Assembly: GCA_902779945.1 (NCBI GenBank)
Contig: CACZDN010000001.1
Location: forward strand, 1 to 64,000
Length of the DNA: 64,000 bases
Direction of reading: 5' to 3'
Source of the DNA: Oscillospiraceae bacterium
GTDB taxonomy: Bacteria > Bacillota > Clostridia > Oscillospirales > Oscillospiraceae
A model generated the notes under the pieces. The model was not told where the DNA came from and ran no database searches. It saw only the letters and a list, made by a program, of their open reading frames with translations. Positions 1 through 64,000 of the stretch are shown in pieces; positions within the stretch are counted from its first letter, which is position 1; the number at the start of each line of letters is the position of its first letter. The translations under genes were made by a program, and so were the position numbers.

Positions 1-99
1 TTTCCTTGAGGTACACAAAGTACATCTGCGAAAAAGTGCCTTTATCAGAACCCAAATTTTCTCAGGATCTGCTCTTGCCGAATTATGCGGTATTGCCTT
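1..99 (+). repeat. MITE-like repeat, right part (cut by window edge)
   Basis: This is the right-hand part of the interspersed repeat described at 33604-33766. It runs from the conserved centre (GAGGTACACAAAGTACATCT) to the terminal inverted repeat ATTATGCGGTATTGCC. The left part lies outside the window. A frame that looks open here gives a spurious peptide starting MRYTKYICE, which recurs at other copies. Confidence 0.8.
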
Positions 100-115
100 T
101 GACGTCCCATGCAAC

Positions 116-144
116 AAAGCCGTCCCGGGAAATGGGACGGCTTT
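116..144 (-). terminator. Hairpin terminator of the 1474-150 operon
   Basis: A perfect 11-bp inverted repeat (AAAGCCGTCCC / GGGACGGCTTT) with a 7-nt loop lies just beyond the stop codon of the minus-strand gene ending at 150. The T-run is short, so it may also act only as an RNA-stabilising hairpin. Confidence 0.6.
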
Positions 145-149
145 ACCGT

Positions 150-365
150 TCATGGCTTGCCAAGGATGACGTCGAGCGCCTCGGGGATCCACTCGTGGAT
201 GAAAGCGTCGAGATCGACGTTGTAGGTCTCGGCGACGTTCTCCTCCAGCACCGCGCCGACCCGGTCAAAATCCGCACCGGTGAGGACGCCGACGCCGGCG
301 CTGACCGCCCCGACCGCAATGGAGATAACGACGATCACGAGGATGACTCTCCATACCTTCTTCAT
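150..365 (-). CDS. Small single-pass membrane protein, unknown function
   Basis: This 71-residue protein starts with a short basic N-terminus and one hydrophobic segment (about residues 4-28), followed by an acidic soluble tail of about 40 residues. The start overlaps the stop of the upstream gene (ATGA at 362-365), so the two are translationally coupled and very probably work together. I recognise no domain. The topology would place the acidic tail outside the cell. It is short, but its coupling to a clearly real gene and the terminator directly behind it support it as a true gene. Confidence 0.7.
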   Translation of the reverse strand: MKKVWRVILVIVVISIAVGAVSAGVGVLTGADFDRVGAVLEENVAETYNVDLDAFIHEWIPEALDVILGKP

Positions 366-1474
366 ACCGGGACCTCCTTGTTACTGTGCTTGCCGACAAA
401 CTGGCAGATGGAGCGGATCAGCGAGGGGATCACGCCGGCGATCAGCCAGATAAAGACCCAGAAAAACAGCAGGCCGATGGCCGCAAGGGAGAGCGACAGG
501 CCGAAAACCAGCAGGATGTCTGCGAACACGCTGAACGACGTGAACGCAATCACCAGGCCCTGGAAGCCGACCCAGAGCGACAGCGCGGCAAGGCCGAGGG
601 CGAGCAGCGCCGGAATCAGCAGCAGGCCGACGCCCACAAGACCCACGGGGACCGCCAGCACCGTCAGGAGCACCAGTATCCAGACGTTGGTAACCGTCTC
701 CTTCATCTCGGGCACGTTTGCCCTGACGGGCGCGTCATGCTTCGCGGGGATTGCCCAGATCGACTCGGCCTCCTGCGGCGCCTGGACAGGCTCCACGGGC
801 TCCTGAGCGGGAAGCGTCTCCTCCGGCGCGCTCCTGACCGGGGCGGCCTCCGGGGAAGGCTCCTCCTCGGCCTCTCCGAAATCAGCGAGGAAGGCAGCCA
901 CGGAGTTTGCAAAATCGTCGAGCTCCTGCTCGGGCGTCTTCTCCTCCGAACCCTCGACCGGGTCCACGAGAGCGGGCGCGGGAGCGGGCGCGGGGGGAAC
1001 CACACCGCTGTCCTCGTCGGGGAAGAGGTTCAGCCCGTCGGGCAGCTCGTCGGGCAGCTCGTCCTTCTCGGCGGCGGGCTCCTCATCGACGGGGAATTCA
1101 AAGCCGAAGCTCTCAAACACGTTTTCGGTGTGTGCGGGCTGCACAGGCTGCTCCGGCTCGCCGAAAAGCGAGAGCTGCGATTCGTCGGCCTTCGGCATCG
1201 CGGGCAGGAGCCCCTCCGCCTGGCCGCGGATATCCTCGATCACGCTGAGATAGGCGGGAACATCCGCCGACTGCGCGCCGCGGTCCTTCGCATCGTAGGC
1301 GCGGGCCAGATTGACAGCCTGCCGCGTCGGGGAGACGAGAAGCTGCAGCACAGCGTTGTCGTTCCCAACCTCATCAAATATCTCGCCATACAGATCCAGG
1401 GCGCGAGCTCTGTCATCCTCATACATGAATGTCAGAAGTCTGCCGAGCTCCGCCAGAAATTTCTGTTTGTTCAT
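362..1474 (-). CDS. DUF1700-like membrane protein with long acidic linker
   Basis: The 370-residue protein has a helical soluble N-terminus (about residues 1-95) that resembles DUF1700-type domains (MNKQKFLAELGRLL at the start). A Pro/Glu-rich, poorly ordered linker of about 150 residues follows, then three or four hydrophobic segments (about 255-355) and a basic C-terminus. DUF1700 proteins are usually encoded with PadR regulators and DUF4097 proteins. Neither is seen here, although the upstream side is complete. A strong ribosome site (GGAGGT) precedes the ATG. It is first in a two-gene operon from a sigma-A promoter at 1642-1670. The exact role is unknown. Confidence 0.75.
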   Translation of the reverse strand: MNKQKFLAELGRLLTFMYEDDRARALDLYGEIFDEVGNDNAVLQLLVSPTRQAVNLARAYDAKDRGAQSADVPAYLSVIEDIRGQAEGLLPAMPKADESQLSLFGEPEQPVQPAHTENVFESFGFEFPVDEEPAAEKDELPDELPDGLNLFPDEDSGVVPPAPAPAPALVDPVEGSEEKTPEQELDDFANSVAAFLADFGEAEEEPSPEAAPVRSAPEETLPAQEPVEPVQAPQEAESIWAIPAKHDAPVRANVPEMKETVTNVWILVLLTVLAVPVGLVGVGLLLIPALLALGLAALSLWVGFQGLVIAFTSFSVFADILLVFGLSLSLAAIGLLFFWVFIWLIAGVIPSLIRSICQFVGKHSNKEVPV

Positions 1475-1641
1475 GGCGTGTCACCTCCGTTTTCCGCACG
1501 CGGCCGCCTGAAAGCCGCGGCACGCCTGCGATCTCCGGGATCGCGCACAGCCGCGGTACAGGTCTTCCGCGCACAAAACCCCCCATGCCCGAAGCGATTT
1601 CAAAACCGGGCGCGCACAGAACGCATGGGGAATTTACTGTG
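1475..1641 (-). promoter_or_regulatory. Long structured leader of the 1474 gene
   Basis: About 165 nt separate the promoter from the start codon. The leader contains paired segments: CCCCATGC near its 5' end can pair with GCATGGGG about 50 nt later around an inner CGCGCCCG/CGGGC pairing, and there are further GC-rich stems. No known riboswitch core was recognised. The start-proximal end carries the ribosome site. Confidence 0.35.
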
Positions 1642-1670
1642 ATTATACCTTCTCGCGGCCGATTGGTCAA
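1642..1670 (-). promoter_or_regulatory. Sigma-A promoter for the 1474-150 operon
   Basis: On the minus strand the sequence reads TTGACC, 17 bp, TATAAT. The -35 is at 1665-1670 and the -10 at 1642-1647, a near-consensus match with ideal spacing. Confidence 0.8.
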
Positions 1671-1743
1671 GATAAATATTACAAAAAAAAGACAAAAATT
1701 TTCGAGCTTCTTCGCGTTTGCATTTTTTTGACATGAGAAAGGC

Positions 1744-1772
1744 TTGACAAGGGGTGCCGGATTCTATAAAAT
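1744..1772 (+). promoter_or_regulatory. Sigma-A promoter for proS
   Basis: TTGACA (1744-1749) is followed after 17 bp by TAAAAT (1767-1772), inside TATAAAAT. It lies about 65 bp before the proS start. There is no T-box in the leader, so this tRNA synthetase gene does not appear to be tRNA-controlled. Confidence 0.75.
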
Positions 1773-1838
1773 AAACGACTGCGGCCGCTGGCCGACATTA
1801 CGGCGGGGCAAGGGCCCTGGCGATTGAGAGGGAAGATT

Positions 1839-3275
1839 ATGGCAAAAGACAAGAGAGTCGAGCAGATCACCGATATGGAGGTCGACTTTGCCCAGTGGTA
1901 TACTGACATCTGCCGCAAGGCGGAGCTGGTGGAGTATGCCTCGGTCAAGGGCTTTACCATTCTGCGCCCCTATGGCTACGCCATCTGGGAGAATATGCAG
2001 CAGATCATGGACGCGGAATTCAAAAAGACGGGGCATGTCAACGTCGCGATGCCGGTCCTGATCCCGGAGAGCCTTTTGAAGAAAGAGGGCGAGCTTGTCA
2101 ATGGCTTCGCACCCGAGGTCGCCTGGGTCACCATGGGCGGCAGCGAACAGCTCGAGGAGCGCCTGGCCTTCCGTCCCACGTCCGAGACCATGTTCTGCGA
2201 CCACTGGTCCCGTGTGCTGCACTCCTACCGTGAGCTGCCCATGCTCTACAACCAGTGGTGCTCCGTCATCCGCTGGGAGAAGACCACCCGCCCCTTCCTG
2301 CGCTCGCGCGAGTTCTGGTGGCAGGAGGGCCACACCATCCATGAGACCGCCGAGGAGGCCATGCGAGAGACCGAGCAGCAGCTCAACTGCTACGCCGACT
2401 TCTTTGAAAACGTCCTCGCCATCCCCGTGGTGCGCGGCAGAAAGACCGACAAGGAGAAGTTCGCCGGCGCGGAGGCAACCTATACGGTCGAGTGCATGAT
2501 GAAGGACCGCAAGGCTCTCCAGGGTGCGACCTCCCACTACTTCGGGGACAAGTTCTCCCGCGCCTACGGCGTGACCTTTACCGGCCGCGACAACAAGCTG
2601 CAGTACCCCTTCCAGACCTCCTGGGGCTCCACGACCCGCATGATCGGCGCGGTCATCATGGCCCACGGCGACAACAACGGCCTGGTCCTGCCCCCGAAGG
2701 TGGCCCCGATCCAGGTGGTCGTGGTCCCCGTCGCCCAGCACAAGCCCGGCGTCCTCGAGAAGGCGGGCGAGCTGTTTGAGGCTCTCAGAGCCGCTGGCGT
2801 GCGCGTAAAGCTGGACGACAGCGAGAACAGCCTCGGCTGGAAGTGCGCGCAGTATGAGATGAAGGGCGTGCCGCTGCGCGTCGAGCTGGGCCCCAAGGAT
2901 ATCGAGAACGGCGTCTGCGTGGCCGTCCGCCGCGACAACGGCGAGAAGACCTCCGTCGCCATCGAGGAGCTCTGCGAAAAGGTCCCCGCGCTTCTGGACG
3001 CGGTACAGCAGGGTCTCTACGAGAGAGCCAGAAAGAACCTGTACGAGCATATCTACGCCGCGCACTCCATCGAAGAGGCGAAAGAGCTTCAGGAGAAGAA
3101 CGGCGGCTTCATCAAGACCATGTGGTGCGGCGATGTGGAGTGCGAGCTCAGGATGAAGGAGCAGGCGGGCATGTCCTCCCGCTGCATCCCCTTCCATCAG
3201 GAGAAGCTGGACGAGGTCTGCGCCTGCTGCGGCAAGCCCGCAAAGCACATGATCTTCTGGGGCGTGGCGTACTGA
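1839..3275 (+). CDS. proS: Prolyl-tRNA synthetase, archaeal/eukaryotic-type
   Basis: This class II synthetase charges tRNA-Pro in the cytoplasm. At 478 residues it matches the short archaeal/eukaryotic-like ProS found in many Clostridia, which lacks the inserted editing domain of the ~570-residue bacterial form. Visible features are the catalytic core with class II motif 2 (RWEKTTRPFLRSREF) and motif 3-like segments around residues 225-260. An HGD-type anticodon-binding domain follows (about 280-390), and then a cysteine-bearing C-terminal zinc-like domain ending in residues CxxC..Y. The frame also allows a TTG at 1824, but the ATG at 1839 follows a GAGAGGGAAG ribosome site and is preferred. 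Confidence 0.95.
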   Translation: MAKDKRVEQITDMEVDFAQWYTDICRKAELVEYASVKGFTILRPYGYAIWENMQQIMDAEFKKTGHVNVAMPVLIPESLLKKEGELVNGFAPEVAWVTMGGSEQLEERLAFRPTSETMFCDHWSRVLHSYRELPMLYNQWCSVIRWEKTTRPFLRSREFWWQEGHTIHETAEEAMRETEQQLNCYADFFENVLAIPVVRGRKTDKEKFAGAEATYTVECMMKDRKALQGATSHYFGDKFSRAYGVTFTGRDNKLQYPFQTSWGSTTRMIGAVIMAHGDNNGLVLPPKVAPIQVVVVPVAQHKPGVLEKAGELFEALRAAGVRVKLDDSENSLGWKCAQYEMKGVPLRVELGPKDIENGVCVAVRRDNGEKTSVAIEELCEKVPALLDAVQQGLYERARKNLYEHIYAAHSIEEAKELQEKNGGFIKTMWCGDVECELRMKEQAGMSSRCIPFHQEKLDEVCACCGKPAKHMIFWGVAY

Positions 3276-3329
3276 TCGTTTCCCAAGACAAACAAAGGGC
3301 TGCCTCAAGATGAGGGAAGCCCTGCATAA

Positions 3330-3435
3330 TACGAATACCGCAGGGGCCGATGCCCTCATCGGCCCGCCGTTTTGCAACAATCCGTGGCATTCGGCGGGTC
3401 GATCCGGGGATCGACCCCTGCGGTGTTGCCTTTTA
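3330..3435. repeat. Nested inverted-repeat element with MITE-like ends
   Basis: The outer ends AATACCGCAGGGG and CCCCTGCGGTGTTGCC are inverted copies of each other and match the terminal repeats of the MITE family in this window. Inside are two further hairpins (GGGCCGAT/ATCGGCCC and GGGTCGATCC/GGATCGACCC) like the REP element at 5925-5992. It fills most of the space between the proS stop and the rpmB terminator. Confidence 0.55.
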
Positions 3436-3439
3436 AAAC

Positions 3440-3470
3440 CGAAAAGAGCCCGTCCGCCGGGGACAGGCTC
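3440..3470 (-). terminator. Rho-independent terminator of rpmB
   Basis: Read on the minus strand, GAGCCTGTCC pairs with GGACGGGCTC around a short loop and is followed by TTTTC. It lies 20 bp past the rpmB stop codon. Confidence 0.75.
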
Positions 3471-3490
3471 GTTCGGGTAATTTGATTCAA

Positions 3491-3679
3491 TTACACTGCG
3501 CGGGTGACCTTGCCGCTGCGCAGGCAGCGGGTGCAGACGTAGACGTGCTTGGGAGAGCCGTCGACGATGGCCTTGACGCGCTTCACATTGGGCTTCCAGG
3601 TACGGTTGGACCGTCTGTGAGAATGGCTTACCTGAATACCGAAGGTAACGCCCTTGTCGCAGAATTCGCACTTCGCCAT
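3491..3679 (-). CDS. rpmB: 50S ribosomal protein L28
   Basis: This 62-residue basic protein of the large ribosomal subunit starts MAKCEFCDKGVTFG and ends in a lysine/arginine-rich tail. It carries two zinc-binding pairs, C4-x2-C7 and C49-x2-C52, so it is the zinc-containing (C+) version of L28. The frame extends 26 codons further upstream, but the ATG at 3677-3679 sits behind a strong AGGAGG site and gives the normal family length. It is monocistronic with its own terminator. Confidence 0.95.
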   Translation of the reverse strand: MAKCEFCDKGVTFGIQVSHSHRRSNRTWKPNVKRVKAIVDGSPKHVYVCTRCLRSGKVTRAV

Positions 3680-3898
3680 GGAGAAGCACCTCCTTGCATG
3701 TGTTCGCTGTCCGAATGACAGCTTGTTTATAATAGCAGAAGCGTTTCGCAAATGCAAGGAAAATTTTGCGGAAAAAGAAAAAAATAAAATTTTGCCTCAA
3801 CGCCCGGCTGCGTGGAAAAAAACTTGCCAAAAAGCGGGAAAGTGGGTAATATAGAGACAACACGGAAATAAGAATGAGGAAAGGGCAAGGGAAAGCAT

Positions 3899-4840
3899 AT
3901 GCGCAGCAAGTACAGTGTCAGTCTGAAAAAGATCATGGAGGACCACGGCAACATCACGCCGCTGCATCTGTCCTCCGATTACGAATCCAGGCAGGTGACG
4001 ACCTCGGACGTCAACCGCCCGGCCCTGCAGCTCACCGGCTTCTACGACTATTTCGACCCCAGCCGCATCCAGCTCATCGGCCGGGTTGAGAGCACCTATC
4101 TGGACACTCTGCCCAGGGAGACGCGCCGGGCTACCTTCGAGCGCTTCATGCAGCATGACATCGCGGCGCTGGTGTTCTGCCACGGCGTGTCGGAATTCCC
4201 GGAGAGCATCGAGATGGCGGAGCGCTTCGACCGAAACGTCTTCATCACGGACGAGGATACCTCGGAATTCCAGGCGGACCTCATCCACTCCCTGCAGAAA
4301 TACCTCGCCCCGCGGGTGACCGTGCACGGCGTACTGGTGGAGATCTACGGCGAGGGCATCCTGCTCATGGGCGACAGCGGCATCGGCAAGAGCGAGACGG
4401 CGCTGGAGCTCATCAAGCGCGGCCACCGCCTCATCGCGGACGATGCGGTGGAGATCCGCCGCGTGAGCCGCCACTCCCTCATCGGCAGCGCCCCGGAGCT
4501 CATCCGCTACTACATGGAGCTCAGGGGCATCGGCGTCGTGAACGTCAAGCACCTGTTCGGCATGGGCGCCGTCAAGCCCCAGAGCAACGTGGACCTCGTC
4601 GTGCATATGGAGCTATGGGACAGCGACAAGGCCTACGACCGTCTCGGCCTCACCAGCGAGAGCGCGAACTTCGTCGGTGTGGACATTCCCCAGGTGACCA
4701 TCCCCGTGCGCCCGGGCCGCAACCTCGCCGTCATCATGGAGCTCGCCGCGATGAACAACCGCCAGAAGAAGATGGGCTACAACGCGGCCGAGGCCCTGGC
4801 CATGGAGCACGACATGGCCATCGACGCCGGAATACTATAA
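3899..4840 (+). CDS. hprK: HPr kinase/phosphorylase
   Basis: HprK phosphorylates and dephosphorylates Ser46 of the phosphocarrier HPr. This links glycolytic state to carbon catabolite repression in low-GC Gram-positives. The 313-residue length is typical. The N-terminal domain (1-130) is followed by the kinase domain with a P-loop GDSGIGKS (residues 158-165). The HprK signature region (NVKHLFGMGAVK) and a conserved C-terminal arginine-containing loop (VRPGRN) come next. It heads a run of same-strand genes (murB, rapZ, whiA, dnaE). A MITE copy begins immediately at its stop codon. The C-terminus still has normal family length. Confidence 0.95.
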   Translation: MRSKYSVSLKKIMEDHGNITPLHLSSDYESRQVTTSDVNRPALQLTGFYDYFDPSRIQLIGRVESTYLDTLPRETRRATFERFMQHDIAALVFCHGVSEFPESIEMAERFDRNVFITDEDTSEFQADLIHSLQKYLAPRVTVHGVLVEIYGEGILLMGDSGIGKSETALELIKRGHRLIADDAVEIRRVSRHSLIGSAPELIRYYMELRGIGVVNVKHLFGMGAVKPQSNVDLVVHMELWDSDKAYDRLGLTSESANFVGVDIPQVTIPVRPGRNLAVIMELAAMNNRQKKMGYNAAEALAMEHDMAIDAGIL

Positions 4841-4932
4841 GGCAACACCGCACAATCCGCCTGCGGCATCTCCTGGAAAACTTGCGCCCTGATTTCGTCA
4901 CTTTTTCTTGAGGTACACAAAGTACATCTGCG
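4839..4932 (+). repeat. MITE-like repeat, short (left-half) form
   Basis: It starts with AAGGCAACACCGCACAAT directly at the hprK stop codon and ends at ACATCTGCG, the same internal endpoint as the short copies at 19683 and 23097. It separates hprK from murB and abuts murB coding sequence that no longer has a start codon (see findings). Confidence 0.85.
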
Positions 4933-4971
4933 GAAAATCTCGAAAAGGCCATTGCGGAGATCAGAAAGGAG

Positions 4972-5928
4972 ATGCCCGGACTCGCCCTCTATGAGAACGA
5001 GACCATGGCCGCCCACTGCTCCTTTCACATCGGGGGACCGGTGCGGGCCATGGCCGTGCCGCAGGACGTGAGCAGCCTGACCCGCATCAGCTACCTATTG
5101 AAAAAGCAGGAGCTCGCCCCCTTCATCCTCGGCAACGGTACCAATATTCTCTTCCCGGACGAGGGACTGAAGGACCTTTTTATCATTTCGACCGGGAAGC
5201 TCACCAACATGTTCCTCCTGCCGGACGGCGCGATCTACGCCGAGGCGGGCATCTCGCTCTCAAAGCTCTCGAGCTTTGCACAGCAGAACGGGCTGACGGG
5301 GCTGGAATTTGCCTCCGGCATCCCGGGCAGCGTGGGCGGCGGCCTCGTGATGAACGCGGGAGCCTACGGCGGAGAGCTCAGGGACGCGGTGGAGAGCGTG
5401 GTCATCTACTTCCTGCCGGAGCAGGCGCTCTATGAACTGACGAACGAGCAGTGCGCCTTCTCCTACCGCAAGAGCCTGTTTCAGACCATGCCGGGCTGCG
5501 TGATCCTCAGCGCCGTCTTCCGCCTCGAAAAGGGCGAGCCGGAGGCCATTGCGGAAAAAATGCGCGACTTCAACCAGAGGCGGCGCGAGAAGCAGCCCCT
5601 GGATCTCCCCTCGGCGGGCAGCGCCTTCAAGCGCCCGGAGGGGGGCTACGCCGCCGCGCTGATCGACGGGGCGGGCCTCAAGGGCTGTACCGTCGGCGGG
5701 GCGCAGGTCTCCGAAAAGCACGCGGGCTTCGTCGTCAACATCGGCGGCGCCACGTCCCACGACGTGTATGAGCTCATGATGCGCGTGCGCCGGACCGTCT
5801 ACGAGCACAGCAAGGTCGTCCTCGAGCCTGAGATGATTCTGCTTCCGCCGGACTACAAGCTCGAAGATCACGGCCCCCAGGTCCCCCTGCACAGCGTCTG
5901 GGGCGCTGGACCGGAGGAGAAATCGTAG
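4972..5928 (+). CDS. murB: UDP-N-acetylenolpyruvoylglucosamine reductase (5' end disturbed)
   Basis: MurB is the FAD-dependent enzyme that reduces UDP-GlcNAc-enolpyruvate to UDP-MurNAc in peptidoglycan synthesis. The 318 residues show the FAD-binding segments FHIGGPVR and GNGTNILF, GSVGGGLVMNAGAYGGE, and the SAGSAFKRPEGGYAAALIDGAGLKG region with the catalytic serine and Lys/Arg. The final EPEMILL carries the glutamate. It has the short type II-like layout. In frame upstream of this ATG lie codons for ENLEKAIAEIRKE, a believable MurB N-terminal helix, but these join MITE sequence with a TGA at 4909-4911 and no start codon. The ATG at 4972 has AGGAG touching it with no spacing, so translation initiation may be weak. 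An ATT at 4951 is an alternative. Confidence 0.9.
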   Translation: MPGLALYENETMAAHCSFHIGGPVRAMAVPQDVSSLTRISYLLKKQELAPFILGNGTNILFPDEGLKDLFIISTGKLTNMFLLPDGAIYAEAGISLSKLSSFAQQNGLTGLEFASGIPGSVGGGLVMNAGAYGGELRDAVESVVIYFLPEQALYELTNEQCAFSYRKSLFQTMPGCVILSAVFRLEKGEPEAIAEKMRDFNQRRREKQPLDLPSAGSAFKRPEGGYAAALIDGAGLKGCTVGGAQVSEKHAGFVVNIGGATSHDVYELMMRVRRTVYEHSKVVLEPEMILLPPDYKLEDHGPQVPLHSVWGAGPEEKS

Positions 5929-5992
5929 GGGCGGCTATCAGCCGCCCGCCGGGCAAGCCGTGAACAGACGGGCGGATAATATCCGCCCCTAC
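5925..5992. repeat. REP-like palindromic element
   Basis: GTAGGGGCGG and its reverse complement CCGCCCCTAC bound a 68-bp element with a second internal pair (GGCGGCT.. AGCCGCC and GGGCGGATA..TATCCGCCC). The murB stop codon TAG is inside its first arm. Elements with GTAGGGGCG ends are common in gut Clostridia. It fills the murB-rapZ gap and could form a hairpin in the mRNA. Confidence 0.7.
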
Positions 5993-6012
5993 AGAGAAAA
6001 GGGAAGAACGAT

Positions 6013-6870
6013 ATGGATTTCTTAATCATCACAGGCCTCTCCGGCGCGGGAAAGAGCCGCGCCGCGAATGTTTTGGAGGACCTGGACTACTACTGCGTGG
6101 ACAATCTGCCCGTGGCGCTGATCCCGCGCTTTGCGGAGCTCTGCATCGCGACCGGGGGGCGCTACGAGAAGGTCGCCCTTGTGACCGATGTGCGCGCAGA
6201 GAAGGGCTTTGACGAGCTTCTGAAGACGCTCGACCAGCTCAAGGACATGAACTGCGCCTGCCGCATCCTCTATATGGACGCGGACGTGCCGACCATCGTG
6301 CGCCGCTACAAGGAGTCCCGGCGGCCGCACCCGCTGGCAAAACGCGGCGGCAGCATCGAAGAAGCCGTCTACCGGGAGATCGATCTGCTCGCCCCGATCC
6401 GCGAGCGGGCGGACTTCATCGTCAACAGCTCCAGTCTCACCCTGGGCCAGCTCCAGGCGAAGCTCTATGAGCTCATCGCGCCCTCGGGCAGCAAGCGCAG
6501 TCTCGAGGTCACGGTCGAGGCCTTCGGCTTCAAATACGGCCTGCCGCTGGATGCGGACCTGGTCTTCGATGTGCGCTTCCTGCCGAACCCGTATTATCTC
6601 GAGGAGCTGCGTCCGCTCACGGGGCTCGACCGCTCCGTCGCCCAGTACGTCTTCGACAGCAGCGAGGCCCGCGCCTTTATGGAGAAGACCGAGGACCTGC
6701 TCTCTTTTCTGCTGCCCCTCTATGTGGAGGAGGGCAAGCTCAGCCTCGTGATTGCCGTCGGCTGCACCGGCGGACGGCACCGCAGCGTCGCCATCGCCTC
6801 TGCGCTGACGGAGTATCTCAAGGCCAAGGGCGTGAGCGCCATGAACCTCAACCGCGACATCGACAAGTAG
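6013..6870 (+). CDS. rapZ: RNase adapter/nucleotide-binding protein RapZ (YvcJ)
   Basis: It is a 285-residue P-loop protein of the RapZ/YvcJ family. In Enterobacteria RapZ directs RNase E to a small RNA controlling glucosamine-6-phosphate synthesis. In Firmicutes the YvcJ protein hydrolyses GTP and its target is less clear. Walker A is GLSGAGKS (residues 8-15). The N-terminal kinase-like domain leads into the conserved C-terminal domain with FGFKYGLP and the GCTGGRHRSV motif. It is followed 12 bp later by whiA. In many Firmicutes yvcK lies between these two genes, and it is absent here. Confidence 0.93.
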   Translation: MDFLIITGLSGAGKSRAANVLEDLDYYCVDNLPVALIPRFAELCIATGGRYEKVALVTDVRAEKGFDELLKTLDQLKDMNCACRILYMDADVPTIVRRYKESRRPHPLAKRGGSIEEAVYREIDLLAPIRERADFIVNSSSLTLGQLQAKLYELIAPSGSKRSLEVTVEAFGFKYGLPLDADLVFDVRFLPNPYYLEELRPLTGLDRSVAQYVFDSSEARAFMEKTEDLLSFLLPLYVEEGKLSLVIAVGCTGGRHRSVAIASALTEYLKAKGVSAMNLNRDIDK

Positions 6871-6882
6871 GAGGGCCGCTCC

Positions 6883-7785
6883 ATGTCCTTTTCCTCCGAC
6901 GCCAAACGCGAGCTCTGCCGGGACCGCCTGGATTCGCGCGAGGCCGCGGCCGCCGAGTGCTACGGCGTGCTGCTCTACTGTCACAGCTTCACCCCGCGGG
7001 AGATCCGCGTCATCACCGCAAGCCCGGATTTTGCCCAGCGGCTCCCGCGCCTGTTCCGCCGCGCCTTCTCCCTGAGCTTTGACCGCCTCCCCCCGGAGGG
7101 GGCCGCAGGCAAGCAGAGCTTTCTCATCACGGACGACACCAAGCTCAGACAGGTTTTCTCCGCCTTTGACCTGGAGATCGGGGGCACGGTCTCCCACCAC
7201 GTCAACTTCAGCGTACTGGAGGAGGAGAGCTGCCGCGCCGCCTTTATCCGCGGGGCCTTCCTCGCGGGCGGCAGCGTCACCGATCCCGGGAAGCGCTATC
7301 ACCTTGAACTCGCCACAGCCCACCACAGCGTCAGCCGTGAGGTCTGCACCCTGCTGCTGGATATGGGCTTCTCCCCGCGCCAGACGGAGCGGGCCGGCAA
7401 CGCCCTGCTGTACTTCAAGCAGGCCGACGCCATCGCGGACTTCTTTACCGCCATCGGCGCGCCGGCCACCGCCATGAGCGTCATGACCGCCAAGGTCGAA
7501 AAGGAGATGCGCAACACCGTCACCCGGCAGATCAACTGCGACAGCGCCAACGCCGACAAGACCGTCGCCGCCGCGCAGGAGCAGCTCACCGCCATCCGCC
7601 GCCTCGTGAAGGAATACGGCAGTCTCGACGTGCTGCCGGAGCCCCTGAAGGACGCGGCCCTGCTGCGTGTCACAAATCCGGAGGCGAGTCTTGCCGATCT
7701 GGCGCAGCTCAGCTGCCCCCCGGTCAGCAAGAGCTGCCTCAGCCACCGGATGAAAAAAATCATGAGCTTCAGGCTGGAGGAGTAA
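6883..7785 (+). CDS. whiA: WhiA-family DNA-binding regulator
   Basis: WhiA proteins combine a LAGLIDADG homing-endonuclease-like N-terminus with a C-terminal helix-turn-helix. They affect sporulation in actinomycetes and cell division in Bacillus. This 300-residue copy has the typical start (SFSSDAKRELCR), the central FIRGAFLAGGSVTDP segment, the RQINCDSANADKT region and the C-terminal LSHRMKKI helix. GGAGGG precedes the ATG. The stop lies 3 bp before the dnaE ATG, so the two are tightly coupled. Confidence 0.94.
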   Translation: MSFSSDAKRELCRDRLDSREAAAAECYGVLLYCHSFTPREIRVITASPDFAQRLPRLFRRAFSLSFDRLPPEGAAGKQSFLITDDTKLRQVFSAFDLEIGGTVSHHVNFSVLEEESCRAAFIRGAFLAGGSVTDPGKRYHLELATAHHSVSREVCTLLLDMGFSPRQTERAGNALLYFKQADAIADFFTAIGAPATAMSVMTAKVEKEMRNTVTRQINCDSANADKTVAAAQEQLTAIRRLVKEYGSLDVLPEPLKDAALLRVTNPEASLADLAQLSCPPVSKSCLSHRMKKIMSFRLEE

Positions 7786-7788
7786 ACC

Positions 7789-10700
7789 ATGGCCTTTGTG
7801 CATCTGCATGTCCACAGCGAATACAGCCTGCTCGACGGCGCCTGCCGTACGGACAGGCTGCCCGCGCGCGCAAAGGAGCTGGGGCAGAGCGCCGTCGCCC
7901 TGACGGACCACGGGGTCATGTACGGCGCGGTCGCCTTCTTCAAGGCCTGCGAGGCGGCGGGCGTCAAGCCCGTCATCGGCTGCGAGGTCTATGTCGCCCC
8001 GCACAGCCGCACTGACCGTGTCCACGGCGTGGACAACGAATATTCCCACCTCATCCTCCTCTGCCGCAACGAGACCGGCTACCGCAATCTCTGCTATCTC
8101 GTCTCCGCCGCCTTCACGGAGGGCTTCTATATCAAGCCGCGCATAGACTGGCCGCTGCTGCACGAGCACGCCGAGGGCCTTGTCTGCCTCTCGGGCTGTC
8201 TCGCCGGGGCGATCCCGCAGCTTCTCCTCCGCGGCGATTATGAGGGGGCAAAGGCCAAGGCCCTCGAGCTGCGCGCGCTCTTCGGGGAGGAGCACTTTTT
8301 CCTGGAGATCCAGAACCACGGCATCGCCGAGGAGGAGCGCGCCGCCCAGGGCCTCATCCGCCTCTCCCGCGACACGGGCATCCCCCTCGCCCTCACGAAC
8401 GACGCCCACTATATCAACAGGGACGACGCCTATTATCAGGACGTGCTCATGTGCATCCAGACCGGCAAGACCGTGGACGAGCCGAATCGTATGCGCTTCG
8501 AGACGCAGGAGTTCTATCTCAAGAGCGAGGAGGAGATGCGCGCCCTCTTCCCGGAGCTGTCCGAGGCCGCCGACAACACAGCCAGGATTGCGGACATGTG
8601 CGACTTCCGCTTCGAGTTCGGAAACTACAAGCTGCCGCGCTTCAGGCTCCCGGCGGGGGAGACGGACAGCTGGGCCTATCTTCAGAAGCTCTGCGAGCAG
8701 GGCTTTGCCGAGCGCTTCCCGGACAGACCCGAGGTCCACAAGCAGCTCGACTACGAGCTCGACATGATCCACCGCATGGGCTTTGTGGACTATTTTCTCA
8801 TCGTCTCGGACTTCATCGGCTACGCGAAGAGAAACGGCATCCCCGTCGGTCCCGGCAGGGGCAGCGCTGCCGGCAGCGTTGTCAGCTACTGCCTGCACAT
8901 CACGGACGTGGACCCTATTCAGTACAGCCTCTTCTTCGAGCGCTTCCTGAACCCCGAGCGCGTCTCCATGCCGGATATCGACGTGGACTTCTGCGTCAAC
9001 CGCCGCGGTGAGGTTATTGATTATGTAAACCGGCTCTACGGCCACGACCATGTGGCCCAGATCGTCACCTTCGGCACCATGGCCGCCCGCGCCGCCATCC
9101 GCGACGTGGGGCGCGTGCTGAACATGAGCTACGCGGAGACCGACGCGGTGGCAAAGCAGGTCCCCATGGCGCTCAACATGACGCTCGACGAGGCCCTGCG
9201 CCTTTCAAAGCCCCTGCGCGAGATGTACGAGGGCGACGAGAAGGTCAAACGCCTCATCGACGTGGCGAAAGCGCTGGAGGGGATGCCGCGCCACGCCTCC
9301 ACCCACGCGGCCGGCGTGGTCATCACGGACCGGCCCGTCTACGAATACGTGCCCCTGGCGATGAACGACGAATCCGTCGTCTGCCAGTACCCGATGACAA
9401 CGCTGGAGGAGTTGGGCCTTCTCAAGATGGACTTTCTGGGGCTTCGAAACCTTACGGTCCTCGATGATGCCGAGCGGCTCGTCCGCGAAAAAGAGCCGGA
9501 CTTCCGCGTGGCGGAGGCTCCGACGGACGACAAGGCCACCTTCGACATGTTGGCCGCAGGCAGGACCTCGGGTGTGTTCCAGCTTGAAAGCGTGGGCATG
9601 ACTGCCGTCTGCACCGGCATCAAGGCCAAGAGCATCGAGGACATCACGGCCATCATCGCGCTCTACCGCCCCGGGCCCATGGAATCCATCCCAAAGTTCA
9701 TCGAGTGGTCGCAGCACCCCGAAAAGATACGCTACAAGCACGAGAGCCTGCGCCCCATCCTCGCCGTCACCTACGGCTGCATCGTCTATCAGGAGCAGGT
9801 GATCGAGATCTTTCGCTCCCTCGCGGGCTTCTCGCTGGGACAGGCGGACAATATACGCCGTGCCATGTCGAAGAAGAAGCACAAGGTCATTGACGCCGAG
9901 CGCATCGCCTTTGTGCACGGGGACGAGAGCCGCGGTATCGACGGGGCCGTCAGACGCGGCATCCCCGAGGACGTGGCCGACTCCATCTACGACGAGATCC
10001 TGGACTTTGCGAGCTATGCCTTCAACAAGGCCCACGCCGTGAGCTACGCCATCGTCGTCTACCGCACGGCCTATATGAAGCGCCACTATCCCCAGCAGTA
10101 CATGGCGGCTCTTCTGACCTCCATCCTCGACAACAGCGCCAAGGTCGCCGAGTATATTGCGGAATGCCGCGAAATGGGAATCAGGCTCCTGCCGCCGGAT
10201 GTGAACGCCTCGGGCGCAAACTTCACCGTCGAGGGGCAGGACATCCGCTACGGCCTCGTCGCCATCAAGGGCATCGGCTGGGGCGCGATCGACTCGCTGG
10301 TGAAGGAGCGGACAGACAGCGGCCCGTTCCGGGACTTCGCGGACTTCTGCCGCCGCATGAACGGCAGGGAGCTCAACCGCCGCGCTGTCGAAAATCTCAT
10401 CAAGGCCGGTGCGTTCGACTCCATGGGCTGCAAGCGCCGGGCACTCATGGAGATCGCGGGCCCGGTGCTCGACTCCGTCGCCCAGTCGGCGCGGGACAAT
10501 ATCTCCGGCCAGCTCGATCTCTTCGGCGACTTCGAAGAGGAAGGGGAGAAGGCCCCGGCGATCATCCCGATCCCCGACGTGGAGGAGTACACGCCCATGG
10601 AGAAGATGGCCATGGAGAAGGAGACCACCGGCCTCTATCTAAGCGGCCACCCCATGGACGCCTACCGCGAGGCGGTGCGCCGCGTCGGCGCGGTACCGCT

Positions 10701-11253
10701 GGGCGCGGTCATGGGGGACTTTGCCTCGGAGGACGGGCCGCGCCGCTTCCAGGACAACCAGATGATCACAGTGGCGGGCGTGGTGGAATCGTACCGCACG
10801 CGTACGACGAAGAACAACACACTCATGAGCTATATCCAGCTCGAGGACGACACCGGCAGCATGGAGCTCATGGCCTTTCAGCGCGCGCTGGATTCCGGCG
10901 GCGTATACGTGAAGGACAACGCGGCCCTGCTCGTCAAGGGGCGCATCTCCGTGCGCGACGAGAAGGAGCCGCAGCTCATGGTCGAGAGCATACGGCCCCT
11001 CTCGGACGTGAACGCCCCGGGCGAAAAGCTGCCGCCCCCGAAGGACCGCAAGCTCTGGGTCAGGCTCAAGAGCGCGGAGGACCCGGAGCTCGAGCGCATC
11101 CGGCTCATTCTCACCATGTTCCCCGGCAGCCAGCAGATGATCATCTACTGCGAGCGGGAGAAAAAGCGCATCGGCGCAAGCTGCCTGATCCATGAGGGGC
11201 TGGTCCTGGAGCTGGAGGAGCGCCTCGGAAAAGAAAACGTGGTGGTGAAATGA
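7789..11253 (+). CDS. dnaE: DNA polymerase III subunit alpha (DnaE)
   Basis: This is the 1154-residue replicative polymerase catalytic subunit. The PHP domain begins with HLHVHS (His5, 7, 9). The palm carries the PDIDVDF motif at residues 395-401, with upstream GPGRGSAAGS. The helix-hairpin-helix part is around residues 820-880. An OB-fold (about 990-1090, ITVAGVVESYRTR) follows, and then a short C-terminal domain. Its length and order match DnaE1/DnaE3-type enzymes and not PolC. Firmicutes usually have PolC as main replicase plus a shorter DnaE, so this may be the error-prone/initiating enzyme. Its stop overlaps the next start (ATGA). Confidence 0.95.
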   Translation: MAFVHLHVHSEYSLLDGACRTDRLPARAKELGQSAVALTDHGVMYGAVAFFKACEAAGVKPVIGCEVYVAPHSRTDRVHGVDNEYSHLILLCRNETGYRNLCYLVSAAFTEGFYIKPRIDWPLLHEHAEGLVCLSGCLAGAIPQLLLRGDYEGAKAKALELRALFGEEHFFLEIQNHGIAEEERAAQGLIRLSRDTGIPLALTNDAHYINRDDAYYQDVLMCIQTGKTVDEPNRMRFETQEFYLKSEEEMRALFPELSEAADNTARIADMCDFRFEFGNYKLPRFRLPAGETDSWAYLQKLCEQGFAERFPDRPEVHKQLDYELDMIHRMGFVDYFLIVSDFIGYAKRNGIPVGPGRGSAAGSVVSYCLHITDVDPIQYSLFFERFLNPERVSMPDIDVDFCVNRRGEVIDYVNRLYGHDHVAQIVTFGTMAARAAIRDVGRVLNMSYAETDAVAKQVPMALNMTLDEALRLSKPLREMYEGDEKVKRLIDVAKALEGMPRHASTHAAGVVITDRPVYEYVPLAMNDESVVCQYPMTTLEELGLLKMDFLGLRNLTVLDDAERLVREKEPDFRVAEAPTDDKATFDMLAAGRTSGVFQLESVGMTAVCTGIKAKSIEDITAIIALYRPGPMESIPKFIEWSQHPEKIRYKHESLRPILAVTYGCIVYQEQVIEIFRSLAGFSLGQADNIRRAMSKKKHKVIDAERIAFVHGDESRGIDGAVRRGIPEDVADSIYDEILDFASYAFNKAHAVSYAIVVYRTAYMKRHYPQQYMAALLTSILDNSAKVAEYIAECREMGIRLLPPDVNASGANFTVEGQDIRYGLVAIKGIGWGAIDSLVKERTDSGPFRDFADFCRRMNGRELNRRAVENLIKAGAFDSMGCKRRALMEIAGPVLDSVAQSARDNISGQLDLFGDFEEEGEKAPAIIPIPDVEEYTPMEKMAMEKETTGLYLSGHPMDAYREAVRRVGAVPLGAVMGDFASEDGPRRFQDNQMITVAGVVESYRTRTTKNNTLMSYIQLEDDTGSMELMAFQRALDSGGVYVKDNAALLVKGRISVRDEKEPQLMVESIRPLSDVNAPGEKLPPPKDRKLWVRLKSAEDPELERIRLILTMFPGSQQMIIYCEREKKRIGASCLIHEGLVLELEERLGKENVVVK

Positions 11254-12395
11254 TGGAGCGATCACTCCGGGAAAACGGCTCGGCGCGCAATTCCAATATC
11301 GAAGCCCTGCGCATCCTCAGTATGCTGACCATCGTGGCGCACCACTACGCGGCCTTCGGCTTTTCCTCGGAGGCGCTGGCGCTGTCCCGCAACAAGCTCT
11401 TCGTCGATCTCCTCGGGATGCACGTGCGCACCGGGGTGGATCTCTTCGTGCTGATCACCGGCTACTATTCGGTAAAGTCCCGCCTGCGCCTGAAAAAGAT
11501 CCTCACGGTCCTCGGCAGTGTCTGGTATTACAGCCTCGGGATGCTGGCCTTCTTCGGCCTGACCGGCCTGTTGCCCATCGGCTACGAGGAGGGCAGGGAG
11601 GCGGTGCTCCCGTTTCTGATGGGGGAGTACTGGTTTGCAAGCTACTATGTGCTCCTGCTGCTCCTGTCGCCCTTCCTCAACATTCTGGCCGACGGGCTGG
11701 ACCGGAAGAGCCACGCGGCGCTGTGCCTGCTGCTGTTCACGCTCTGTACCGTGCTGCCGTCGCTTCTGGGGGTCTCCTTCGCCGCCGGGATGCTGCCGCT
11801 CTTTGCGGCGCTCTATCTCTGCGGGGCTTATCTGCGTCTGTATATGCCGGAGGGCGCGGGGCGCACGGGCCGTCGGAGCCTGATCCTTGCCCTTGCGCTC
11901 CTGCTGCTGTGCGTTGTGAGGCTGAGCTTCGTCGATCTTGCCGGACAGCGGGACGGGGATCTCGCGCGCCTGGAAAACGCGCTGAGCTTCATGGGCGTGT
12001 ACAGCCCGTGGGCCTTCCTGCTGGCCGTGCTGCTCCTGCTGGCCGCCTGCGGTCGGGAACCCAGGCATAATCGTTATGTAAACCGAATCGGCGGACTCTG
12101 CTTCGGGGTCTATCTCTTCCATGCAAACCCCCTGTTCAGCGCGCTGGTCTGGCAGGGTGTCTTTCACACCGCAGCCTGCACGGATTCGCCGCTCCTGCCC
12201 CTGCACGCGCTCTTTACCGTGGCCGCGCTTTTCGCCGCGGGCTGCCTGATCGAGCTTTTGCGGCAGAAGACGCTCGCTCCGCTCTGGGACAGGGCGCTCG
12301 ACGCCGTGCTGCCGGATCTGGAGCGGGCCTTCAGCCGCACGGGGGCGCTGCTGCTGCGTGCGGCGGACAAGCTCGTCGGAAGAGAGGAGGAGTGA
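11250..12395 (+). CDS. Acyltransferase-3 family membrane protein
   Basis: It is a 381-residue polytopic protein with about ten hydrophobic segments, of the acyltransferase 3/OafA type that modifies surface sugars or polymers with acyl groups. The N-terminal signature RNSNIEALRILSMLTIVAHHY holds the conserved Arg and the paired catalytic-region histidines. It overlaps the dnaE stop by 4 bp and is followed 1 bp later by a second member of the same family, so the two may be paralogues acting on one substrate. The substrate cannot be told from sequence. The start lacks a clear ribosome site and probably relies on coupling. Confidence 0.85.
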   Translation: MMERSLRENGSARNSNIEALRILSMLTIVAHHYAAFGFSSEALALSRNKLFVDLLGMHVRTGVDLFVLITGYYSVKSRLRLKKILTVLGSVWYYSLGMLAFFGLTGLLPIGYEEGREAVLPFLMGEYWFASYYVLLLLLSPFLNILADGLDRKSHAALCLLLFTLCTVLPSLLGVSFAAGMLPLFAALYLCGAYLRLYMPEGAGRTGRRSLILALALLLLCVVRLSFVDLAGQRDGDLARLENALSFMGVYSPWAFLLAVLLLLAACGREPRHNRYVNRIGGLCFGVYLFHANPLFSALVWQGVFHTAACTDSPLLPLHALFTVAALFAAGCLIELLRQKTLAPLWDRALDAVLPDLERAFSRTGALLLRAADKLVGREEE

Positions 12396-12396
12396 C

Positions 12397-13455
12397 ATGG
12401 CAGACAAAAAACGCGATCTGAATCTGGATCTCATCCGCGCCGTCGCGGTCTTTTTCACGGTCGGGATGCACTTCATGGACAATTCCGGCATCTACGACAT
12501 CGACATCCGCGGCGCGCTGCCGCTGTGCACCGCCATGCTGCGGATGCTGTTCACGGCCTGTGTGCCGATGTTTCTGATGCTCACGGGCTGGCTCTGCCGC
12601 GGACGGAGGCTCTCGCGCCGCTACTACCGGAGCGTGGTCCGCATCCTCGAAATCTATCTGCTCTCGAGTGTGCTGTGCCTGCTCTACCGCGCCTTTCTCG
12701 CGCACGAGGAGATCGACCTGCGCTATGCAGTCGGCTCCGTCGTCAATTTCTATGCCAGCGGCTACGGCTGGTATGTGATGATGTACCTCGGCCTGTTTCT
12801 GATGATGCCGTTTCTGAACCTCATGTTCTCCGGCCTGGAGACGCGGCGGCAGCGCCTTGCTCTGATCGCCAGCTTTTTTGTGCTCTCGCACCTGCCCTCG
12901 CTTCTGAACGTCCGGCTCCAGCTTCTCAGCGTGTGGTGGAAAAACCTCTACCCGATTACCTATTACTTCACCGGCGCGTACCTGGCGGAATACCGCCCGC
13001 GCCTTTCGGCAAAAAAGGCGCTGTGCCTGCTGGCCGCGCTGCTGCCGCTGTGCGTGCTCTTCAACCGCTTCGCCTACGGGGTCGGCGGCGCGGGCATGAT
13101 CGGCGTCACCTACGACCATGCGGAGGTCTACGCCGTGAGCATGCTGTGCTTTCTGACGCTGCGCGGGGTCAGGACGGAGAGCCTCCCGGACGGGCTGTGC
13201 CGCTTTGTCGCCCGGGTTTCCCGCCTGTCCTTCGGGGCCTATCTCCTGTCCTGGATCAGCGACGGGCTGCTCTATCCCCCCTTCGCCCGGATGGTGCCGG
13301 GGTATATCCAGCGCCTTCCCTGGGCCCTGCCCGTTACGGCGCTGAGCCTGGCCCTGGCCCTTTTGCTGTCGCAGCTCACGGAATGGGCCAATATCCCCCT
13401 GGACCGCGGTGTGCAGACCCTTCTGCGCCGTCCGGACCGGAAAACGGACGGATGA
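12397..13455 (+). CDS. Acyltransferase-3 family membrane protein (second copy)
   Basis: It is a 352-residue polytopic membrane protein. The N-terminus RDLNLDLIRAVAVFFTVGMHF has the family Arg and the His of the membrane-bound acyltransferase 3 fold. GRRLSRRYYRSVVRI is the typical cytoplasmic loop. The ATG at 12397 follows AGAGGAGG and lies 1 bp after the previous stop. An in-frame start at 12358 inside the previous gene is less likely. It is diverged from its neighbour. It ends the hprK-dnaE transcription run, before a strong hairpin. Confidence 0.85.
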   Translation: MADKKRDLNLDLIRAVAVFFTVGMHFMDNSGIYDIDIRGALPLCTAMLRMLFTACVPMFLMLTGWLCRGRRLSRRYYRSVVRILEIYLLSSVLCLLYRAFLAHEEIDLRYAVGSVVNFYASGYGWYVMMYLGLFLMMPFLNLMFSGLETRRQRLALIASFFVLSHLPSLLNVRLQLLSVWWKNLYPITYYFTGAYLAEYRPRLSAKKALCLLAALLPLCVLFNRFAYGVGGAGMIGVTYDHAEVYAVSMLCFLTLRGVRTESLPDGLCRFVARVSRLSFGAYLLSWISDGLLYPPFARMVPGYIQRLPWALPVTALSLALALLLSQLTEWANIPLDRGVQTLLRRPDRKTDG

Positions 13456-13511
13456 ATTGACCGTGCCGGCGCCCGGCAGCCCGCTCGGTACGGCCCCAAT
13501 GTATCAATAAA

Positions 13512-13549
13512 CGCGCGGCAGATTTGCTGTTTTGCAAATCTGCCGCGCG
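13512..13549. terminator. Bidirectional hairpin between convergent genes
   Basis: A 16-bp perfect inverted repeat (CGCGCGGCAGATTTGC and its complement) with a 6-nt loop lies between genes converging at 13455 and 13603. A T-run is weak on both sides, but position and stem strength fit a shared terminator. Confidence 0.7.
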
Positions 13550-13602
13550 CTTATCTGAATAATACACAATTATATCGGGCCGCCGGAACCGGCTGGAACG
13601 TA

Positions 13603-14796
13603 TCAGCCCTCGACCGTGATGACGTCCGTCAGGATGTAATGGAACAGGGGATAGGAGGTGTCCCCGTTTTCGATGTAGCCGGTGCGGAGGTCGCAGGTGT
13701 CGAGGGGATCGTCGGGATTGACGCCCGTGTAGTCGCCCTTGAATACAAAATCGACGCTGCCGCGCCGGAACAGCTCGATGGCGCTGTCCATGGCCTCCTG
13801 CGTCCCGGGGGCCGCGATCTGGAGGTTCAGATCCACCATCTCGATCCAGCCCTTTTCAAAGCCGGCGGAGACGTCTGTCCCGTGGATACGTCCGGAGACG
13901 ACCGATTCGATCTTTTTGTTCATCATGACCGCGTCCACCGCCGAGAGCACATAGGGCTCCCAGCACACTCTGGACGTGACCAGAGACGCGCCGGGTGCGA
14001 CCTCGGACATGCTCTGGTTGAAGCCGATGAAGTACACGCCCTTTTTCTGCGTGGCCTCCTCGCAGGCGATGGCGGGGCCGATGGTGTCCGTGTGCTGGGA
14101 AATGACCACGCAGCCCTCTCCGATAAGCTGCTGCGCCGCGCTCTTCTCCTGAGCGTAGCTGCTCCAGGTCCCGGTGTAGCGCACGCGCATCACGGCCTGC
14201 GGAACCACGGAGCGCACGCCCAGCAAAAACGCGGTATAGCCGGATATGACCTCCGAGGTCGGAAACGCCGCCACAAAGCCCACAAGCGCCTCATCCTCCG
14301 TGATGAGCCCGTCGTCGATCAACTGCCTGAGCTTCATGCCCGCCGCGATCCCGCTCACATACCGGCCCTGGTAGGCCTCGCCCTTGAAGCTGTGGTAGTT
14401 CTCGGGGACCGTCCTGCCGCGCATGTCCATATACGAGGTCTGGCAGAACTGGACGTCCGGGTACTCCGGGGCAAGCTCCATCACGAGCTCGCTGTAGCCG
14501 TTGAAGAAAATGATGTCGCAGCCCCTGGCGCAGAGCTCGCGCAGCGGGTCCTCCATCTTGTCGTCCAGCACGTTGCTGCATGTCAGGATCGTCACCCGGG
14601 ACCCGTATTTTTTCTCCACCGCGTCCTTGGCGAGAGAAAAGTTGTAGGTGTAGGGCGTGCTCTCGTCGTTGTCGTAGATGAAGCCGACGACCAGATCGTC
14701 CTGCCCGCCGGTGAGATTCAAAAGCCGGAAGCAGCCGATGAGGGCGGCCAGGACAAGCGCGCAGGTCAGCGCGGTTGCAAGATAAACCCGCTTCAT
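13603..14796 (-). CDS. BMP-family substrate-binding protein
   Basis: This 397-residue extracytoplasmic binding protein belongs to the basic membrane protein (PnrA/BMP) family, which typically binds purine nucleosides. The N-terminus is hydrophobic with LIGC at residues 19-22, a possible lipobox. The mature part has the two-lobed periplasmic fold: VVGFIYDND, IIFFNGYSE, GFVAAFPTSEVISGYTAFLLGVRSV and VYFIGFNQSMSEVAPGASLVTSR. It overlaps the stop of the HD-GYP gene upstream (ATGA at 14793-14796). No ABC permease or ATPase is nearby, so it may present a ligand to the sensor and not to a transporter. Confidence 0.85.
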   Translation of the reverse strand: MKRVYLATALTCALVLAALIGCFRLLNLTGGQDDLVVGFIYDNDESTPYTYNFSLAKDAVEKKYGSRVTILTCSNVLDDKMEDPLRELCARGCDIIFFNGYSELVMELAPEYPDVQFCQTSYMDMRGRTVPENYHSFKGEAYQGRYVSGIAAGMKLRQLIDDGLITEDEALVGFVAAFPTSEVISGYTAFLLGVRSVVPQAVMRVRYTGTWSSYAQEKSAAQQLIGEGCVVISQHTDTIGPAIACEEATQKKGVYFIGFNQSMSEVAPGASLVTSRVCWEPYVLSAVDAVMMNKKIESVVSGRIHGTDVSAGFEKGWIEMVDLNLQIAAPGTQEAMDSAIELFRRGSVDFVFKGDYTGVNPDDPLDTCDLRTGYIENGDTSYPLFHYILTDVITVEG

Positions 14797-17700
14797 TCTT
14801 TTGCTCCTTTCTCGTCCGAGGGAGCGCTCTTCCCGTCGCCCTTCATCTCGGCGGCCTGAATCTTTTTGTCCTCCTCCACGCGGCGCCTGAGCTCCTCGTG
14901 CTGGTCCGCGTTCTGGATCTCCGCGCGCCTGTGGGCGAAGATCTCGTCCAGATTGATGACGCCCTTGTCGGCCAGACGCAGGAAGGCGTCCAGCGCCTCG
15001 GGATCAAACTGCGTGCCGCGCCCGCGCTTCATCTCATTCATGACATAGTCCGTGTCCATGTGGTTGCGGTAGACGCGGTTGGAGGTCATGGCGTCGAAGG
15101 CGTCGGCCACGCCGATGATGCGGCCGAAGAGGGGGATTTCCTCGCCCTTGAGTCCGTCGGGATAGCCGCGGCCGTCGTAGCGCTCGTGGTGATAGCGCGT
15201 GCCGTCCACCACATGTTCCACCAGCGTGAAGTCCTTCAGGATCTCCGCGCCGCGAACTACGTGGGATTTCATCTGCGCGTACTCCTCATCCGTCAGGCGG
15301 CCGACCTTGTTGAGCACGCTGTCGGGGATCGCGATCTTGCCGATGTCGTGCATCTGGGCCGCCTTGCGCAGGCTCGAGAGCATCCTGCTGCGCTGCCACC
15401 ACTTGAAGCAGTTCATCTCCTGCGCGATCAGCACCGAGTACTCCGCCACGCGCATCGAATGCTGGTGGGTGAGTACGTCCTTGGCGTCGACCGCGTTCGC
15501 GATGGCCATGACGGTCTCGTTCGCCATGTTGAGCTTGATCTGCTGCTTGTTGAGCTGCCGCTGCACCACAAACCAGGTGCACCAGATGATGAACAGGGAC
15601 AGAAGCGTCAGCATGTAGATCGAAAAGCCCGGCTGCTCGTAGATTTCACCCTCCTTGACCAGCTCGAACTTGCGCTCCTCCAGCACGCGCTCGCCGGCAC
15701 TGTCGAAGATCGCCAGATGGAAGGTGTAGCCGCCGGCTGGGAGATTGGTGTAGATGATGTTGTTCAGGCTGCTCTGCGGGACGATGGTCCACTGGGTATC
15801 GTGACCCTCGAGAAAGTAGCCCACGTTGGGCTCCTGAATGGTGTAGTTCAGAATCTCCGGGGCAAGCTCCACGCGGCTGACGCCCTGGCCCACCGTGATG
15901 GCCCCCATGCGGGCAAGCGGCTGACGCACCCCGTCCAGCTTCACGGACGCGAGCTGCATCCGGTAGGAGCGCACATCGCTGTTGTACTTCTCCACGTCGA
16001 TCACGTACACGCCCGTGTCGCAGGGCAGGAAGAGCTGGCCGCTGCCGTCATACCAGTTCCAGGAATTCGCGGTCAGCGAGGTGCCGAGACCCCGCCGCGC
16101 GTCCAGCAGCTCCCACGCCATGTCGCCGCCGGCCAGCAGCTCGTCGCGCTCCACGACGTAGATGCCGGCGCTGGACATGACGAAGAGCGTGTCCTCATCC
16201 TTGACCCAGATGTCGTAGTTGTTGAAGTAGGGGAACCTGTCCAGCACGCGGATCGTACCGTCCGGGTCCAGATAGCACAGGCTGTTGCTGGTGACGATCA
16301 TCACGCCCTCGGATTTCGGGTCGCGGATCGTGCGCAGGATGACGCCGCTGCTGAGCCCGTCCTCGCGCGTGAGCATGGCCGTCACCTGGCCGTCCTTCAA
16401 GAGCGCGATGCCGTCGCCGTCCGTGCCGGCGAGAATCGTGCCGTCGCTGCGCTCGGTCAGAGTCAGAATCATGGAATTGATGAGGCCGTCCTCGTTGCGG
16501 ATGGTCTTCCGGATCTTGTGGTCCCGGATGTAGCTGATGCCCGTGTCGCCGGCGGCGAGAATCGTGCCGTCCGAGAGCTGGGTCACGATGCGGGCGCGGT
16601 TGCCGAAGCTGCCGTTGTCCGCGTTGTAGGTCCAGACCTTCCCGTCCGGCGCGAATTCCATCAGGCCGCTGCCGTAGGTACACACCCACAGGTGCTCTGC
16701 CGTGTCCACATACAGGCATCGGATGCGCTTGCCGGCGAGAGTCTCGGTCAGCTCGTTTTCGATCTGGCTGCGGCAGGCATGGTCCACCACGTCGAGACCC
16801 TTGTCGGTGCCGATATAGTAGCAGCCCTGCCAGGAGACGATAGCGTTGACGACGCGGCGCTCCATCCCAATGGTGCCGTAGACGTCCTTGAACGCGGATT
16901 TCGCCAGCCGCAGCAGGCCGAGGCGCGAGGACGTGAACCAGAGATTGCCCTGGTAGTCGTAGAGCATGTTGTCGATGGAGTTGTTGAAGTCGTTGGTGTT
17001 TACGCGGTGATAGCCCGCCGCGTCAATGTACGACACGCCGCTGTCCGTGGAGATAAAGAGCGTCCCGTCGTCCAGAAAGTTGAGATTGTTGATGCTGGCC
17101 ACGTCCCGGCAGGTGGTGACGTCCAGCAGCTCAAAATCGCCGTCGGCGATCTCGTAGCGGTAGATGTGGTTGGTGGAGGAGCCCACCATCAGCGTTCCGT
17201 CCGGGGCAAAGGCGCAGCAGTTGAAAAGCTCCTGCCCGTCCGTCAGACGCATGGAGCACAGGATGTTTCCCCGGTTTATCAGGAAGAGCCGCCCGCCGGA
17301 GGCGATGGCCGCCACGTTGCCGTTCTGGTCGGCGGTGATGCTGTCGGCGTAGTTGACCTCGGGCAGGGTGTTGGCGATCTTGAGGCCGTTGTTCATCGCC
17401 AGCATCTGGAGACTGCCGGTGGTACCCACGTAGTAATACCCGTCCGACGCGCGGATCACACAGCGCACGGAGTTTGACGGCAGCCCGCTGGACTGGTCCA
17501 GCACGTTCACGACCTTCTCGCGGATCACGATGGCAAGGCCGTTGTCGTTGGTGCCGATCCAGAGGCGCCCCTCCTCGTCCACGTACAGGCAGTTCACGTT
17601 TCGCACGGACTCATAATTGTCCACCCAGCGGAATTCCCGCCCGTTGTAGCGGTAGAGGCCCGCGTAGGTGCCGATCCAGAGCACGCCGTCGTTGGTCTGG

Positions 17701-18428
17701 GCGATGTCGTTTGCCTCGCCGCAGGGCAGGCCGTTGTTGCTGCTGTAAACGCTCTGTACATAGTCGTTATAGTCAGGCAGCGCGGCCTCCTCCGCCTGCG
17801 CGGAGGGGGAGGGGTTCAGGGACAGGCACAGAAACAAAGCGGCGGCCACGGCGGTGCCGCGCCGTATCGCCTCCGCCTCCCTGCGGTTATTGCGTACGCG
17901 CCGCAGCAGGATCACGACATACACCGCCGCGATCGTGAGCACCTTGTCGGCAAAGTCGATGGCGAGCTGCCCCAGAACGGCGCACAGGAAGAAGGGCCAG
18001 CCCTTCTCGGTCAGATAGTCCATCACGCCGTTGCCCCAGATGTTTCCGGTATATCCGCCGGCCAGAACGAGGTTCAGCGGCACGGACACGGCCAGCGCCG
18101 CGAGCACCGCCAGCGTCGCGGCCGACATGAAGCCGTAGAACTGGTCAAACCAGCTGCGGCGCGCCGCGATCCCCACGATCACGCCCAGGGCGATGCTGGT
18201 GAGGGCATATGCCGCGGAGAGATGGTTGACCGCGCTGTACGCCAGGTTCCCCGTCAGACCCACCAGCGCGCCGCACACGGGGCCCGCGATATAGGCGCAC
18301 AGCGCCGTGCCGAAGGAGTCGCCCCACAGGGGCAGCTCCAGCCACACGGCCAGAAGCCGCCCGCCGATATTCAGGCATACGCACAGCGCGACAAACAGGA
18401 CGATCTGCCAGGTTTTCCATGTTTTCAT
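14793..18428 (-). CDS. ECF-S-like / beta-propeller / HD-GYP fusion sensor
   Basis: It is a giant 1211-residue signalling protein. Residues 1-180 form about six membrane segments resembling an ECF-transporter substrate-binding (S) subunit (LNIGGRL, then GDSFGTALCAYIAGPVCGALVGL). Then comes a ~25-residue hydrophobic stretch and an AxA-like SAQAEE. A large region of two-component-regulator propeller repeats follows (LWIGTYAGLYRYNG, LWIGTNDNG, LWFTSSRLGL, about 210-800). Next are a Y_Y_Y-type domain (TIQEPNVGYFLEGHDTQW), another membrane helix (about 930-955) and a C-terminal HD-GYP domain. HD-GYP enzymes hydrolyse cyclic di-GMP. Key motifs HDIGKIAIPD, HHERYDGRGYPDG and GVADAFDAMTS are all intact. 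It lies between two binding-protein genes in one operon. Confidence 0.85.
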   Translation of the reverse strand: MKTWKTWQIVLFVALCVCLNIGGRLLAVWLELPLWGDSFGTALCAYIAGPVCGALVGLTGNLAYSAVNHLSAAYALTSIALGVIVGIAARRSWFDQFYGFMSAATLAVLAALAVSVPLNLVLAGGYTGNIWGNGVMDYLTEKGWPFFLCAVLGQLAIDFADKVLTIAAVYVVILLRRVRNNRREAEAIRRGTAVAAALFLCLSLNPSPSAQAEEAALPDYNDYVQSVYSSNNGLPCGEANDIAQTNDGVLWIGTYAGLYRYNGREFRWVDNYESVRNVNCLYVDEEGRLWIGTNDNGLAIVIREKVVNVLDQSSGLPSNSVRCVIRASDGYYYVGTTGSLQMLAMNNGLKIANTLPEVNYADSITADQNGNVAAIASGGRLFLINRGNILCSMRLTDGQELFNCCAFAPDGTLMVGSSTNHIYRYEIADGDFELLDVTTCRDVASINNLNFLDDGTLFISTDSGVSYIDAAGYHRVNTNDFNNSIDNMLYDYQGNLWFTSSRLGLLRLAKSAFKDVYGTIGMERRVVNAIVSWQGCYYIGTDKGLDVVDHACRSQIENELTETLAGKRIRCLYVDTAEHLWVCTYGSGLMEFAPDGKVWTYNADNGSFGNRARIVTQLSDGTILAAGDTGISYIRDHKIRKTIRNEDGLINSMILTLTERSDGTILAGTDGDGIALLKDGQVTAMLTREDGLSSGVILRTIRDPKSEGVMIVTSNSLCYLDPDGTIRVLDRFPYFNNYDIWVKDEDTLFVMSSAGIYVVERDELLAGGDMAWELLDARRGLGTSLTANSWNWYDGSGQLFLPCDTGVYVIDVEKYNSDVRSYRMQLASVKLDGVRQPLARMGAITVGQGVSRVELAPEILNYTIQEPNVGYFLEGHDTQWTIVPQSSLNNIIYTNLPAGGYTFHLAIFDSAGERVLEERKFELVKEGEIYEQPGFSIYMLTLLSLFIIWCTWFVVQRQLNKQQIKLNMANETVMAIANAVDAKDVLTHQHSMRVAEYSVLIAQEMNCFKWWQRSRMLSSLRKAAQMHDIGKIAIPDSVLNKVGRLTDEEYAQMKSHVVRGAEILKDFTLVEHVVDGTRYHHERYDGRGYPDGLKGEEIPLFGRIIGVADAFDAMTSNRVYRNHMDTDYVMNEMKRGRGTQFDPEALDAFLRLADKGVINLDEIFAHRRAEIQNADQHEELRRRVEEDKKIQAAEMKGDGKSAPSDEKGAKE

Positions 18429-18459
18429 CCGTTCAAGCCTCCTCTCGGACCACCTGAAA

Positions 18460-19404
18460 TCACTTCATTGCGGCGCTCTCGCGCGCATATTGTTCAAACC
18501 AGCGCTCGTACTGCCCGGACGAGAGGACCTCGTCGATCACGCCGTTGACGAAATACAAAAGCTCGATCTCGCCCTTCTGCCCCGCGATCCGGTCGCCCGT
18601 GTACTGGGGCTTGAGGGCGAAGCTGACATCCGGCACGAGGACGAGACCGCAGCCCGGATGGTTCTCAAGGTAGACCCGCGCAATGGCGATGTCCACCACG
18701 CCGGCGTCGGCCTTCCCCGCCGCGACCGCGTCGTACACGTCCCCGGCGGAGGGGAGCCTGCGGAACTTCCGGTAGAAGGTGATGTTGTCGGCGGCCATGG
18801 TTTCCTGGAGCGAGCCGCTCTGCGCCGCGATCACGCGCTGCGCCAGATCGTCGACCGAGCGGATGGCTTCGGTATCCTCCTCGCGGATGACAAGACCGCT
18901 CGACGCCTGCTCCCCGGAGTAATAATAGCCCTTGGACATCTCCAGCACGGCCGCGCGACCCGCGGTGAAGGACAGCGCCGACACGGCCAGATCGTACGTG
19001 CCGGCCGCGACGGAGGAGAGCACGTCCGTAAACTCCATCGGGACGATCTCAAGCTCCACCCCCATGCGCTCCGCAATCAGCCGCGCAAGCTCCATATCCG
19101 CGCCAACGAAGCGCTCCGCGCCGGCTTTGGAATCGTCAATGTACTCCTGCGGCGGATAGTAGGGCGAGGTCGCCACGCTCAGCTTCCCGAGCGCGCGTAT
19201 CTTCGCAAGCCTGCCCGAAGCGCTCTCCGGGATGCCGTTTGACACATCCATGGAGCCGTCCACAAAATTCCATTCGTTCTCCAGATACTGCGGCGGCTCC
19301 TCCGCCGAAGCGGAAGAGGGGAGGAGAACAAGGACGCAGACCGCCGCCGCGATCAGACCAAGAAAATGGACAACAGAGAAGGAACCGTAAATCCGCTTCA
19401 TCAT
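18460..19404 (-). CDS. Amino-acid-type solute-binding protein (SBP family 3)
   Basis: It is a 314-residue exported protein with a Sec signal ending SASAEE and no lipobox cysteine. The mature part has the family 3 fold: LSVATSPYYPPQEYID, RFVGADMELARLIAERMGVELEIVPMEF, and YDLAVSALSFTAGRAA. It also has VIAAQSGSLQETMA and a closing FVNGVIDEVLSSGQYERW. Such domains also serve as ligand sensors. It is first in an operon with the ECF-S/propeller/HD-GYP gene (31 bp gap) and the BMP-family gene, with no permease. A GGAGG site precedes two adjacent ATG codons, and either could be used. Confidence 0.85.
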   Translation of the reverse strand: MMKRIYGSFSVVHFLGLIAAAVCVLVLLPSSASAEEPPQYLENEWNFVDGSMDVSNGIPESASGRLAKIRALGKLSVATSPYYPPQEYIDDSKAGAERFVGADMELARLIAERMGVELEIVPMEFTDVLSSVAAGTYDLAVSALSFTAGRAAVLEMSKGYYYSGEQASSGLVIREEDTEAIRSVDDLAQRVIAAQSGSLQETMAADNITFYRKFRRLPSAGDVYDAVAAGKADAGVVDIAIARVYLENHPGCGLVLVPDVSFALKPQYTGDRIAGQKGEIELLYFVNGVIDEVLSSGQYERWFEQYARESAAMK

Positions 19405-19682
19405 AAACCCGCCTCCGAGGCTTCACCGCCTGCTATATAGTATTTATAATGCTCGTACGAAGACAGGTAAATAATAGCATAGCCGCATTCCGTTGTAAAG
19501 CCGGAAGGCACATGATAACGGGGAATTGCGCACATGTTTATCAGGCTCACCGCCTCCGGCAAAGCCCGCTTCGGATACGCCCCGTCTCCGGCGGACGGCT
19601 GACAGTCGCAAGACGCACCTCCCTGTCGTCCTGGGCGAAGCGAAGCGGAGCCGAAGGATCTTCTGCCGACGCGCGATTCACA
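19405..19682. other. Intergenic region with repeat fragments
   Basis: No gene is seen. A minus-strand promoter for the binding-protein operon is likely around 19444-19475 (a TATAAA-type -10 with a weak TTTACC -35). From 19618 there is a fragment of the widespread CCTGGGCGAAGCGAAG..GAAGGATCTT repeat, whose other arm recurs at 19790-19821 (AAGATCC..CAGAATGACAG), now separated by a MITE copy. Confidence 0.5.
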
Positions 19683-19787
19683 AAGGCAACACCTTCGCAG
19701 ATGTACTTTGTGTACCTCAAGAAAAAGTGACGAAATCAGGGCGCAAATTTTCCAGGAGATGCCGCAGGCAAATTATGCGGTGTTGCC
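19683..19787 (-). repeat. MITE-like repeat, internal-deletion form, reversed
   Basis: Both terminal repeats are present (AAGGCAACACC at the left, GCGGTGTTGCC at the right), but the right half of the element is missing. The sequence jumps from TTCGCAGATG straight to the terminus. It lies inside a copy of another repeat, so it is probably an insertion. Its length is 105 bp. Confidence 0.85.
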
Positions 19788-19905
19788 CAAAAGATCCTTT
19801 GCTTCGCTCAGAATGACAGGGGGGGGGAAAAACACACGCAGACACGATTGTGAAAAAGAGAAAAAATTCAGTTTTTGATGAATTCTCTTTCGTTGAAAAC
19901 GGTCA

Positions 19906-19934
19906 TTGACAAAGCCGCGGCGGGATGCTACACT
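19906..19934 (+). promoter_or_regulatory. Sigma-A promoter for the Trp T-box operon
   Basis: TTGACA (19906-19911), 17 bp, TACACT (19929-19934). Transcription would start just before stem I of the T-box. Confidence 0.85.
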
Positions 19935-19935
19935 T

Positions 19936-20221
19936 TTGCCAAACCGCAGAGGAAGAGTGAGTAGACCGGGTTCCTTTTTCCGCAGCGAGCCGCCGACGGT
20001 GTGAGGGCGGCGAAAAACATCCGGCCGAATGGACTTCCGAGGGCGATCGGAAAGGGCGCGGGCCCGAGTATGTGAGCCGGGGCATGACTCCCCGTTACCA
20101 ACGGTCTGCGTATGACAGTACGCGTAAAGGTGGGCGCGAATGCGTCAAGCCGGGTGGCACCGCAGGTTCGTTTTTCGATCCTGTCCCAGCAAAGAAAATT
20201 TGCAGGGACAGGGTTTTTTTG
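19936..20221 (+). promoter_or_regulatory. T-box riboswitch, specifier TGG (tryptophan)
   Basis: The leader has all main T-box parts. Stem I has GAGTGAGTAGA, the distal AGCGAGCC..GGTGTGAGGGC element, and a specifier loop GAATGGACTT with TGG at 20030-20032 followed by A. The T-box sequence is AAGCCGGGTGGCACCGCAGG (about 20147-20166). The terminator is CCTGTCCC..GGGACAGG plus seven T (20180-20220). Uncharged tRNA-Trp would pair with TGG and the antiterminator bulge and allow read-through. This matches control of a tryptophan importer just downstream. Confidence 0.92.
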
Positions 20222-20254
20222 TTTGCCTGTCCCAAGAGAAAGGAAGCGTTTTCC

Positions 20255-21280
20255 ATGAAAAAAAGCATCTCCCTCCTCCTCGTCGTTGCCCTGCTCCTCG
20301 CCCTGTCCGTGTCCGCCGCGGCGGAACAGAAAACCGTCTACACCGTCGGCATCTGCAACTTTGTAGACGATGCCTCCCTCAACCAGATCATCGCCAACAT
20401 CCGCGCGAGACTCGAAGAGCTCGAGAGCGACACGGTCTCCTTCAACATCCTCGAGGACAACTGCAACCTTGACGCGAACATCATGAACCAGATCATCACG
20501 AACTTCCTCGCCCAGGAGGTGGACCTCCTCGTCGGCGTGGCCACGCCCGTCGCCATGGGGATGCAGGGCGCCACCGAGGACAACCCCGTCCCCGTGGTCT
20601 TCGCCGCCGTGTCCGACCCTCTCGGCGCGGGACTGGTCGACTCGCTCGAGACCCCGGGCGCGAACATCACCGGCACCTCCGACTTTCTTGACACCAACGC
20701 GGTCATGAACCTCATCTTCGCGGCTGACCCGGACGCCGATCTCATCGGTCTGCTCTACAACGTGGGCGAGGATGCTTCCACCGGCCCCATCGCCGCCGCA
20801 AAGGCGTATCTGGACGCGAAGGGCGTCCGGTATGTCGAGCGAACCGGCACCACGGTGGATGAGGTCATGCTCGCCGTCGACACGCTGGTCGTCGACGGGG
20901 TAGACGCGGTCTTCACCCCGACCGACAACACCATCATGAGCGCGGAGCTCGCCATCTGCGATACTCTGGCCGAGGCCGGCATCCCCCACTACACCGGGGC
21001 TGACAGCTTTGCCCTCAACGGCGCCTTCCTCGGCTACGGCGTGGACTACGCGAATCTCGGCGTCGAAACGGCCGACATGATTGCCCAGATCCTGCTGGAG
21101 GGCAAGGACCCCGGCAAGCTCCCCGTCAAGACCTTCGACAACGGCACCGCCACCGTGAACGTCGAAACCTGCGTCGCCCTCGGCTTCGACTACGAAAAGA
21201 TCGCCGAGACCTTCGCCCCCTTCTGCACCAGAGTCCAGCCCATCACCACCGCCGAGAGCTTCGACGATCTGGCAAAATAA
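20255..21280 (+). CDS. trpX: Tryptophan ABC transporter substrate-binding protein (TrpX-type)
   Basis: It is a 341-residue protein of the ABC_sub_bind/TrpX family, with a Sec signal peptide ending SAAAEQ and no lipobox. Typical segments are NFVDDASLNQII near the start, DLLVGVATPVAMGMQG, NPVPVVFAAVSDPLGAGLV, GANITGTSDF and VFTPTDNTIMSAELAI. The ATG at 20255 follows AAAGGAAG and sits directly after the T-box terminator. The T-box specifier supports tryptophan as ligand. The family also includes tyrosine and pyrimidine-precursor binders, so ligand identity rests on the leader. Confidence 0.88.
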   Translation: MKKSISLLLVVALLLALSVSAAAEQKTVYTVGICNFVDDASLNQIIANIRARLEELESDTVSFNILEDNCNLDANIMNQIITNFLAQEVDLLVGVATPVAMGMQGATEDNPVPVVFAAVSDPLGAGLVDSLETPGANITGTSDFLDTNAVMNLIFAADPDADLIGLLYNVGEDASTGPIAAAKAYLDAKGVRYVERTGTTVDEVMLAVDTLVVDGVDAVFTPTDNTIMSAELAICDTLAEAGIPHYTGADSFALNGAFLGYGVDYANLGVETADMIAQILLEGKDPGKLPVKTFDNGTATVNVETCVALGFDYEKIAETFAPFCTRVQPITTAESFDDLAK

Positions 21281-21375
21281 AAAGCGCCGTGCCGTCCTGA
21301 GCGCAGGCGAAGGATTCTTCGCCTCCTCGGGAGAACACGGGCACCGAAATCGTTACTGACAAGGAGTGTTTTCTC

Positions 21376-22302
21376 TTGCTGTCCATCCTGCAAACCGCGC
21401 TGGAGCTGGGACTGATCAGCTCGCTCACGGTGCTGGCCCTGTTTTTGAGCTATACCATGCTGGGCGTGTGCGACCTGTCGACCGACGGCTGCTTCACCCT
21501 GGGCGCGGTGGTCGGGGCCGTCGTGGCCATCGCCGGCCACCCCTGGCTCTCCCTCCCCGCCGCCATGTGCGCGGGCGTGCTGTCCGGCTTCATCACGGCC
21601 CTTCTGCAGACCAAGCTCGGCATCGACAGCCTGCTCGCCGGCATCATCGTGAACACGGGGCTCTACTCCATCAACATCGCTGTGATGGGCGGGGCCTCGC
21701 TTCTGAATATGAACAGGACCGCGACAGTGTTCACAAAGCTCAAGGCCCTGCTCGCGGGGACGGCGCTCTCCGGCCAGTACAAGCTGGGCGCGGCCCTCGC
21801 CGCCGTGATCCTCGCGGTGGCGTTCCTGACCGTCTTTCTGCGCACGCGCCTAGGCCTTGCCATCCACGCGACGGGGGACAATCCCGACATGGTCCGCTCC
21901 TCGTCCATCAACCCCGCCTTTACGACCATCGTGGGCCTCTGCATCTCGAACAGCCTCACGGCCCTGTCGGGCTGCCTGCTGGCTCAGTCGCAGAAGTCCG
22001 TGAACATCGACATCGGCTCCGGCATGGTCACCATCGCGCTGGCCTCGCTGCTGATCGGCCGGGCCTTCGCCCCGAAGGGCGGCGTCCCGCGGCGGGCCGT
22101 CGGGGCCGTGCTCGGCGCCGTCGTCTTCCGCCTGGTCTACGCCGCGGCGCTCCGATTCAACATGCCCGCCTTCATGCTTAAGCTGGTGTCCTCCGTCATC
22201 GTCATCATCGCCATCGCCGGGCCCTATCTGAAAAACCGGTACCCGGAACTGCACCGCCGTCTCAGCCACGCGCGGGCGAAGGGGGGCGAGGGCCGTGCTT
22301 AA
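21376..22302 (+). CDS. ABC transporter permease (TrpY-type)
   Basis: It is a 308-residue integral membrane protein with about nine hydrophobic segments. It belongs to the LivH/BPD_transp_2-like permease class that pairs with TrpX-type binding proteins. Conserved stretches are LFLSYTMLGVCDLSTDGCFTLGAVV and GIDSLLAGIIVNTGLYSIN, then RLGLAIHATGDNPDMVRSSSIN. Translation starts at a TTG 9 bp after AAGGAG, and I see no better ATG upstream. The ATPase gene overlaps its end by 8 bp. The gap from trpX holds a fragment of the CCTGAGCGCAGGCGAAGGAT repeat. Confidence 0.88.
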   Translation: MLSILQTALELGLISSLTVLALFLSYTMLGVCDLSTDGCFTLGAVVGAVVAIAGHPWLSLPAAMCAGVLSGFITALLQTKLGIDSLLAGIIVNTGLYSINIAVMGGASLLNMNRTATVFTKLKALLAGTALSGQYKLGAALAAVILAVAFLTVFLRTRLGLAIHATGDNPDMVRSSSINPAFTTIVGLCISNSLTALSGCLLAQSQKSVNIDIGSGMVTIALASLLIGRAFAPKGGVPRRAVGAVLGAVVFRLVYAAALRFNMPAFMLKLVSSVIVIIAIAGPYLKNRYPELHRRLSHARAKGGEGRA

Positions 22303-23083
22303 GCTGGAACGCATCTCCAAGACCTTCAACCCCGGCACGGTCAACGAGAAGCGCGCCCTGCACGAGCTTTCGCTGCACGTCAGGGACGGGGACTTTGTCT
22401 CCATCATCGGCGCGAACGGCGCAGGCAAGTCGACGCTCTTCAACGCCATCGCAGGCTCCTTTTATACCGACAGCGGCCGTATCACCCTCGGCGGGACGGA
22501 CATGACCCTCCAGCCCGAGTATGTGCGCGCCAAAGTCATCGGCAGGCTCTTCCAGGACCCGATGCGCGGCACCGCGCCGGGCATGACGATCGAGGAAAAC
22601 CTCGCCCTTGCGGCGGGGCGCGGCGGCTGGCTGTCCCGCATCACCAGAGCGGACGTGAAGCTCTTTCGGGAAAAGCTCGCGCCCCTCGGCATGGGGCTCG
22701 AGGACCGGATGCAGCAGCCCGTGGGCCTGCTCTCCGGCGGCCAGCGCCAGGCGCTTGCGCTCATGATGGCGACCATCAACGCCCCCAGGCTCCTCCTGCT
22801 GGACGAGCATACCGCGGCCCTCGACCCCGCGACGGCGGAGAAGGTCCTTGCTCTGACGAGGCAGATCGTGGAGGAAAACAGACTCACCTGTCTCATGGTG
22901 ACGCACAACATGCAGTCCGCGCTCGAGCTCGGCAACCGCACCCTGATGATGGACCGGGGCCGGGTCATCTTCGACGCGGAGGGCGAGGAGCGCGCAAGGC
23001 TCACGGTCCCGGACCTTCTGGTCCTCTTCCGCGAGGCCGCCGGCCGCAGTCTCGACAACGACCGCATGATGCTGTCGGAATAG
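22295..23083 (+). CDS. ABC transporter ATP-binding protein (TrpZ-type)
   Basis: This 262-residue ABC ATPase energises the tryptophan-type importer. It has Walker A GANGAGKST, the Q-loop FQDPMRGTAPGMTIEEN, the signature LLSGGQRQALALMMA, Walker B LLLLDEHTAALDP and the H-loop MVTHNM. It starts with GTG inside the end of the permease gene, which points to coupled translation. A short MITE copy follows 13 bp after its stop. Confidence 0.92.
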   Translation: MLKLERISKTFNPGTVNEKRALHELSLHVRDGDFVSIIGANGAGKSTLFNAIAGSFYTDSGRITLGGTDMTLQPEYVRAKVIGRLFQDPMRGTAPGMTIEENLALAAGRGGWLSRITRADVKLFREKLAPLGMGLEDRMQQPVGLLSGGQRQALALMMATINAPRLLLLDEHTAALDPATAEKVLALTRQIVEENRLTCLMVTHNMQSALELGNRTLMMDRGRVIFDAEGEERARLTVPDLLVLFREAAGRSLDNDRMMLSE

Positions 23084-23096
23084 ACAGCGACAGTTT

Positions 23097-23191
23097 AGGC
23101 AACACCGCACAATCCGCCTGCGGCATCTCCTGGAAAATTTGCGCCCTGATTTCGAGCCTTTTTCTTGAGGTACACAAAGTACATCTGCGAA
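23097..23191 (+). repeat. MITE-like repeat, short (left-half) form
   Basis: It starts AGGCAACACCGCACAATCCG and ends ACATCTGCGAA, the same internal endpoint as at 4932. No right terminal repeat is present. Confidence 0.85.
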
Positions 23192-23280
23192 GTACGGTAT
23201 TCCTGCCGGGAGGGGAAAGCCCCTCTTGCCATGTGCGCGGTTTGCCGGATACCGTGCGATGTGTTTCGCCGCGGGGCGAC

Positions 23281-24444
23281 TCACGCGAAAAGCTCCCGCA
23301 TTCTCCGCACCGCCTCCTGCAGCGAAGCCCTGTCCGCCGCGAAGGACATGCGGATGCACTTCTCGCCGCCCTCGCCGAAGGCCGTGCCCGGGACGACCAG
23401 CACGCCCGCTTTGTCAAGAAGGGTATCGGCGAGCTCCCCGGCGCTCATGTCCCTCCAGTCGATCCGGAAGAAGGCGTAGAAAGCCCCCTCTGCCCGCGGA
23501 CAGGTGATCGCCGGGATCGCATTCAGCCCGTCGCAGATGAGGTCGCGGCGTTCGAGATAGCTCTGCCGCATCCTTTCCGTCTCCGCCGCGCAGTCGAAGG
23601 CCGTGATGGCGGCAAACTGGGTGAAGGACGCCGTGCAGTTGACGGTGTTCTGCTGCATCTTGAGCATGACCCGCGCAAGCTCCGGCGAGGACGCGGAATA
23701 CCCGATGCGCCAGCCCGTCATGGCCGCGCTCTTGGAAAGCCCGTTGAGCGTGACGACGCGGTCGCTGATCTCCGGGATGGCTCCGAAGCTCAGGTGCTCC
23801 CGCCCGTCATAGATGAGCTTTTCATAGATCTCGTCCGAGACAAGCAGCATGTCGTGCTCCAGCACAAAATCCGCAATGTCGTGCACCTCACGCTTCGTCA
23901 GAACATGTCCCGTCGGGTTGCAGGGGCTGCAGACGATCAGCATCTTGCTGCGCGCCGTGACCTTCGCCTCCAGCATCTCCCGCGTGACGACAAAGCCGTC
24001 CTCGAAGCGGAGCGGGACCGGCACGTACTCCGCGCCAGCCATCAGGATGCCCGAGCGGTAGGAGGGGTAGGCCGGCGTGAGGACCATGCATTCGTCCCCC
24101 TCCTCGAGAAAGCTCATCAGCGCGGCGTACAGCGCGGGCTTTGCGCCCGGGGTGACGATGATGCCGTCCTCCGATGCGCGGATGCCGTTTTCCTCCCACA
24201 GCTTTCGCACAATGCGGCGGCGCAGCGCGATGGTGCCCGCAGCGCTGGTGTAGTGGGTGTCGTTGCGGCGGATCGCTTCGGCGGCGGCAGCCTTTACCGC
24301 CTCGGGCGTGTCAAAATCCGGTTCCCCGGCGGCAAAGGAGAGAACATCGATCCCCTCCTCCTTCATCCGTATCCCCTTCGCGTTGAGCGCGACCGTGGGC
24401 GAGCCGCCGGCGCGCTTCATTCTCCGGGCCTCAAAATCTCTCAT
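23281..24444 (-). CDS. Class I aminotransferase (aspartate/aromatic type)
   Basis: It is a PLP-dependent aminotransferase of about 387 residues, fold type I subfamily Igamma-like (AspC/PatA of Gram-positives). Features are AAGEPDFDTP and YTSAAGTIALRRRI, then NPTGHVLTKREV with the substrate-site Asn and VSDEIYEKLIYDG with the PLP-ring Asp and Tyr. The Schiff-base lysine lies in NGLSKSAAMTGWRIGY, and the carboxylate-binding arginine in CIRMSFA. Its start overlaps the TAXI gene stop: GTG at 24450 or, as preferred here, ATG at 24444. The operon with a TRAP-TAXI importer suggests that the imported compound is an amino or oxo acid. Confidence 0.88.
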   Translation of the reverse strand: MRDFEARRMKRAGGSPTVALNAKGIRMKEEGIDVLSFAAGEPDFDTPEAVKAAAAEAIRRNDTHYTSAAGTIALRRRIVRKLWEENGIRASEDGIIVTPGAKPALYAALMSFLEEGDECMVLTPAYPSYRSGILMAGAEYVPVPLRFEDGFVVTREMLEAKVTARSKMLIVCSPCNPTGHVLTKREVHDIADFVLEHDMLLVSDEIYEKLIYDGREHLSFGAIPEISDRVVTLNGLSKSAAMTGWRIGYSASSPELARVMLKMQQNTVNCTASFTQFAAITAFDCAAETERMRQSYLERRDLICDGLNAIPAITCPRAEGAFYAFFRIDWRDMSAGELADTLLDKAGVLVVPGTAFGEGGEKCIRMSFAADRASLQEAVRRMRELFA

Positions 24445-24446
24445 GC

Positions 24447-25403
24447 TCACTCGATCAGGCCGATCTCGCGGTAATAGCGCGCGGCGCCGTCATGCAGGGG
24501 CACGCCCGCCAGATCCTCGCAGGCTTTCGCCGGGTCCGCGGCGCGCATGGCGGGGAAATTCTCGGTCAGGCTGTCCCAGTTCTCCCAGAAGACCTTCGCC
24601 ATCTGATAGGCCGTCTCCTCGTCCACGTCGGGGGTGAGGAAGAGCGTGAGCTTCACCGCGGAGGTGGGCACGTCCTCGTCCTGCCCGGCGTAGGTCCCGG
24701 CGGGGATGGTATAGCTCGCGTACCAGGGGTAGTCGGCCTTGAGCGCGTCCACCACGTCCGCGGGGATCGCGAGCAGGTGCGCGTCGGAGCTGGTGAGGAT
24801 CTGCGTCACGCCGGCGTTGGGCGCGCCCGCCATGATCCACGCGCCGTCGAGCTGCTTGTTCTGGATCGCATCGGCGGAGGAGGCCACGTCCATATACTCG
24901 GTCTTCATGTCATCCAGGGTCAGCTTTGCGGTGGCCAGATGGTGCACCGCCTCGTCAATGGTGGTGGAGCCCGCTGCGCCGACGGAGAAATGCTTCCCGG
25001 CAAAGTCCGCGAAGCTCCCGATGCCGCTCGCGTCGGTCACGACGACCTGGTTCGGGTTGTAGTACAGTCCGGCGAAGATGCGGATGTCGGGATTTGCGTC
25101 GCCCTCAAAGGCGTCGGTGCCCATCATCGACTGGTAGACGAGGTTTGCGTTGGCAATGCCGATCTGGGCCTCGCCGTCCCTGGCCTGGTTCAGATTGTCC
25201 ACGCCGCCGCCCGAGGGGGTTGCCACGGCGTGGATGCCCTCAATGTTCTCGTTCCAGAGCTTCACGACCTCCACGCTGATGGCGTAGAAGGTGCCGGCGG
25301 TACCGGCAGTGACGAAGTTGACGTCGGTCTCGGCAAAGGCGGCGCCCGGAAGCGCGGCGCAGAGCAGGACCGCACAGAGGATCATGGCGAGAAGTTTTTT
25401 CAT
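24447..25403 (-). CDS. TAXI-family TRAP transporter solute-binding protein
   Basis: It is a 318-residue exported binding protein with a signal peptide ending GAAFAET and no proper lipobox. TAXI family hallmarks are VTAGTAGTFYAISVEVVKLWNE at the N-terminus and TPSGGGVDNLNQ, plus ARDGEAQIGIANANLVYQ and FAGLYYNPNQVVV. Known TAXI ligands include glutamate-like and other organic acids. The ATG at 25403 follows GAAGGAGG. It lies 240 bp downstream of the fused permease in the same operon. Confidence 0.92.
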   Translation of the reverse strand: MKKLLAMILCAVLLCAALPGAAFAETDVNFVTAGTAGTFYAISVEVVKLWNENIEGIHAVATPSGGGVDNLNQARDGEAQIGIANANLVYQSMMGTDAFEGDANPDIRIFAGLYYNPNQVVVTDASGIGSFADFAGKHFSVGAAGSTTIDEAVHHLATAKLTLDDMKTEYMDVASSADAIQNKQLDGAWIMAGAPNAGVTQILTSSDAHLLAIPADVVDALKADYPWYASYTIPAGTYAGQDEDVPTSAVKLTLFLTPDVDEETAYQMAKVFWENWDSLTENFPAMRAADPAKACEDLAGVPLHDGAARYYREIGLIE

Positions 25404-25645
25404 GGTGTTTGCCTCCTTCTTTGTTTTCGCGTGGGTTTTGAATATTGATTCATGAGTCCGCCTCAAAAAAAACGCTTCCCCGTCTGTCCTCCCGAGGGGC
25501 AAAGCGGGTTTTGCGATTCGCCCGGGAAGATCCTTCGACTCCGCTCAGGATGACAGCGCGTACATCGGAATGACAGCGTGTATACTCGGGCTGACGGGGC
25601 TGAACGACAGGACATCGGGTTTGAGACGAACTCTTTCCTCCGGGG
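25404..25645. other. Intergenic region inside the TRAP operon
   Basis: No gene is seen. It contains a fragment of the common AAGATCCTTCGACTCCGCTC..GGATGACAG repeat (about 25528-25560), which could form a hairpin tuning expression of binding protein versus permease. Confidence 0.4.
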
Positions 25646-27601
25646 TCAGGCTGCCGCCCTGTTCAAAAGGCGCGCGGCCGGAAGCTCCAGCGCGATCAGG
25701 CTCAGCGCCAGCGCGTCGGTCATGAGCCCGGGCTTGATGAACAGAAAGCCCGCCGCCGCCAGCAGCACCCGCGTCCCGATCCTGAGCGCGGTCACGCCTC
25801 CGGATTCCCGCTCCGCCGGCAGGCCGGACAGCGCGGACGAGAGGGCCAGCACCCCGGCACAGGCGGTCGCAAAGGCGTAGACCGTCGCCGTGAGGCCGAC
25901 GCCCTCGGTGCTCCCGTAGAGCAGCACCGGATTATCAAGGAAGAAGAAGGGCACGATAAAGCCCGCGATCCCCAGCTTGATGGCGATGAGGCTGGTTTTC
26001 GTCATGTCGCTGTCGGCAATGCCGCTGGCAACATAGGAGCTCATGGCGACCGGCGGGGTGATGTTGCTCAGGCAGGCGTAGATGAGGCAGAACATGTTCG
26101 CCGCCATCTCGGTGGCGCCGACACCGCGCAGCACCGGCACCGCGACCGCGTACACGATCACGTAGGCGGCCACGCCGGGCACGCCCATGCCGAGGATGAT
26201 GGACATGACCATCACCATCAACCCGCCGAGAAAGAGCTGCCCTTCGCCGACGACCTTCAAAATCAGATTGCCGAAGTTGACGCCGAGACTTGTCATGTTC
26301 ACGGAGCCGATGATGACGCCGATGATCACGCAGCTCACGCCGACGCCGATGGCGCCGCGCGCGCCCTCCAAGACGGCGGCGAGGATCACCCGGGGCGTCA
26401 TGCGCGTCTCCCTGCGCAGCCAGGATACCGGCACGGTGGCAAAAATTGCGAGGATCGCGGCGTAGAGCGGGGTGTAGCCTGCAAACATCAGCCCTAGCAG
26501 CAGAACCAGCGGCAGCAGCAGATGCCCCCGTGCCCGCATGACCGAGGCCGCGTTCGGGATGTTCTCGGGCGCAAGGCCCGAGAGCCCCAGGCGCCTGGCC
26601 TCGAGATGGACGGACCAGAGCAGCCCGAGATAATACAGAAACGCCGGGATCGCTGCCGCCAGCATCACCTTTGTGTAGCTGACGGACATGAACTCCGCCA
26701 TCACGAAGCCCACCGCCCCCATGATCGGCGGGGTGAACTGTCCTCCGGTGGAGGCCACGGCCTCGACTGCGCCGGCAAATTCCTTTTTATAACCGGTCTT
26801 CTTCATCAGCGGGATCGTAATGGTCCCGGTGGTCGCGACATTCGCGATGGCCGAGCCGTTGATCATCCCCATCAGCGCCGAGGCGACCACCGAAACCTTG
26901 GCCGGCCCGCCGGGGGAGCGCCCCACGAGCGTCAGCGAGATGTCGTTGATAAGCTGCGAGAAGCCGCTGTATTTGAGAAACGCGCCGAAGAGCACAAACA
27001 CGAAGATGTACGTCGCGGAGACGCCGCTGCCCGTGCCGAGGATGCCGATGGTGTCCCAGACCAGGGACTTGATCACCCGCTTGAGGGTGAAGGCCGTGGT
27101 CCCGAAGGCGCCCGGAACATAGCGGCCCCACAGCGCAAAATAGGAGAGAAACACCAGTGCGATGACCGCGAGGTTCCCGCTGGTGCGGCGCGCCGCCTCA
27201 AAGCATAGCACGAGACAGACGATGCCGACGCGCACGTCCGCGTCGTTCAGCCGTCCGTTCCTGGCGAGAGCGTCGTAGCGCCGCAGGATGTAGGCAAAAC
27301 AGAACACCGCCGCCGCGCAGAGCACGAGATCCCACACCGGCGGCAGCCGGCGGCGCCGGGCCTCCTTTCGGTACGTGGGGTAGAGCAGAAAGGCCAGCGG
27401 CAGCAGGAGCATGATGTGCGCCGCGCGCAGCCTGACCGCGCCGAGCGTGCCCGTCAGATTGGCCCAGAGCTGGAACACGGCAAAGCCGGCGAGCGAGGTG
27501 GACACGAACGCCGCCATGGGCCCCGCGTAGACCCGGAGCCTGCTGTCGGAGTCCTTCTCCTCCATCAGCTCCTGCGCCCGCAGATCAAGCTCATCCGCCA
27601 T
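25646..27601 (-). CDS. TRAP transporter fused permease (DctQM-type)
   Basis: It is a 651-residue integral membrane protein. It combines the small four-helix and large twelve-helix TRAP permease subunits in one chain, as is normal for TAXI-type systems. About 16-18 hydrophobic segments are visible. Conserved large-subunit parts are SATYIFVFVLFGAFLKYSG and LMGMINGSAIANVATTGTITIPLMKKTGY, then GGQFTPPIMGAVGFVMAEF and ILGMGVPGVAAYVIV. A cytoplasmic N-terminus of about 25 acidic residues precedes the first helix. AAAGGAGG lies 8 bp before the ATG. It is first in the operon permease-TAXI protein-aminotransferase. Confidence 0.93.
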   Translation of the reverse strand: MADELDLRAQELMEEKDSDSRLRVYAGPMAAFVSTSLAGFAVFQLWANLTGTLGAVRLRAAHIMLLLPLAFLLYPTYRKEARRRRLPPVWDLVLCAAAVFCFAYILRRYDALARNGRLNDADVRVGIVCLVLCFEAARRTSGNLAVIALVFLSYFALWGRYVPGAFGTTAFTLKRVIKSLVWDTIGILGTGSGVSATYIFVFVLFGAFLKYSGFSQLINDISLTLVGRSPGGPAKVSVVASALMGMINGSAIANVATTGTITIPLMKKTGYKKEFAGAVEAVASTGGQFTPPIMGAVGFVMAEFMSVSYTKVMLAAAIPAFLYYLGLLWSVHLEARRLGLSGLAPENIPNAASVMRARGHLLLPLVLLLGLMFAGYTPLYAAILAIFATVPVSWLRRETRMTPRVILAAVLEGARGAIGVGVSCVIIGVIIGSVNMTSLGVNFGNLILKVVGEGQLFLGGLMVMVMSIILGMGVPGVAAYVIVYAVAVPVLRGVGATEMAANMFCLIYACLSNITPPVAMSSYVASGIADSDMTKTSLIAIKLGIAGFIVPFFFLDNPVLLYGSTEGVGLTATVYAFATACAGVLALSSALSGLPAERESGGVTALRIGTRVLLAAAGFLFIKPGLMTDALALSLIALELPAARLLNRAAA

Positions 27602-27658
27602 GCCGTCCGCCTCCTTTCTCCAAGCGCTGCTTTGCAGTTTAAATTGTTAGCTTGCTAA

Positions 27659-27687
27659 AGTATACAGAAGAATCCCGCCCCTGTCAA
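27659..27687 (-). promoter_or_regulatory. Sigma-A promoter for the TRAP-TAXI operon
   Basis: On the minus strand it reads TTGACA, 17 bp, TATACT (-35 at 27682-27687, -10 at 27659-27664), about 60 bp before the permease start. Confidence 0.85.
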
Positions 27688-27888
27688 GCTGAAAGAACGA
27701 ATAAAACACGGATAATCCCCTCAGGGAGCTCAGCGGGGCTTCAGCCTCTCCGTTCTTTCGCCCCGCAAGGCGAAATACCGATACAACCCGTTTTTTGCGG
27801 GGACGTGTACCTCGCAAAAAACACCGCTCACGCAGGCGAGTGCGCACAGCAGGCTGTGAAGCGAACGGGCTGCCTCTGTATTTGCATC

Positions 27889-27917
27889 TTTTCAAAGCCC
27901 GGGTTTGCTGGTATAAT
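27889..27917 (+). promoter_or_regulatory. Promoter for the 27978-33398 operon
   Basis: A TATAAT -10 (27912-27917) lies 17 bp after a weak TTTTCA -35 (27889-27894). It is about 60 bp before the first gene. Confidence 0.6.
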
Positions 27918-27977
27918 AACAATACGGATGAAAACAAAACCTGCGTTTTGAAACGGACGACTCGAAAGGAGCATGTT

Positions 27978-29507
27978 ATGAGCAAAAAACTGATTGCGCT
28001 TTGCCTGATTCTGGCCCTTGTGCTGGCGCTCAATCCGCTCGCTCACGCGGAGAACACCGACACGCTGGCCGACTGGGATATCCGCGTCACGGTCCCGGAC
28101 GGGAAGACCGCCGTGCTCAAGGGAGGGGAATACTACATCTATGCCCAGGACGAGGGCGCGATCCCCTATGTCATGCTGCGCGCATACCGCTACGATTCCG
28201 CGGAGAGCTTTCTGCAGGACTTCACCGACTACATGCGCGGGCAGTACGACGATCTCCGCGTGGCGCAGGAGCCCGCCGCCGTCACGATCGGGGACAAGAG
28301 CGGGCTCGAGCTCGTCTACAGCTACAAGGTCAGCGGCTACGACGTAAAGGACCGCCGCGTCGCGATCAAGAACGGGGAGCGGGTCTATATGTTTGCCTCC
28401 AAGGAGGTCGCGTCCCTCGGCAAGACGGTCGGGACGATGCTGGACGACGTGGTGGCGGGCTGTGTCTTTCTCTCGGCCCCCGCCGCGGAAAAGCCGCAGG
28501 AGAAGAAGCAGACCGTGCGCTCCGCGGGCTATCTCTATTGCCTGCCGGACGGGATGCCCAAGTATTTCGTGGACTTCAGCGGCATCGCCTCGGACAACGT
28601 GCTGCTGCACTGCTGGTTCCGTTCGAGCGACCCCACCTTCTACGAGCGCGTCTACACCCTGCATCTCGACGAGGCGGTACAGACGGAGGCCGGCGCGCGC
28701 TTTCCCAAAATCACGGACGAATACGGCTTTGACCACTCCGAACGGTACAGAGAGCTCCTCCTGGCCTTTGACGGGGATGAGCTTGTGATGCAGGTCGACC
28801 GCGACGAGAAGACCCTCGCCGGCGGCCCGGAGGATAATCTGCTCACAGGGGAGTACCGCATGGAGCCCGTGGACGTGGGCTTTGTCTACCAGTACCGGAC
28901 GGAGAACAAGCTCAAGTACTGGCTGGATCTCGAACAGAAGGACATCGAGCTGCACGCGCTCTTCGTCTCCGGCGATCCCGAGCCCTATGAGACGGTCTTC
29001 ACGCTCGAGCGGGCAAGCGCCGTCGAGGAGGACGACACGACGCTGCACATCACCCGCGTCACGGACGCCCACGGGCTGGATGTCTCCGCCTGGTTCCGGA
29101 CGCTCCGCCTCTCCGCCACGGAGGACGGCATCGTGATGGAGGTCGAGCGGGACGAGAGCACCCTCGCGGGCGGGGCGGGGGACAACATCCTGACGGGCAG
29201 CTATCTCTTCAGGCCGAAGACCTTCTTCCGCCCCCTCTCCGACGGGCCTTACACGGCGGAGGAGCTTGCGAGACTTGCCCAGATCCACTACTTTATCACC
29301 ACCGGCTTCTATCCCCCGGAGGCGGACGCGGAGGAAAATCCGAACGGCAGCTTCACTGTCCACCTCTATGAGAACGTGAAGCTGGAGGACTTCTTCCACA
29401 CTGCCACCTCCGCCTGGTACGCGGTGGGCGCAAACGGCGTCGGCGTGGACCTCATTACCGGCGAGAGCGTGAATCTGATCCCATCCGGGGCAGACAGAAT
29501 GAACTGA
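27978..29507 (+). CDS. Secreted protein with internal repeat, unknown function
   Basis: The 509-residue protein has a signal peptide (cleavage after NPLAHA) and no membrane anchor or sorting motif, so it should be released or loosely cell-associated. Residues about 30-165 form one domain. The middle holds two copies of an ~85-residue unit: VYTLHLDEAV..ITDEYGFDHSERYRELLLAFDGDELVMQVDRDEKTLAGG and VFTLERASAV..VTDAHGLDVSAWFRTLRLSA..VMEVERDESTLAGG. The units end in DNLLTG and DNILTG. The C-terminus is another small domain. I do not recognise a family. The gene leads an operon with GH13, HflK and HflC. AAAGGAGC precedes the ATG. Confidence 0.75.
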   Translation: MSKKLIALCLILALVLALNPLAHAENTDTLADWDIRVTVPDGKTAVLKGGEYYIYAQDEGAIPYVMLRAYRYDSAESFLQDFTDYMRGQYDDLRVAQEPAAVTIGDKSGLELVYSYKVSGYDVKDRRVAIKNGERVYMFASKEVASLGKTVGTMLDDVVAGCVFLSAPAAEKPQEKKQTVRSAGYLYCLPDGMPKYFVDFSGIASDNVLLHCWFRSSDPTFYERVYTLHLDEAVQTEAGARFPKITDEYGFDHSERYRELLLAFDGDELVMQVDRDEKTLAGGPEDNLLTGEYRMEPVDVGFVYQYRTENKLKYWLDLEQKDIELHALFVSGDPEPYETVFTLERASAVEEDDTTLHITRVTDAHGLDVSAWFRTLRLSATEDGIVMEVERDESTLAGGAGDNILTGSYLFRPKTFFRPLSDGPYTAEELARLAQIHYFITTGFYPPEADAEENPNGSFTVHLYENVKLEDFFHTATSAWYAVGANGVGVDLITGESVNLIPSGADRMN

Positions 29508-29525
29508 AAAAGAGAGGAAAAGATT

Positions 29526-31190
29526 ATGGCAGAAAAATGGTGGCAGCGGAGCGTGGTCTATCAGATCTACCCGCGCAGCTTTCAGGACTCCAACGGCGAC
29601 GGCATCGGCGATCTCCCCGGCATCACGAGCCGGCTGGAATACATCCGGGAGCTGGGCGCGGACACGATCTGGCTCTCGCCGGTCTACAAATCCCCGAACG
29701 ACGACAACGGCTACGACATCAGCGACTATCAGGACATCATGCGGGAGTTCGGCACGATGGCGGACTTCAACGCCCTGCTCGAAAAGGCCCACTCCCTGGG
29801 GCTCAGGATCGTGATGGACCTCGTCGTCAACCACAGCTCGGACGAGCACAGGTGGTTCGTTGAATCCCGCGCCTCCCGCGATAACCCGTACCGGGACTAC
29901 TATATCTGGCGCGAGGGAAAGGACGGCGGCGCGCCGAACAACTGGGGCTCCTGCTTTGGCGGCAGCGCCTGGGAGTACGACGAGGGGACGGATATGTACT
30001 ATCTGCACCTCTTCTCCAAAAAGCAGCCGGACCTCAACTGGGACAATCCCGCCGTGCGCGACGAGGTCTTCGGGATGATGAACTGGTGGCTGGACAAGGG
30101 GATCGACGGCTTCCGCATGGATGTCATCAGCCTCATCTCCAAGCCCGAGGGTCTGCCCGACGGCGAGGCGGGGCCGACCGGCTACGCGCCCTTCCTGCTG
30201 ACGGCGAACGGCCCGCACGAGCACGAATATCTCCGCGAAATGAACCGCCGCGTCCTCTCGCGGCGCGAGCTGCTGACGGTGGGGGAGTGCGCCGGCGTCA
30301 CACTGGAGGAGGCCAAATCCTACGCCAACCTCGACGGGAGCGAGCTTTCCATGGTGTTCCAGTTTGAGCACATGGAGGCGGACTTCCACCCCACGCTCGG
30401 CCGCTATGCCGCTCAGCACAAGAACCTGCCGCGCCTCAAGGAGATCATGAGCCGCTGGCAGACGAAGCTTGACGGCATGGCCTGGAACAGCCTCTACTGG
30501 GACAACCACGACCAGCCCCGCGTCGTCTCCCGCTACGGCAGCGAGAGGGAGGAGTACCGGGAGCTGAGCGCCAAGATGCTCGCCACCTGCCTGCACATGA
30601 TGCAGGGCACGCCCTACGTCTACCAGGGCGAGGAGCTGGGCATGACCAACTACCCCTGGACCAGCATCGACCAGATGAACGACATCGAATCCCTCGGCAA
30701 CTACCGCGACCTCCACGCGAAGGGCTACCTCACCGAAGAGGAGGGCCTTGCAATGCTGCGCCAGAGGAGCCGCGACAACGCCCGCACCCCCATGCAGTGG
30801 GACGACGGGCCCGAGGCCGGCTTCACCACCGGCACGCCCTGGCTCCCGGTGAACCCGAACCATGTGACGATCAACGCCGCCGAGCAGGTAGCGCGCCCGG
30901 ACTCCGTGTTCCATTACTACCAGAAGCTCATCCGGCTTCGCCGTGAGCTCGACGTGGTCGCCTTCGGCCACTACGCGCTTTTGGAGCCGGACCATCCGGA
31001 GCTCTTCGCCTACACCCGCACCCTCGGGGACGAGAGCCTGCTGGTCCTGTGCAGCTTCACGGACAACGAGCTCGACTATACCATCCCGGCAGAATTCCAA
31101 AACGCCGAGACGCTGATCGCAAACTACCCGGCGCCCGCGCCCGCGGGGAAGCTCCGCCCCTGGGAGGCGCTGGTGCTCCGCCGGCGATAA
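29526..31190 (+). CDS. GH13 alpha-glucosidase (oligo-1,6-glucosidase type)
   Basis: This 554-residue cytoplasmic glycoside hydrolase family 13 enzyme probably cleaves isomaltose-type oligosaccharides or a related alpha-glucoside. The start WWQRSVVYQIYPRSFQDSNGDGIGDL is characteristic. Catalytic residues are Asp199 (DGFRMDVIS), Glu254 (LTVGECAG) and Asp329 (WDNHDQPR). MDLVVNHSSDEHRW is conserved region I. Trehalose-6-phosphate hydrolase and sucrose isomerase relatives look alike, so the substrate is not settled. No signal peptide and no sugar transporter gene is nearby. Confidence 0.9.
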   Translation: MAEKWWQRSVVYQIYPRSFQDSNGDGIGDLPGITSRLEYIRELGADTIWLSPVYKSPNDDNGYDISDYQDIMREFGTMADFNALLEKAHSLGLRIVMDLVVNHSSDEHRWFVESRASRDNPYRDYYIWREGKDGGAPNNWGSCFGGSAWEYDEGTDMYYLHLFSKKQPDLNWDNPAVRDEVFGMMNWWLDKGIDGFRMDVISLISKPEGLPDGEAGPTGYAPFLLTANGPHEHEYLREMNRRVLSRRELLTVGECAGVTLEEAKSYANLDGSELSMVFQFEHMEADFHPTLGRYAAQHKNLPRLKEIMSRWQTKLDGMAWNSLYWDNHDQPRVVSRYGSEREEYRELSAKMLATCLHMMQGTPYVYQGEELGMTNYPWTSIDQMNDIESLGNYRDLHAKGYLTEEEGLAMLRQRSRDNARTPMQWDDGPEAGFTTGTPWLPVNPNHVTINAAEQVARPDSVFHYYQKLIRLRRELDVVAFGHYALLEPDHPELFAYTRTLGDESLLVLCSFTDNELDYTIPAEFQNAETLIANYPAPAPAGKLRPWEALVLRRR

Positions 31191-31202
31191 GGGGGAAGTG
31201 CC

Positions 31203-31508
31203 GTGCTTTTGAAGGATACGGAGCTCACCGTCTATATCTCCAACGACGAGGGGGAGTTTCGGCGCGTGGAGGCGGCCCTCCGGGACGGGGGCCTCGCCTA
31301 CCGCGTGTGGACCACCGCGGAATACCCGGTCTTCGGCTGGACGCGCTGGGACCCCCGTCTCATGGGCCGGCACGAGCGGCGTCTGCGCAAGGTCTACCAC
31401 ATCGACGTCTCCGAGCGCGACCGGCAGAACCTGATCGACGCGAACCGCACGATACGGCTCATCACGGGCAGGGTCATGAACGCCGAGCCCGTCAACGAAA
31501 TCATTTAG
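31203..31508 (+). CDS. Small hypothetical protein
   Basis: It is a 101-residue soluble protein, rich in Arg and charged residues, with an alternating beta-alpha look (LTVYISNDEGEFRRVEAALR, then a basic loop, then VYHIDVSERDRQNLIDANRTI). It starts at GTG 4-5 bp after GGGGGAAG and sits 12 bp after the GH13 stop and 16 bp before hflK, so it is translated as part of the operon. No family was recognised. Confidence 0.65.
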   Translation: MLLKDTELTVYISNDEGEFRRVEAALRDGGLAYRVWTTAEYPVFGWTRWDPRLMGRHERRLRKVYHIDVSERDRQNLIDANRTIRLITGRVMNAEPVNEII

Positions 31509-31524
31509 AGAGAAGGTAACGCCT

Positions 31525-32511
31525 GTGAACATCAATCCCGACGGCAGCTACTCGAGCGGCCCGGCAAAAAAGCCGCGCCCGAGGCTGCGTCTGCCCGGCA
31601 GGGGGGCCGTGCTGATCCTGGCCGCGCTGCTGCTGGTCATGGCCGTGCTCGACGCCTGCTACACCCTCAAGGAGGACCAGTACGCCGTCATCACGACCTT
31701 CGGCAAGCCCACCATGGTCTCCACCTCCGGCCTCAAGCTCAAGCTCCCGTTCATCCAGCAGGTGACCAAGGTCTCCAAGACCATCCAGGGCTTCCCCCTC
31801 GGCTACCGCATCGGCAGCAGTCAGAGTGTGGACGAGGAATCCCTCATGATCACCTACGACTATAACTTCGTGAACGTGGACTTTTATGTGGAGTACCGCG
31901 TGACCGACCCCATCAAGTACCTCTACAATTCCGAGGACCCGGTCGGCATCCTCAAAATGCTCTGCCAGAGCTATATCCGCGACACCATCGGCCTCTACAA
32001 CGTCGATACCGTCATCACCACCGGCAAGAGCGAGATCCAGGCCGCCATCAAGGAGAAGGTCATGAACCGCCTGGAGAGCGAGGACATCGGCCTCCAGCTC
32101 ACCAACATCCGCATTCAGGACGCCGAGCCTCCCACGGCCGAGGTGCAGCGCGCCTTCACCGCGGTGGAGACCGCCAAGCAGTCCGCCGACACCAAGGTCA
32201 ACAACGCCAAGAAGTACGCCAATGAGGTCATCCCCGCCGCGGCCGCCGACGCCGACCAGATCGTCAAAAGCGCCGAGGCCTACAGGGCCAGCCGCATCAA
32301 CGAGGCCAACGGTCAGGCCGCCCGTTTCTCCGCGCTGTTTGAGGAGTATCAGAAGTACCCCCTCATTACCAAGCAGCGCCTGTTCTACGAGGCGATGGAG
32401 TCCATTCTGCCCGGCATGAAGCTCTATATCCTCGACAGCGACACCGGTGTACAGACCGCGCTGCCGCTCGACCAGTTTGCCGCCGTCAATGTGGGAGGTG
32501 AGGGAAAATGA
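31525..32511 (+). CDS. hflK: SPFH-domain membrane protease modulator HflK
   Basis: It is a 328-residue protein with one membrane helix (about residues 28-48) after a proline/basic N-terminus. An SPFH/prohibitin domain follows (ITTFGKPTMVSTSGLKLKLPFIQQV) and then an Ala/Glu-rich coiled coil (EVIPAAAADADQIVKSAEAYRASRI). HflK and HflC form a large cage in the membrane around FtsH and influence its proteolysis. It starts with GTG after AGAGAAGG. Its end overlaps hflC by 4 bp, as usual for the pair. Confidence 0.88.
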   Translation: MNINPDGSYSSGPAKKPRPRLRLPGRGAVLILAALLLVMAVLDACYTLKEDQYAVITTFGKPTMVSTSGLKLKLPFIQQVTKVSKTIQGFPLGYRIGSSQSVDEESLMITYDYNFVNVDFYVEYRVTDPIKYLYNSEDPVGILKMLCQSYIRDTIGLYNVDTVITTGKSEIQAAIKEKVMNRLESEDIGLQLTNIRIQDAEPPTAEVQRAFTAVETAKQSADTKVNNAKKYANEVIPAAAADADQIVKSAEAYRASRINEANGQAARFSALFEEYQKYPLITKQRLFYEAMESILPGMKLYILDSDTGVQTALPLDQFAAVNVGGEGK

Positions 32512-33398
32512 TGAACAAGCTTTCGGTCAAAATTGCGGTCCCGATCGTGATCGCCGTGCTGGCGCTGCTGCTCTCCTCGGCCTGCTTCGTCACCACGCAG
32601 CAGAATGAGTACACCATCGTGCGCCAGTTCGGCGCGGTCGTCAAAATCGTGGACGAGCCGGGCCTGAGCATGAAGCTGCCCTTCATCCAGTCCGTCAGCA
32701 CCCTGCCCAAGACCGAAATGCTGTACGACCTCGCGGTCAGCGACGTCATCACCAGCGACAAGAAGTCCATGGTCGCCGACTCCTTCGTCCTCTGGCGCAT
32801 CAGCGACCCGCTGAAATTCATCCAGAGCCTCTCCGGCAACCTCTCGAACGCCGAGTACCGTATCGACACCGTGGTCTACAACAGCCTCAAAACCGTCATC
32901 TCCTCCATGCGGCAGGAGGAGGTCATCTCCGGGCGCGACGGGCTTCTGGCCCAGCGCATCATGGAGAACGTCGGCAGCACCTTCGACAACTACGGCATCA
33001 CCCTGCTCGCCATCGAGACCAAGCGCATCGACCTGCCGGACGAGAACAAGTCCGCCGTGTACGAGCGCATGATCTCCGAACGCGACAACATCGCCGCCTC
33101 CTACGCCGCCGAGGGCGCGGCGGAGGCCAAGCAGATCCGCAACGAGGCCGACAAGTCCGTCTCCATCACGCTCTCCGAGGCCAACGCCAAGGCCGAGACC
33201 CTCAAGGCCGAGGGTGAGGCCGAGTATATGCGCATCCTCTCCGCCGTCTACGACACCCCGGAGGAGGCGGATTTCTACGAATTCATGCGCGCTCTCGACA
33301 TGGCCCGCGCCTCTCTCACGGGCGGCAGCAAGACCCTCGTCGTCTCCGCCGATTCCCCCATCGCCCGCATCTTCCAAAACGTCCCCACGGCGGAGTGA
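32508..33398 (+). CDS. hflC: SPFH-domain membrane protease modulator HflC
   Basis: This 296-residue partner of HflK has an N-terminal membrane helix (about 8-28). Its SPFH domain (YTIVRQFGAVVKIVDEPGLSMKLPFIQSV) is followed by VSDVITSDKKSMVADSFVLWRI and a coiled coil (SYAAEGAAEAKQIRNEADKS). A conserved C-terminal stretch with EADFYEFMRALDMARAS ends the domain. It carries GGTGAGG as ribosome site inside the end of hflK. It is the last gene before a strong terminator. Confidence 0.9.
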   Translation: MMNKLSVKIAVPIVIAVLALLLSSACFVTTQQNEYTIVRQFGAVVKIVDEPGLSMKLPFIQSVSTLPKTEMLYDLAVSDVITSDKKSMVADSFVLWRISDPLKFIQSLSGNLSNAEYRIDTVVYNSLKTVISSMRQEEVISGRDGLLAQRIMENVGSTFDNYGITLLAIETKRIDLPDENKSAVYERMISERDNIAASYAAEGAAEAKQIRNEADKSVSITLSEANAKAETLKAEGEAEYMRILSAVYDTPEEADFYEFMRALDMARASLTGGSKTLVVSADSPIARIFQNVPTAE

Positions 33399-33469
33399 GC
33401 GCATAAGGGCCCGTAAAAAGCAGGGGTGGGCCTGCCCCTCCCGGAAGTCTCATGAAACGCACAGCGGAC

Positions 33470-33517
33470 AAAGTACGGCGTAATCGCAGCATTCTACGAA
33501 AACGCCGTACTTTTTTC
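33470..33517 (+). terminator. Rho-independent terminator after hflC
   Basis: AAAGTACGGCGT pairs with ACGCCGTACTTT across a 20-nt loop and is followed by TTTTTTCG. It closes the 27978-33398 operon. Confidence 0.8.
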
Positions 33518-33603
33518 GTGCTGTGCCAACAGAAATATGAAAAAGCAAAAGGCACACGCGGTATTGGAGTATCTTGGTAACTTTTCAGTCCGGACTGTAT
33601 TTT

Positions 33604-33766
33604 AAGGCAATACCGCACAATACGCCTGCGGCATCTTCCGGAAAACTTGCACCCTGATTTCGTCACTTTTTCTTGAGGTACACAAAGTATATCTGCGAAA
33701 AAGCGCCATCATCAGAACCCAAGTTTTCCCGGAATCTGCTCTTGCCGCATTGTGCGGTGTTGCCTT
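33604..33766 (+). repeat. MITE-like repeat, full-length copy (163 bp)
   Basis: This is a complete copy. Left end AAGGCAATACCGCACAAT and right end ATTGTGCGGTGTTGCCTT form terminal inverted repeats of about 18 bp. The interior has a second, weaker symmetry centred on GAGGTACACAAAGTATATCT. No open frame encodes a transposase, so it would need one in trans. It is flanked by TTT and AAGG without a clear long target duplication. Confidence 0.9.
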
Positions 33767-33779
33767 AAGGAAAAATGTC

Positions 33780-33921
33780 CGTTCTGCGTCATTGCGCACC
33801 AGTGACCGATGTCACTGGTGCGGAAATCCGCATCTCTTTCACACTGTTTCCATGCTCAACTTGCACAAAGAAGAGACGGATTCCCACGCCAGTGTTGCGA
33901 CACTGGCTCGGAATGACGGGA
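33780..33921. repeat. Interspersed repeat (CATTGCGCACCAGTG family)
   Basis: The arms GTCATTGCGCACCAGTG..CACTGGTGCGGAAATCCG and CGGATTCCCACGCCAGTG..CACTGGCTCGGAATGACGG are imperfect inverted copies. I recognise this as a repeat type common in Clostridia genomes. It is non-coding. Confidence 0.65.
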
Positions 33922-33961
33922 GCAGACGGAATAGTTACCTATCTTGTGATACAATTCGTAT

Positions 33962-34038
33962 GTCATCCTGAGCGTCAGCGAAGGATCTCTCGGTTGTCCA
34001 CGGGATGCTTCGTCGCTGCGCTCCTCAGAATGACATGA
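33962..34038. repeat. Interspersed repeat (GTCATCCTGAGCG family)
   Basis: GTCATCCTGAGCGTCAGCGA and CGCTCCTCAGAATGACAT form inverted arms around AAGGATCTCTCGG. Partial copies recur at 19618, 19790, 21291 and 25528. Confidence 0.7.
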
Positions 34039-34320
34039 AGTTTGAAATGTTATAACGATGCGAGGATCAATCAGCGTGCGGTTTTAAAGGAAATCTTCTC
34101 CTTCATGCCGGTATTTCCTGTTTTATAAAAGTCCGCGGCTCAGACGGAACCGCGCACGAAAAACGCAGCTCCACTTGTTGCCGCACAAGTTTCTTGCCCA
34201 AAAGATGGATGTAAAAAGGAAAATGCGATTTCTAACGGAAGGTAAACGCATCCGTATTTGGACAAACAGTCGGCGCGGCGTATCGGGCGGGGGTATTACA
34301 GCCGGTTTTTCCGCTTTTGT
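34039..34320. other. Non-coding stretch
   Basis: I see no convincing gene or known RNA here. A short open frame at 34258-34482 has no ribosome site and no recognisable protein. Confidence 0.5.
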
Positions 34321-34350
34321 TTGACACGGCCCCCTGCTCTTTGCTACAAT
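34321..34350 (+). promoter_or_regulatory. Sigma-A promoter before the broken amidohydrolase
   Basis: TTGACA (34321-34326), 18 bp, TACAAT (34345-34350). It survives although the gene downstream is truncated. Confidence 0.75.
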
Positions 34351-34498
34351 AACGCAGGAAGGCTGTACGGCGCAGGGAGGAAGCCAATAGAAAAGAGCGA
34401 AAATAAAGCGACCCGGACCGGGAAATCCCGCCGGATCACGGGGGACATCCTGATCGCGCCGACAAACGGCGCGGCGGACTGAATCAGGGAGGGTAAAA

Positions 34499-34680
34499 AT
34501 GGACTCAAATCACAGCTTCAATCTGATCGTGAAAAACGCCATGATCTGTACGATGGACCGGGAGGGACGCGTGCTCAGGCGCGGGTCGCTGGCTGTGCGG
34601 GGCGACAGGATCGCCCTGATCTCGGAGACGGACCTGTCCAGATCTGCGCTCGCCGAGCGTGTGATCGACGCGGGCCTCAG
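34499..34680 (+). pseudogene. Amidohydrolase (TRZ/ATZ-type) N-terminal remnant
   Basis: GGGAGG precedes an ATG. The first ~60 codons encode the start of a metal-dependent amidohydrolase/deaminase: FNLIVKNAMICTMDREGRV, then RGSLAVRGDRIALI and AERVIDA. In intact proteins VIDA is followed by a GxxxxPGxxNxHxH metal site. Here the sequence changes abruptly at about 34677 into unrelated DNA and the metal-binding domain is lost. The frame stays open to 34966 by chance, because it runs antisense through the neighbouring gene. Confidence 0.7.
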
Positions 34681-34808
34681 CCGCTGCGCTGTGACGGGGT
34701 ACAAAGACTTCTTGCGCAGCGCCTTATCCCCGATTTGTTCGCAAGGGCTTCCCATCGCGACAGTCGCGCGCCTCTGCAGGCCCGGGAATATCAATTGTGC
34801 GCGTCGTG

Positions 34809-35522
34809 TCAGCGGGAAGCGGCCGAAACCAGCCACCGAAACAGGAGGCTGTGCTCGGGATGGGCGAGATACATGGCCTCCGGATGCCACTGAACGCCAA
34901 GTATGCCCTCCGCCTGATTTTCAATTGCCTCGACGACCCCGTCTTTCGCGCGTGCGGAGACCGTGAAGCCGGGGGCCGGGTCCCTGACGGCCTGGTGGTG
35001 GAAGGAGTTGACGGCCATCTGTTCGCAGCCGTAGATCTCCGCGAGCAGAGAACCGGGCTTGAGATCCAGACTGTGCGTCGCGTCGTTGCGGTCCGTCGGG
35101 GTCTGCTGATGGCGGAACGATTCCGGAACTTGAGAGGGGAGATCCTGATACAGCGTGCCGCCGAAGGCGACGTTCAGGACCTGTTCCCCCCGGCAGACGC
35201 AGAGGATCGGCAGATGCGCGGCGCGCGCGGCCCTGAGAAGATGGATCTCAAAATCATCGTTTGAGCGCCTGGTCAGTCCGAGCTCGCGCCGGGGCTCCTC
35301 CCCGTAGAGGAGCGGATCGACGTCCGCTCCGCCGGGGATCAGCAGCCCGTCCAGACCGGGCAGCAGAGCCTCGACGTCCTCCGGCGGGAGGGCCGCCGGC
35401 AGGAGAACGGGGATGCCTCCGACGGCTGTGACGACCTCGGCGTAGCTGTGGGTAATGCGGTAATCCCGCGAGGCCTCATACAAAAGGGCGGAAATCCCGA
35501 TCACTGGTTTATCGTTGAGCAT
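34809..35522 (-). CDS. Class I glutamine amidotransferase-like hydrolase (peptidase C26)
   Basis: It is a 237-residue protein of the gamma-glutamyl-GABA hydrolase/PuuD type, which removes glutamine-like amide groups from gamma-glutamyl compounds. The nucleophile elbow is PILCVCRGEQVLNVAFGG and the catalytic His-x-Glu is in GVQWHPE. LLIPGGADVDPLLYGEE is the conserved oxyanion-hole region. The ATG at 35522 is 7 bp after AAAGGA and is preferred to the ATG at 35537 that contains that site. It is followed on the minus strand by the antisense amidohydrolase remnant. Confidence 0.88.
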   Translation of the reverse strand: MLNDKPVIGISALLYEASRDYRITHSYAEVVTAVGGIPVLLPAALPPEDVEALLPGLDGLLIPGGADVDPLLYGEEPRRELGLTRRSNDDFEIHLLRAARAAHLPILCVCRGEQVLNVAFGGTLYQDLPSQVPESFRHQQTPTDRNDATHSLDLKPGSLLAEIYGCEQMAVNSFHHQAVRDPAPGFTVSARAKDGVVEAIENQAEGILGVQWHPEAMYLAHPEHSLLFRWLVSAASR

Positions 35523-35568
35523 GAGATGTCCTTTCATCCCCGGAGCGCCTGCGCTCCGGGGATCATTA

Positions 35569-36822
35569 TTATCCGTTATCGGTGATAAGCTCGATGAGCT
35601 TGAGCGTCACGCGGCAGGACTTTTCCACCGCGCCCATCGGCATGAATTCGCAGCGGGAGTGGAAGTTGAGCGCGCCGGTAAAGTAGTTGGGCGTGGGGAT
35701 GCCCCGGGTGGACAAATAAGAGCCGTCCGTACCGCCGCGCATGGCGATGTCCTTGATCTCGATCCCGAGCTCGTCCATGGCCCGGAAGAGATAATCGACG
35801 CATTTGCGCTTGTCCGGGGTGATCGCGTCGTTCACGTTGCCGTAATCGTCCCGGATGGTGAGGGAGAGCCGGGCTTTGGGATGGCGCAGCTTCATCATCT
35901 CCGTGCAGGCCTTCAGATACTCCTTCTTGGCGAGAAATTTCTCCCTGTCGTGGTCGCGGATCAGGAGCTTGAGCGTCGTGTTGAGGGCGTTGCCCTCGAT
36001 CCCGTGGGCCCAGATGAAGCCCTCGGTCTTCTCCGTGTGCTCCGGGGTCTCGCCGCGGTCGAGCAGATTGAGAAAGTCCACCGCGATGAGGATGGGGTTG
36101 ACGACATTGTTCTTGGAGGACATGGGATGGGCGGTCACGCCGGTGATGTCCAGGCGGACGTTTGCCGCGTTGAAGGTCTGATAGACAAGCTCGCCCTCCT
36201 CGCAGCAGTCGATGGTGTAGGCAAAGTCCACGGGAAGGCGCGCGACATCCATGGCCTTCGCGCCGCAAAGACCGATCTCCTCGTCCGGGACGAAGCAGAC
36301 ATAGATTTCGCCGTGGGGGATCCCGGGGTTATCGTGCAGCACCTCGAGCGCCGTCACGATGTTGGCGACGGCGGCCTTGTCGTCCGCGCCGAGAACGGAG
36401 GTCCCGTCGCTCACGACGATGTCCTGACCGATATACCTGAGCAGCTCCGGATGCTCGGCGACGGAGATGAAGAGCTGCTTCTCCTCATTCTGGCAGATAT
36501 CGCCGCCCTGATAATTGCGGATGACGACGGGGTGAATATCCGGAGCCATGCCGACGTCCACGGTGTCCATGTGCGCGACCCAGCCGACGACCGGCACGGG
36601 CGCGTGCCCCTCGGGCAGGCGGGCCGGGAGCCGGCCGACGACGACGGCGTGCTCGTCAATGCTGACGTCCCGGACGCCGAGGGCTGCGATATCCTCCATC
36701 AGCATATGGGCAAGCTCCCACTGGCCGGGCGTGCTGGGAATGACCTCAGACTCCGGCCTGCTCTGGGTCGTCACGGCGGCGTAGCGCAGAAAGCGCCCGA
36801 GTATTTTCTCCTGCAGATTCAT
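35569..36822 (-). CDS. pepT: Peptidase T (tripeptidase)
   Basis: This 417-residue M20B zinc aminopeptidase removes the N-terminal residue of tripeptides in the cytoplasm. Metal ligands and catalytic residues lie in WVAHMDTVD, TSVLGADDKAAVA, VPDEEIGL, TIDCC and the C-terminal RGGTDGSYLSTRGIPTPNYF segment, with NFHSRCEFMP following. Length is normal. AAGAAGG precedes the ATG. It is in a peptide-use block with Pcp and an Opp/Dpp importer, which would supply its substrates. Confidence 0.95.
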   Translation of the reverse strand: MNLQEKILGRFLRYAAVTTQSRPESEVIPSTPGQWELAHMLMEDIAALGVRDVSIDEHAVVVGRLPARLPEGHAPVPVVGWVAHMDTVDVGMAPDIHPVVIRNYQGGDICQNEEKQLFISVAEHPELLRYIGQDIVVSDGTSVLGADDKAAVANIVTALEVLHDNPGIPHGEIYVCFVPDEEIGLCGAKAMDVARLPVDFAYTIDCCEEGELVYQTFNAANVRLDITGVTAHPMSSKNNVVNPILIAVDFLNLLDRGETPEHTEKTEGFIWAHGIEGNALNTTLKLLIRDHDREKFLAKKEYLKACTEMMKLRHPKARLSLTIRDDYGNVNDAITPDKRKCVDYLFRAMDELGIEIKDIAMRGGTDGSYLSTRGIPTPNYFTGALNFHSRCEFMPMGAVEKSCRVTLKLIELITDNG

Positions 36823-36853
36823 GATGGGACCTTCTTTCCTGTAAATAGTATGA

Positions 36854-37486
36854 TCAAAACGGATGTGCGTTCTCCCGCATCACAGACAGCGTCTCCTCGC
36901 CGGCGATGCGCAGGGCCACGGCGATCATGCCGAGGTCCATGCTCGGCGGCTGCGGCGTTTTGGGAGCGGCCTGTTCCGCGGAATAGGGGACATGGATAAA
37001 GCCGCCGGTCACGGCGGGAAACTGCGTTTTGATCGCGTGCAGCAGGGTGTACATCAGGTTGTTGCACACATAGGTGCCCGCCGTATACGATACGGAGGCG
37101 GGGATGCCGTTTTCGCGGCAGCGCTCGGCAATGCGGCGCACGGGCAGCTTCGTAAAGTACCCGACGGGGCCGCCCTCGCAGACCGGCTCGTCCGTGGGCT
37201 GAAAACCGTCGTTGTCGGGAATGCGGGCGCTGCGGTAATTGATGGCGACAAATTCGGGCGTGACGGCGGCGCGGCCTCCGGCCTGGCCGACGCAGATCAC
37301 GATATCCGGGCGCTCGCGCGCGATCCCTTCGACGAGCAGCTTCCCGGCGCTGTCAAACGAAGTGGGCAGCTCGAGACGCAGCACATCCGCGCCGGCGATG
37401 GAATCGGGGAGCAGGCGCAGCGACTCAAAGGAGGGGTTGACGCTCTCTCCGCCGAAGGGGGCGAAGCCTGTATAAAGTATCTTCAT
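36854..37486 (-). CDS. pcp: Pyroglutamyl-peptidase I
   Basis: It is a 210-residue cysteine peptidase (C15) that removes N-terminal pyroglutamate from peptides. The triad residues are visible: Glu in TPEFVAINYR, Cys in YTAGTYVCNNLMY, His in GFIHVPYS. The start MKILYTGFAPFGGESVNPSFE is typical. AAAAGGAGA precedes the ATG. Its stop is 31 bp upstream of pepT on the same strand, so both are probably co-transcribed. Confidence 0.95.
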   Translation of the reverse strand: MKILYTGFAPFGGESVNPSFESLRLLPDSIAGADVLRLELPTSFDSAGKLLVEGIARERPDIVICVGQAGGRAAVTPEFVAINYRSARIPDNDGFQPTDEPVCEGGPVGYFTKLPVRRIAERCRENGIPASVSYTAGTYVCNNLMYTLLHAIKTQFPAVTGGFIHVPYSAEQAAPKTPQPPSMDLGMIAVALRIAGEETLSVMRENAHPF

Positions 37487-37596
37487 GGCGGTCTCCTTTT
37501 CAAAAAGGGAAAATCACACGACTGTATTTTAGGAAACCATTCATAGATTGTCAATATTTGATTTAAACTGTTGAATTATTTTGTGAATAATGACAT

Positions 37597-37626
37597 TTTA
37601 CAGAGCGCGAGGGATTGTGTTATTAT
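37597..37626 (+). promoter_or_regulatory. Promoter for the peptide ABC importer operon
   Basis: TTTACA (37597-37602), 18 bp, TATTAT (37621-37626). An inverted repeat ATTATT-TTGTG-AATAAT (about 37575-37591) just upstream of the -35 may be an operator. Confidence 0.6.
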
Positions 37627-37679
37627 ATCATCATTGGACGGGACGCTTTCTCGTCGGAATATGAAAGGAGACAAAACAC

Positions 37680-39170
37680 ATGAAAAGAATCCTTGCACTT
37701 GCACTTGTGCTCGTGATGATGCTCACGCTGGCCCCCCTCGCCTTTGCCGACAACGACACGCTGATCGTTGCCGCTCCGGACGAGTCCGCCACGCTGTCCA
37801 CCACTGCGCACGACGCGCTGCAGACCGCATTCCTGAACGTGCTGAGCTACAACGGCCTGATGAAGCTCGACTACGAGATGAACCCCGTATGCGACCTCGC
37901 CGAGAGCTATGACGTTTCCGAGGACGGCTGCACCTGGACCTTCCATCTCCGCCAGGGCGTCAAGTTCCACAACGGCGAAGAGCTGACCGCGGACGACGTC
38001 GTCGCCTCCATGATCGCGGCCCAGTCCGAACCCAACGTCGCCAACTTCACCAAGGACTACACCTCCGTGGAAGCCGCCGACAGGTACACCGTCGTCATCA
38101 CCACCCCCAGCTACACCTCCAACCTGCTCTACTCCCTCGCCAACCACGCCAATTTCATTCTCCCCAAGGCCCTGCTCGAGTCCGGCCACAACTTCAATGA
38201 GGAGCCTGTCGGCACCGGCGCTTTCAAGTTTGTCAGGTGGAACCACGGCGACAGCATCGAGTACGTCGCCAACGAGGACTACTATGCCGGCGCTCCCGCC
38301 ATCAAGAATCTGATCTGGCGCTTCATCCCCGAAGGCACCTCCCGCTCTCTGGTCCTTGAGGCCGGTGAGGTCGATTTCGTCATCGACGTCGACGCTGCCA
38401 ACCTGGGCGGCATCGAGAACAACCCCGACCTCTACCTGGATACCATTGACTCCATCACGCTCAACTTCCTCAACCTGAACGACACCAAGGGCTATCTCTC
38501 CGATGCGAACGTCCGCAAGGCGATTGACTGCGCGGTCAACAAGCAGGCCGTCGTGCAGATCGCCGAGAACGGCCACGCCGCCGTCGCTTACGCCCAGGCG
38601 CCCACCTCCTTCTCCGGCTCCACCACCGAGGGCTGCGTGGAGGGCTACAACCCCGAGAAGGCCAAGGAGTACCTCGCTGCCTGGGGCGGCAATCCCGCCG
38701 ACATCGAGATCTCCATCATCTGCTCCAACGACGCCAAGGTGCGCGCGGCGCAGGTCATCCTCGCCAACCTCAAGGACATCGGCATCAACGCCACCATCGA
38801 GCAGATGGACCTCGCCACCTATCTTGACGTGACCGCGGCCGGCGACCACACCGCCTTCATCGGCGGCTACTCCGCCAGCTCCATGATCCAGTATCTGATG
38901 CTCAACTTCCACTCCAGTGCCATCGGCGCGGCCAACAAGTCCCGTGTGAACGATCCGGAGATCGACGCCCTCATCGAGGCTGCCGACGCGGCCCGTACCA
39001 CCGAGGAGCGCAACGAGATCCTGGTGAAGGTCAACACCATGCTCAACGAGCTCTGCCCGCAGGTCTCCCTGTATCAGAACCAGAGACTGTACGCCTACAA
39101 GACCGGTCTGTCCAATGTCAACATTCTCCCGAACGGCTACTTCTACGTTGGCGAATGGTCCTGGGACTGA
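37680..39170 (+). CDS. Oligopeptide/dipeptide ABC transporter substrate-binding protein
   Basis: It is a 496-residue SBP family 5 protein (DppA/OppA class) that captures short peptides outside the membrane. The signal peptide ends PLAFADND with no lipobox cysteine. Family segments are the DPALATSY-like SYDVSEDGCTWTFHLRQGVKFHNGEELTADDVV region (about residues 80-112), GTGAFKFVRWNHG and NVRKAIDCAVNKQ. It also has LNELCPQVSLYQNQRLYAY near the C-terminus. GAAAGGAG precedes the ATG. It is first in a five-gene importer operon and is separated from the permease by two hairpins. Confidence 0.93.
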   Translation: MKRILALALVLVMMLTLAPLAFADNDTLIVAAPDESATLSTTAHDALQTAFLNVLSYNGLMKLDYEMNPVCDLAESYDVSEDGCTWTFHLRQGVKFHNGEELTADDVVASMIAAQSEPNVANFTKDYTSVEAADRYTVVITTPSYTSNLLYSLANHANFILPKALLESGHNFNEEPVGTGAFKFVRWNHGDSIEYVANEDYYAGAPAIKNLIWRFIPEGTSRSLVLEAGEVDFVIDVDAANLGGIENNPDLYLDTIDSITLNFLNLNDTKGYLSDANVRKAIDCAVNKQAVVQIAENGHAAVAYAQAPTSFSGSTTEGCVEGYNPEKAKEYLAAWGGNPADIEISIICSNDAKVRAAQVILANLKDIGINATIEQMDLATYLDVTAAGDHTAFIGGYSASSMIQYLMLNFHSSAIGAANKSRVNDPEIDALIEAADAARTTEERNEILVKVNTMLNELCPQVSLYQNQRLYAYKTGLSNVNILPNGYFYVGEWSWD

Positions 39171-39194
39171 TCCGCACACGGACGCAGGCATAAG

Positions 39195-39270
39195 GCCGTA
39201 CCCTCCTGCGGTACGGAAAAGCAAACGATAACAATGCATGCTGCCGAAAAGTCTTTTGGCTTTTCGGCAG
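39195..39270 (+). terminator. Two hairpins between binding-protein and permease genes
   Basis: CCGTACC/GGTACGG (about 39196-39215) and CTGCCGAAAAG/CTTTTCGGCAG (39241-39270) lie in the 240-bp gap. Without long T-runs they look like partial terminators or mRNA-stabilising structures. Such structures often keep the binding protein in excess over the permease. Confidence 0.55.
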
Positions 39271-39413
39271 TGTGACATTCTTGCATAAGGAACACTGCAG
39301 AAATGCTGCGCAAACCCGGCGCTCTTTTTCCGTCCGCTGCGGGGCGGAAAAGACGGGCCGGGACACGCAGCCTGTTTCAAAACGGTTCCCAAGTTGAGAT
39401 TGGAAGTGAAAAC

Positions 39414-40343
39414 GTGCTGAAATATATCGGAAAGCGGCTGCTCGCCATGATCCCGGTTGTGCTCGGCGTGACGCTGATCGTCTACTGCATCATGAGTCTT
39501 GCCCCGGGCGATCCCGCGAGAACCATACTCGGCGAGCAGGCCACCGAGGAGCAGGTACAGGCGCTGCGCGACGAGATGGGCCTGAACGACCCTCTTCTTG
39601 TGCAGTATGTCCGCTATGTCTGGAAGCTCCTCCACGGGGATTTCGGGACCTCCTACTCCAGCCGCATCGACGTCTCCAAGGAGATCTGGTCACGTTTCCC
39701 GAACACCATCAAGCTGGCCCTGGTGGCAAGCCTGGTCTCGGTGATTTTTGCCCTGCCGCTGGGCATTGTTGCGGCCGTCAAGCAGAACACCTTCTTTGAC
39801 AGCGCCTCGATGTTCTTTGCCATCATCGGCATCTCCTGTCCGACGTTCTGGTTCGGCCTGATCCTGATCCTGGTCTTTGCCGTCCATCTGAAATGGTTCC
39901 CGGTGAGCGGCCAGGTCGATACGCTCAAGGGCATTATCCTGCCCGCCGTGACGCTGGGCTTCAACAGCATGGCCGCCATGGCGCGCGTGACGCGCTCCTC
40001 CATGCTGGAGGTTATCCGTCAGGACTATATCCGCACGGCGCGCGCGAAGGGCGTCTCCAACCGGAACGTGATCCTCCAGCACGCCGTACCCAATGCGATG
40101 ATCCCCACCGTTACGGTCATCGGCCTTCGAATCGGCGGGCTGCTTGCCGGCGCGGTCATCTGCGAGACGGTCTTCGCCTGGCCCGGCATCGGCAGGCTCC
40201 TTGTGCAGTCGATCATGTCCCGCAACACTCCGGTCGTGCTGGGCTGCATCATCATTTTCTCCATTTGTTTCTCTCTGGTCAACCTCATCGTGGATATTCT
40301 CTATGCCTTTATTGATCCCAGGATCAAGTCCCAGTATCAGTGA
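39414..40343 (+). CDS. Peptide ABC transporter permease (DppB-type)
   Basis: It is a 309-residue membrane protein with six hydrophobic segments. The N-terminus LKYIGKRLLAMIPVVLGVTLIVYCIMSLAPGDPA is typical of DppB/OppB. The EAA loop that contacts the ATPases is RQDYIRTARAKGVSNRNVILQHAVPNAMIP. I place the start at GTG 39414, after TTGGAAGTGA. The frame runs further upstream to 39303, but that part looks like non-coding hairpin DNA. Confidence 0.92.
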   Translation: MLKYIGKRLLAMIPVVLGVTLIVYCIMSLAPGDPARTILGEQATEEQVQALRDEMGLNDPLLVQYVRYVWKLLHGDFGTSYSSRIDVSKEIWSRFPNTIKLALVASLVSVIFALPLGIVAAVKQNTFFDSASMFFAIIGISCPTFWFGLILILVFAVHLKWFPVSGQVDTLKGIILPAVTLGFNSMAAMARVTRSSMLEVIRQDYIRTARAKGVSNRNVILQHAVPNAMIPTVTVIGLRIGGLLAGAVICETVFAWPGIGRLLVQSIMSRNTPVVLGCIIIFSICFSLVNLIVDILYAFIDPRIKSQYQ

Positions 40344-40354
40344 GGAGGGCGGAT

Positions 40355-41221
40355 ATGGACAACTCAGATTTCAGACAGAGAAGCATGTTTGCCGAGACAT
40401 GGAAGCGCCTGAAGAAAAACCGCGGCGCCATGATCGGCCTCGTGATCGTCATCATTTTGTTCCTGCTCGCCATCTTCGCCGGCGTGATTTTTGACTACGA
40501 TACGGACGTGATCGGCCAGAACTACAACGAGCTGCTGCAGGAGCCGAGCTGGAAGCACCCCTTCGGCACCGACGAGATGGGCCGCGATCTGCTGGCCCGC
40601 ATCATCTACGGTTCGCGCGCCTCGCTCTTTATCAGCTTCGCGGCCGTGTGCCTTGCCGCGGTGGTCGGCTGCTTCTTCGGCGCGATCTCCGGCTATTTCG
40701 GCGGCAGGATCGACAGCGTGATCATGCGCATCACTGACATGTTTCTGGCGATCCCGGAGACGCTTTTTGCCATCACGCTCGTCGCCGCCCTCGGCACCGG
40801 CACCTTTACGCTGATCATCGCACTCGCCATTTCCAACATCCCGATCTTCTGCCGCCTGCTGCGAAGCTCCGTCATGACCCAGCGCGGGAGCGAGCATATC
40901 GAGGCCGCGCGCGCCATCGGCGCCAAGACCTCCACCATCATCTGGGATCATATCCTCCCGAACTGCATCGCACCGGTCCTGGTCCAGTTTACCCTGAGCA
41001 TCGCGGTCACGATCCTCACGATCTCCGGCCTGAGCTTCCTGGGCCTCGGCGTTTCACCCCCGAAGCCCGAGTGGGGCGCGCTGCTCTCCAGCTCCCGCTC
41101 CTATATGCGTGAGCACACCTATCTCACCATCTTCCCGGGTCTCGCCATTATGACGACGATCCTGTCCCTGAACCTGCTGGGCGACGGGCTGCGTGACGCG
41201 CTCGATCCCAGACTGCGCTGA
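40355..41221 (+). CDS. Peptide ABC transporter permease (DppC-type)
   Basis: It is a 288-residue membrane protein pairing with the DppB-type permease. It has the cytoplasmic N-terminus of OppC/DppC ([19 protein letters not shown]), then [21 protein letters not shown], and the EAA loop [43 protein letters not shown] is conserved near the end. GAGGAGGG precedes the ATG at 40355, and an in-frame GTG at 40340 is less likely. Confidence 0.93.
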
Positions 41222-41235
41222 GGAGGGCTGAGTTT

Positions 41236-42210
41236 ATGTCTGAAGAAAAAAGCTATGCCCTCGAAATCGAGGACCTGAACGTCGAGTATCATGTCGACAG
41301 GGAAGTGGTGCACGCCCTCAACGGCATCAGCTTCAGGCTGGCAAAGGGCGAAACCATCGGTCTCGTCGGCGAAACGGGCGCGGGAAAAACCACGACCGGC
41401 CTTTCGATCCTGCGCCTGATCCCCTCGCCCCCTGGCGTTGTGAAGGGGACGGTGAAGGTCCGGGGAGAGGATATCAGCACCCTCTCCGAAAAGCAGATGG
41501 AGGCTATCCGCGGCAACGTGGTGTCCATGATCTTCCAGGACCCCATGACGAGCCTGAACCCCACCAAGACGGTCGAATACCAGATTGCCGAGGTTATCCG
41601 TCTGCATGAGAAGTGCGGCAAGAAGGAAGCCGCTGCCAAAGCGGGCGACATGCTGGAGATGGTCGGCATCCCCCGGGACCGCGGCAGGGAGTTCCCGCAC
41701 CAGTTCTCCGGCGGCATGAAGCAGCGCGTCGTCATCGCCATGGCCCTGGCCTGCTCGCCCGAGATCCTGATCGCCGACGAGCCGACCACCGCTCTGGACG
41801 TGACCATCCAGGCACAGGTCCTGGACATGATCCGGGAGCTGAAACGGAAGTACAAAATGTCCATGATCATGATCACCCATGATCTTGGCATCGTCGCCGA
41901 AATCTGCGACACGGTCGCCATCGTCTATGCCGGCCGCATCGTGGAGTACGGGACGCTGGAGGATATCTTCAACCACACGGCGCACCCGTACACGGCTGGC
42001 CTGTTCGGGTCCCTGCCCAACATGGAGGACCGGACGCAGCGTCTCAAGCCCATCCCCGGCCTGATGCCCGACCCCACCAATCTTCCGGAGGGCTGCGCAT
42101 TCAGTCCCCGCTGCCCCAATGCGAGCGAGAAATGCCGCACGCAGTGCCCCGCGCTCACCCGTGTCGAGGGAGAGCATTTCGTGGCCTGCCACCTGTTTAA
42201 GGAGGAGTGA
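41236..42210 (+). CDS. Peptide ABC transporter ATP-binding protein (DppD-type)
   Basis: This 324-residue ABC ATPase has Walker [10 protein letters not shown], signature [16 protein letters not shown], Walker [14 protein letters not shown] and H-loop MITHDLGIV. The C-terminal OppD/DppD extension has the four-cysteine iron-sulfur/metal motif ([20 protein letters not shown]) seen in many DppD proteins. GAGGAGG precedes the ATG. Confidence 0.95.
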
Positions 42211-42213
42211 GAA

Positions 42214-43185
42214 ATGGCGGATGTACTGCTTGAAGTAAAGCATGTAAAAAAATACTTCCATACGCCCAAGGGCCTTCTCCACGCGGTGGACGACGTCAGC
42301 TTCTCCATTGAACGCGGCAAGACCCTGGGCGTCGTCGGCGAATCCGGCTGCGGCAAATCCACGACGGGCCGCGTCGTGCTCCGCCTGCTTGAGCCCACCG
42401 AGGGCAGCATTCTCATGGAGGGCCAGAATATCGCCGGGCTGAGCGAGTCGCAGATGCGCAGCAAGCGCAGGGAGATGCAGATGATCTTTCAGGACCCGCT
42501 GGCCTCCCTGGACCCGCGCAAGACCGTCGGCCAGATCATTGAGGAGCCCCTCCGCATCCACAACATCATCTCCGGCACCAAGGAGCGCCAGAACCGGGTT
42601 CTGGAGCTGATGGAGACTGTCGGACTCGCCCGGCGCTATTATTCCACGTACCCGCATGAGCTGGACGGCGGCCGCCGCCAGAGGATCGGCATCGCCCGGG
42701 CGCTGTCCATGAACCCGAAATTCATCGTCTGCGATGAGCCGGTCTCTGCTCTCGATGTGTCCATTCAGGCACAGATCCTGAATCTGCTGGAGGACCTGCA
42801 GAAGCAGATGGGCCTGACCTACATGTTCATCACCCACGATTTGAGCGTTGTCCACCATTTCTCGGACAACATCGCCGTCATGTATCTGGGCAGGATCATC
42901 GAGATGGCTCCGTCCGACGAGCTCTTCGCACATCCTACGCATCCCTACACACAGGCCCTGCTCAGCGCGATCCCCGTGCCCTCTCTGGAGAACCGCCGGG
43001 AACGCATCATTCTGAAGGGTGAGATCACCTCTCCCATCAATCTGCCGAAGGCCTGCCGCTTTGCCAGCCGCTGCCTGTACGCGACCGAACGCTGCTTCGG
43101 CGAGGAGCCTGAGCTTACGGAGATCGCGCCCGGCCATCAGGTCGCCTGCTTCAGACAGGATAAGGCAGACGCGAAAACCGTATAA
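42214..43185 (+). CDS. Peptide ABC transporter ATP-binding protein (DppF-type)
   Basis: It is a 323-residue ABC ATPase, the second nucleotide-binding subunit. Walker A is GESGCGKST and Walker B is [13 protein letters not shown], with H-loop FITHDLSVV. The signature motif is [17 protein letters not shown] instead of the usual LSGGQ, a change known from some clostridial OppF-like subunits. The C-terminal cysteine cluster ([16 protein letters not shown]) is present. It starts 3 bp after the dppD-type stop and ends the operon. Confidence 0.94.
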
Positions 43186-43262
43186 TCGGGGCAGGAACCG
43201 ACAGGGCAGCACCACAGCTTTCGGGAGGCGCCGATGTCTGCGGAGCTGCCATAGAAAAAGAC

Positions 43263-43309
43263 TTGACAAGGGACCGTTCGTTCTCTATAATGCGGGAGAA
43301 CGAACGGTC
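43263..43309 (+). promoter_or_regulatory. Promoter and palindromic operator of the 43372 TetR gene
   Basis: TTGACA (43263-43268), 17 bp, TATAAT (43286-43291) is a consensus sigma-A promoter. A perfect 14-bp inverted repeat, GACCGTTCGTTCTC (43272-43285) and GAGAACGAACGGTC (43296-43309), exactly brackets the -10 and fills the spacer. A bound repressor would block RNA polymerase, so the TetR downstream is probably autorepressed. Confidence 0.85.
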
Positions 43310-43371
43310 ACTTTTGCTTATGATCCAGTTTTTTCCGCATCAAGGACCGCGGATAGTATGAGGAGGCTCCT

Positions 43372-43983
43372 ATGGCAAAGGATACGAAGGACATGATTCT
43401 GGCGACGGCCTTGGACATGTTCTCACAGAATGGCTATGCGGGCACCAACATCCGGGAACTGACGGCCTCTCTCGGCATGGTCAAATCTTCGCTGTATAAG
43501 CATTTCGAGAGCAAGGAGGCAATCTGGAACACCCTGCTCGATGAAATGATCGCCTACTATCATGCGCGCTTCGGCTCGCCGGAGCGCCTGCCTCCCATAC
43601 CGGAGTCCCTGGATGAGCTGCGGGAGATGACCATGCGGATGGTGAGCGTCACGGTTCACGATGAAAAAATCGTCAAGGTGCGCAAGCTCCTGACGATCGA
43701 GCAGTTTCGGGATGAGCGGGCGCGGGATCTTGCCACAAAACATTTCCTTACGGGGCTTGAGGAGATGTTCACCCGCATCTTCGCGGGGATGATGGACAAG
43801 GGCCTTTTGCGGCGGGACGATCCCGCAATGCTCGCCTTCGCTTACACCGCGCCGATCTCCGCGCTGATTCATCTGTGCGACCGGGAGCCGGAGAAGACGG
43901 ACGGGGCCATGGCAAAGATCGAAGCGTTTGTACGGTTTTTTATCAAGGACAATACCGCATCATCCGTCGAGAGCGAATCCTGA
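43372..43983 (+). CDS. TetR/AcrR-family transcriptional regulator
   Basis: This 203-residue one-component repressor has its N-terminal helix-turn-helix in ATALDMFSQNGYAGTNIRELTASLGMVKSSLYKHFESKEAIW (about residues 11-53). A helical ligand-binding domain with a DUF-type AcrR C-terminus follows. The ligand is unknown. The promoter carries a palindromic operator for probable self-control. The final codons (about NTASSVESES) lie inside a diverged MITE copy, so the present C-terminus and stop come from repeat DNA. No obvious target gene shares the operator within the window. The following GNAT gene is a candidate by position only. Confidence 0.88.
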   Translation: MAKDTKDMILATALDMFSQNGYAGTNIRELTASLGMVKSSLYKHFESKEAIWNTLLDEMIAYYHARFGSPERLPPIPESLDELREMTMRMVSVTVHDEKIVKVRKLLTIEQFRDERARDLATKHFLTGLEEMFTRIFAGMMDKGLLRRDDPAMLAFAYTAPISALIHLCDREPEKTDGAMAKIEAFVRFFIKDNTASSVESES

Positions 43984-44104
43984 GAAAAATCGGGTTCTGA
44001 CGATGGCAGTCTTTCACAGGAATCCTTTGTATATTGCAAGAAAAAGGCTCAACGTCAGAGCGCATTTTTTCCGGGAGACGCCGATGGCGGATCATGCGGC
44101 CCCA
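43947..44104 (-). repeat. Diverged MITE-like repeat, reversed
   Basis: The order of blocks matches the reverse complement of the full-length element: AATACCGCATCAT, GAATCCTGAGAAAAAT, GGGTTCTGACGATGGCA, a TTTGTATATTGCAAGAAAAA centre, GGGAGACGCCGATGGCGGAT and CATGCGGC. Many substitutions show that it is an old copy. It overlaps the 3' end of the TetR gene. Confidence 0.7.
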
Positions 44105-44190
44105 AAGAGCGTATTGGAAACAAGCGGCTTTTGCCCTGCGGAGATGAACGGCGGGAAGGGCCGCGTCATATCACACAGAAGGAGAACAAA

Positions 44191-44817
44191 ATGAACAACC
44201 CCTACATCATTCGCCCGGAAAGACCCGAGGAATACAGAGAGGTCGAAAACCTTGTGAGAGAGTCGTTCTGGAACGTCTACCGCCCCGGCTGCAGCGAGCA
44301 CTATGTGATCCATGTGCTGCGGGACGATCCGGCCTTTGTTCCGGAGCTGGATTTTGTCATGGAGCAGGACGGACGTCTGATCGGACAGAACATGTTCATG
44401 AGGACAGTCATCGAGGCCGACGACGGCAGAGTCATCCCGGTGCTGACCATGGGACCGATCGGGATCACACCGGAGCTCAAACGCAGGGGCTACGGGAAAA
44501 AGCTGCTGGACTACTCGCTGGAAAAGGCGACGGAGCTGGGCTTCGGCGCGGTACTGTTCGAGGGCAACATCGACTTTTACAGCAAATGCGGCTTTGACTA
44601 TGCCCGGAAGTTCGGCATCCGCTATCACGATCTGCCCGAGGGTGCGGACGATTCCTTCTTCCTGGGCAAAGAGCTGATCCCCGGGTATCTGGACGGCGTC
44701 ACCGGCGTCTACCAGACCCCGCAGGGCTACTATGTGAACGACGCCGACGTCGAGGCTTTCGACAAGAGCTTTCCGCCCAAACAGAAGCTGAAGCTGCCCG
44801 GACAGATTTTCGGCTGA
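44191..44817 (+). CDS. GNAT-family N-acetyltransferase
   Basis: It is a 208-residue acetyltransferase that would transfer an acetyl group from acetyl-CoA to an amine. The pyrophosphate-binding loop is in MGPIGITPELKRRGYGKKLLDYSLEKA (about residues 89-115). FEGNIDFYSKCGFDYARKFGIRY is the usual C-terminal half of this YhbS-like subfamily. AGAAGGAG precedes the ATG. The substrate is unknown. A diverged MITE begins at its stop codon. Confidence 0.85.
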   Translation: MNNPYIIRPERPEEYREVENLVRESFWNVYRPGCSEHYVIHVLRDDPAFVPELDFVMEQDGRLIGQNMFMRTVIEADDGRVIPVLTMGPIGITPELKRRGYGKKLLDYSLEKATELGFGAVLFEGNIDFYSKCGFDYARKFGIRYHDLPEGADDSFFLGKELIPGYLDGVTGVYQTPQGYYVNDADVEAFDKSFPPKQKLKLPGQIFG

Positions 44818-44897
44818 GACAACGCCGCACAATCAGCCGCCAGTACCTGCGGGAAAAATGCGCCCTGACCTCTTGTCCTTTTCCTGCAAGGCACGCT
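44818..44897 (+). repeat. Diverged MITE-like repeat, left half
   Basis: GACAACGCCGCACAATCAGCCG..CCTGCGGGAAAAATGCGCCCTGACC..CTTTTCCTGCAAGG follows the order of the element's left half with many changes. Confidence 0.65.
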
Positions 44898-44904
44898 GTG
44901 ATTC

Positions 44905-44943
44905 AGCTCCCGTGTCCCGGCTTTACGCCGGGACACGGGAGCT
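44905..44943. terminator. Strong 17-bp hairpin between convergent genes
   Basis: AGCTCCCGTGTCCCGGC and its complement surround a TTTAC loop. It lies between the GNAT gene and the HD-GYP gene that converge on it, so it probably ends both transcripts, although no long T-run follows. Confidence 0.65.
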
Positions 44944-45085
44944 CTCTCAACAACGCTGAAAAAAATTCATCCGAATTCATCGCTCCGTCAATTAAATCAT
45001 GATCAACGGCTGCGGAGAGGTCATTTCGGCTTGTCAGGCGGGATCGCTTCCCCGAAACGGGCATCGCCAGACCGGAATGTGTCAT

Positions 45086-46387
45086 TCAGGTCGATGCGTT
45101 TTCCGTATCACGCAATTGATATTCTTCATCCTCGTCGATCATCTGAAGAAGGATGTCGGCAAAATCCGGATCGAACTGCGTCCCTTTTCCCTTTTCGATC
45201 TGTTCACGGACAGCCTTCTGATCCATTGTCTTCCGGTAGCTTCGATTGCTGGTCATGGCGTCATAAGCATCGGCAACCGCAATGATGCGGGCCTCTTCCG
45301 GGATTTCCCCGGCCTTTAATCCGTCCGGGTATCCTCTGCCGTCATAGCGCTCATGATGCCATTTTGCCCCCACAGCGAGCTTCGGGAGCTCTTCGATTGC
45401 CCGGAGTATTCTGTCTCCCTTTTCGGGGTGAGTTTTAATCTGCTCAAACTCTTCGTCCGTAAGCCGTCCGGGCTTTGTGATTACGGCATCGGATACGCCG
45501 ATCTTGCCGACGTCATGCAGAAGGCCCATCATGTAGATCTCATCCTGCACCGCCTCCGAATAATGCGCGCGTTTGGCGATCTCTCTGGAATACTTCGCTA
45601 CACGGCTGGAGTGCCCCTTCGTATAAGCATCCTTCGCGTCAATGGCTTCCGCAAGCACCCTGACGACATGAATACTCTTTTGCAGATTCCTGTGGTCAGG
45701 GATTTCGACCCCGATATAGAAGATGTAGCTTCCAAGCGTCGCCCCGAAGGATGTGAGGAACACACCGCGCCTTTGTATCAGCTGAATGATCACGGCCAGC
45801 ACAATCACGGAATACGCGAGCAGCGCCGTGAAGAGCGCCCGTTTTTCGAAGGTCTTGTGATAGCGTATGATGAGCACGATTGTCGAAATCAGATAATAGA
45901 GCTCTACCGCATAACCGATCAGGATTCTGCCGATGCCCGGGATTCCCGCCGTTACTGCGCCGGCACGGATCTGAGACAGCGCCTGGAAAAACAGTACGAG
46001 CGCATATGCCGCGCTGGCGGCGGCAAGGATCAGATTGACATGGCCAACCCAGCTCTTTTTCTTCCTGCCTTTTACAAATGTCTCGACGTACAGCATGACA
46101 TAATATGTCAGGAAGACATTCATCAGGATTGCTGCAAGCTGCAGGAATATCTGAAACACAGGCGGAGATTCGATCACCCGCGAAACGCGGAAGAGATTAT
46201 CCATGATGCTTACAACCGTACCGCAAAGCGTCAGGATAACCATTGTACGGAATTGCATGTTGTTGTCACGCTGCCTGTGCCCCAGGGCCAGCAGGAGAAC
46301 CAACAGCATCATCTCAAAGATAAACGCTGCAATTCCGAAAGAAATCCGAAACCATGCCTGATCTGTCATAACATTCCCCATCATCAT
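45086..46387 (-). CDS. Membrane-bound HD-GYP cyclic-di-GMP phosphodiesterase
   Basis: This is a 433-residue protein. Residues 1-225 hold six or seven membrane helices. The cytoplasmic C-terminus is an HD-GYP domain: HVVRVLAEAIDAKDAYTKGHSSRVA, LLHDVGKIGVSDAVITKPG, HHERYDGRGYPDGL, and VADAYDAMTSNRSYR. All metal and GYP residues are present, so it should degrade cyclic di-GMP. The membrane part may sense a signal, since no separate sensor domain is seen. Three neighbouring ATG codons follow GAGGAAG, and the exact start is uncertain by up to 6 bp. Its promoter closely matches that of the next gene upstream. Confidence 0.9.
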   Translation of the reverse strand: MMMGNVMTDQAWFRISFGIAAFIFEMMLLVLLLALGHRQRDNNMQFRTMVILTLCGTVVSIMDNLFRVSRVIESPPVFQIFLQLAAILMNVFLTYYVMLYVETFVKGRKKKSWVGHVNLILAAASAAYALVLFFQALSQIRAGAVTAGIPGIGRILIGYAVELYYLISTIVLIIRYHKTFEKRALFTALLAYSVIVLAVIIQLIQRRGVFLTSFGATLGSYIFYIGVEIPDHRNLQKSIHVVRVLAEAIDAKDAYTKGHSSRVAKYSREIAKRAHYSEAVQDEIYMMGLLHDVGKIGVSDAVITKPGRLTDEEFEQIKTHPEKGDRILRAIEELPKLAVGAKWHHERYDGRGYPDGLKAGEIPEEARIIAVADAYDAMTSNRSYRKTMDQKAVREQIEKGKGTQFDPDFADILLQMIDEDEEYQLRDTENAST

Positions 46388-46422
46388 TCTTCCTCACCGT
46401 GAAATCCCGATTTGGCGAGGTG

Positions 46423-46473
46423 ATTGTACCATAAGAGAAATACGAAATCAACATGCTCAAATATGTGTTTCAC
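46423..46473 (-). promoter_or_regulatory. Promoter of the HD-GYP gene with shared upstream element
   Basis: The minus strand reads TTGATT (46446-46451), 17 bp, TACAAT (46423-46428). Upstream is GTGAAACACATATTTGAGCATG. The core TTTCTCTTRTGGTACAATCAC and the upstream GTGAAAC block are matched in the promoter at 48119-48168. Confidence 0.75.
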
Positions 46474-46721
46474 GGTCAGGCTGTTGACAGAGTGCAAATC
46501 GAGCAAAGGATGCGGCGGAACTGAAAACGGCGGATGGAAATGCCGCAGAATCTGACGCCATAGCGGCGTCCTTTTTTTGCTTTCCCACCGTCCTGATATC
46601 CGACAGGGAAAACCCGAGAAAATGCGTATCAGCATTTTTCACAGAAAGCTGCGTGAAATCGGTGAAAAGGAACATATTGAGGCTGTGGGGCAGCGGCTTT
46701 AACATGGCAGAAAGAATCTTT
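46474..46721. other. Intergenic region between HD-GYP promoter and MITE
   Basis: No gene is seen. A small inverted repeat, AAAATGC-GTATCA-GCATTTT (about 46619-46638), resembles the AAAATGCGTTTC palindrome at 48155-48183 and may be a related regulator site. Confidence 0.4.
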
Positions 46722-46860
46722 AGGCAATACCGCACAATCCGCCTGCGGCATCTCCTGAAAAATTTGCGCCCTGATTTCGTCACTTTTTCTTGAGGTACAC
46801 AAAGTACATCTGCGAAAAAGTGCCTTTATCAGAACCCAAATTTTCTCAGGATCTGCTCTT
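46722..46860 (+). repeat. MITE-like repeat lacking its right terminus
   Basis: It has the intact left end AGGCAATACCGCACAAT and the centre, but stops at GGATCTGCTCTT, about 24 bp before the expected right terminal repeat. The stop codon of the neighbouring minus-strand gene starts exactly there. Confidence 0.85.
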
Positions 46861-48068
46861 CAGCTCTTCATTCCCTGCACTCCGCACATGCGCAGCGGTT
46901 CACGGGAGAGCAGCTCGCACGGAATCTCCGCCATACGCAGCTCATCGAGAAAACATTCAAAGAATTTCACGGATGAAAACGGCTGCATGAACGCAAGAAA
47001 GAAGCTGTGATTGATGCATGTCAGCTCACATAATACATCTGTTATGGGCTTCAAAGTAGTTACGACATACATTTCTCTGATATAGGCGTCCAATGGTCCG
47101 AAACTTGCGTTTTTCGGATAAGAAACGCAGAAACTTGCCTGCGGAATATCAAGAGACAGAATCGGCAGCATTCGTTTTCTCTCTTTGATCTCCCAGAGAG
47201 AATTCTCCGGCTGAGCCTGCAGGATCAGCTGTCCGCGGGCCACAGTGCAAGTCTTCGTGATGTCATTTAAATCCATGTCCTTCGGAAATACCAATACATT
47301 GTTGCCGGCAAATAAGCGGTAGTTGTCATGGTTTCCGAGGATTGCCTTATGATCGACGGCTACGAAAACGGTGACCGGCTTTTCGCTGCTCGGATCATAG
47401 CGTCTTGCCGCTTTCGCCAAGAATACGGAGAACAGCACGTTTGGGCTGGCGTCCTTATCCCTGCAATACGTCATGACCCGCTCTTCAGGGAGCTTCAGAT
47501 AAAAAACGGTTTTGTCAATTTCCATTCCGTTGACCAGATGAAAACAATCGGGAACAGGTTTTTGCCTGTAGAACGGGGCCTCCACAGCTTGAAAATCCAC
47601 ATCTGCAAACGGATCTCCGATTTCAGATTCCGGAATCTCCTCACCGGGCAGACGGAATCCGGTTGGATCAAATGTCCTGCCCGTTCGTTTTGACAGGTAT
47701 AAAAACATCGCGCTTTTAATGTAGGGAAAGAGGCCTGCTCCGTCTGTCAGCTCGTGGGGGAGCTCAAAAGCCAGCCTGTGACCCTCATATTTCCAGGCGG
47801 CAAGATGGTAGTTGGATTCTTCGGAATTCAGACTGACAGGTTCCCAGGTGTTCCGAACTGTCATCGGGAGGTCGTTCGGCACGGTGATCAGGTCGCTTCC
47901 ATTATAGGAGGCCTTGACGTAAAAGTACGGGAAGCGAACTCGCAGTTCCTCGATCACAGACCGCAGAATTTCACCATCCACCGGGTCATGCAAGGATACG
48001 ATAATGCCCATGATATTCTGCTGCTCGGGCGATGATAAATTCAGACGTGGTTCGTAGTATTTCAGCAT
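46860..48068 (-). CDS. Condensation-fold acyltransferase (CAT/WES-like)
   Basis: The 402-residue protein resembles the chloramphenicol-acetyltransferase/condensation superfamily (also alcohol acetyltransferases and wax-ester synthases). The hallmark HxxxDG is present as HELTDG (His105). A DFGWG-like second motif is not evident. In its place are GNNVLVFP and a C-terminal FFECFLDEL helix. It has no carrier-protein domain, so it may be a stand-alone acyl/alcohol acyltransferase. The ATG at 48068 lies 10 bp after AGGAGGG, and the in-frame ATG at 48092 overlaps that site. Its 3' end is formed at the boundary of a truncated MITE. The substrate is unknown. Confidence 0.75.
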   Translation of the reverse strand: MLKYYEPRLNLSSPEQQNIMGIIVSLHDPVDGEILRSVIEELRVRFPYFYVKASYNGSDLITVPNDLPMTVRNTWEPVSLNSEESNYHLAAWKYEGHRLAFELPHELTDGAGLFPYIKSAMFLYLSKRTGRTFDPTGFRLPGEEIPESEIGDPFADVDFQAVEAPFYRQKPVPDCFHLVNGMEIDKTVFYLKLPEERVMTYCRDKDASPNVLFSVFLAKAARRYDPSSEKPVTVFVAVDHKAILGNHDNYRLFAGNNVLVFPKDMDLNDITKTCTVARGQLILQAQPENSLWEIKERKRMLPILSLDIPQASFCVSYPKNASFGPLDAYIREMYVVTTLKPITDVLCELTCINHSFFLAFMQPFSSVKFFECFLDELRMAEIPCELLSREPLRMCGVQGMKS

Positions 48069-48118
48069 GGATGATTTCTCCCTCCTGATCATGTTTACAA
48101 TCCCGATTTGTCAAAGTG

Positions 48119-48183
48119 ATTGTACCACAAGAGAAAACCTATATCCACATTTTCAAAATGCGTTTCACCGGGAAACGCATTTT
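48119..48183 (-). promoter_or_regulatory. Promoter and palindrome upstream of the condensation-fold gene
   Basis: The minus strand reads TGGATA (48142-48147), 17 bp, TACAAT (48119-48124). Immediately upstream a perfect 12-bp inverted repeat, AAAATGCGTTTC-ACCGG-GAAACGCATTTT (48155-48183), looks like a regulator site. The region from the palindrome's GTGAAAC to the -10 matches the HD-GYP promoter. Confidence 0.75.
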
Positions 48184-48272
48184 GACATGGAGTTGCACAT
48201 CAAAAATGCGCAAACGTCGATCAGTTTTTTGACACAGGAGAAGAGAACGCGCATGTTCACAGGAGTATGTTA

Positions 48273-48434
48273 GGGCAACACCGCGCAATTCGCCTGCGGC
48301 ATCTCCTGGAAAATTTGTGCCCTGATTTCGTCACTTTTTCTCGAGGTACACAAAGTACATCTTCGAAAAAGTGCCTTTATCAGAACCCAAGTTTTCTCAG
48401 GATCTGCTCTTGCCGAATTGTGCGGTGTTGCCTT
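48273..48434 (+). repeat. MITE-like repeat, full-length copy
   Basis: It runs from GGGCAACACCGCGCAATTCG to GAATTGTGCGGTGTTGCCTT, so both terminal inverted repeats are present. It sits directly upstream of the first ACAAAYGT-type promoter. TTA occurs on both sides, a possible short target duplication. Confidence 0.9.
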
Positions 48435-48464
48435 AGCTTCTCAGATCCTTCCCTCTGGTCGGCG

Positions 48465-48552
48465 TAAACAAATGTCCTCCTTTTGTTCAGGCAAAGTTGA
48501 AAGCCCTTGACCGAGGAGCACGAAATAATATATTATCAGCGTAAACAAACGT
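48465..48552 (+). promoter_or_regulatory. ACAAAYGT promoter cassette A
   Basis: The upstream operator TAAACAAATGTCC..TTTTGTTCAGG (48465-48491) is an inverted pair. A TTGACC -35 (48507-48512) and an AT-rich -10 around 48530-48536 follow. A second operator half, TAAACAAACGT (48542-48552), overlaps the transcription start. The two sites are 77 bp apart. The cassette drives the 48575 operon. Confidence 0.75.
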
Positions 48553-48574
48553 CAAACCGGAAGGGGCAATTTAT

Positions 48575-49681
48575 TTGAAAACCAAAACGAAGTTCTCGGC
48601 GCCGACGCTTGGAAAACGGATACTATACCTTGTTATAGCCGTTTTTTTAGCATTATTGATTGTCTTTGGATCTGTATACATCTACTATAGTACCGGGATA
48701 GATGCGGAGGATCCAAAGGGCTTTTATTCTATACGAGGGCTGAACAATGCTGAAGATATGGTTCAAATAGGAGACACAAAGTGGATCCTGACAGGAAATC
48801 TGGGGGATAAAAGCTGGAAAAACGGTGGGCTGTATTTTGTCGATTCCGATTCTCTGGAATGGAAGAAAGCAGATATTGATTTCTCAGGCCCTGCTGCCGC
48901 AGGATATGATGAGATTCGCGATCCTGAACTTTTCTCCTCACACGGGATTGCATTAAAGCCAGTTGGAGAGAACAAATTCGAGGTATATGCGGTAAATCAT
49001 GGCGGAAGAGAATCCGTTGAGATATTTGATCTGACCATAAAAGACGGGGAGCCCGTAATCGCGTGGAAAGGCTCTGTTCCCACTCCTGATGGGATGACCG
49101 GAAATTCCGTTGCGCCGCTTTCAGATGGTTTCCTCGTAACAATACCGATGATGGAGAATAATCTTGGTACTTTTTTAGGTTTCCTGGCAGGTAAGCCCAC
49201 CGGAACTGTTTATAAGTGGACAGCGCAGGAGGGGTTCCGCGAAATATCGGGAGCAGCGCTTGCAGGCAACAACGGAGTTGCGGTATCGCCCGATGAAAAA
49301 TGGGCATTTATTAACGGTTACTCCAGCCGCTCCGTTACAAGGATCAGCCTGGAGGACGATCAGGCTGATCCAGTTACAGTTTCGTTATCCTTCCTTCCGG
49401 ACAATATCAGGTACAGTGCTGACGGCAGTCTTTTAGTGACCGGGCAGGATACCAACATTCTTACGGTGGTTCTTCTTACCAACGGAACCAATATTGGCGT
49501 TTCCTCATCCGATACGGCAGTGATCAAGCTTGATCCCGAGACCATGGAGGTAACAGAAATACTAAACCTCCCAAAATTCAGAGCATTCGGAGGTGGAACA
49601 ACCGCAATCTATGTTGGAAATGACCTCTGGATATCCTCATTCAGAGCTCAAAGGATTATGATCCTTCCTGCTGCTAAATAA
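48575..49681 (+). CDS. Membrane-anchored SMP-30/lactonase-like beta-propeller
   Basis: The 368-residue protein has one N-terminal membrane helix (about 17-40) and an extracellular six-bladed propeller. NNAEDMVQIGDTKWI, the HGIALKP motif, GRESVEIFDL, GNNGVAVSPDEKWAFINGY and WISSFRAQRI recall paraoxonase/arylesterase and SMP-30 family hydrolases of lactones and esters. The calcium-site His and Asn positions look kept, but enzyme activity is not proven. Translation begins at TTG 9 bp after GGAAGGGG. It leads operon A, with a SnoaL-like protein and a MATE exporter. Confidence 0.78.
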   Translation: MKTKTKFSAPTLGKRILYLVIAVFLALLIVFGSVYIYYSTGIDAEDPKGFYSIRGLNNAEDMVQIGDTKWILTGNLGDKSWKNGGLYFVDSDSLEWKKADIDFSGPAAAGYDEIRDPELFSSHGIALKPVGENKFEVYAVNHGGRESVEIFDLTIKDGEPVIAWKGSVPTPDGMTGNSVAPLSDGFLVTIPMMENNLGTFLGFLAGKPTGTVYKWTAQEGFREISGAALAGNNGVAVSPDEKWAFINGYSSRSVTRISLEDDQADPVTVSLSFLPDNIRYSADGSLLVTGQDTNILTVVLLTNGTNIGVSSSDTAVIKLDPETMEVTEILNLPKFRAFGGGTTAIYVGNDLWISSFRAQRIMILPAAK

Positions 49682-49720
49682 GCGTATAAATTCTAATCAA
49701 AATGAAAAGGAGCGATAATA

Positions 49721-50221
49721 ATGGAAAAGCTTACACCCGAAAAAGCAAAGTGGCTTGCAGAAAGATATTATAAAGGGATGGAAAAAAGAGATCCCTCTAT
49801 GGCGAAGATATTTTACACCGAGGATTTTGTCTTACAGGATGACGGCGCGGTGGATCTGGTCAAGGGAATCAAAGAAGCGGAGGCTTTTCTGCAAAATATG
49901 TATAATACCTGGCCGGATCTCAAATTTGATCTGCTGAAGGAGCCCTGCATCGGAATTGACGGCGTGACAGTTGCCTTTCTTGTCAGGGCAACCTCGTCAA
50001 GAGAAAGCAGGAGGAAATTCACCGGCCCCACAGCGCAGTGGGAGTTCGCAAGCTTTTATACGGTAGATCTCGAACAGGAAAAGTTCTGTGCCGGAAGATG
50101 CTGCTTCAATATGCTCGATGTTTATGAAATGCTTCTGCCAATCCCAAAACGCGGTGGCAAGTTCTTTAGAAAGCTGGAGAAGATGTTCACCGGGAGGCTG
50201 GCGAAGAAAGGAAAAGAATAA
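49721..50221 (+). CDS. SnoaL/NTF2-like protein
   Basis: The 166-residue protein has the cone-shaped NTF2-like fold signature. An N-terminal helix leads into RYYKGMEKRDPSMAKIFYTEDFVLQDDGAVDLVKGIKEAEAFL. A beta-sheet part with FDLLKEPCIGIDGVTVAFLVRATS follows. Such proteins bind small hydrophobic ligands or act as polyketide cyclases/isomerases. An unusual basic C-terminal tail of about 30 residues is present. AAAAGGAGCG precedes the ATG. It lies between the beta-propeller and the MATE gene. Confidence 0.72.
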   Translation: MEKLTPEKAKWLAERYYKGMEKRDPSMAKIFYTEDFVLQDDGAVDLVKGIKEAEAFLQNMYNTWPDLKFDLLKEPCIGIDGVTVAFLVRATSSRESRRKFTGPTAQWEFASFYTVDLEQEKFCAGRCCFNMLDVYEMLLPIPKRGGKFFRKLEKMFTGRLAKKGKE

Positions 50222-50271
50222 GCGCACAGATCAGAAACCACCTGCACCGGCCATAGTAAAAGGAAGAACCA

Positions 50272-51660
50272 ATGAAGCAAACAACTGCCGAAGAAAACGA
50301 TATCAATAAGGAATTATCGAACGGGAATATATCATCTCTGCTGAGAAAAATGGCCATACCGGGTGTCGTTTCCCAGATCCTGCTGCTGCTTTACAACATG
50401 GTAGATCGCATCTATCTTGGCCGCCTCCATGACGGTGGAACAGCTCTTCTTGCTGTCGGACTGTGTCTTCCGGTCTCTTACATCTTCAACGCATTTGCGT
50501 TCCTGTTTGGGCAGGGTGGAGCTGCAAGAGCTATGATCAAACTTGGAGGCGGCCAACGTGATGAGGCTGAAAACATTATGGTCAACAGTGTTGTTTCCAT
50601 TATTGTCAGCGGGGGCATTTTGACCGTCGTACTGTATATCTTTGCAGAGCCAATCATGTTTTTCCTCGGAGCGAGTACCAGCTCGATAGATGCCGCTGTA
50701 ACCTATATGCGTATCTATACTCTGGGCGCTGTTGCGATCATGGGCTATATGGGCTTCTTGCAGTTTGTAATTTCGCAGGGCGCGACCAGACAGGCAATGA
50801 TTCTTGTCGTGCTCGGAGCATTGATGAACGTTGTTCTGGATCCGATCCTGATCTTCGGATTTCATATGGGTGTCGCGGGAGCTGCAATCGCAACCGTATT
50901 ATCGCAGCTTCTGATCGCCGTGCTTTGCTTAAACTTTCTGACAGGACCGAAGAGCAGCCTCACGCTCAGATTACGAGGCATGAATCCGAAAACAAACGTG
51001 ATCGCGACCATTGTCACTCTGGGCTTTTCACCGTTCCTCATGCAGATAACGGAGTCGGCCCTTAATATTGCGGTGGACGCGTCGGCCCAGAGATATGGAG
51101 GGGATATCAGCGCACTCGGAATCACGCTTGCGGTCAGCCTGTCCATGGTGATCTGGATGCCGAGCAGCGGCATCAATCAGGGAGCGCAAGCCCTTTTAAG
51201 CTACAACTACGGCAGCAAAGACTATGACAGAGTCATGGAAACTGCAAAAACACTGCTGAGATTCCAGTTCCTGTTTTTCTGGCCGATGACTGCGCTGCTG
51301 GAGCTGTTTCCTGAAGTGTTTATCCGTATTTTTACCTCTGACCCGGCCGTTATCAAAGAAGCAACATGGATGGCCAGACTTTATGCCGCAGGATTCTTTG
51401 TGATCCCGATACAGGCGGTATTCCAGCAGATCAATCTTTCTACTGGGCAGGAAAAAGCATGCCTGTTTATGGTGATCATACGAAAACTGATCTTACACAT
51501 TCCACTGCTTTTCATTCTGCCGATAGTCATGAAGAACAAGGTGTTTGCGGTGGTTCTTTCCGCGCCGATTTCGGATGTGTTGTCTGTTGTTGTAACTTTC
51601 TTGGTTTTTGTGCCAGGCTTCTACAACAAAATGAAAAGGCTGAAGCTTTCCGAGGATTGA
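50272..51660 (+). CDS. MATE-family multidrug/lipid exporter
   Basis: It is a 462-residue polytopic protein with 12 hydrophobic segments in two pseudo-symmetric halves. MATE signatures are LLYNMVDRIYLGRLHDGG near helix 1, PVSYIFNAFAFLFGQGGAARAMIKLG and YNYGSKDYDRVMETAK. MATE proteins export drugs or metabolites in exchange for Na+ or H+. The position in a lipid-gene regulon suggests that the cargo may be amphipathic. AGGAAG precedes the ATG. Confidence 0.9.
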   Translation: MKQTTAEENDINKELSNGNISSLLRKMAIPGVVSQILLLLYNMVDRIYLGRLHDGGTALLAVGLCLPVSYIFNAFAFLFGQGGAARAMIKLGGGQRDEAENIMVNSVVSIIVSGGILTVVLYIFAEPIMFFLGASTSSIDAAVTYMRIYTLGAVAIMGYMGFLQFVISQGATRQAMILVVLGALMNVVLDPILIFGFHMGVAGAAIATVLSQLLIAVLCLNFLTGPKSSLTLRLRGMNPKTNVIATIVTLGFSPFLMQITESALNIAVDASAQRYGGDISALGITLAVSLSMVIWMPSSGINQGAQALLSYNYGSKDYDRVMETAKTLLRFQFLFFWPMTALLELFPEVFIRIFTSDPAVIKEATWMARLYAAGFFVIPIQAVFQQINLSTGQEKACLFMVIIRKLILHIPLLFILPIVMKNKVFAVVLSAPISDVLSVVVTFLVFVPGFYNKMKRLKLSED

Positions 51661-51739
51661 GGGAAAAGCGTTTAATACTCAGCTGATGGCTGCGATCACG
51701 GCGATCATCATGCTTGGGAATGCAGGGAGGAAGGATCAG

Positions 51740-51883
51740 ATGGCGAAAGAAAGAGCGGCAGAGCTGATAAGAATCCTCACGATACCGCCGTTAATGGTAG
51801 CGGTTCTGCTGCTTATTCTCTATCACAATAAAGCCTCTGGCTTTTGCTCCATTCTCATACCAGTACGTTTTTTCTCAGCCTAA
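51740..51883 (+). pseudogene. Truncated membrane-protein gene start (possibly PAP2-like)
   Basis: After an excellent GGAGGAAGG site, an ATG opens a frame for MAKERAAELIRILTIPPLMVAVLLLILY, a convincing start of a polytopic protein similar to some membrane phosphatases. The frame then ends after only 47 codons. Its stop codon lies in the upstream operator of promoter cassette B. It looks like a gene whose remainder was lost when the cassette came to lie here. The family assignment is weak. Confidence 0.45.
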
Positions 51884-51969
51884 ACAAATGTCCAAACTCT
51901 GTTCAGGCAAAGCCCAGAAGCCTTGACACATCAAGGTTTTTCCTTTAAAGCTTTGGTGTAAACAAATGT
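51879..51969 (+). promoter_or_regulatory. ACAAAYGT promoter cassette B
   Basis: The operator CCTAAACAAATGTCC..CTCTGTTCAGG (51879-51907) is an imperfect inverted repeat. TTGACA (51923-51928), 17 bp and TAAAGC or an overlapping TTTAAA form the promoter. The second half-site TAAACAAATGT is at 51959-51969, 78 bp after the first. AGGCAAAGCCCAGAAGCCTT is identical to cassette C. Confidence 0.82.
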
Positions 51970-52029
51970 AAATGCCATCGGCGTGTAAGCGGTATAGCGA
52001 TAAGCGATTTTATCATGGAGGGTAAACGA

Positions 52030-52581
52030 ATGAAAAAGCATGCGGCTAATATGATCACCTCAGTCCGCATTCTCTTGTCTCCGGCGTTATTCCTTTTCAG
52101 AGGTCTCACCAGCTCGTTTTTTGTGATCTATCTGATTTGTGCAGCCAGCGATCTGTTCGACGGACCAGTTGCCAGAATGACGAAAAGCACCGGGTTGACA
52201 GGCTCTATACTCGATTCGATCGGAGACACACTCATGTATACGGGTATGATGAAGGTGGCACTCACCGCATATGGGATCCCGGACTGGGCGCTCATATCGC
52301 TTGTCGCCGCATTGGCGCTACACGTCATCTCCGCACTGATCGCGGCTCACAAATTCGGAACGTTTTATTTCACTCATACCGTTGCCGGCAAGATCATGGG
52401 AGGCGCGTTTTTCCTCACTCCGTTCGCGTTGTGCTTTGGACTACGTTCATTGCATATGTTTGTGATCTGCCTAATAGCAACATATTCTGCTGTTGAGGCG
52501 ATCATCATACAGGCCAACATGAAATATGCAGATTCCGATGTGCGATCCGTCAGTGAACTTCGGCAGTTCCAACAGGACTAA
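52030..52581 (+). CDS. CDP-alcohol phosphatidyltransferase
   Basis: It is a 183-residue membrane enzyme that joins a CDP-diacylglycerol-type donor to an alcohol. Phosphatidylglycerophosphate, phosphatidylinositol and cardiolipin syntheses use this family. The full motif D-x2-DG-x2-AR-x8-G-x3-D-x3-D is present at residues 41-66 (SDLFDGPVARMTKSTG onward). About six hydrophobic segments follow. The ATG at 52030 follows GGAGGG. It is the first gene behind promoter cassette B and ahead of a small alarmone synthetase. The alcohol cannot be told from the motif. Confidence 0.9.
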   Translation: MKKHAANMITSVRILLSPALFLFRGLTSSFFVIYLICAASDLFDGPVARMTKSTGLTGSILDSIGDTLMYTGMMKVALTAYGIPDWALISLVAALALHVISALIAAHKFGTFYFTHTVAGKIMGGAFFLTPFALCFGLRSLHMFVICLIATYSAVEAIIIQANMKYADSDVRSVSELRQFQQD

Positions 52582-52614
52582 TAGCAGAAAGGGCGGATAA
52601 AGGCGAGGAAGCAC

Positions 52615-52650
52615 ATGAACACCAATTTAAAGGAGCAACTGCAAGGATGA
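52615..52650 (+). CDS. 11-codon ORF coupled to the alarmone synthetase
   Basis: An ATG 5 bp after GAGGAAG opens MNTNLKEQLQG, and the TGA at 52648-52650 overlaps the synthetase start (ATGA). The synthetase lacks a well-spaced ribosome site of its own, since AAGGAG is 12 bp away inside this ORF. The mini-ORF may therefore feed ribosomes into it. Confidence 0.4.
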   Translation: MNTNLKEQLQG

Positions 52651-53327
52651 GTATTATTCAAAATATAGAGGTAGATGATCGTCAGGCGGAAGAAATACTG
52701 GATTACATGAATCAGAATTCCGCACCCGTATGGGAGTTTCTGTCAAGATACAAATGCGCGATCATGGAGATCGAAACGAAGTTCAAGGTATTGAATGAGC
52801 GCTTTTCTATTCAATACGATGAAAACCCGATCGAGTCCATAAAGGTGCGGATCAAGTCGCTTGACAGCATTGCAAGGAAAATGATCCGCAGAAAAATTGC
52901 CCCCTCGTTTGCCGCTATTGAACAGAATATACGAGATATAGCAGGTGTACGAGTGATTTGTTCTTTTGAAAGTGACGTTTACCGGATGGCCGATCACTTT
53001 TTAATGCAGGATGATATAAAGCTCCTGGAGAAAAAGGACTATATAGCAAATCCAAAGGAAAACGGCTACAGAAGCCTGCACCTCATTGTAGCCGTCCCGA
53101 TTTTTACGGAAAAAGGCAAGATTGATGTGCCCGTAGAAGTGCAGATGCGCACGATAGCCATGGACTTCTGGGCAAGCTTGGAACACAAGATTCGATATAA
53201 GAAAAACATACCAGAAGAACTGCGGAATGAGCTTTCCGAATGCTTGGCCGACTGCGCGAAGAGAAGCCATCAGCTCGACATTGAATTCCAGGGGATTTCG
53301 GAAAAAGCAAGAAATGCCATGTACTGA
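52647..53327 (+). CDS. Small alarmone synthetase (RelA/SpoT domain)
   Basis: The 226-residue protein consists of a single RelA/SpoT synthetase domain. It would make (p)ppGpp from ATP and GTP/GDP like RelQ/YjbM or RelP/YwaC, without hydrolase or TGS domains. Core motifs are RIKSLDSIARKMIRR (ATP-binding basic part), IRDIAGVRVICSFESDVYRMA, KENGYRSLHLIVAVPIF (GTP site Tyr) and PVEVQMRTIAMDFWASLEHKIRYK. An arginine-rich C-terminal helix closes it. It shares promoter cassette B with a phospholipid synthesis gene. Confidence 0.92.
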   Translation: MSIIQNIEVDDRQAEEILDYMNQNSAPVWEFLSRYKCAIMEIETKFKVLNERFSIQYDENPIESIKVRIKSLDSIARKMIRRKIAPSFAAIEQNIRDIAGVRVICSFESDVYRMADHFLMQDDIKLLEKKDYIANPKENGYRSLHLIVAVPIFTEKGKIDVPVEVQMRTIAMDFWASLEHKIRYKKNIPEELRNELSECLADCAKRSHQLDIEFQGISEKARNAMY

Positions 53328-53361
53328 TTTGAAGATATATAAAAGCAAATATGACGCAAGA

Positions 53362-53404
53362 AACGATCAAAACCGGCCGCTTGTGCCGGTTTTGATCGTT
53401 TTAC
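53362..53404. terminator. Bidirectional terminator
   Basis: A 16-bp perfect stem, AACGATCAAAACCGGC and its complement with a 7-nt loop, lies between the alarmone synthetase and the convergent TetR gene. T-runs exist on both strands (GTTTT and its mirror). Confidence 0.85.
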
Positions 53405-53976
53405 TATATCATCTTCATTCCCTGCTCAAGGGAGGCCGCGGCCTGAACATCAAGGAGCGGATGGGTGATTTCCGTCAGGCGTTCAGCCAGCTCTTCGGGA
53501 TCATCCGCAAAATCCCGGTTCGCCCACCACAGAATGCAATTGAAAATCACACCGTTCCATGCCGCAAGGCGGAGCTTGAATTCTTCACTCACATAGTCGG
53601 CACTGCGATTGATCTGTTTGAGGATTTCCATTCCCATTCCTGCTTTCAGAAGGAGCGGGATTTTTTCTCTGTGCCGATAAACGGTATTCAAGATGATCTG
53701 CCAGTTCTTGCCGATGTCCGAGCCGCTGGCCTCCCGCACATCATCCGCAATGACGCGGATATCATCCTTCAGCACATCCGTGACCAGATAAAAGTTCCGG
53801 TAAAAACCGCCCCGGGAGACGCCCGCCGCCTTGCACAGGTCTACCACCTTGATGCTGTCTATATCCTGCGTCTTGAGCATGGTATACAGCGCCTCCTGCA
53901 GGGAGTCCACGATCAGGCGATGGGATTCCTCATTTGATCGCTGAAGGTTTTCGATCCGCTTTTCTCTGATTGACAT
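53404..53976 (-). CDS. TetR-family regulator, proposed controller of the ACAAAYGT regulon
   Basis: It is a 190-residue TetR-type protein. The helix-turn-helix is SLQEALYTMLKTQDIDSIKVVDLCKAAGVSRGGFYRNFYLVTDVL. The C-terminal domain has the TetR_C-type layout seen in the DhaS/AcrR-like subgroup of Gram-positives, with tryptophan-rich GVIFNCILWWANRDF. The ATG at 53976 is 10 bp after AAGGAGG. An in-frame TTG at 53982 is less likely. Its own promoter carries two copies of the ACAAAYGT motif, one over the -35 region and one over the ribosome site. The same motif precedes three nearby operons. Confidence 0.88.
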   Translation of the reverse strand: MSIREKRIENLQRSNEESHRLIVDSLQEALYTMLKTQDIDSIKVVDLCKAAGVSRGGFYRNFYLVTDVLKDDIRVIADDVREASGSDIGKNWQIILNTVYRHREKIPLLLKAGMGMEILKQINRSADYVSEEFKLRLAAWNGVIFNCILWWANRDFADDPEELAERLTEITHPLLDVQAAASLEQGMKMI

Positions 53977-54069
53977 AGACAAACGTCCTCCTTATGTACG
54001 CCCATTGACAAATTTACGGGCTTCATTATAGCTTTTGCATAGACAAATGTCAATTCTAAAATTTGTATT
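53976..54069 (-). promoter_or_regulatory. TetR gene promoter with ACAAAYGT operators (cassette D)
   Basis: The minus strand reads TTGACA (54048-54053), 17 bp, TATAAT (54025-54030). One operator, AGACAAATGTC..ATTTGTATT (54040-54069), overlaps the -35 and spacer. A second half-site, AGACAAACGTCC, covers the start codon and ribosome site (53976-53988). Autorepression is likely. Confidence 0.82.
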
Positions 54070-54106
54070 TTGAGCCTGTGTCATGCTTGAAGACATTGGC
54101 TCCGAC

Positions 54107-54195
54107 TGAACAAATGTACGCATTCTGTCAAGGCAAAGCCCAGAAGCCTTGACACGACAAGGTTTTTTCTATATAGTTTTGGCATAAACAAATGT
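54107..54195 (+). promoter_or_regulatory. ACAAAYGT promoter cassette C
   Basis: The operator TGAACAAATGT..TTCTGTCAAGG (54107-54133) lies upstream. TTGACA (54149-54154), 17 bp, TATAGT (54172-54177) is the promoter. The second site TAAACAAATGT (54185-54195) is 78 bp from the first. It drives the 54217 operon. Confidence 0.85.
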
Positions 54196-54216
54196 AAAGT
54201 CAAAGGAGCGAAGAAC

Positions 54217-55506
54217 ATGAAAAGCATCTCTTTTTTCCACGTATGGAAGATTGTGCTGCTGGCAGCCTCGCTGCTCTTTGCGGTCCTGGCGTCCTTTCTG
54301 CCATACTCGATCGAACTTCTGCTTTGCCTTTCAACAGTGTTCCTTGCGGGAGCTGTCGTGCTGGAGACGCAGAGCAAGAAAGAACGCCGCGGCTGGCTTC
54401 CCACTATTATCTGGACTGCGGTCGGACTGTCTGTGCTTCTCACACTGATCATGCTTTTGGGCCACAAGCTCCGGCTGTATGTCTGGATCGAAGCGCTGAA
54501 TCTGCTGAACATTGCCGCGCTGCTGGCTGCCGAGCTGCTCAAAAAGAAAAAGAAGCAAGCTGCCTCACAAATCCTGCTGGTTCTCTGCGCAGCGTTTACA
54601 TTGTTTGGCGCATTCTCGCATATCGCGTACGGACGGTCTGTGATGTCCACGATTGCGGAGTGGATCCTCGCCTCCAACAAGGTACACGACGAGGAAGTCC
54701 CCGCGGTCTTCCAGACGCTGACGAAGGCCGGGGAAATGCATTTCAAAGCAAACCCTGCGGCCTTTGATAAGCTCATGAAAGAAGCAGACTTTGACGGAAT
54801 GCCTGTCTTGTATGTCAACGACAACGAGAAAACCGAGCATATCGTCTTCTACATTCACGGCGGGTATTACGTGTATCAGATGGGCAGTGAGCAGATGAGC
54901 ACAATGAATCGCCTGGCAAATACCACAAATTCCACGATCGTCATGCCGATCTACCCGCTGGCTCCCTTCCACACCACCGAGGAGAATTACGAAACCATGG
55001 TGGCACTTTATGAAAAGGTAAGCAGCGAAAACGCAGGCAAAAAGATCATCCTGATGGGGGATTCCGCCGGCGGCGGGTATGCGCTGGCTTTGGCGGAAGG
55101 CTTGAACGTCCGCGGTATTGAGCAACCGGACGAGCTGATCCTGCTCTCTCCCTGGGTGGATGTAACGATGAGCAACCCGGATATTCGGAACTTTGTCGAT
55201 GTCGAACCCATGCTTACGGTCACTATGGGGCGCACGAGCGGCGAAGCCTGGGCGGGAAGCCTTCCCATGGACAACTGGCAGGTTTCCCCGCTCTATGGCG
55301 ATCTGTCGGATTTGAAGAATGTCACGATTTTTGTCGGCACGCGGGAACTGTTCTACCCGGACGATACGCTCCTGGCCGAAAAGCTCAGTGCCAACCCGAA
55401 TGCCACCCTGGTGATCGGAAAAGGGCAGAACCATGTTTATCCTGTCTATCCGACCCTGGAGGGGCGGATTGCTGTTGAACAGATTATGGAGATCGTACAG
55501 CGCTGA
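54217..55506 (+). CDS. Membrane-anchored alpha/beta hydrolase (HSL/esterase type)
   Basis: In this 429-residue protein residues 1-150 form four or five membrane helices. The rest is a hormone-sensitive-lipase-like alpha/beta hydrolase. The oxyanion-hole motif is HGGYYV (His214). The nucleophile is Ser283 in GDSAGGGYALAL, with a late acid in GTRELFYPDD and catalytic His in GKGQNHVYPV. Such enzymes cleave lipid or other acyl esters. The catalytic domain probably faces outward or lies at the membrane surface. AAAGGAGCG precedes the ATG. It is first in operon C, followed by cardiolipin synthase. Confidence 0.88.
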   Translation: MKSISFFHVWKIVLLAASLLFAVLASFLPYSIELLLCLSTVFLAGAVVLETQSKKERRGWLPTIIWTAVGLSVLLTLIMLLGHKLRLYVWIEALNLLNIAALLAAELLKKKKKQAASQILLVLCAAFTLFGAFSHIAYGRSVMSTIAEWILASNKVHDEEVPAVFQTLTKAGEMHFKANPAAFDKLMKEADFDGMPVLYVNDNEKTEHIVFYIHGGYYVYQMGSEQMSTMNRLANTTNSTIVMPIYPLAPFHTTEENYETMVALYEKVSSENAGKKIILMGDSAGGGYALALAEGLNVRGIEQPDELILLSPWVDVTMSNPDIRNFVDVEPMLTVTMGRTSGEAWAGSLPMDNWQVSPLYGDLSDLKNVTIFVGTRELFYPDDTLLAEKLSANPNATLVIGKGQNHVYPVYPTLEGRIAVEQIMEIVQR

Positions 55507-55516
55507 GGTGAGATTG

Positions 55517-57082
55517 TTGGAAAACGAGAATGCTGTGCTTCGGCTGGCCAAGCCGAAAAAAGGGCTGCTGAGCCTTGTATTCAGCCGGATGCCTCTGATC
55601 GTGCTGCTCCTTGCCGCGCAGATCCTGTTGTATGTTGTGGTGCTGGACTGGATGAAGCAAACGCTTCGCTATTACACGGTGCTGCAGATGCTGTTCATTA
55701 TCGGCATGGTGATCTATCTGTTCAACAATCGCATGGACACCTCGGCCAAGCTCACATGGCTGGCTCTGATTGCGGTCGCCCCGCTGCTCGGCGGGATCCT
55801 GCTGGCTTTTACGCAGTCCAATCTCGGCCACCGCGCGTCACGCAGGCGCACGGCGGAGCTGATCGAGCAGTCGAGGGATTTGGTGTCTCAGAATGAAGCC
55901 GTGCTGGAGCAATTGCAAGGCGACCCCTGCGGAGTGGACGACCTCCAGCGCTATCTGAGCCGCAGTGGAGATTTCCCGATCTTCGATCATACTGAGGTCA
56001 GCTACTTCCCCAGCGGGGAGGCCAAGTTTGCCGCTATGCTGGAGGAGCTGGAAAAGGCGGAGAAGTTTATCTTCCTGGAATACTTCATCATTGAGGAAGG
56101 CACAATGTGGGGGCACATCCTGGATGTGCTGGCGCGTAAAGCCAAAGCAGGTGTGGACGTGCGTGTGATGTATGACGGCATGTGCGAGATCACGACTCTG
56201 CCCCATGACTATCCCAGCCGTTTGGAAAAGCTCGGTATCAAAGCGAAGACCTTTGCGCCCATCATGCCCTTCCTGTCCTCGCATTATAACTACCGCGACC
56301 ACCGGAAGATCCTCGTGATTGACGGAAAGGTTGCTTTCAATGGCGGGGTCAATCTGGCGGACGAGTATATCAACCAAAAAGAGCGATTCGGCCATTGGAA
56401 GGATACCGCGCTCATGCTTAAAGGAGAGGCTGCGCGCAGCTTTACGCTGATGTTTCTGCAGATGTGGAATCTGACCGAGCCGCAAGCGAGCTTTCCTCCT
56501 GAACTGCTGTCCCCGATCGAAGGGCCGGAGGCTCCCGGCTTTGTCATGCCCTACGGTGACTGCCCGCTGGACGAAGATAAGGTAGGGGAGGCAATCTATA
56601 CAGATATGCTGTACCGGGCAAGCGACTATGTCCATATCATGACGCCGTACCTGATCTTGGACGGAGAACTGACAGCGGCACTGAAATTTGCCGCGCAGCG
56701 CGGGGTGGACGTCAAGCTGATTCTGCCGGGCATCCCGGACAAGAAGCTGGCCCATGCCCTGGCCAAGTCCCATTACCGGGAATTGACCGATGCCGGTGTG
56801 CAGATCTTTGAGTATACGCCCGGCTTTGTCCACGCAAAGGTCTGTGTCAGCGATGACAACCACGCGGTGGTGGGCACCATCAACCTGGACTACCGCAGTC
56901 TTTACCACCACTTTGAATGTGCCACATATCTTTACCGGACATCATGCATCTTGGAGATTGAGGGAGACTTTCAACAGACGCTGCGGCAGTGCCGCGCCGT
57001 CACCCCGGAGACGATCCGAAACGAAAAGCTCGGTTATAAAATCATCGGCCCACTGCTGAAGATCATTGCCCCGCTCATGTAA
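55517..57082 (+). CDS. cls: Cardiolipin synthase
   Basis: The ~521-residue phospholipase-D-superfamily enzyme condenses two phosphatidylglycerols to cardiolipin. Two or three N-terminal membrane helices are followed by two HKD motifs. These are HRKILVID (His262, Lys264, Asp269) and HAKVCVSD (His439, Lys441, Asp446), each followed by the usual GG-N / G-N-D-type residues. I place the start at TTG 55517, 5 bp after GAGGTGA. An adjacent TTG and an upstream GTG at 55508 are also in frame. It lies 10 bp after the hydrolase stop. Confidence 0.92.
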   Translation: MENENAVLRLAKPKKGLLSLVFSRMPLIVLLLAAQILLYVVVLDWMKQTLRYYTVLQMLFIIGMVIYLFNNRMDTSAKLTWLALIAVAPLLGGILLAFTQSNLGHRASRRRTAELIEQSRDLVSQNEAVLEQLQGDPCGVDDLQRYLSRSGDFPIFDHTEVSYFPSGEAKFAAMLEELEKAEKFIFLEYFIIEEGTMWGHILDVLARKAKAGVDVRVMYDGMCEITTLPHDYPSRLEKLGIKAKTFAPIMPFLSSHYNYRDHRKILVIDGKVAFNGGVNLADEYINQKERFGHWKDTALMLKGEAARSFTLMFLQMWNLTEPQASFPPELLSPIEGPEAPGFVMPYGDCPLDEDKVGEAIYTDMLYRASDYVHIMTPYLILDGELTAALKFAAQRGVDVKLILPGIPDKKLAHALAKSHYRELTDAGVQIFEYTPGFVHAKVCVSDDNHAVVGTINLDYRSLYHHFECATYLYRTSCILEIEGDFQQTLRQCRAVTPETIRNEKLGYKIIGPLLKIIAPLM

Positions 57083-57113
57083 GAAAATAAAAAGTTAAAG
57101 GAGAAAATGAAAA

Positions 57114-57671
57114 ATGATAGCAACCATCATGTTTATCAGGAAACACTGGGCGGCACTGATGACGATTCTGGCAAGCGTCATCGTCGGAATCCTGCTGCTG
57201 ACAAATCCCGCAAAATATGCCATTGCGATCATCAAAATCGCGGGCATCGTCCTGATTGCACTGGCAGTGCACGACTTTCTCCGGTATTTCCGCGCAAAGC
57301 CGGAGGAGGCAGCCAAAGGCTCGGCCTTTTACTCCGGGATGCTTGAGACAAGCGTTGGCCTTTTCTGTATCTTCGGCTCAGACTGGTTCCTGGGCGCTTT
57401 CCCGATACTGGCAGTCCTCTACGGCCTGTTTCAGGTGCTGATCGGCTTCCGGAAGCTGCAGCGGATGGTGGACGCGCTGCGCATGAAGCAGAATGTCTGG
57501 GTTATGAAAGCAATCAGCGCGGGTATCACGCTGATCTTCGGCTTCGTGATCGTCTTTAATCCGAATATGACGATGATGAGCGTATGGGTGTTTACGGGCT
57601 TGACCATGCTTTTGGAGGGAATCTTTGATGCTGTGGCCCTCTTCTTGCAAGAGCGCCGCGGAGAATCCTGA
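57114..57671 (+). CDS. HdeD/DUF308-family membrane protein
   Basis: The 185-residue protein has six hydrophobic segments in the pattern of DUF308/HdeD proteins, with pairs of helices such as WAALMTILASVIVGILLLTNP and ETSVGLFCIFGSDWFLGAFPIL. In Escherichia coli HdeD is linked to acid stress. In Gram-positives the role is unknown. AAAGGAGAAAATG precedes the ATG at 57114. It is the third gene of operon C. Confidence 0.82.
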   Translation: MIATIMFIRKHWAALMTILASVIVGILLLTNPAKYAIAIIKIAGIVLIALAVHDFLRYFRAKPEEAAKGSAFYSGMLETSVGLFCIFGSDWFLGAFPILAVLYGLFQVLIGFRKLQRMVDALRMKQNVWVMKAISAGITLIFGFVIVFNPNMTMMSVWVFTGLTMLLEGIFDAVALFLQERRGES

Positions 57672-57685
57672 CGCGGAGAAATGAC

Positions 57686-58234
57686 ATGTATTCCGACCTT
57701 TATCCGGAAATGAAGCCTGTGGCTTTCCCGCCGTCATGGGATCATTCACCTCTGGCCGAGGCCAAGCGAAAACTTGATCTCGATCCCGAAGCGCCGCATC
57801 TGGTGGTGTTGGCATCCGATATCCCAGGAGACTTTCTTACGGATCTGCTGTCCATGGTCTATGTCGGAGATGAAAAGGATTCTGAGATCAGCGTTCTGTG
57901 TGTAAACAACGGTTCATTATTTAAAAAGCTTGAGGCTGAACTCGGCCACCTGGAGACAATTCATCTGTATGATGCAGACAGCGACGGGAGCAAACTGATG
58001 GACAGTGCGGATCTGCTTTTGACCGAAGAGCATGATTCCGTGCTCGGGGAGGCACTGAAGCGGCAGCTTCCCCTTGTCTTGATCGGAACGGTGCAGAAAA
58101 ATGCCTGGTCAGAGCTTGTAAACCAGGGGTGTGCTGTTGCATCCCAGGACAATGTGGAGCTGGCGGAGTACTGTATTAAGCTTCTGGACGACGAAGCTCT
58201 GCGCGCCAAAATGTCCGGCGCCTATTGGCGGTAA
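57686..58234 (+). CDS. Orphan C-terminal domain of a glycolipid glycosyltransferase
   Basis: This 182-residue protein corresponds in layout to the nucleotide-sugar-binding C-terminal half of MGDG synthase/UgtP-type (GT28) enzymes. It starts with the interdomain PPSWDHSPLAEAKRKLDLDPEAPHLVVLAS stretch. MDSADLLLTEEHDSVLGEALKRQLPLVLIG, at the usual donor-site position, and NAWSELVNQGCAVAS follow. The acceptor-binding N-terminal half is absent. A fitting ribosome site (GCGGAGAAA) precedes the ATG, so it is expressed as is, either as a remnant or as a stand-alone domain. The glycine-rich MGGS loop is replaced by LASDIPGDF, so activity is doubtful. Confidence 0.6.
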   Translation: MYSDLYPEMKPVAFPPSWDHSPLAEAKRKLDLDPEAPHLVVLASDIPGDFLTDLLSMVYVGDEKDSEISVLCVNNGSLFKKLEAELGHLETIHLYDADSDGSKLMDSADLLLTEEHDSVLGEALKRQLPLVLIGTVQKNAWSELVNQGCAVASQDNVELAEYCIKLLDDEALRAKMSGAYWR

Positions 58235-58397
58235 CTGCGTAAAATCTGGTATCTTGAAAGCCGGGATGACATGACAACAGGAGGAATGCAAAAATGAGAA
58301 TGGGTTCTGGCGGATGAAGACACGGAATCAGGAAAAACTGTTTCATGAAGGCGATATTCATGCTCCTTCACAGAAGCCGCAGATAGGAGACTCATCC

Positions 58398-59522
58398 ATG
58401 CCAAAAAAATCAAGTCGGATTTTCGGATATATATCTTTCGGTGTCGTTCTGTATGCGGCATTAAATCATCTTGAATATGTGATTATGGTTGGACGCAATG
58501 CGGTTGGGTTGATTTCGCCGCTGATTACCGGACTGGTCCTCGCATTTGTACTCCATGTCCCGGTCAATCTCTTGACATCGCGCCTGGAAAGCTTATTCAA
58601 GAAAGCAAAAAGAAAGCCGTCGCACAAGACAATTGAAGGCTTCAGCCTGCTTCTGACGTTTATCCTCATCGCGCTGATTGTCACCCTTGCAATCACAATT
58701 ACAATCCCCAATCTTCTACGCTCCTTCCGCAGTATTTATGATGAGCTTACCGTTCGTCTGCCGCAGTGGATTTCCGAACTGGAGAGAACCGAATGGTACG
58801 GCTACCTGGGACTCAACGGAAGGCTGGAAAAGCTGGATATTCCCAAACTGTTGGAGCCGCTTCAGGGGCTCAGCGTTTTGAGCTTTGCGCTGGATTTCTC
58901 TTCATCTGTTTTTTCCGGGATCATTCTGGCCAGCATTGAAATCGTCATGGCTATCTATCTAATTCTTTCCAGAAAAGAGCTCTGCCACAGCGCCAAAAGA
59001 GCGGCTTACGCGATTCTCCCGGAGTCGGGTGCAAAATGGTTGTGCCATTTTGCAGGCCTGGTCGATGAATGCTTCAGCAAGTTTTTTACCGGTCAGCTTT
59101 TGGAATCCTGCATTCTCGGACTGCTTATATTTGCATCACTGTCGATCTTTGCAATCCCCTATGCGGGAGTCACGGCGATCCTGACTGCGATATGCGCATT
59201 TGTTCCTTATGTCGGGGCGTATCTATCCTGCGGTATCGGCGCGATTTTGACTCTTTTGGTAAGCCCAGGAAAGGTATTTACCTGCATTATTGTGTATACC
59301 ATTACCCAATTTATAGAAAACCAGTTTATTTATCCGCATGTTGTGGGCAATTCCGTCGGCTTGCCTCCGATCCTCACACTCGCGGCGGTCGTAATCGGCG
59401 ACCGAATTTCCGGCTTGCTCGGCATGATCTTTGCCATCCCCATGATGGCCGTAGTCTACACACTTGCCGGTGAAGGCATACAGAAAGCGCTGCATGATCG
59501 CAAAATTGAGGGCTTGGAATAG
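58398..59522 (+). CDS. AI-2E-family membrane permease
   Basis: This 374-residue protein of the AI-2E/UPF0118 (YtvI/YhhT/TqsA) family has seven or eight hydrophobic segments. Typical parts are LISPLITGLVLAFVLHVP and FVPYVGAYLSCGIGAIL, then YTITQFIENQFIYPHVVGNSVGLPPILTL. Members export autoinducer-2 or act as Na+/H+ antiporters. The ATG at 58398 follows AGGAGA. An ATG at 58314 lacks a ribosome site. A vestigial 8-codon ORF with a good ribosome site sits at about 58294. It is the last gene of operon C. Confidence 0.88.
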   Translation: MPKKSSRIFGYISFGVVLYAALNHLEYVIMVGRNAVGLISPLITGLVLAFVLHVPVNLLTSRLESLFKKAKRKPSHKTIEGFSLLLTFILIALIVTLAITITIPNLLRSFRSIYDELTVRLPQWISELERTEWYGYLGLNGRLEKLDIPKLLEPLQGLSVLSFALDFSSSVFSGIILASIEIVMAIYLILSRKELCHSAKRAAYAILPESGAKWLCHFAGLVDECFSKFFTGQLLESCILGLLIFASLSIFAIPYAGVTAILTAICAFVPYVGAYLSCGIGAILTLLVSPGKVFTCIIVYTITQFIENQFIYPHVVGNSVGLPPILTLAAVVIGDRISGLLGMIFAIPMMAVVYTLAGEGIQKALHDRKIEGLE

Positions 59523-59631
59523 GCTTTAAGAAATGATCGAAAGAAAAAACAGCACGCAGAGGATTTTGCCCATCTCATCTGCGTGCCTTGTTTATCAGAT
59601 TTCTTCCTTTTTCCCTTGGTCGGTATATCCC

Positions 59632-59985
59632 TCAGCAGTAAACAAGCTCTTTCAGCACGATCTCCTCGGCGCGGTTCTGGATGCTGTACATCGGTCCTAC
59701 CCATTCAAATTGATCGGAAGCTTTGAGCGCTTCGGTCACACCCTCCCGGTCAGCCATCTGCCGGGAGAGCAAGTCTATCCGATCAACACAGGTACGGTCG
59801 ATCTACGCCAGATGCTGATACAGCCTTTCGGAGAGAAGCAGATTGCTGAAGATGATGGGGCGATGCTCTTTGAGGTAATTTCGGCGCAGGCGGCCATACT
59901 TGCCAATCGTGTAATTCTCTTCAGGGAGGGAGAGGTCGGGGATATAATAATCGCCGGATTTTACATATCTGAGTTCCATATACAA
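59632..59985 (-). pseudogene. tnpV: tnpV-like gene with internal stop
   Basis: Read through, the frame gives a 117-codon protein close to the intact TnpV at 60504 (KYGRLRRNYLKEHRPIIFSNLLL, RQMADREGVTEALKA, EWV, SIQNRAEEIVLKELVYC). A TAG at 59803-59805 replaces the Glu codon after QHLA, so only a 60-residue fragment would be made. It lies on the chromosome side of the tRNA-Leu attachment site, in opposite orientation to the intact copy. Confidence 0.8.
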
Positions 59986-60129
59986 GCTCCTTTACAGTCA
60001 CAAATTTTTTCCTTCACTGTGCAGCGAAATCGCTGTCTTGTGCCGTAATGCAACAAACCGTGATCGCCCATAAAGACGTTTATGTTAGAACTGCGTTAGA
60101 ACGGGAAAATCTTCCAAATGGGTACAAAA

Positions 60130-60177
60130 AGAAAAAGTTCCGAAAAATCTCATTTCTGAGTATTTTTCGGAACTTAA
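60130..60177 (-). terminator. Terminator downstream of the tRNA-Leu 3' end
   Basis: On the minus strand GTTCCGAAAAATACTCAGAA..ATTTTTCGGAAC is a long stem followed by TTTTTCTTTTTG. It lies directly behind the tRNA CCA end and belongs to the original tRNA locus. Confidence 0.8.
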
Positions 60178-60178
60178 T

Positions 60179-60234
60179 TGGTGCGCGAGGCGGGACTTGA
60201 ACCCGCACGTCCGGAGTGGACACTAGAACCTGAA
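60179..60234 (-). other. Attachment site: 3' part of tRNA-Leu (CAG)
   Basis: The minus strand carries the last 56 nt of a tRNA-Leu: anticodon loop TTCAGGT, variable arm, T-arm GCGGGTTCAAGTCCCGC and the 3' end CGCGCACCA. The 5' half of the tRNA (acceptor, D-arm) is missing. Identity stops at the anticodon loop, a common crossover point for tyrosine integrases. By geometry the element lies to the right (above 60234) and the old chromosome, with the tRNA terminator, to the left. Confidence 0.82.
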
Positions 60235-60503
60235 TTAGATTTGGACCGTTACGGCATGTGTCGCATAGTGTCGCCAAGTACCCCTCAAACCGTTGATAAT
60301 ACTAGCTTTTTTGAACTTTTCGCCCTCAAATCCAGCACCCGCGCCAGATGCAAAAAATCAACAGTTCGTTGGATGTTTGTTGGATGTTTTTACCGCAGGC
60401 ATCCTAGAAAAGAGTTCTAATAAACATTGAATTTTTATACTGGTGCTTATCTGCTTCAAACCCCAAATATAAAAATAAAGCAAAAAACATGGAGGTTTGA
60501 ATC
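60235..60503. other. Element end, non-coding
   Basis: No gene is seen in these 269 bp. A 10-bp direct repeat (TTGGATGTTT, twice near 60369-60390) and an AT-rich stretch are present, which may be integrase or excisionase arm sites. A frame open through the tRNA fragment is spurious. Confidence 0.45.
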
Positions 60504-60878
60504 ATGAAGAAATCTATCTATGAACAGTGCGGCGGCACCTATACACAGGTTGGAGACTACCTTCTTCCAGATCTGATAATCGATGAGACTGAACAGCAGC
60601 CTATCGGCAAATATGGTCGCATGCGGAAACGCTATCTGAAGGAGCATAGACCGATCCTGTTTTCAAATCTGCTGTTGTCCGGCAAATTGGATCAGCATCT
60701 GGCAGAGATCAATCATGCCTGTGTTGAAGGTATCGACCTCCTCACCCGGCAGATGGCTGACCAGGAAGGTGTGACCGAAGCGCTCAAGGCCACCGATCAG
60801 ATGGAATGGGTCAGACGGATGAACAACATCCAGAATCGCGCCGAAGAGATCGTGCTGAACGAGCTTGTCTATTGCTGA
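60504..60878 (+). CDS. tnpV: TnpV-type transposon-encoded protein
   Basis: It is a 124-residue protein of the TnpV family found on Tn4451/Tn1549-like and other clostridial mobile elements. Its function is unknown. It has the conserved GKYGRMRKRYLKEHRPILFSNLLLSGKL and MADQEGVTEALKATDQMEWVRRMNNIQNRAEEIVL blocks. ACATGGAGG precedes the ATG. It is close to the attachment site and followed by a DUF6809 gene. Its presence supports the view that the right side is a mobile element. Confidence 0.88.
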   Translation: MKKSIYEQCGGTYTQVGDYLLPDLIIDETEQQPIGKYGRMRKRYLKEHRPILFSNLLLSGKLDQHLAEINHACVEGIDLLTRQMADQEGVTEALKATDQMEWVRRMNNIQNRAEEIVLNELVYC

Positions 60879-60914
60879 GGGGGTACTGAGATACAGGTTC
60901 TTGAAGACCTTTAC

Positions 60915-61172
60915 ATGGGCGATATTCACCCCAGTGAACGCAGCTTTAAAAGAGACAGTCAGTATGCCAGAGCTTTGAATGAGACTGTAAAAGCCGGGGA
61001 TGCCTTCATCGACACCCTCACGGAAAAGCAGAAGGAACAGTTTGAAGCATATATGACCGCCCAGCGGGAGGTCAATGTGCTGACGGACTGTGAGACCTTT
61101 ATATATGCCTTTCGCCTCGGCGCAAAGATTATGATTGATGTGCTGACGGATGGAAAGATGAAAGAAATCTGA
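60915..61172 (+). CDS. DUF6809-like small protein (start uncertain)
   Basis: It is an 85-residue soluble protein resembling DUF6809 proteins common on clostridial mobile elements (GDIHPSERSFKRDSQYARAL, LTEKQKEQFEAYMTAQREVNVLTDCETFIYAFRLGAKIMIDVL). Family members usually begin about eight residues earlier (xxLEDLY). Here the frame upstream reads QVLEDLY after an ATA at 60891, 7 bp behind GAGGGGG. The real start may therefore be this ATA, or a mutated ATG with fallback to the ATG at 60915. It is probably co-transcribed with tnpV. Confidence 0.7.
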   Translation: MGDIHPSERSFKRDSQYARALNETVKAGDAFIDTLTEKQKEQFEAYMTAQREVNVLTDCETFIYAFRLGAKIMIDVLTDGKMKEI

Positions 61173-61183
61173 TATTACAGGTG

Positions 61184-61222
61184 GGTCCGGAGAATGCAGT
61201 TTGACTGTTTCTCCGGACTTTT
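61184..61222 (+). terminator. Rho-independent terminator of tnpV-DUF6809
   Basis: GTCCGGAGAA pairs with TTCTCCGGAC across a 15-nt loop and is followed by TTTTC. Confidence 0.8.
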
Positions 61223-61260
61223 CGGATTAAAGCTTGAAAACCGAAATTTTGTTCCGGATT

Positions 61261-61314
61261 TTCCGTAAAAAAATTACGGAATTTGTTGACTCATCTCTCT
61301 GTTATGGTTATAAT
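61261..61314 (+). promoter_or_regulatory. Promoter and inverted repeat of the ATPase-TOPRIM pair
   Basis: TTGACT (61286-61291), 17 bp, TATAAT (61309-61314). Just upstream TTCCGTAA-AAAAA-TTACGGAA (61261-61281) is an 8-bp perfect inverted repeat that may bind a regulator. Confidence 0.8.
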
Positions 61315-61337
61315 AGGACACGAGGGTGGTGATTATT

Positions 61338-62435
61338 ATGCTAAAGCTATTTGAGGTCAGCGGCTTTAAGAATTTCAAGGATACGATTACACTTGTTTTT
61401 TCGGATGTCCGTGACTATAAGTTCAATTCTCAATGTATCACCGATCACTTGATCGGGAAGGCCATCATCTACGGTAAAAATTCTATCGGCAAAACCAATC
61501 TCGGCCTGGCGCTCTTCGATCTTGTCTCTCACCTGTCGTCCAAGAATGTGACTCCGGGCTTGTACGACTATTATCTGAATGTCGCAAGCCTCAACGACTA
61601 TGCCGAGTTTCATTATGTTTTTGCCTTCGGCACGGATCAAATAGATTACCGCTATCGTAAGGACGAGAAACAGTCTTTGATTTACGAGAAGCTCATTCTG
61701 AACGGGAATACGCTTTTTGAGTACGATTACAGCAAGAAGCGCGGCAATATGAGCGGCATCAAAGCCTTGGCCCCTACGCTGAACTGGGCTTTTCAAGACA
61801 TGGACTGCATCCTGAAATATGTCATCAACAACACTGTGTTGGAGGATTCCCACCCCCTGCGGCAGATGATGCGATTCGTGACGAAAATGCTTTGGTTCCG
61901 CAGCCTGGATGAGAACCGGTACATTGGTTATAAGTCCAAGAGTGACGATTATTATGACTTTATCTTTGAGCCTGACACTCTCAAAGAGTTTGAGGGCTTT
62001 CTGCACGCTGCCGGCGTAGAGGATAACCTGACCGTCAAGAAAGATACTGACGGCAAACGCCGACTGTACTTCGATACTGAAACGCCGCTTCCCTTTTTCC
62101 GCGTAGCTTCCAGCGGCACAAAGGCGCTCTATACATTTTTCTATTGGTACAAAACCGCCCAGGACGCCTCTTTCATATTCATTGACGAGTTTGACGCCTT
62201 CTATCATTATGAGCTTGCCGAGAGTATCGTCATGATACTGGAGAAGATGCCAAATACGCAGATCATCATCACATCGCATAACACAAATCTGCTGACGAAC
62301 CGGATCATGCGCCCCGACTGTTATTTCATCCTCACAAAAGACAGGCTCACTTCTCTTGCAAATGCCACGACAAGAGAACTGCGCGAGGGGCATAACTTGG
62401 AGAAACTCTACATGAGCGGTGAGTTCAATGGATAA
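61338..62435 (+). CDS. AAA15/OLD-like ATPase of a putative defence pair
   Basis: The 365-residue P-loop ATPase is of the ABC/OLD-like AAA_15 kind used in abortive-infection systems. The N-terminal strand-helix FEVSGFKNFKDTITLVF is typical of the recF/SMC-like head. Walker A is GKNSIGKT (residues 46-53), the signature-like segment RVASSGTKALYTFFYW, Walker B ASFIFIDEFDAF and the final His-loop IIITSHNTNLLTN. The ATG at 61338 follows GAGGGTGG. The next gene overlaps by 8 bp. ATPase plus TOPRIM-like partner recalls AbiL and PARIS (AriA/AriB), but I cannot assign it to either. Confidence 0.82.
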   Translation: MLKLFEVSGFKNFKDTITLVFSDVRDYKFNSQCITDHLIGKAIIYGKNSIGKTNLGLALFDLVSHLSSKNVTPGLYDYYLNVASLNDYAEFHYVFAFGTDQIDYRYRKDEKQSLIYEKLILNGNTLFEYDYSKKRGNMSGIKALAPTLNWAFQDMDCILKYVINNTVLEDSHPLRQMMRFVTKMLWFRSLDENRYIGYKSKSDDYYDFIFEPDTLKEFEGFLHAAGVEDNLTVKKDTDGKRRLYFDTETPLPFFRVASSGTKALYTFFYWYKTAQDASFIFIDEFDAFYHYELAESIVMILEKMPNTQIIITSHNTNLLTNRIMRPDCYFILTKDRLTSLANATTRELREGHNLEKLYMSGEFNG

Positions 62436-63159
62436 CGGAAAGACTCAGATCCTCGTCCTTGTAGAAGGCGAAAAAACCGATGTCAATTTGATGCGTCATC
62501 TTCTAAATGTTTACGGCATCAGCCAGAATCATGAGATTGTCTCTTATAAAACAAACATCTATGAGCTATACAATCACATGTTCCGGGATGAAGATCCAGA
62601 TACCATCGATTTTCTCCAGCTTTTGAAAGAGCATGAGAATGATCCAACGAAGAAGCTGATCTTTGACAGAAGCTACTCAGACATTCTTTTGATCTTCGAC
62701 CTCGACCCGCAGGACCCGCAGTTCTCCCCGGTAAAAATTGAGGAAATGGCAGCCTATTTTGTGGAATCCTCGGACATGGGTAAGCTATATTTGAATTATC
62801 CAATGGTTGAAGCCTTCTACCATATGCGCGCCATACCGGACAAAGACTTTGAAAGCTACACAGCCTCTTTGCAAGAGCTGCAGGACAAGGCATATAAGGC
62901 CCGCGTTCAGCGCGAAAACCGGGATCATGACTACCGCAAATTTGCCGCAAACCGTGATGAGTGTTCGATCGTCATCCGCCAAAACATCGAGAAAGCATGT
63001 CACCTCGTCGGATATGAACCAAGCTCCAATGACAGTATACCGGAAGGCCGAACAATTCTAGATGCGGAATTGACGCTCCTGAGTGAGACAGAACGGGTAT
63101 CCGTCCTCTGCACCTGCGCGTTTTACATCTGGGATTATAATCCGAACCTGCTTGCATAG
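62428..63159 (+). CDS. TOPRIM-like partner protein of the ATPase
   Basis: The 243-residue protein begins with ILVLVEGEKTDVNLMRHLL, the conserved glutamate of a TOPRIM fold. It has ILLIFDLDPQDPQF about 75 residues later as the acidic DxD strand. RloB, AbiLii and DUF4435-type proteins share this layout. TOPRIM proteins in defence pairs act as nucleases. Here the effector would be held or triggered by the ATPase. The ATG at 62428 lies inside the end of the ATPase gene (coupled). A terminator follows. Confidence 0.72.
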   Translation: MDNGKTQILVLVEGEKTDVNLMRHLLNVYGISQNHEIVSYKTNIYELYNHMFRDEDPDTIDFLQLLKEHENDPTKKLIFDRSYSDILLIFDLDPQDPQFSPVKIEEMAAYFVESSDMGKLYLNYPMVEAFYHMRAIPDKDFESYTASLQELQDKAYKARVQRENRDHDYRKFAANRDECSIVIRQNIEKACHLVGYEPSSNDSIPEGRTILDAELTLLSETERVSVLCTCAFYIWDYNPNLLA

Positions 63160-63174
63160 AAAGTTTCTGAGGAC

Positions 63175-63214
63175 TACGACCAATCCATTCATTATGGGTT
63201 GGTCGTATTTTTTC
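63175..63214 (+). terminator. Rho-independent terminator of the ATPase-TOPRIM operon
   Basis: TACGACCAA..TTGGTCGTA is a long stem followed by seven T residues, 15 bp past the stop codon. Confidence 0.85.
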
Positions 63215-63265
63215 GTTTTTGTTAACACTTCTTTGTCCATGAATAACTTAGCAGGTATTATCTGT

Positions 63266-63571
63266 TTATTCCATTTCAGCTGAATATTTTGTAATTGCAG
63301 CTCGGTATAGAACAGTCTTCTCGTCAGAAAAACGTGTTCGCTGGGTTCTCAACTCGGTAAGCTTTTGATAGATGTTTTTATAAATTATTTGATGCGCTTT
63401 GTTTTGGAGCAACGCTTCGTCATATGCGTCCATTTCAAAGTCTTCATGTGCTATACACAAATCTAACAGGGCTAAAAGATCATCCTTACTAATTCTATCC
63501 ACAGGCATCTTCTCCGCTTCTGGGCTGAGAACATAATATGCTTGTCCATTTTCAATTATCAGATATTTCAT
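63266..63571 (-). CDS. Small partner protein of the TrlF-like ATPase
   Basis: It is a 101-residue, mostly helical acidic protein (KYLIIENGQAYYVL at the N-terminus, then PVDRISKDDLLALLDLCIAHEDFEMD). It overlaps the end of the ATPase gene by 20 bp, so the two are coupled. It has no recognised family and may be a regulator or antidote of the larger protein. Confidence 0.65.
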   Translation of the reverse strand: MKYLIIENGQAYYVLSPEAEKMPVDRISKDDLLALLDLCIAHEDFEMDAYDEALLQNKAHQIIYKNIYQKLTELRTQRTRFSDEKTVLYRAAITKYSAEME

Positions 63572-64000
63572 ATGATCTCCTCCGCTCTTTATATGCTGGT
63601 TCTCCAGCCTCTAAACAATCAAGCATAACACTTCGTCTACTTACAGTTTTCCCTTCAAGATCCGTTAAAACAGAGCTAGAAGGATATCCTGAAAACAATT
63701 GATACTTTACAGAACCATCTTCAAGTATTTCCTTTTGTGTATAAATAATATAATCAGGATGAACAGAAGCTCCAATTGTATTATTATGCGTCGCGATGAT
63801 GACAGGAATTTGTTGTGATAGTTCTTTCAGCAGCGTATTAACCCCATCTTTTAAGAATAAGTTATCAAATGATGATTCTGGTTCATCCAAAATTAAGATT
63901 TCGCTTCTTGCTGCAGCATCCAAGCTCTGCAACAAATTATACTCCGAACGTTCTCCGCCTGAAGCCGGAGTATTATGCTGGTTCAAAACCTCATAACTGA
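63552..64000 (-). CDS. TrlF-like AAA ATPase, C-terminal part (cut by window edge)
   Basis: Only the last ~150 codons are inside the window, and the frame is open to the edge. It shows an ABC-type signature ASGGERSEYNLLQ, Walker B EILILDEPESSFDN and a His-loop PVIIATHNNTIG. A conserved tail follows (YIIYTQKEI, YQLFSGYPSSSVLTDLEGKTVSRRSVMLDCLEAGEPAYKERRRSYE). The arrangement resembles TrlF-family proteins, which join a PHP-type phosphoesterase domain to an SMC-like ATPase. That N-terminal part would lie beyond 64000. It is probably a second defence gene of the element. Confidence 0.65.
   Translation of the reverse strand, partial: SYEVLNQHNTPASGGERSEYNLLQSLDAAARSEILILDEPESSFDNLFLKDGVNTLLKELSQQIPVIIATHNNTIGASVHPDYIIYTQKEILEDGSVKYQLFSGYPSSSVLTDLEGKTVSRRSVMLDCLEAGEPAYKERRRSYEISDN

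Follow-up and report, generated by a model that had tools for sequence, protein, structure and literature searches.

A TetR-family regulon in an Oscillospiraceae genome whose promoters were probably copied from the bidirectional control region of the regulator itself

Genes for TetR-family regulators commonly lie divergent from a target gene, are autoregulated and share a control region with that target, and new members of a regulon are usually thought to come from minor mutations by which a binding site arises. In the RcoLS20 switch of plasmid pLS20, overlapping divergent promoters are controlled through two operators 75 bp apart, one of them over the promoters; as described in the available part of that report, RcoLS20 has a helix-turn-helix, assembles into tetramers and was tested for looping, and its operators hold CAGTGAAA repeats (PMC4207663). 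Comparative genomics is reported to have found the regulons of one regulator to differ by lineage, both for the LacI family (PMC4052901) and in Proteobacteria (PMC5343134).

Here we describe a local TetR regulon in a window of 64,000 nucleotides (the whole stretch of DNA analysed), and we put at roughly 0.8 the probability that its promoters all derive by copying from the bidirectional region that controls the regulator itself. The anatomy of these cassettes, the homology of the copies, their relics, their selective conservation and their co-occurrence with the TetR can be read from sequence comparison, and the main features are as follows.

53404–53976, minus strand: tetR, coding for a TetR-family regulator of 190 aa (ATG at 53976)
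53976–53989: C0-O1, operator-like site in the gap from the tetR Shine-Dalgarno to the ATG, touching both
53987–53993, minus strand: tetR Shine-Dalgarno
54025–54053, minus strand: tetR promoter TTGACA-17-TATAAT, consensus score 12/12
54040–54053: C0-O2, operator-like site TAGACAAATGTCAA, overlapping the tetR -35
48465–48555, plus strand: cassette C1, upstream of the SnoaL/MATE operon (O1 48465, arm 48484–48496, -35 48507–48512, -10 48531–48536, O2 48542)
51881–51972, plus strand: cassette C2, upstream of a CDP-alcohol phosphatidyltransferase/RelA-SpoT-like pair (O1 51881, arm 51900–51912, -35 51923–51928, O2 51959)
54107–54198, plus strand: cassette C3, upstream of the hydrolase/cls operon (O1 54107, arm 54126–54138, -35 54149–54154, -10 54172–54177, O2 54185)
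48575–51660, plus strand: operon 1, inferred from strand and spacing
52030–53327, plus strand: operon 2, likewise inferred
54217–59522, plus strand: operon 3, likewise inferred

The preliminary description of this DNA had reported a triplicated cassette at three forward promoters, with paired motif sites 77–78 bp apart, an inverted arm and a TTGAC -35, together with two ACAAAYGT motifs in the promoter of tetR itself. The three forward copies (promoter extents 48465–48552, 51881–51969 and 54107–54195) were recovered with TRAACAAAYGT sites at 48465, 48542, 51881, 51959, 54107 and 54185, start-to-start spacings of 77, 78 and 78 bp, and the arm (TGTTCAGGCAAAG / TGTCAAGGCAAAG) and -35 in C1, C2 and C3; the C2 -10 is weak. 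The two motifs upstream of tetR were found as one-mismatch sites, TAGACAAAYGT at 53976 and 54040, and the count of three had to be revised, the tetR upstream region being a fourth copy (C0, 53976–54054).

The regulator belongs to the TetR family, having a helix-turn-helix TetR_N domain and an all-helical TetR fold. TetR_N matched the window protein weakly (E = 0.0016, below the gathering score) and was found in 7/7 aligned members at E ≤ 0.1 (best 1.3e-7); in the family search with the window protein nothing passed 0.001 except DUF6262, likewise below its cut-off. Profile matches in the PDB were mostly to named TetR-type regulators (best 3kkc, 1.3e-8). The AlphaFold model (pLDDT 85.4, all helices) gave 12 Foldseek matches at E ≤ 0.001, the best being the TetR repressor AlkX (5ydp, E = 8.7e-5, with moderate TM-scores of 0.52/0.53), and the highest TM-scores among the 50 matches listed belonged to 3o60 (Lin0861, family unnamed there; 0.67/0.70, E = 4.6e-3). 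Naming an inducer from these structural neighbours was rejected, as varied regulators at a TM-score of about 0.5 are too weak a guide. Known plasmids and phages were also rejected as vehicles of the tetR gene (best rows 26.6% and 24.9% identity), and no close paralogue was found in the source genome, where the other three matches at E ≤ 0.01 were 29–38% identical with partial coverage.

Allowing at most one mismatch to the motif, the window contained nine matches against 1.57 expected, a number reached in 0 of 100 shuffles; the ninth, beyond the eight cassette sites, lies within the MATE gene (50989). A whole-genome motif search, of the kind proposed in the preliminary description, gave 10 exact matches to TRRACAAAYGT in the 2.87-Mb genome, 8 of them within 5.7 kb at this locus. 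Because the backwards control pattern was nearly as common genome-wide (8 matches), the signal is the clustering rather than the total, and the bare count was rejected as evidence. The two remaining exact sites were rejected as regulon members, being single sites without a cassette: one (L009) lies upstream of a gene that we take to be methionine sulfoxide reductase-like, the other (L010) inside a presumably mraZ-like gene. Among 102 genomes of the genus, ACAAAYGT-N60-80-ACAAAYGT matched three times, always in the source genome, and its backwards version 10 times, never in the source genome.

Eight cassettes were compared: C0–C3, one each in L020 and L021, and two (Ca and Cb) in G473. Each was refound by a profile from which it had been left out (E from 1e-4 to 7e-19), including C0 at 1e-8 by a profile never given C0, C1 at 2.2e-14, C2 at 1.4e-15 and C3 at 1.4e-17. 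The best site beyond the cassettes and a remnant in L022 had E = 0.68 in the C0-left-out run, with 4.8 for the best reversed-sequence match, and after C0–C3 the next cassette-profile match in the source genome had E = 0.167 (150 of 236 candidates scored). Local alignment of C2 with C3 gave z = 37; pairwise, L021 against C2, C3 and Cb gave z = 3.0, 3.9 and 2.8, none above the best shuffle. An A-rich motif clustered by chance, or operators that converged instead of being copied, would be in keeping with the frequency of the backwards control, but the leave-one-out E-values, the collinear elements and the C2/C3 score make such an origin extremely improbable, and for C0–C3 as a group the leave-one-out searches refute it.

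A divergent tetR and target with a shared operator were found in G473, where Ca lies exactly between tetR and cls and Cb lies before a hydrolase gene, in L021, where the same plan stands between tetR and a DUF308/hydrolase/SnoaL operon, and in the window, where the tetR/hydrolase interval holds C0 and C3 in tandem. Among 400 sampled genomes of the family, the TetR (E ≤ 1e-70) was present in G000 and G473 alone, as were full cassettes, a coincidence with a chance of 1.3e-5 provided that both searches drew the same 400-genome sample. G192 had a partial cassette match (53 positions, E = 6.4e-4) and no TetR at 1e-20. The TetR was found in one of 18 genomes of the genus of G473, and the cassette in two of 14 genomes of the genus of G493 (G493 and a remnant in G494).

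The target families found in the window recur beside TetR orthologues. Operon 1 encodes a 368-aa protein without a family match, a SnoaL-like protein (91% identical to the SnoaL adjoining the L021 tetR orthologue) and a MATE transporter. Operon 2, where 53% identity to the gene adjoining tetR in L022 was found, encodes a CDP-alcohol phosphatidyltransferase (its start set by the L022 homologue; the ORF list gives 52015) and a small RelA/SpoT-type (YjbM-like) protein. Operon 3 encodes an alpha/beta hydrolase with a hydrophobic N-terminus (63% identity in L021, 60% in G473), a cardiolipin synthase (cls, 77% over 193 aa in G473), a DUF308/HdeD-like protein (61% in L021) and two further ORFs.

O2 is palindrome-like over 14 bp, with 3 to 5 of 7 pairs complementary across the eight cassettes, and C0-O2 is identical to its L020 counterpart at 13 of 14 aligned positions. 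In Cb, O2 is in reverse orientation and there is no anchored tetR-direction promoter; O1 lacks the inner TGT in L020, L021 and Ca and is weak there as a 14-bp site; the L020 forward promoter is poor (7/12). It is improbable that promoter strength or another regulator accounts for the conservation of the block, with the TetR not binding it: the arm and -35 are as strongly conserved as the operators, but full cassettes were found only alongside a close TetR, and wherever a tetR-linked cassette retains O2 (four cases: C0, Ca, L020 and L021), this site covers the tetR -35. Control of tetR and the three operons by one TetR is well supported by comparative evidence; of the earlier claim that one TetR binds all the sites, the shared control is supported by co-occurrence, selective conservation and recurring targets, and binding to each site stays a prediction. 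That operator sites cover the tetR -35 and the start of its translation suggests autorepression by the TetR.

Traces of the tetR half were sought in the copies, and the following were found in C1.

48527–48555, minus strand: relic tetR promoter TTGACG-17-TATATT (10/12; at least 10 is reached at 0.011% of window positions)
48437–48465, minus strand: relic of the first tetR codons, start codon read ACG, ending at an inserted repeat element

The tetR-direction promoter scored 12 of 12 in C0, Ca and L021, 11 in L020, and 10, 9 and 9 in C1, C2 and C3, a score of 9 being reached at 0.036% of window positions. C1 keeps AAAAGGAGGACATTTGTTTACG at the position of tetR's AAGGAGGACGTTTGTCTATG, and its codon relic matches the L021 tetR start at 14 of 18 positions, as do 2 of 127964 window positions in a scan that included C1. 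For the 31-nt flank of C1, chance frequencies were 33/20000 against L021, 90/20000 against G473, 103/20000 against the window's own tetR and 602/20000 against L020. Judged from these alignments, C1 retains relics of the tetR ribosome-binding site and first codons. Clear start-codon relics were confined to C1, C2 showing one against G473 only (72/20000), and flank comparisons found none in C3 or Cb. Outside the expected pattern, C1 and C3 share 16 of 30 positions downstream of O2 (13/20000, among 66 comparisons). The repeat element (48274–48432) was rejected as the cassette carrier: it has 40 places listed genome-wide, this one included, whereas outside C0–C3 the best-scoring cassette-profile match in the genome reached no better than the E = 0.167 given above (150 of 236 candidates scored).

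Three-way identity among C1–C3 was 10/11 in O1, 11/13 in the arm, 7/7 in the -35 and 11/14 in O2, against 2/8, 2/8, 1/17, 3/7 (-10) and 2/6 between them, with block boundaries picked after viewing the alignment. Because these elements were kept while the intervening DNA diverged, O1 probably works in the copies without tetR. How it works divides two readings. We give even odds to O1 binding the TetR and acting alone, without a loop: for tetR it would be a roadblock and would cover the translation start, and in the copies it would lie upstream, either hindering contacts of RNA polymerase or increasing the TetR concentration nearby. In C0 it sits after the tetR Shine-Dalgarno and before the ATG, and in C1–C3 31 bp ahead of the forward -35; these positions, and the conservation of O1 and arm without tetR, favour this action of O1, which itself leaves the constant spacing unexplained (78 bp in six of eight cassettes, 77 in one, 64 in C0). 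That spacing, held despite near-full divergence of the promoter spacer of C1 from those of C2 and C3, could instead be kept so that a TetR tetramer, or a pair of dimers, seated on O1 and O2 can loop the DNA over the promoter; the preliminary description had proposed such looping or cooperation of two dimers. For RcoLS20, looping across a 75-bp spacer is described where divergent promoters overlap (PMC4207663, in the part available). If O1 is taken as a 25-bp palindrome, the centres lie 72.5 bp (6.9 turns) apart; as 14-bp sites, however, 78 bp corresponds to 7.43 turns at 10.5 bp per turn and places them on roughly opposite faces. Because this is out of phase for the simplest loop, looping was not accepted as settled; given also the 64 bp in tetR's own cassette and a spacing that could be partly set by the overlapping promoters, we consider a loop rather unlikely.

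Under the copying reading, the ancestral form would be tetR divergent from one target, with overlapping promoters in opposite directions, TTGACC-17-TATA for the target and TTGACA-17-TATAAT for tetR, the palindrome-like O2 (about TNGACAAATGTCNA) covering the target start and the tetR -35, and O1 placed between the tetR Shine-Dalgarno and ATG. This region of ~92 bp, accompanied at least once by a few tetR codons, would have been copied before other operons, where tetR is absent and its promoter decayed while O1, the inverted arm, the -35 and O2 were kept. A TetR dimer would bind O2 and O1, the TetR without ligand would repress all four units, and an envelope-active or hydrophobic compound may induce them. 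The order and direction of copying are uncertain because the cassette tree is poorly supported at its deep nodes (27–45). We lean slightly towards a broader statement, that a small envelope/detoxification regulon grows and rearranges through ~92-bp control-region copies that land before new operons in more than one genus, shed the tetR half and keep the upstream operator, once over the tetR translation start, now in the service of the forward promoter.

What is left of the ribosome-binding site, the start codon and the promoter of tetR points to copying, from upstream of the regulator, of a two-operator promoter that was already complete. This would be a traceable mechanism for rapid regulon growth, and one repressor could switch four gene groups through the copied control region. 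The eight cassettes are a natural set on the role of an upstream TetR operator once its job of covering the tetR start has gone. The repressor and repressor-controlled promoters as such are ordinary; what the comparison suggests is copy-and-paste growth of bacterial gene networks. In line with the general TetR plan, C0, Ca and L021 have a divergent tetR and target with a shared intergenic operator; unlike it, tetR-less copies also stand here before other operons; their tetR promoters have decayed, and C1 has start-codon relics as well. As in RcoLS20, two operators with a conserved short spacing (here 78 vs 75 bp) accompany opposed overlapping promoters, whereas a copied cassette, probable in the present system, is not mentioned in the part of that report available (PMC4207663). 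As is reported for LacI-family and proteobacterial regulons, the regulon content of one regulator varies between lineages, but here, judged from the relics, the regulator's whole bidirectional control region seems to have been copied.

All sites named in the preliminary description were present in the window where it had placed them. A genome-wide search for the operator-like motif TRRACAAAYGT, slightly broader than the TRAACAAAYGT proposed there as a check, returned 10 exact copies in the 2.87 Mb assembly (85.8% complete), eight of them within 48465-54195. Since the motif read backwards gave 8 matches in the whole genome, it is the crowding into 5.7 kb that is unusual. The two-site pattern matched three times in this genome and in none of the 101 other genus genomes searched, while its backwards control gave 10 matches over the 102 genus genomes, none of them in this genome. 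A lone TGAACAAACGT site, with no cassette around it, lies elsewhere (locus L009, 1501-1511, reverse strand), approximately 30 bp before the probable ATG of a putative methionine sulfoxide reductase-like gene.

The three forward cassettes, the upstream region of tetR and the upstream regions of its orthologues formed a single collinear alignment. Leave-one-out profile searches, covering the window and four orthologous loci, recovered all eight cassettes, with the E-values given below.

Cassettes, the window tetR gene and leave-one-out E-values
48465-48555, forward strand: cassette C1, before operon 1 (SnoaL/MATE); 2.2e-14
51881-51972, forward strand: cassette C2, before operon 2 (CDP-alcohol phosphatidyltransferase/RelA-SpoT-like); 1.4e-15
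53404-53976, reverse strand: tetR, coding for a 190-aa TetR-family regulator
53976-54054: C0, the copy upstream of tetR; 1e-8
54107-54198, forward strand: cassette C3, before operon 3 (hydrolase/cardiolipin synthase/DUF308); 1.4e-17
Genome G473: Ca, between tetR and the cardiolipin synthase gene (cls), 7.3e-19; Cb, before the hydrolase gene, 1.4e-13
Orthologous loci L020 and L021: one cassette each; 1.8e-12 and 1e-4

Other places had E-values of at least 0.55, setting aside a remnant in locus L022 (3e-6 to 4e-5 in seven runs; outside the best matches with L021 left out), and reversed-sequence controls of at least 0.073. The full profile, built with these copies, found four cassettes in the genome and a next match at E = 0.167 (150 of 236 candidates scored). 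The cassette had been described as triplicated; the three copies stand, but the count becomes four with C0. Most pairwise alignments beat all 200 shuffles, the exceptions being L021 with C2, C3 and Cb, and Cb with C0. In the cassette tree, C2 is a close sister of C3 (bootstrap 98; pairwise z = 37) and C0 groups with L020 (bootstrap 78), with low support at deeper nodes.

The TetR assignment is based on a TetR_N domain in 7/7 aligned members and on PDB profile matches, and the structure model gave fold matches with moderate TM-scores. Orthologues were 84% (L020), 69% (L021), 65% (L022) and 63% (G473) identical. In G473, Ca fills the very interval that separates tetR from the divergent cardiolipin synthase gene, and Cb precedes the hydrolase gene; in L021, the cassette separates tetR from a DUF308/hydrolase/SnoaL operon. 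In the tetR direction, O2, the second site, overlaps the -35 of a TTGACA-17-TATAAT promoter (12/12 consensus positions in C0, Ca and L021, 11/12 in L020). In C0, O1, the first site, lies between the Shine-Dalgarno sequence and the ATG of tetR. In the target direction, O2 directly follows the -10. L022 retains the tetR-proximal half alone (model positions 2-57, E = 1.7e-4), which at 7147-7287 is fused to the apparent 3' end of a SnoaL gene, O2 and the promoters being lost.

Relics of tetR were found in the forward copies. At 17-bp spacing, the tetR-direction promoter matched consensus at 10/12 positions in C1 and 9/12 in both C2 and C3, scores of at least 10 and at least 9 occurring at 0.011% and 0.036% of window positions; an anchored promoter of this direction was not found in Cb. 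C1 also retains the tetR ribosome-binding sequence (AAAAGGAGGACATTTGTTTACG, compared with AAGGAGGACGTTTGTCTATG in tetR), and the 18 bases that begin at its relic start codon match the L021 tetR start at 14 positions, a score seen only twice in a scan of 127964 window positions that included C1. The 31 bases adjoining O1 resemble tetR coding DNA of all four sources in C1 (chance 33, 90, 103 and 602 in 20000), of G473 alone in C2 (72 in 20000) and of none of the four in C3; those of C2 and C3 are mutually similar (25 in 20000). Downstream of O2, C1 showed an unexpected likeness to C3 (13 in 20000, among 66 comparisons).

A gene divergent from C1 (46860-48092, reverse strand) lies in the direction of that cassette's relic reverse promoter and so may be a further regulon member; its 410-aa product had no matches in Pfam or NCBIfam but carries an HELTDG motif resembling that of condensation/alcohol acyltransferases. 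Just upstream of C1, at 48274-48432, lies an inverted-repeat element of approximately 160 bp with ends GGCAACACCGC... and TTAG on both flanks. It resembles a miniature mobile element, occurring at 89-100% identity in at least 40 places of the genome, its own site counted (40 of 273 candidates scored), with nine end-like sequences in the window.

Three-way identity among C1-C3, with block limits set after the alignment had been viewed, was high in O1 (10/11), the inverted arm (11/13), the -35 (7/7) and O2 (11/14), whereas C1 diverged from C2/C3 in the promoter spacer (1/17), the old ribosome-binding gap (2/8), the stretch before the -35 (2/8), the -10 (3/7) and the stretch after it (2/6). Because O1 and the arm are kept where tetR is absent, they probably serve the forward promoter, as judged from this conservation. 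Together they form a 25-bp inverted repeat, TNAACAAA-N9-TTTGTTNA, in C1 and Ca, weaker in the other cassettes; its ACA...TGT pair is complementary at 3/3 positions in seven of eight cassettes. C3 additionally carries a perfect inverted repeat across arm and -35 (54126-54154, TGTCAAGGC-N11-GCCTTGACA), which is shorter in the G473 cassettes and absent from L020 and L021.

Target families adjoin tetR orthologues in varying gene orders. G473 has the hydrolase (60% identity), cardiolipin synthase (77% over 193 aa), DUF308 (64% over 104 aa) and a MATE fragment (71% over 62 aa); L021 has the hydrolase (63%), DUF308 (61%) and the SnoaL-like protein; and L022 has the CDP-alcohol phosphatidyltransferase (53%). 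None was found beside the L020 tetR. This recurrence supports a common function of the targets in membrane lipids, envelope or efflux. The SnoaL-like protein (window 49721-50221; L021 1239-1736) is 91% identical between two genomes whose TetR proteins share 69%, suggesting that parts of the module were transferred recently. In G473 (L028, 10547-12437), cls, at 364 aa, appears to have lost an internal part and has DUF308 and MATE gene fragments after it, as if the operon were decaying. Among 400 family genomes sampled, TetR at E ≤ 1e-70 occurred only in this genome and G473, the only two with full cassettes in the same-family sample (under strict filters, with 10 candidates scored in each genome shown); the predicted binding of the cassettes by this TetR would fit this co-occurrence. 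A single partial cassette match (E = 6.4e-4 over 53 positions) came from genome G192, in which TetR gave no match at 1e-20; no cassette was found in three genomes with TetR proteins 32-41% identical (G021, G017 and G204). TetR was restricted to this genome among 394 order genomes sampled (1e-30) and to G473 among 18 genomes of its genus, a sporadic distribution that would be compatible with horizontal movement.

The reported 77-78 bp between paired sites held in the forward cassettes (77 in C1, 78 in C2 and C3); 78 bp occurred in six of eight cassettes and 64 bp in C0. A loop between O1 and O2 would span 7.43 turns at 10.5 bp per turn or 7.09 at 11, and 6.9 turns (72.5 bp between centres) if a 25-bp O1 is assumed. 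Such a loop appears less likely than a local role of O1, which we favour. A literature search on duplicated or copied regulator control regions, TetR looping and this gene set, covering titles and the openings of abstracts, mostly without subscription journals and thus weak as evidence of absence, returned no comparable case. Among the designs found, RcoLS20 of pLS20 comes closest: its operators, around divergent promoters that overlap, are separated by 75 bp, compared with 78 bp in most cassettes here; looping there has experimental support, a 5-bp insertion impairing and a bent spacer helping it (PMC4207663). The parts of the cassette are ordinary, and the new aspect is its apparent copy-and-paste origin with readable relics.
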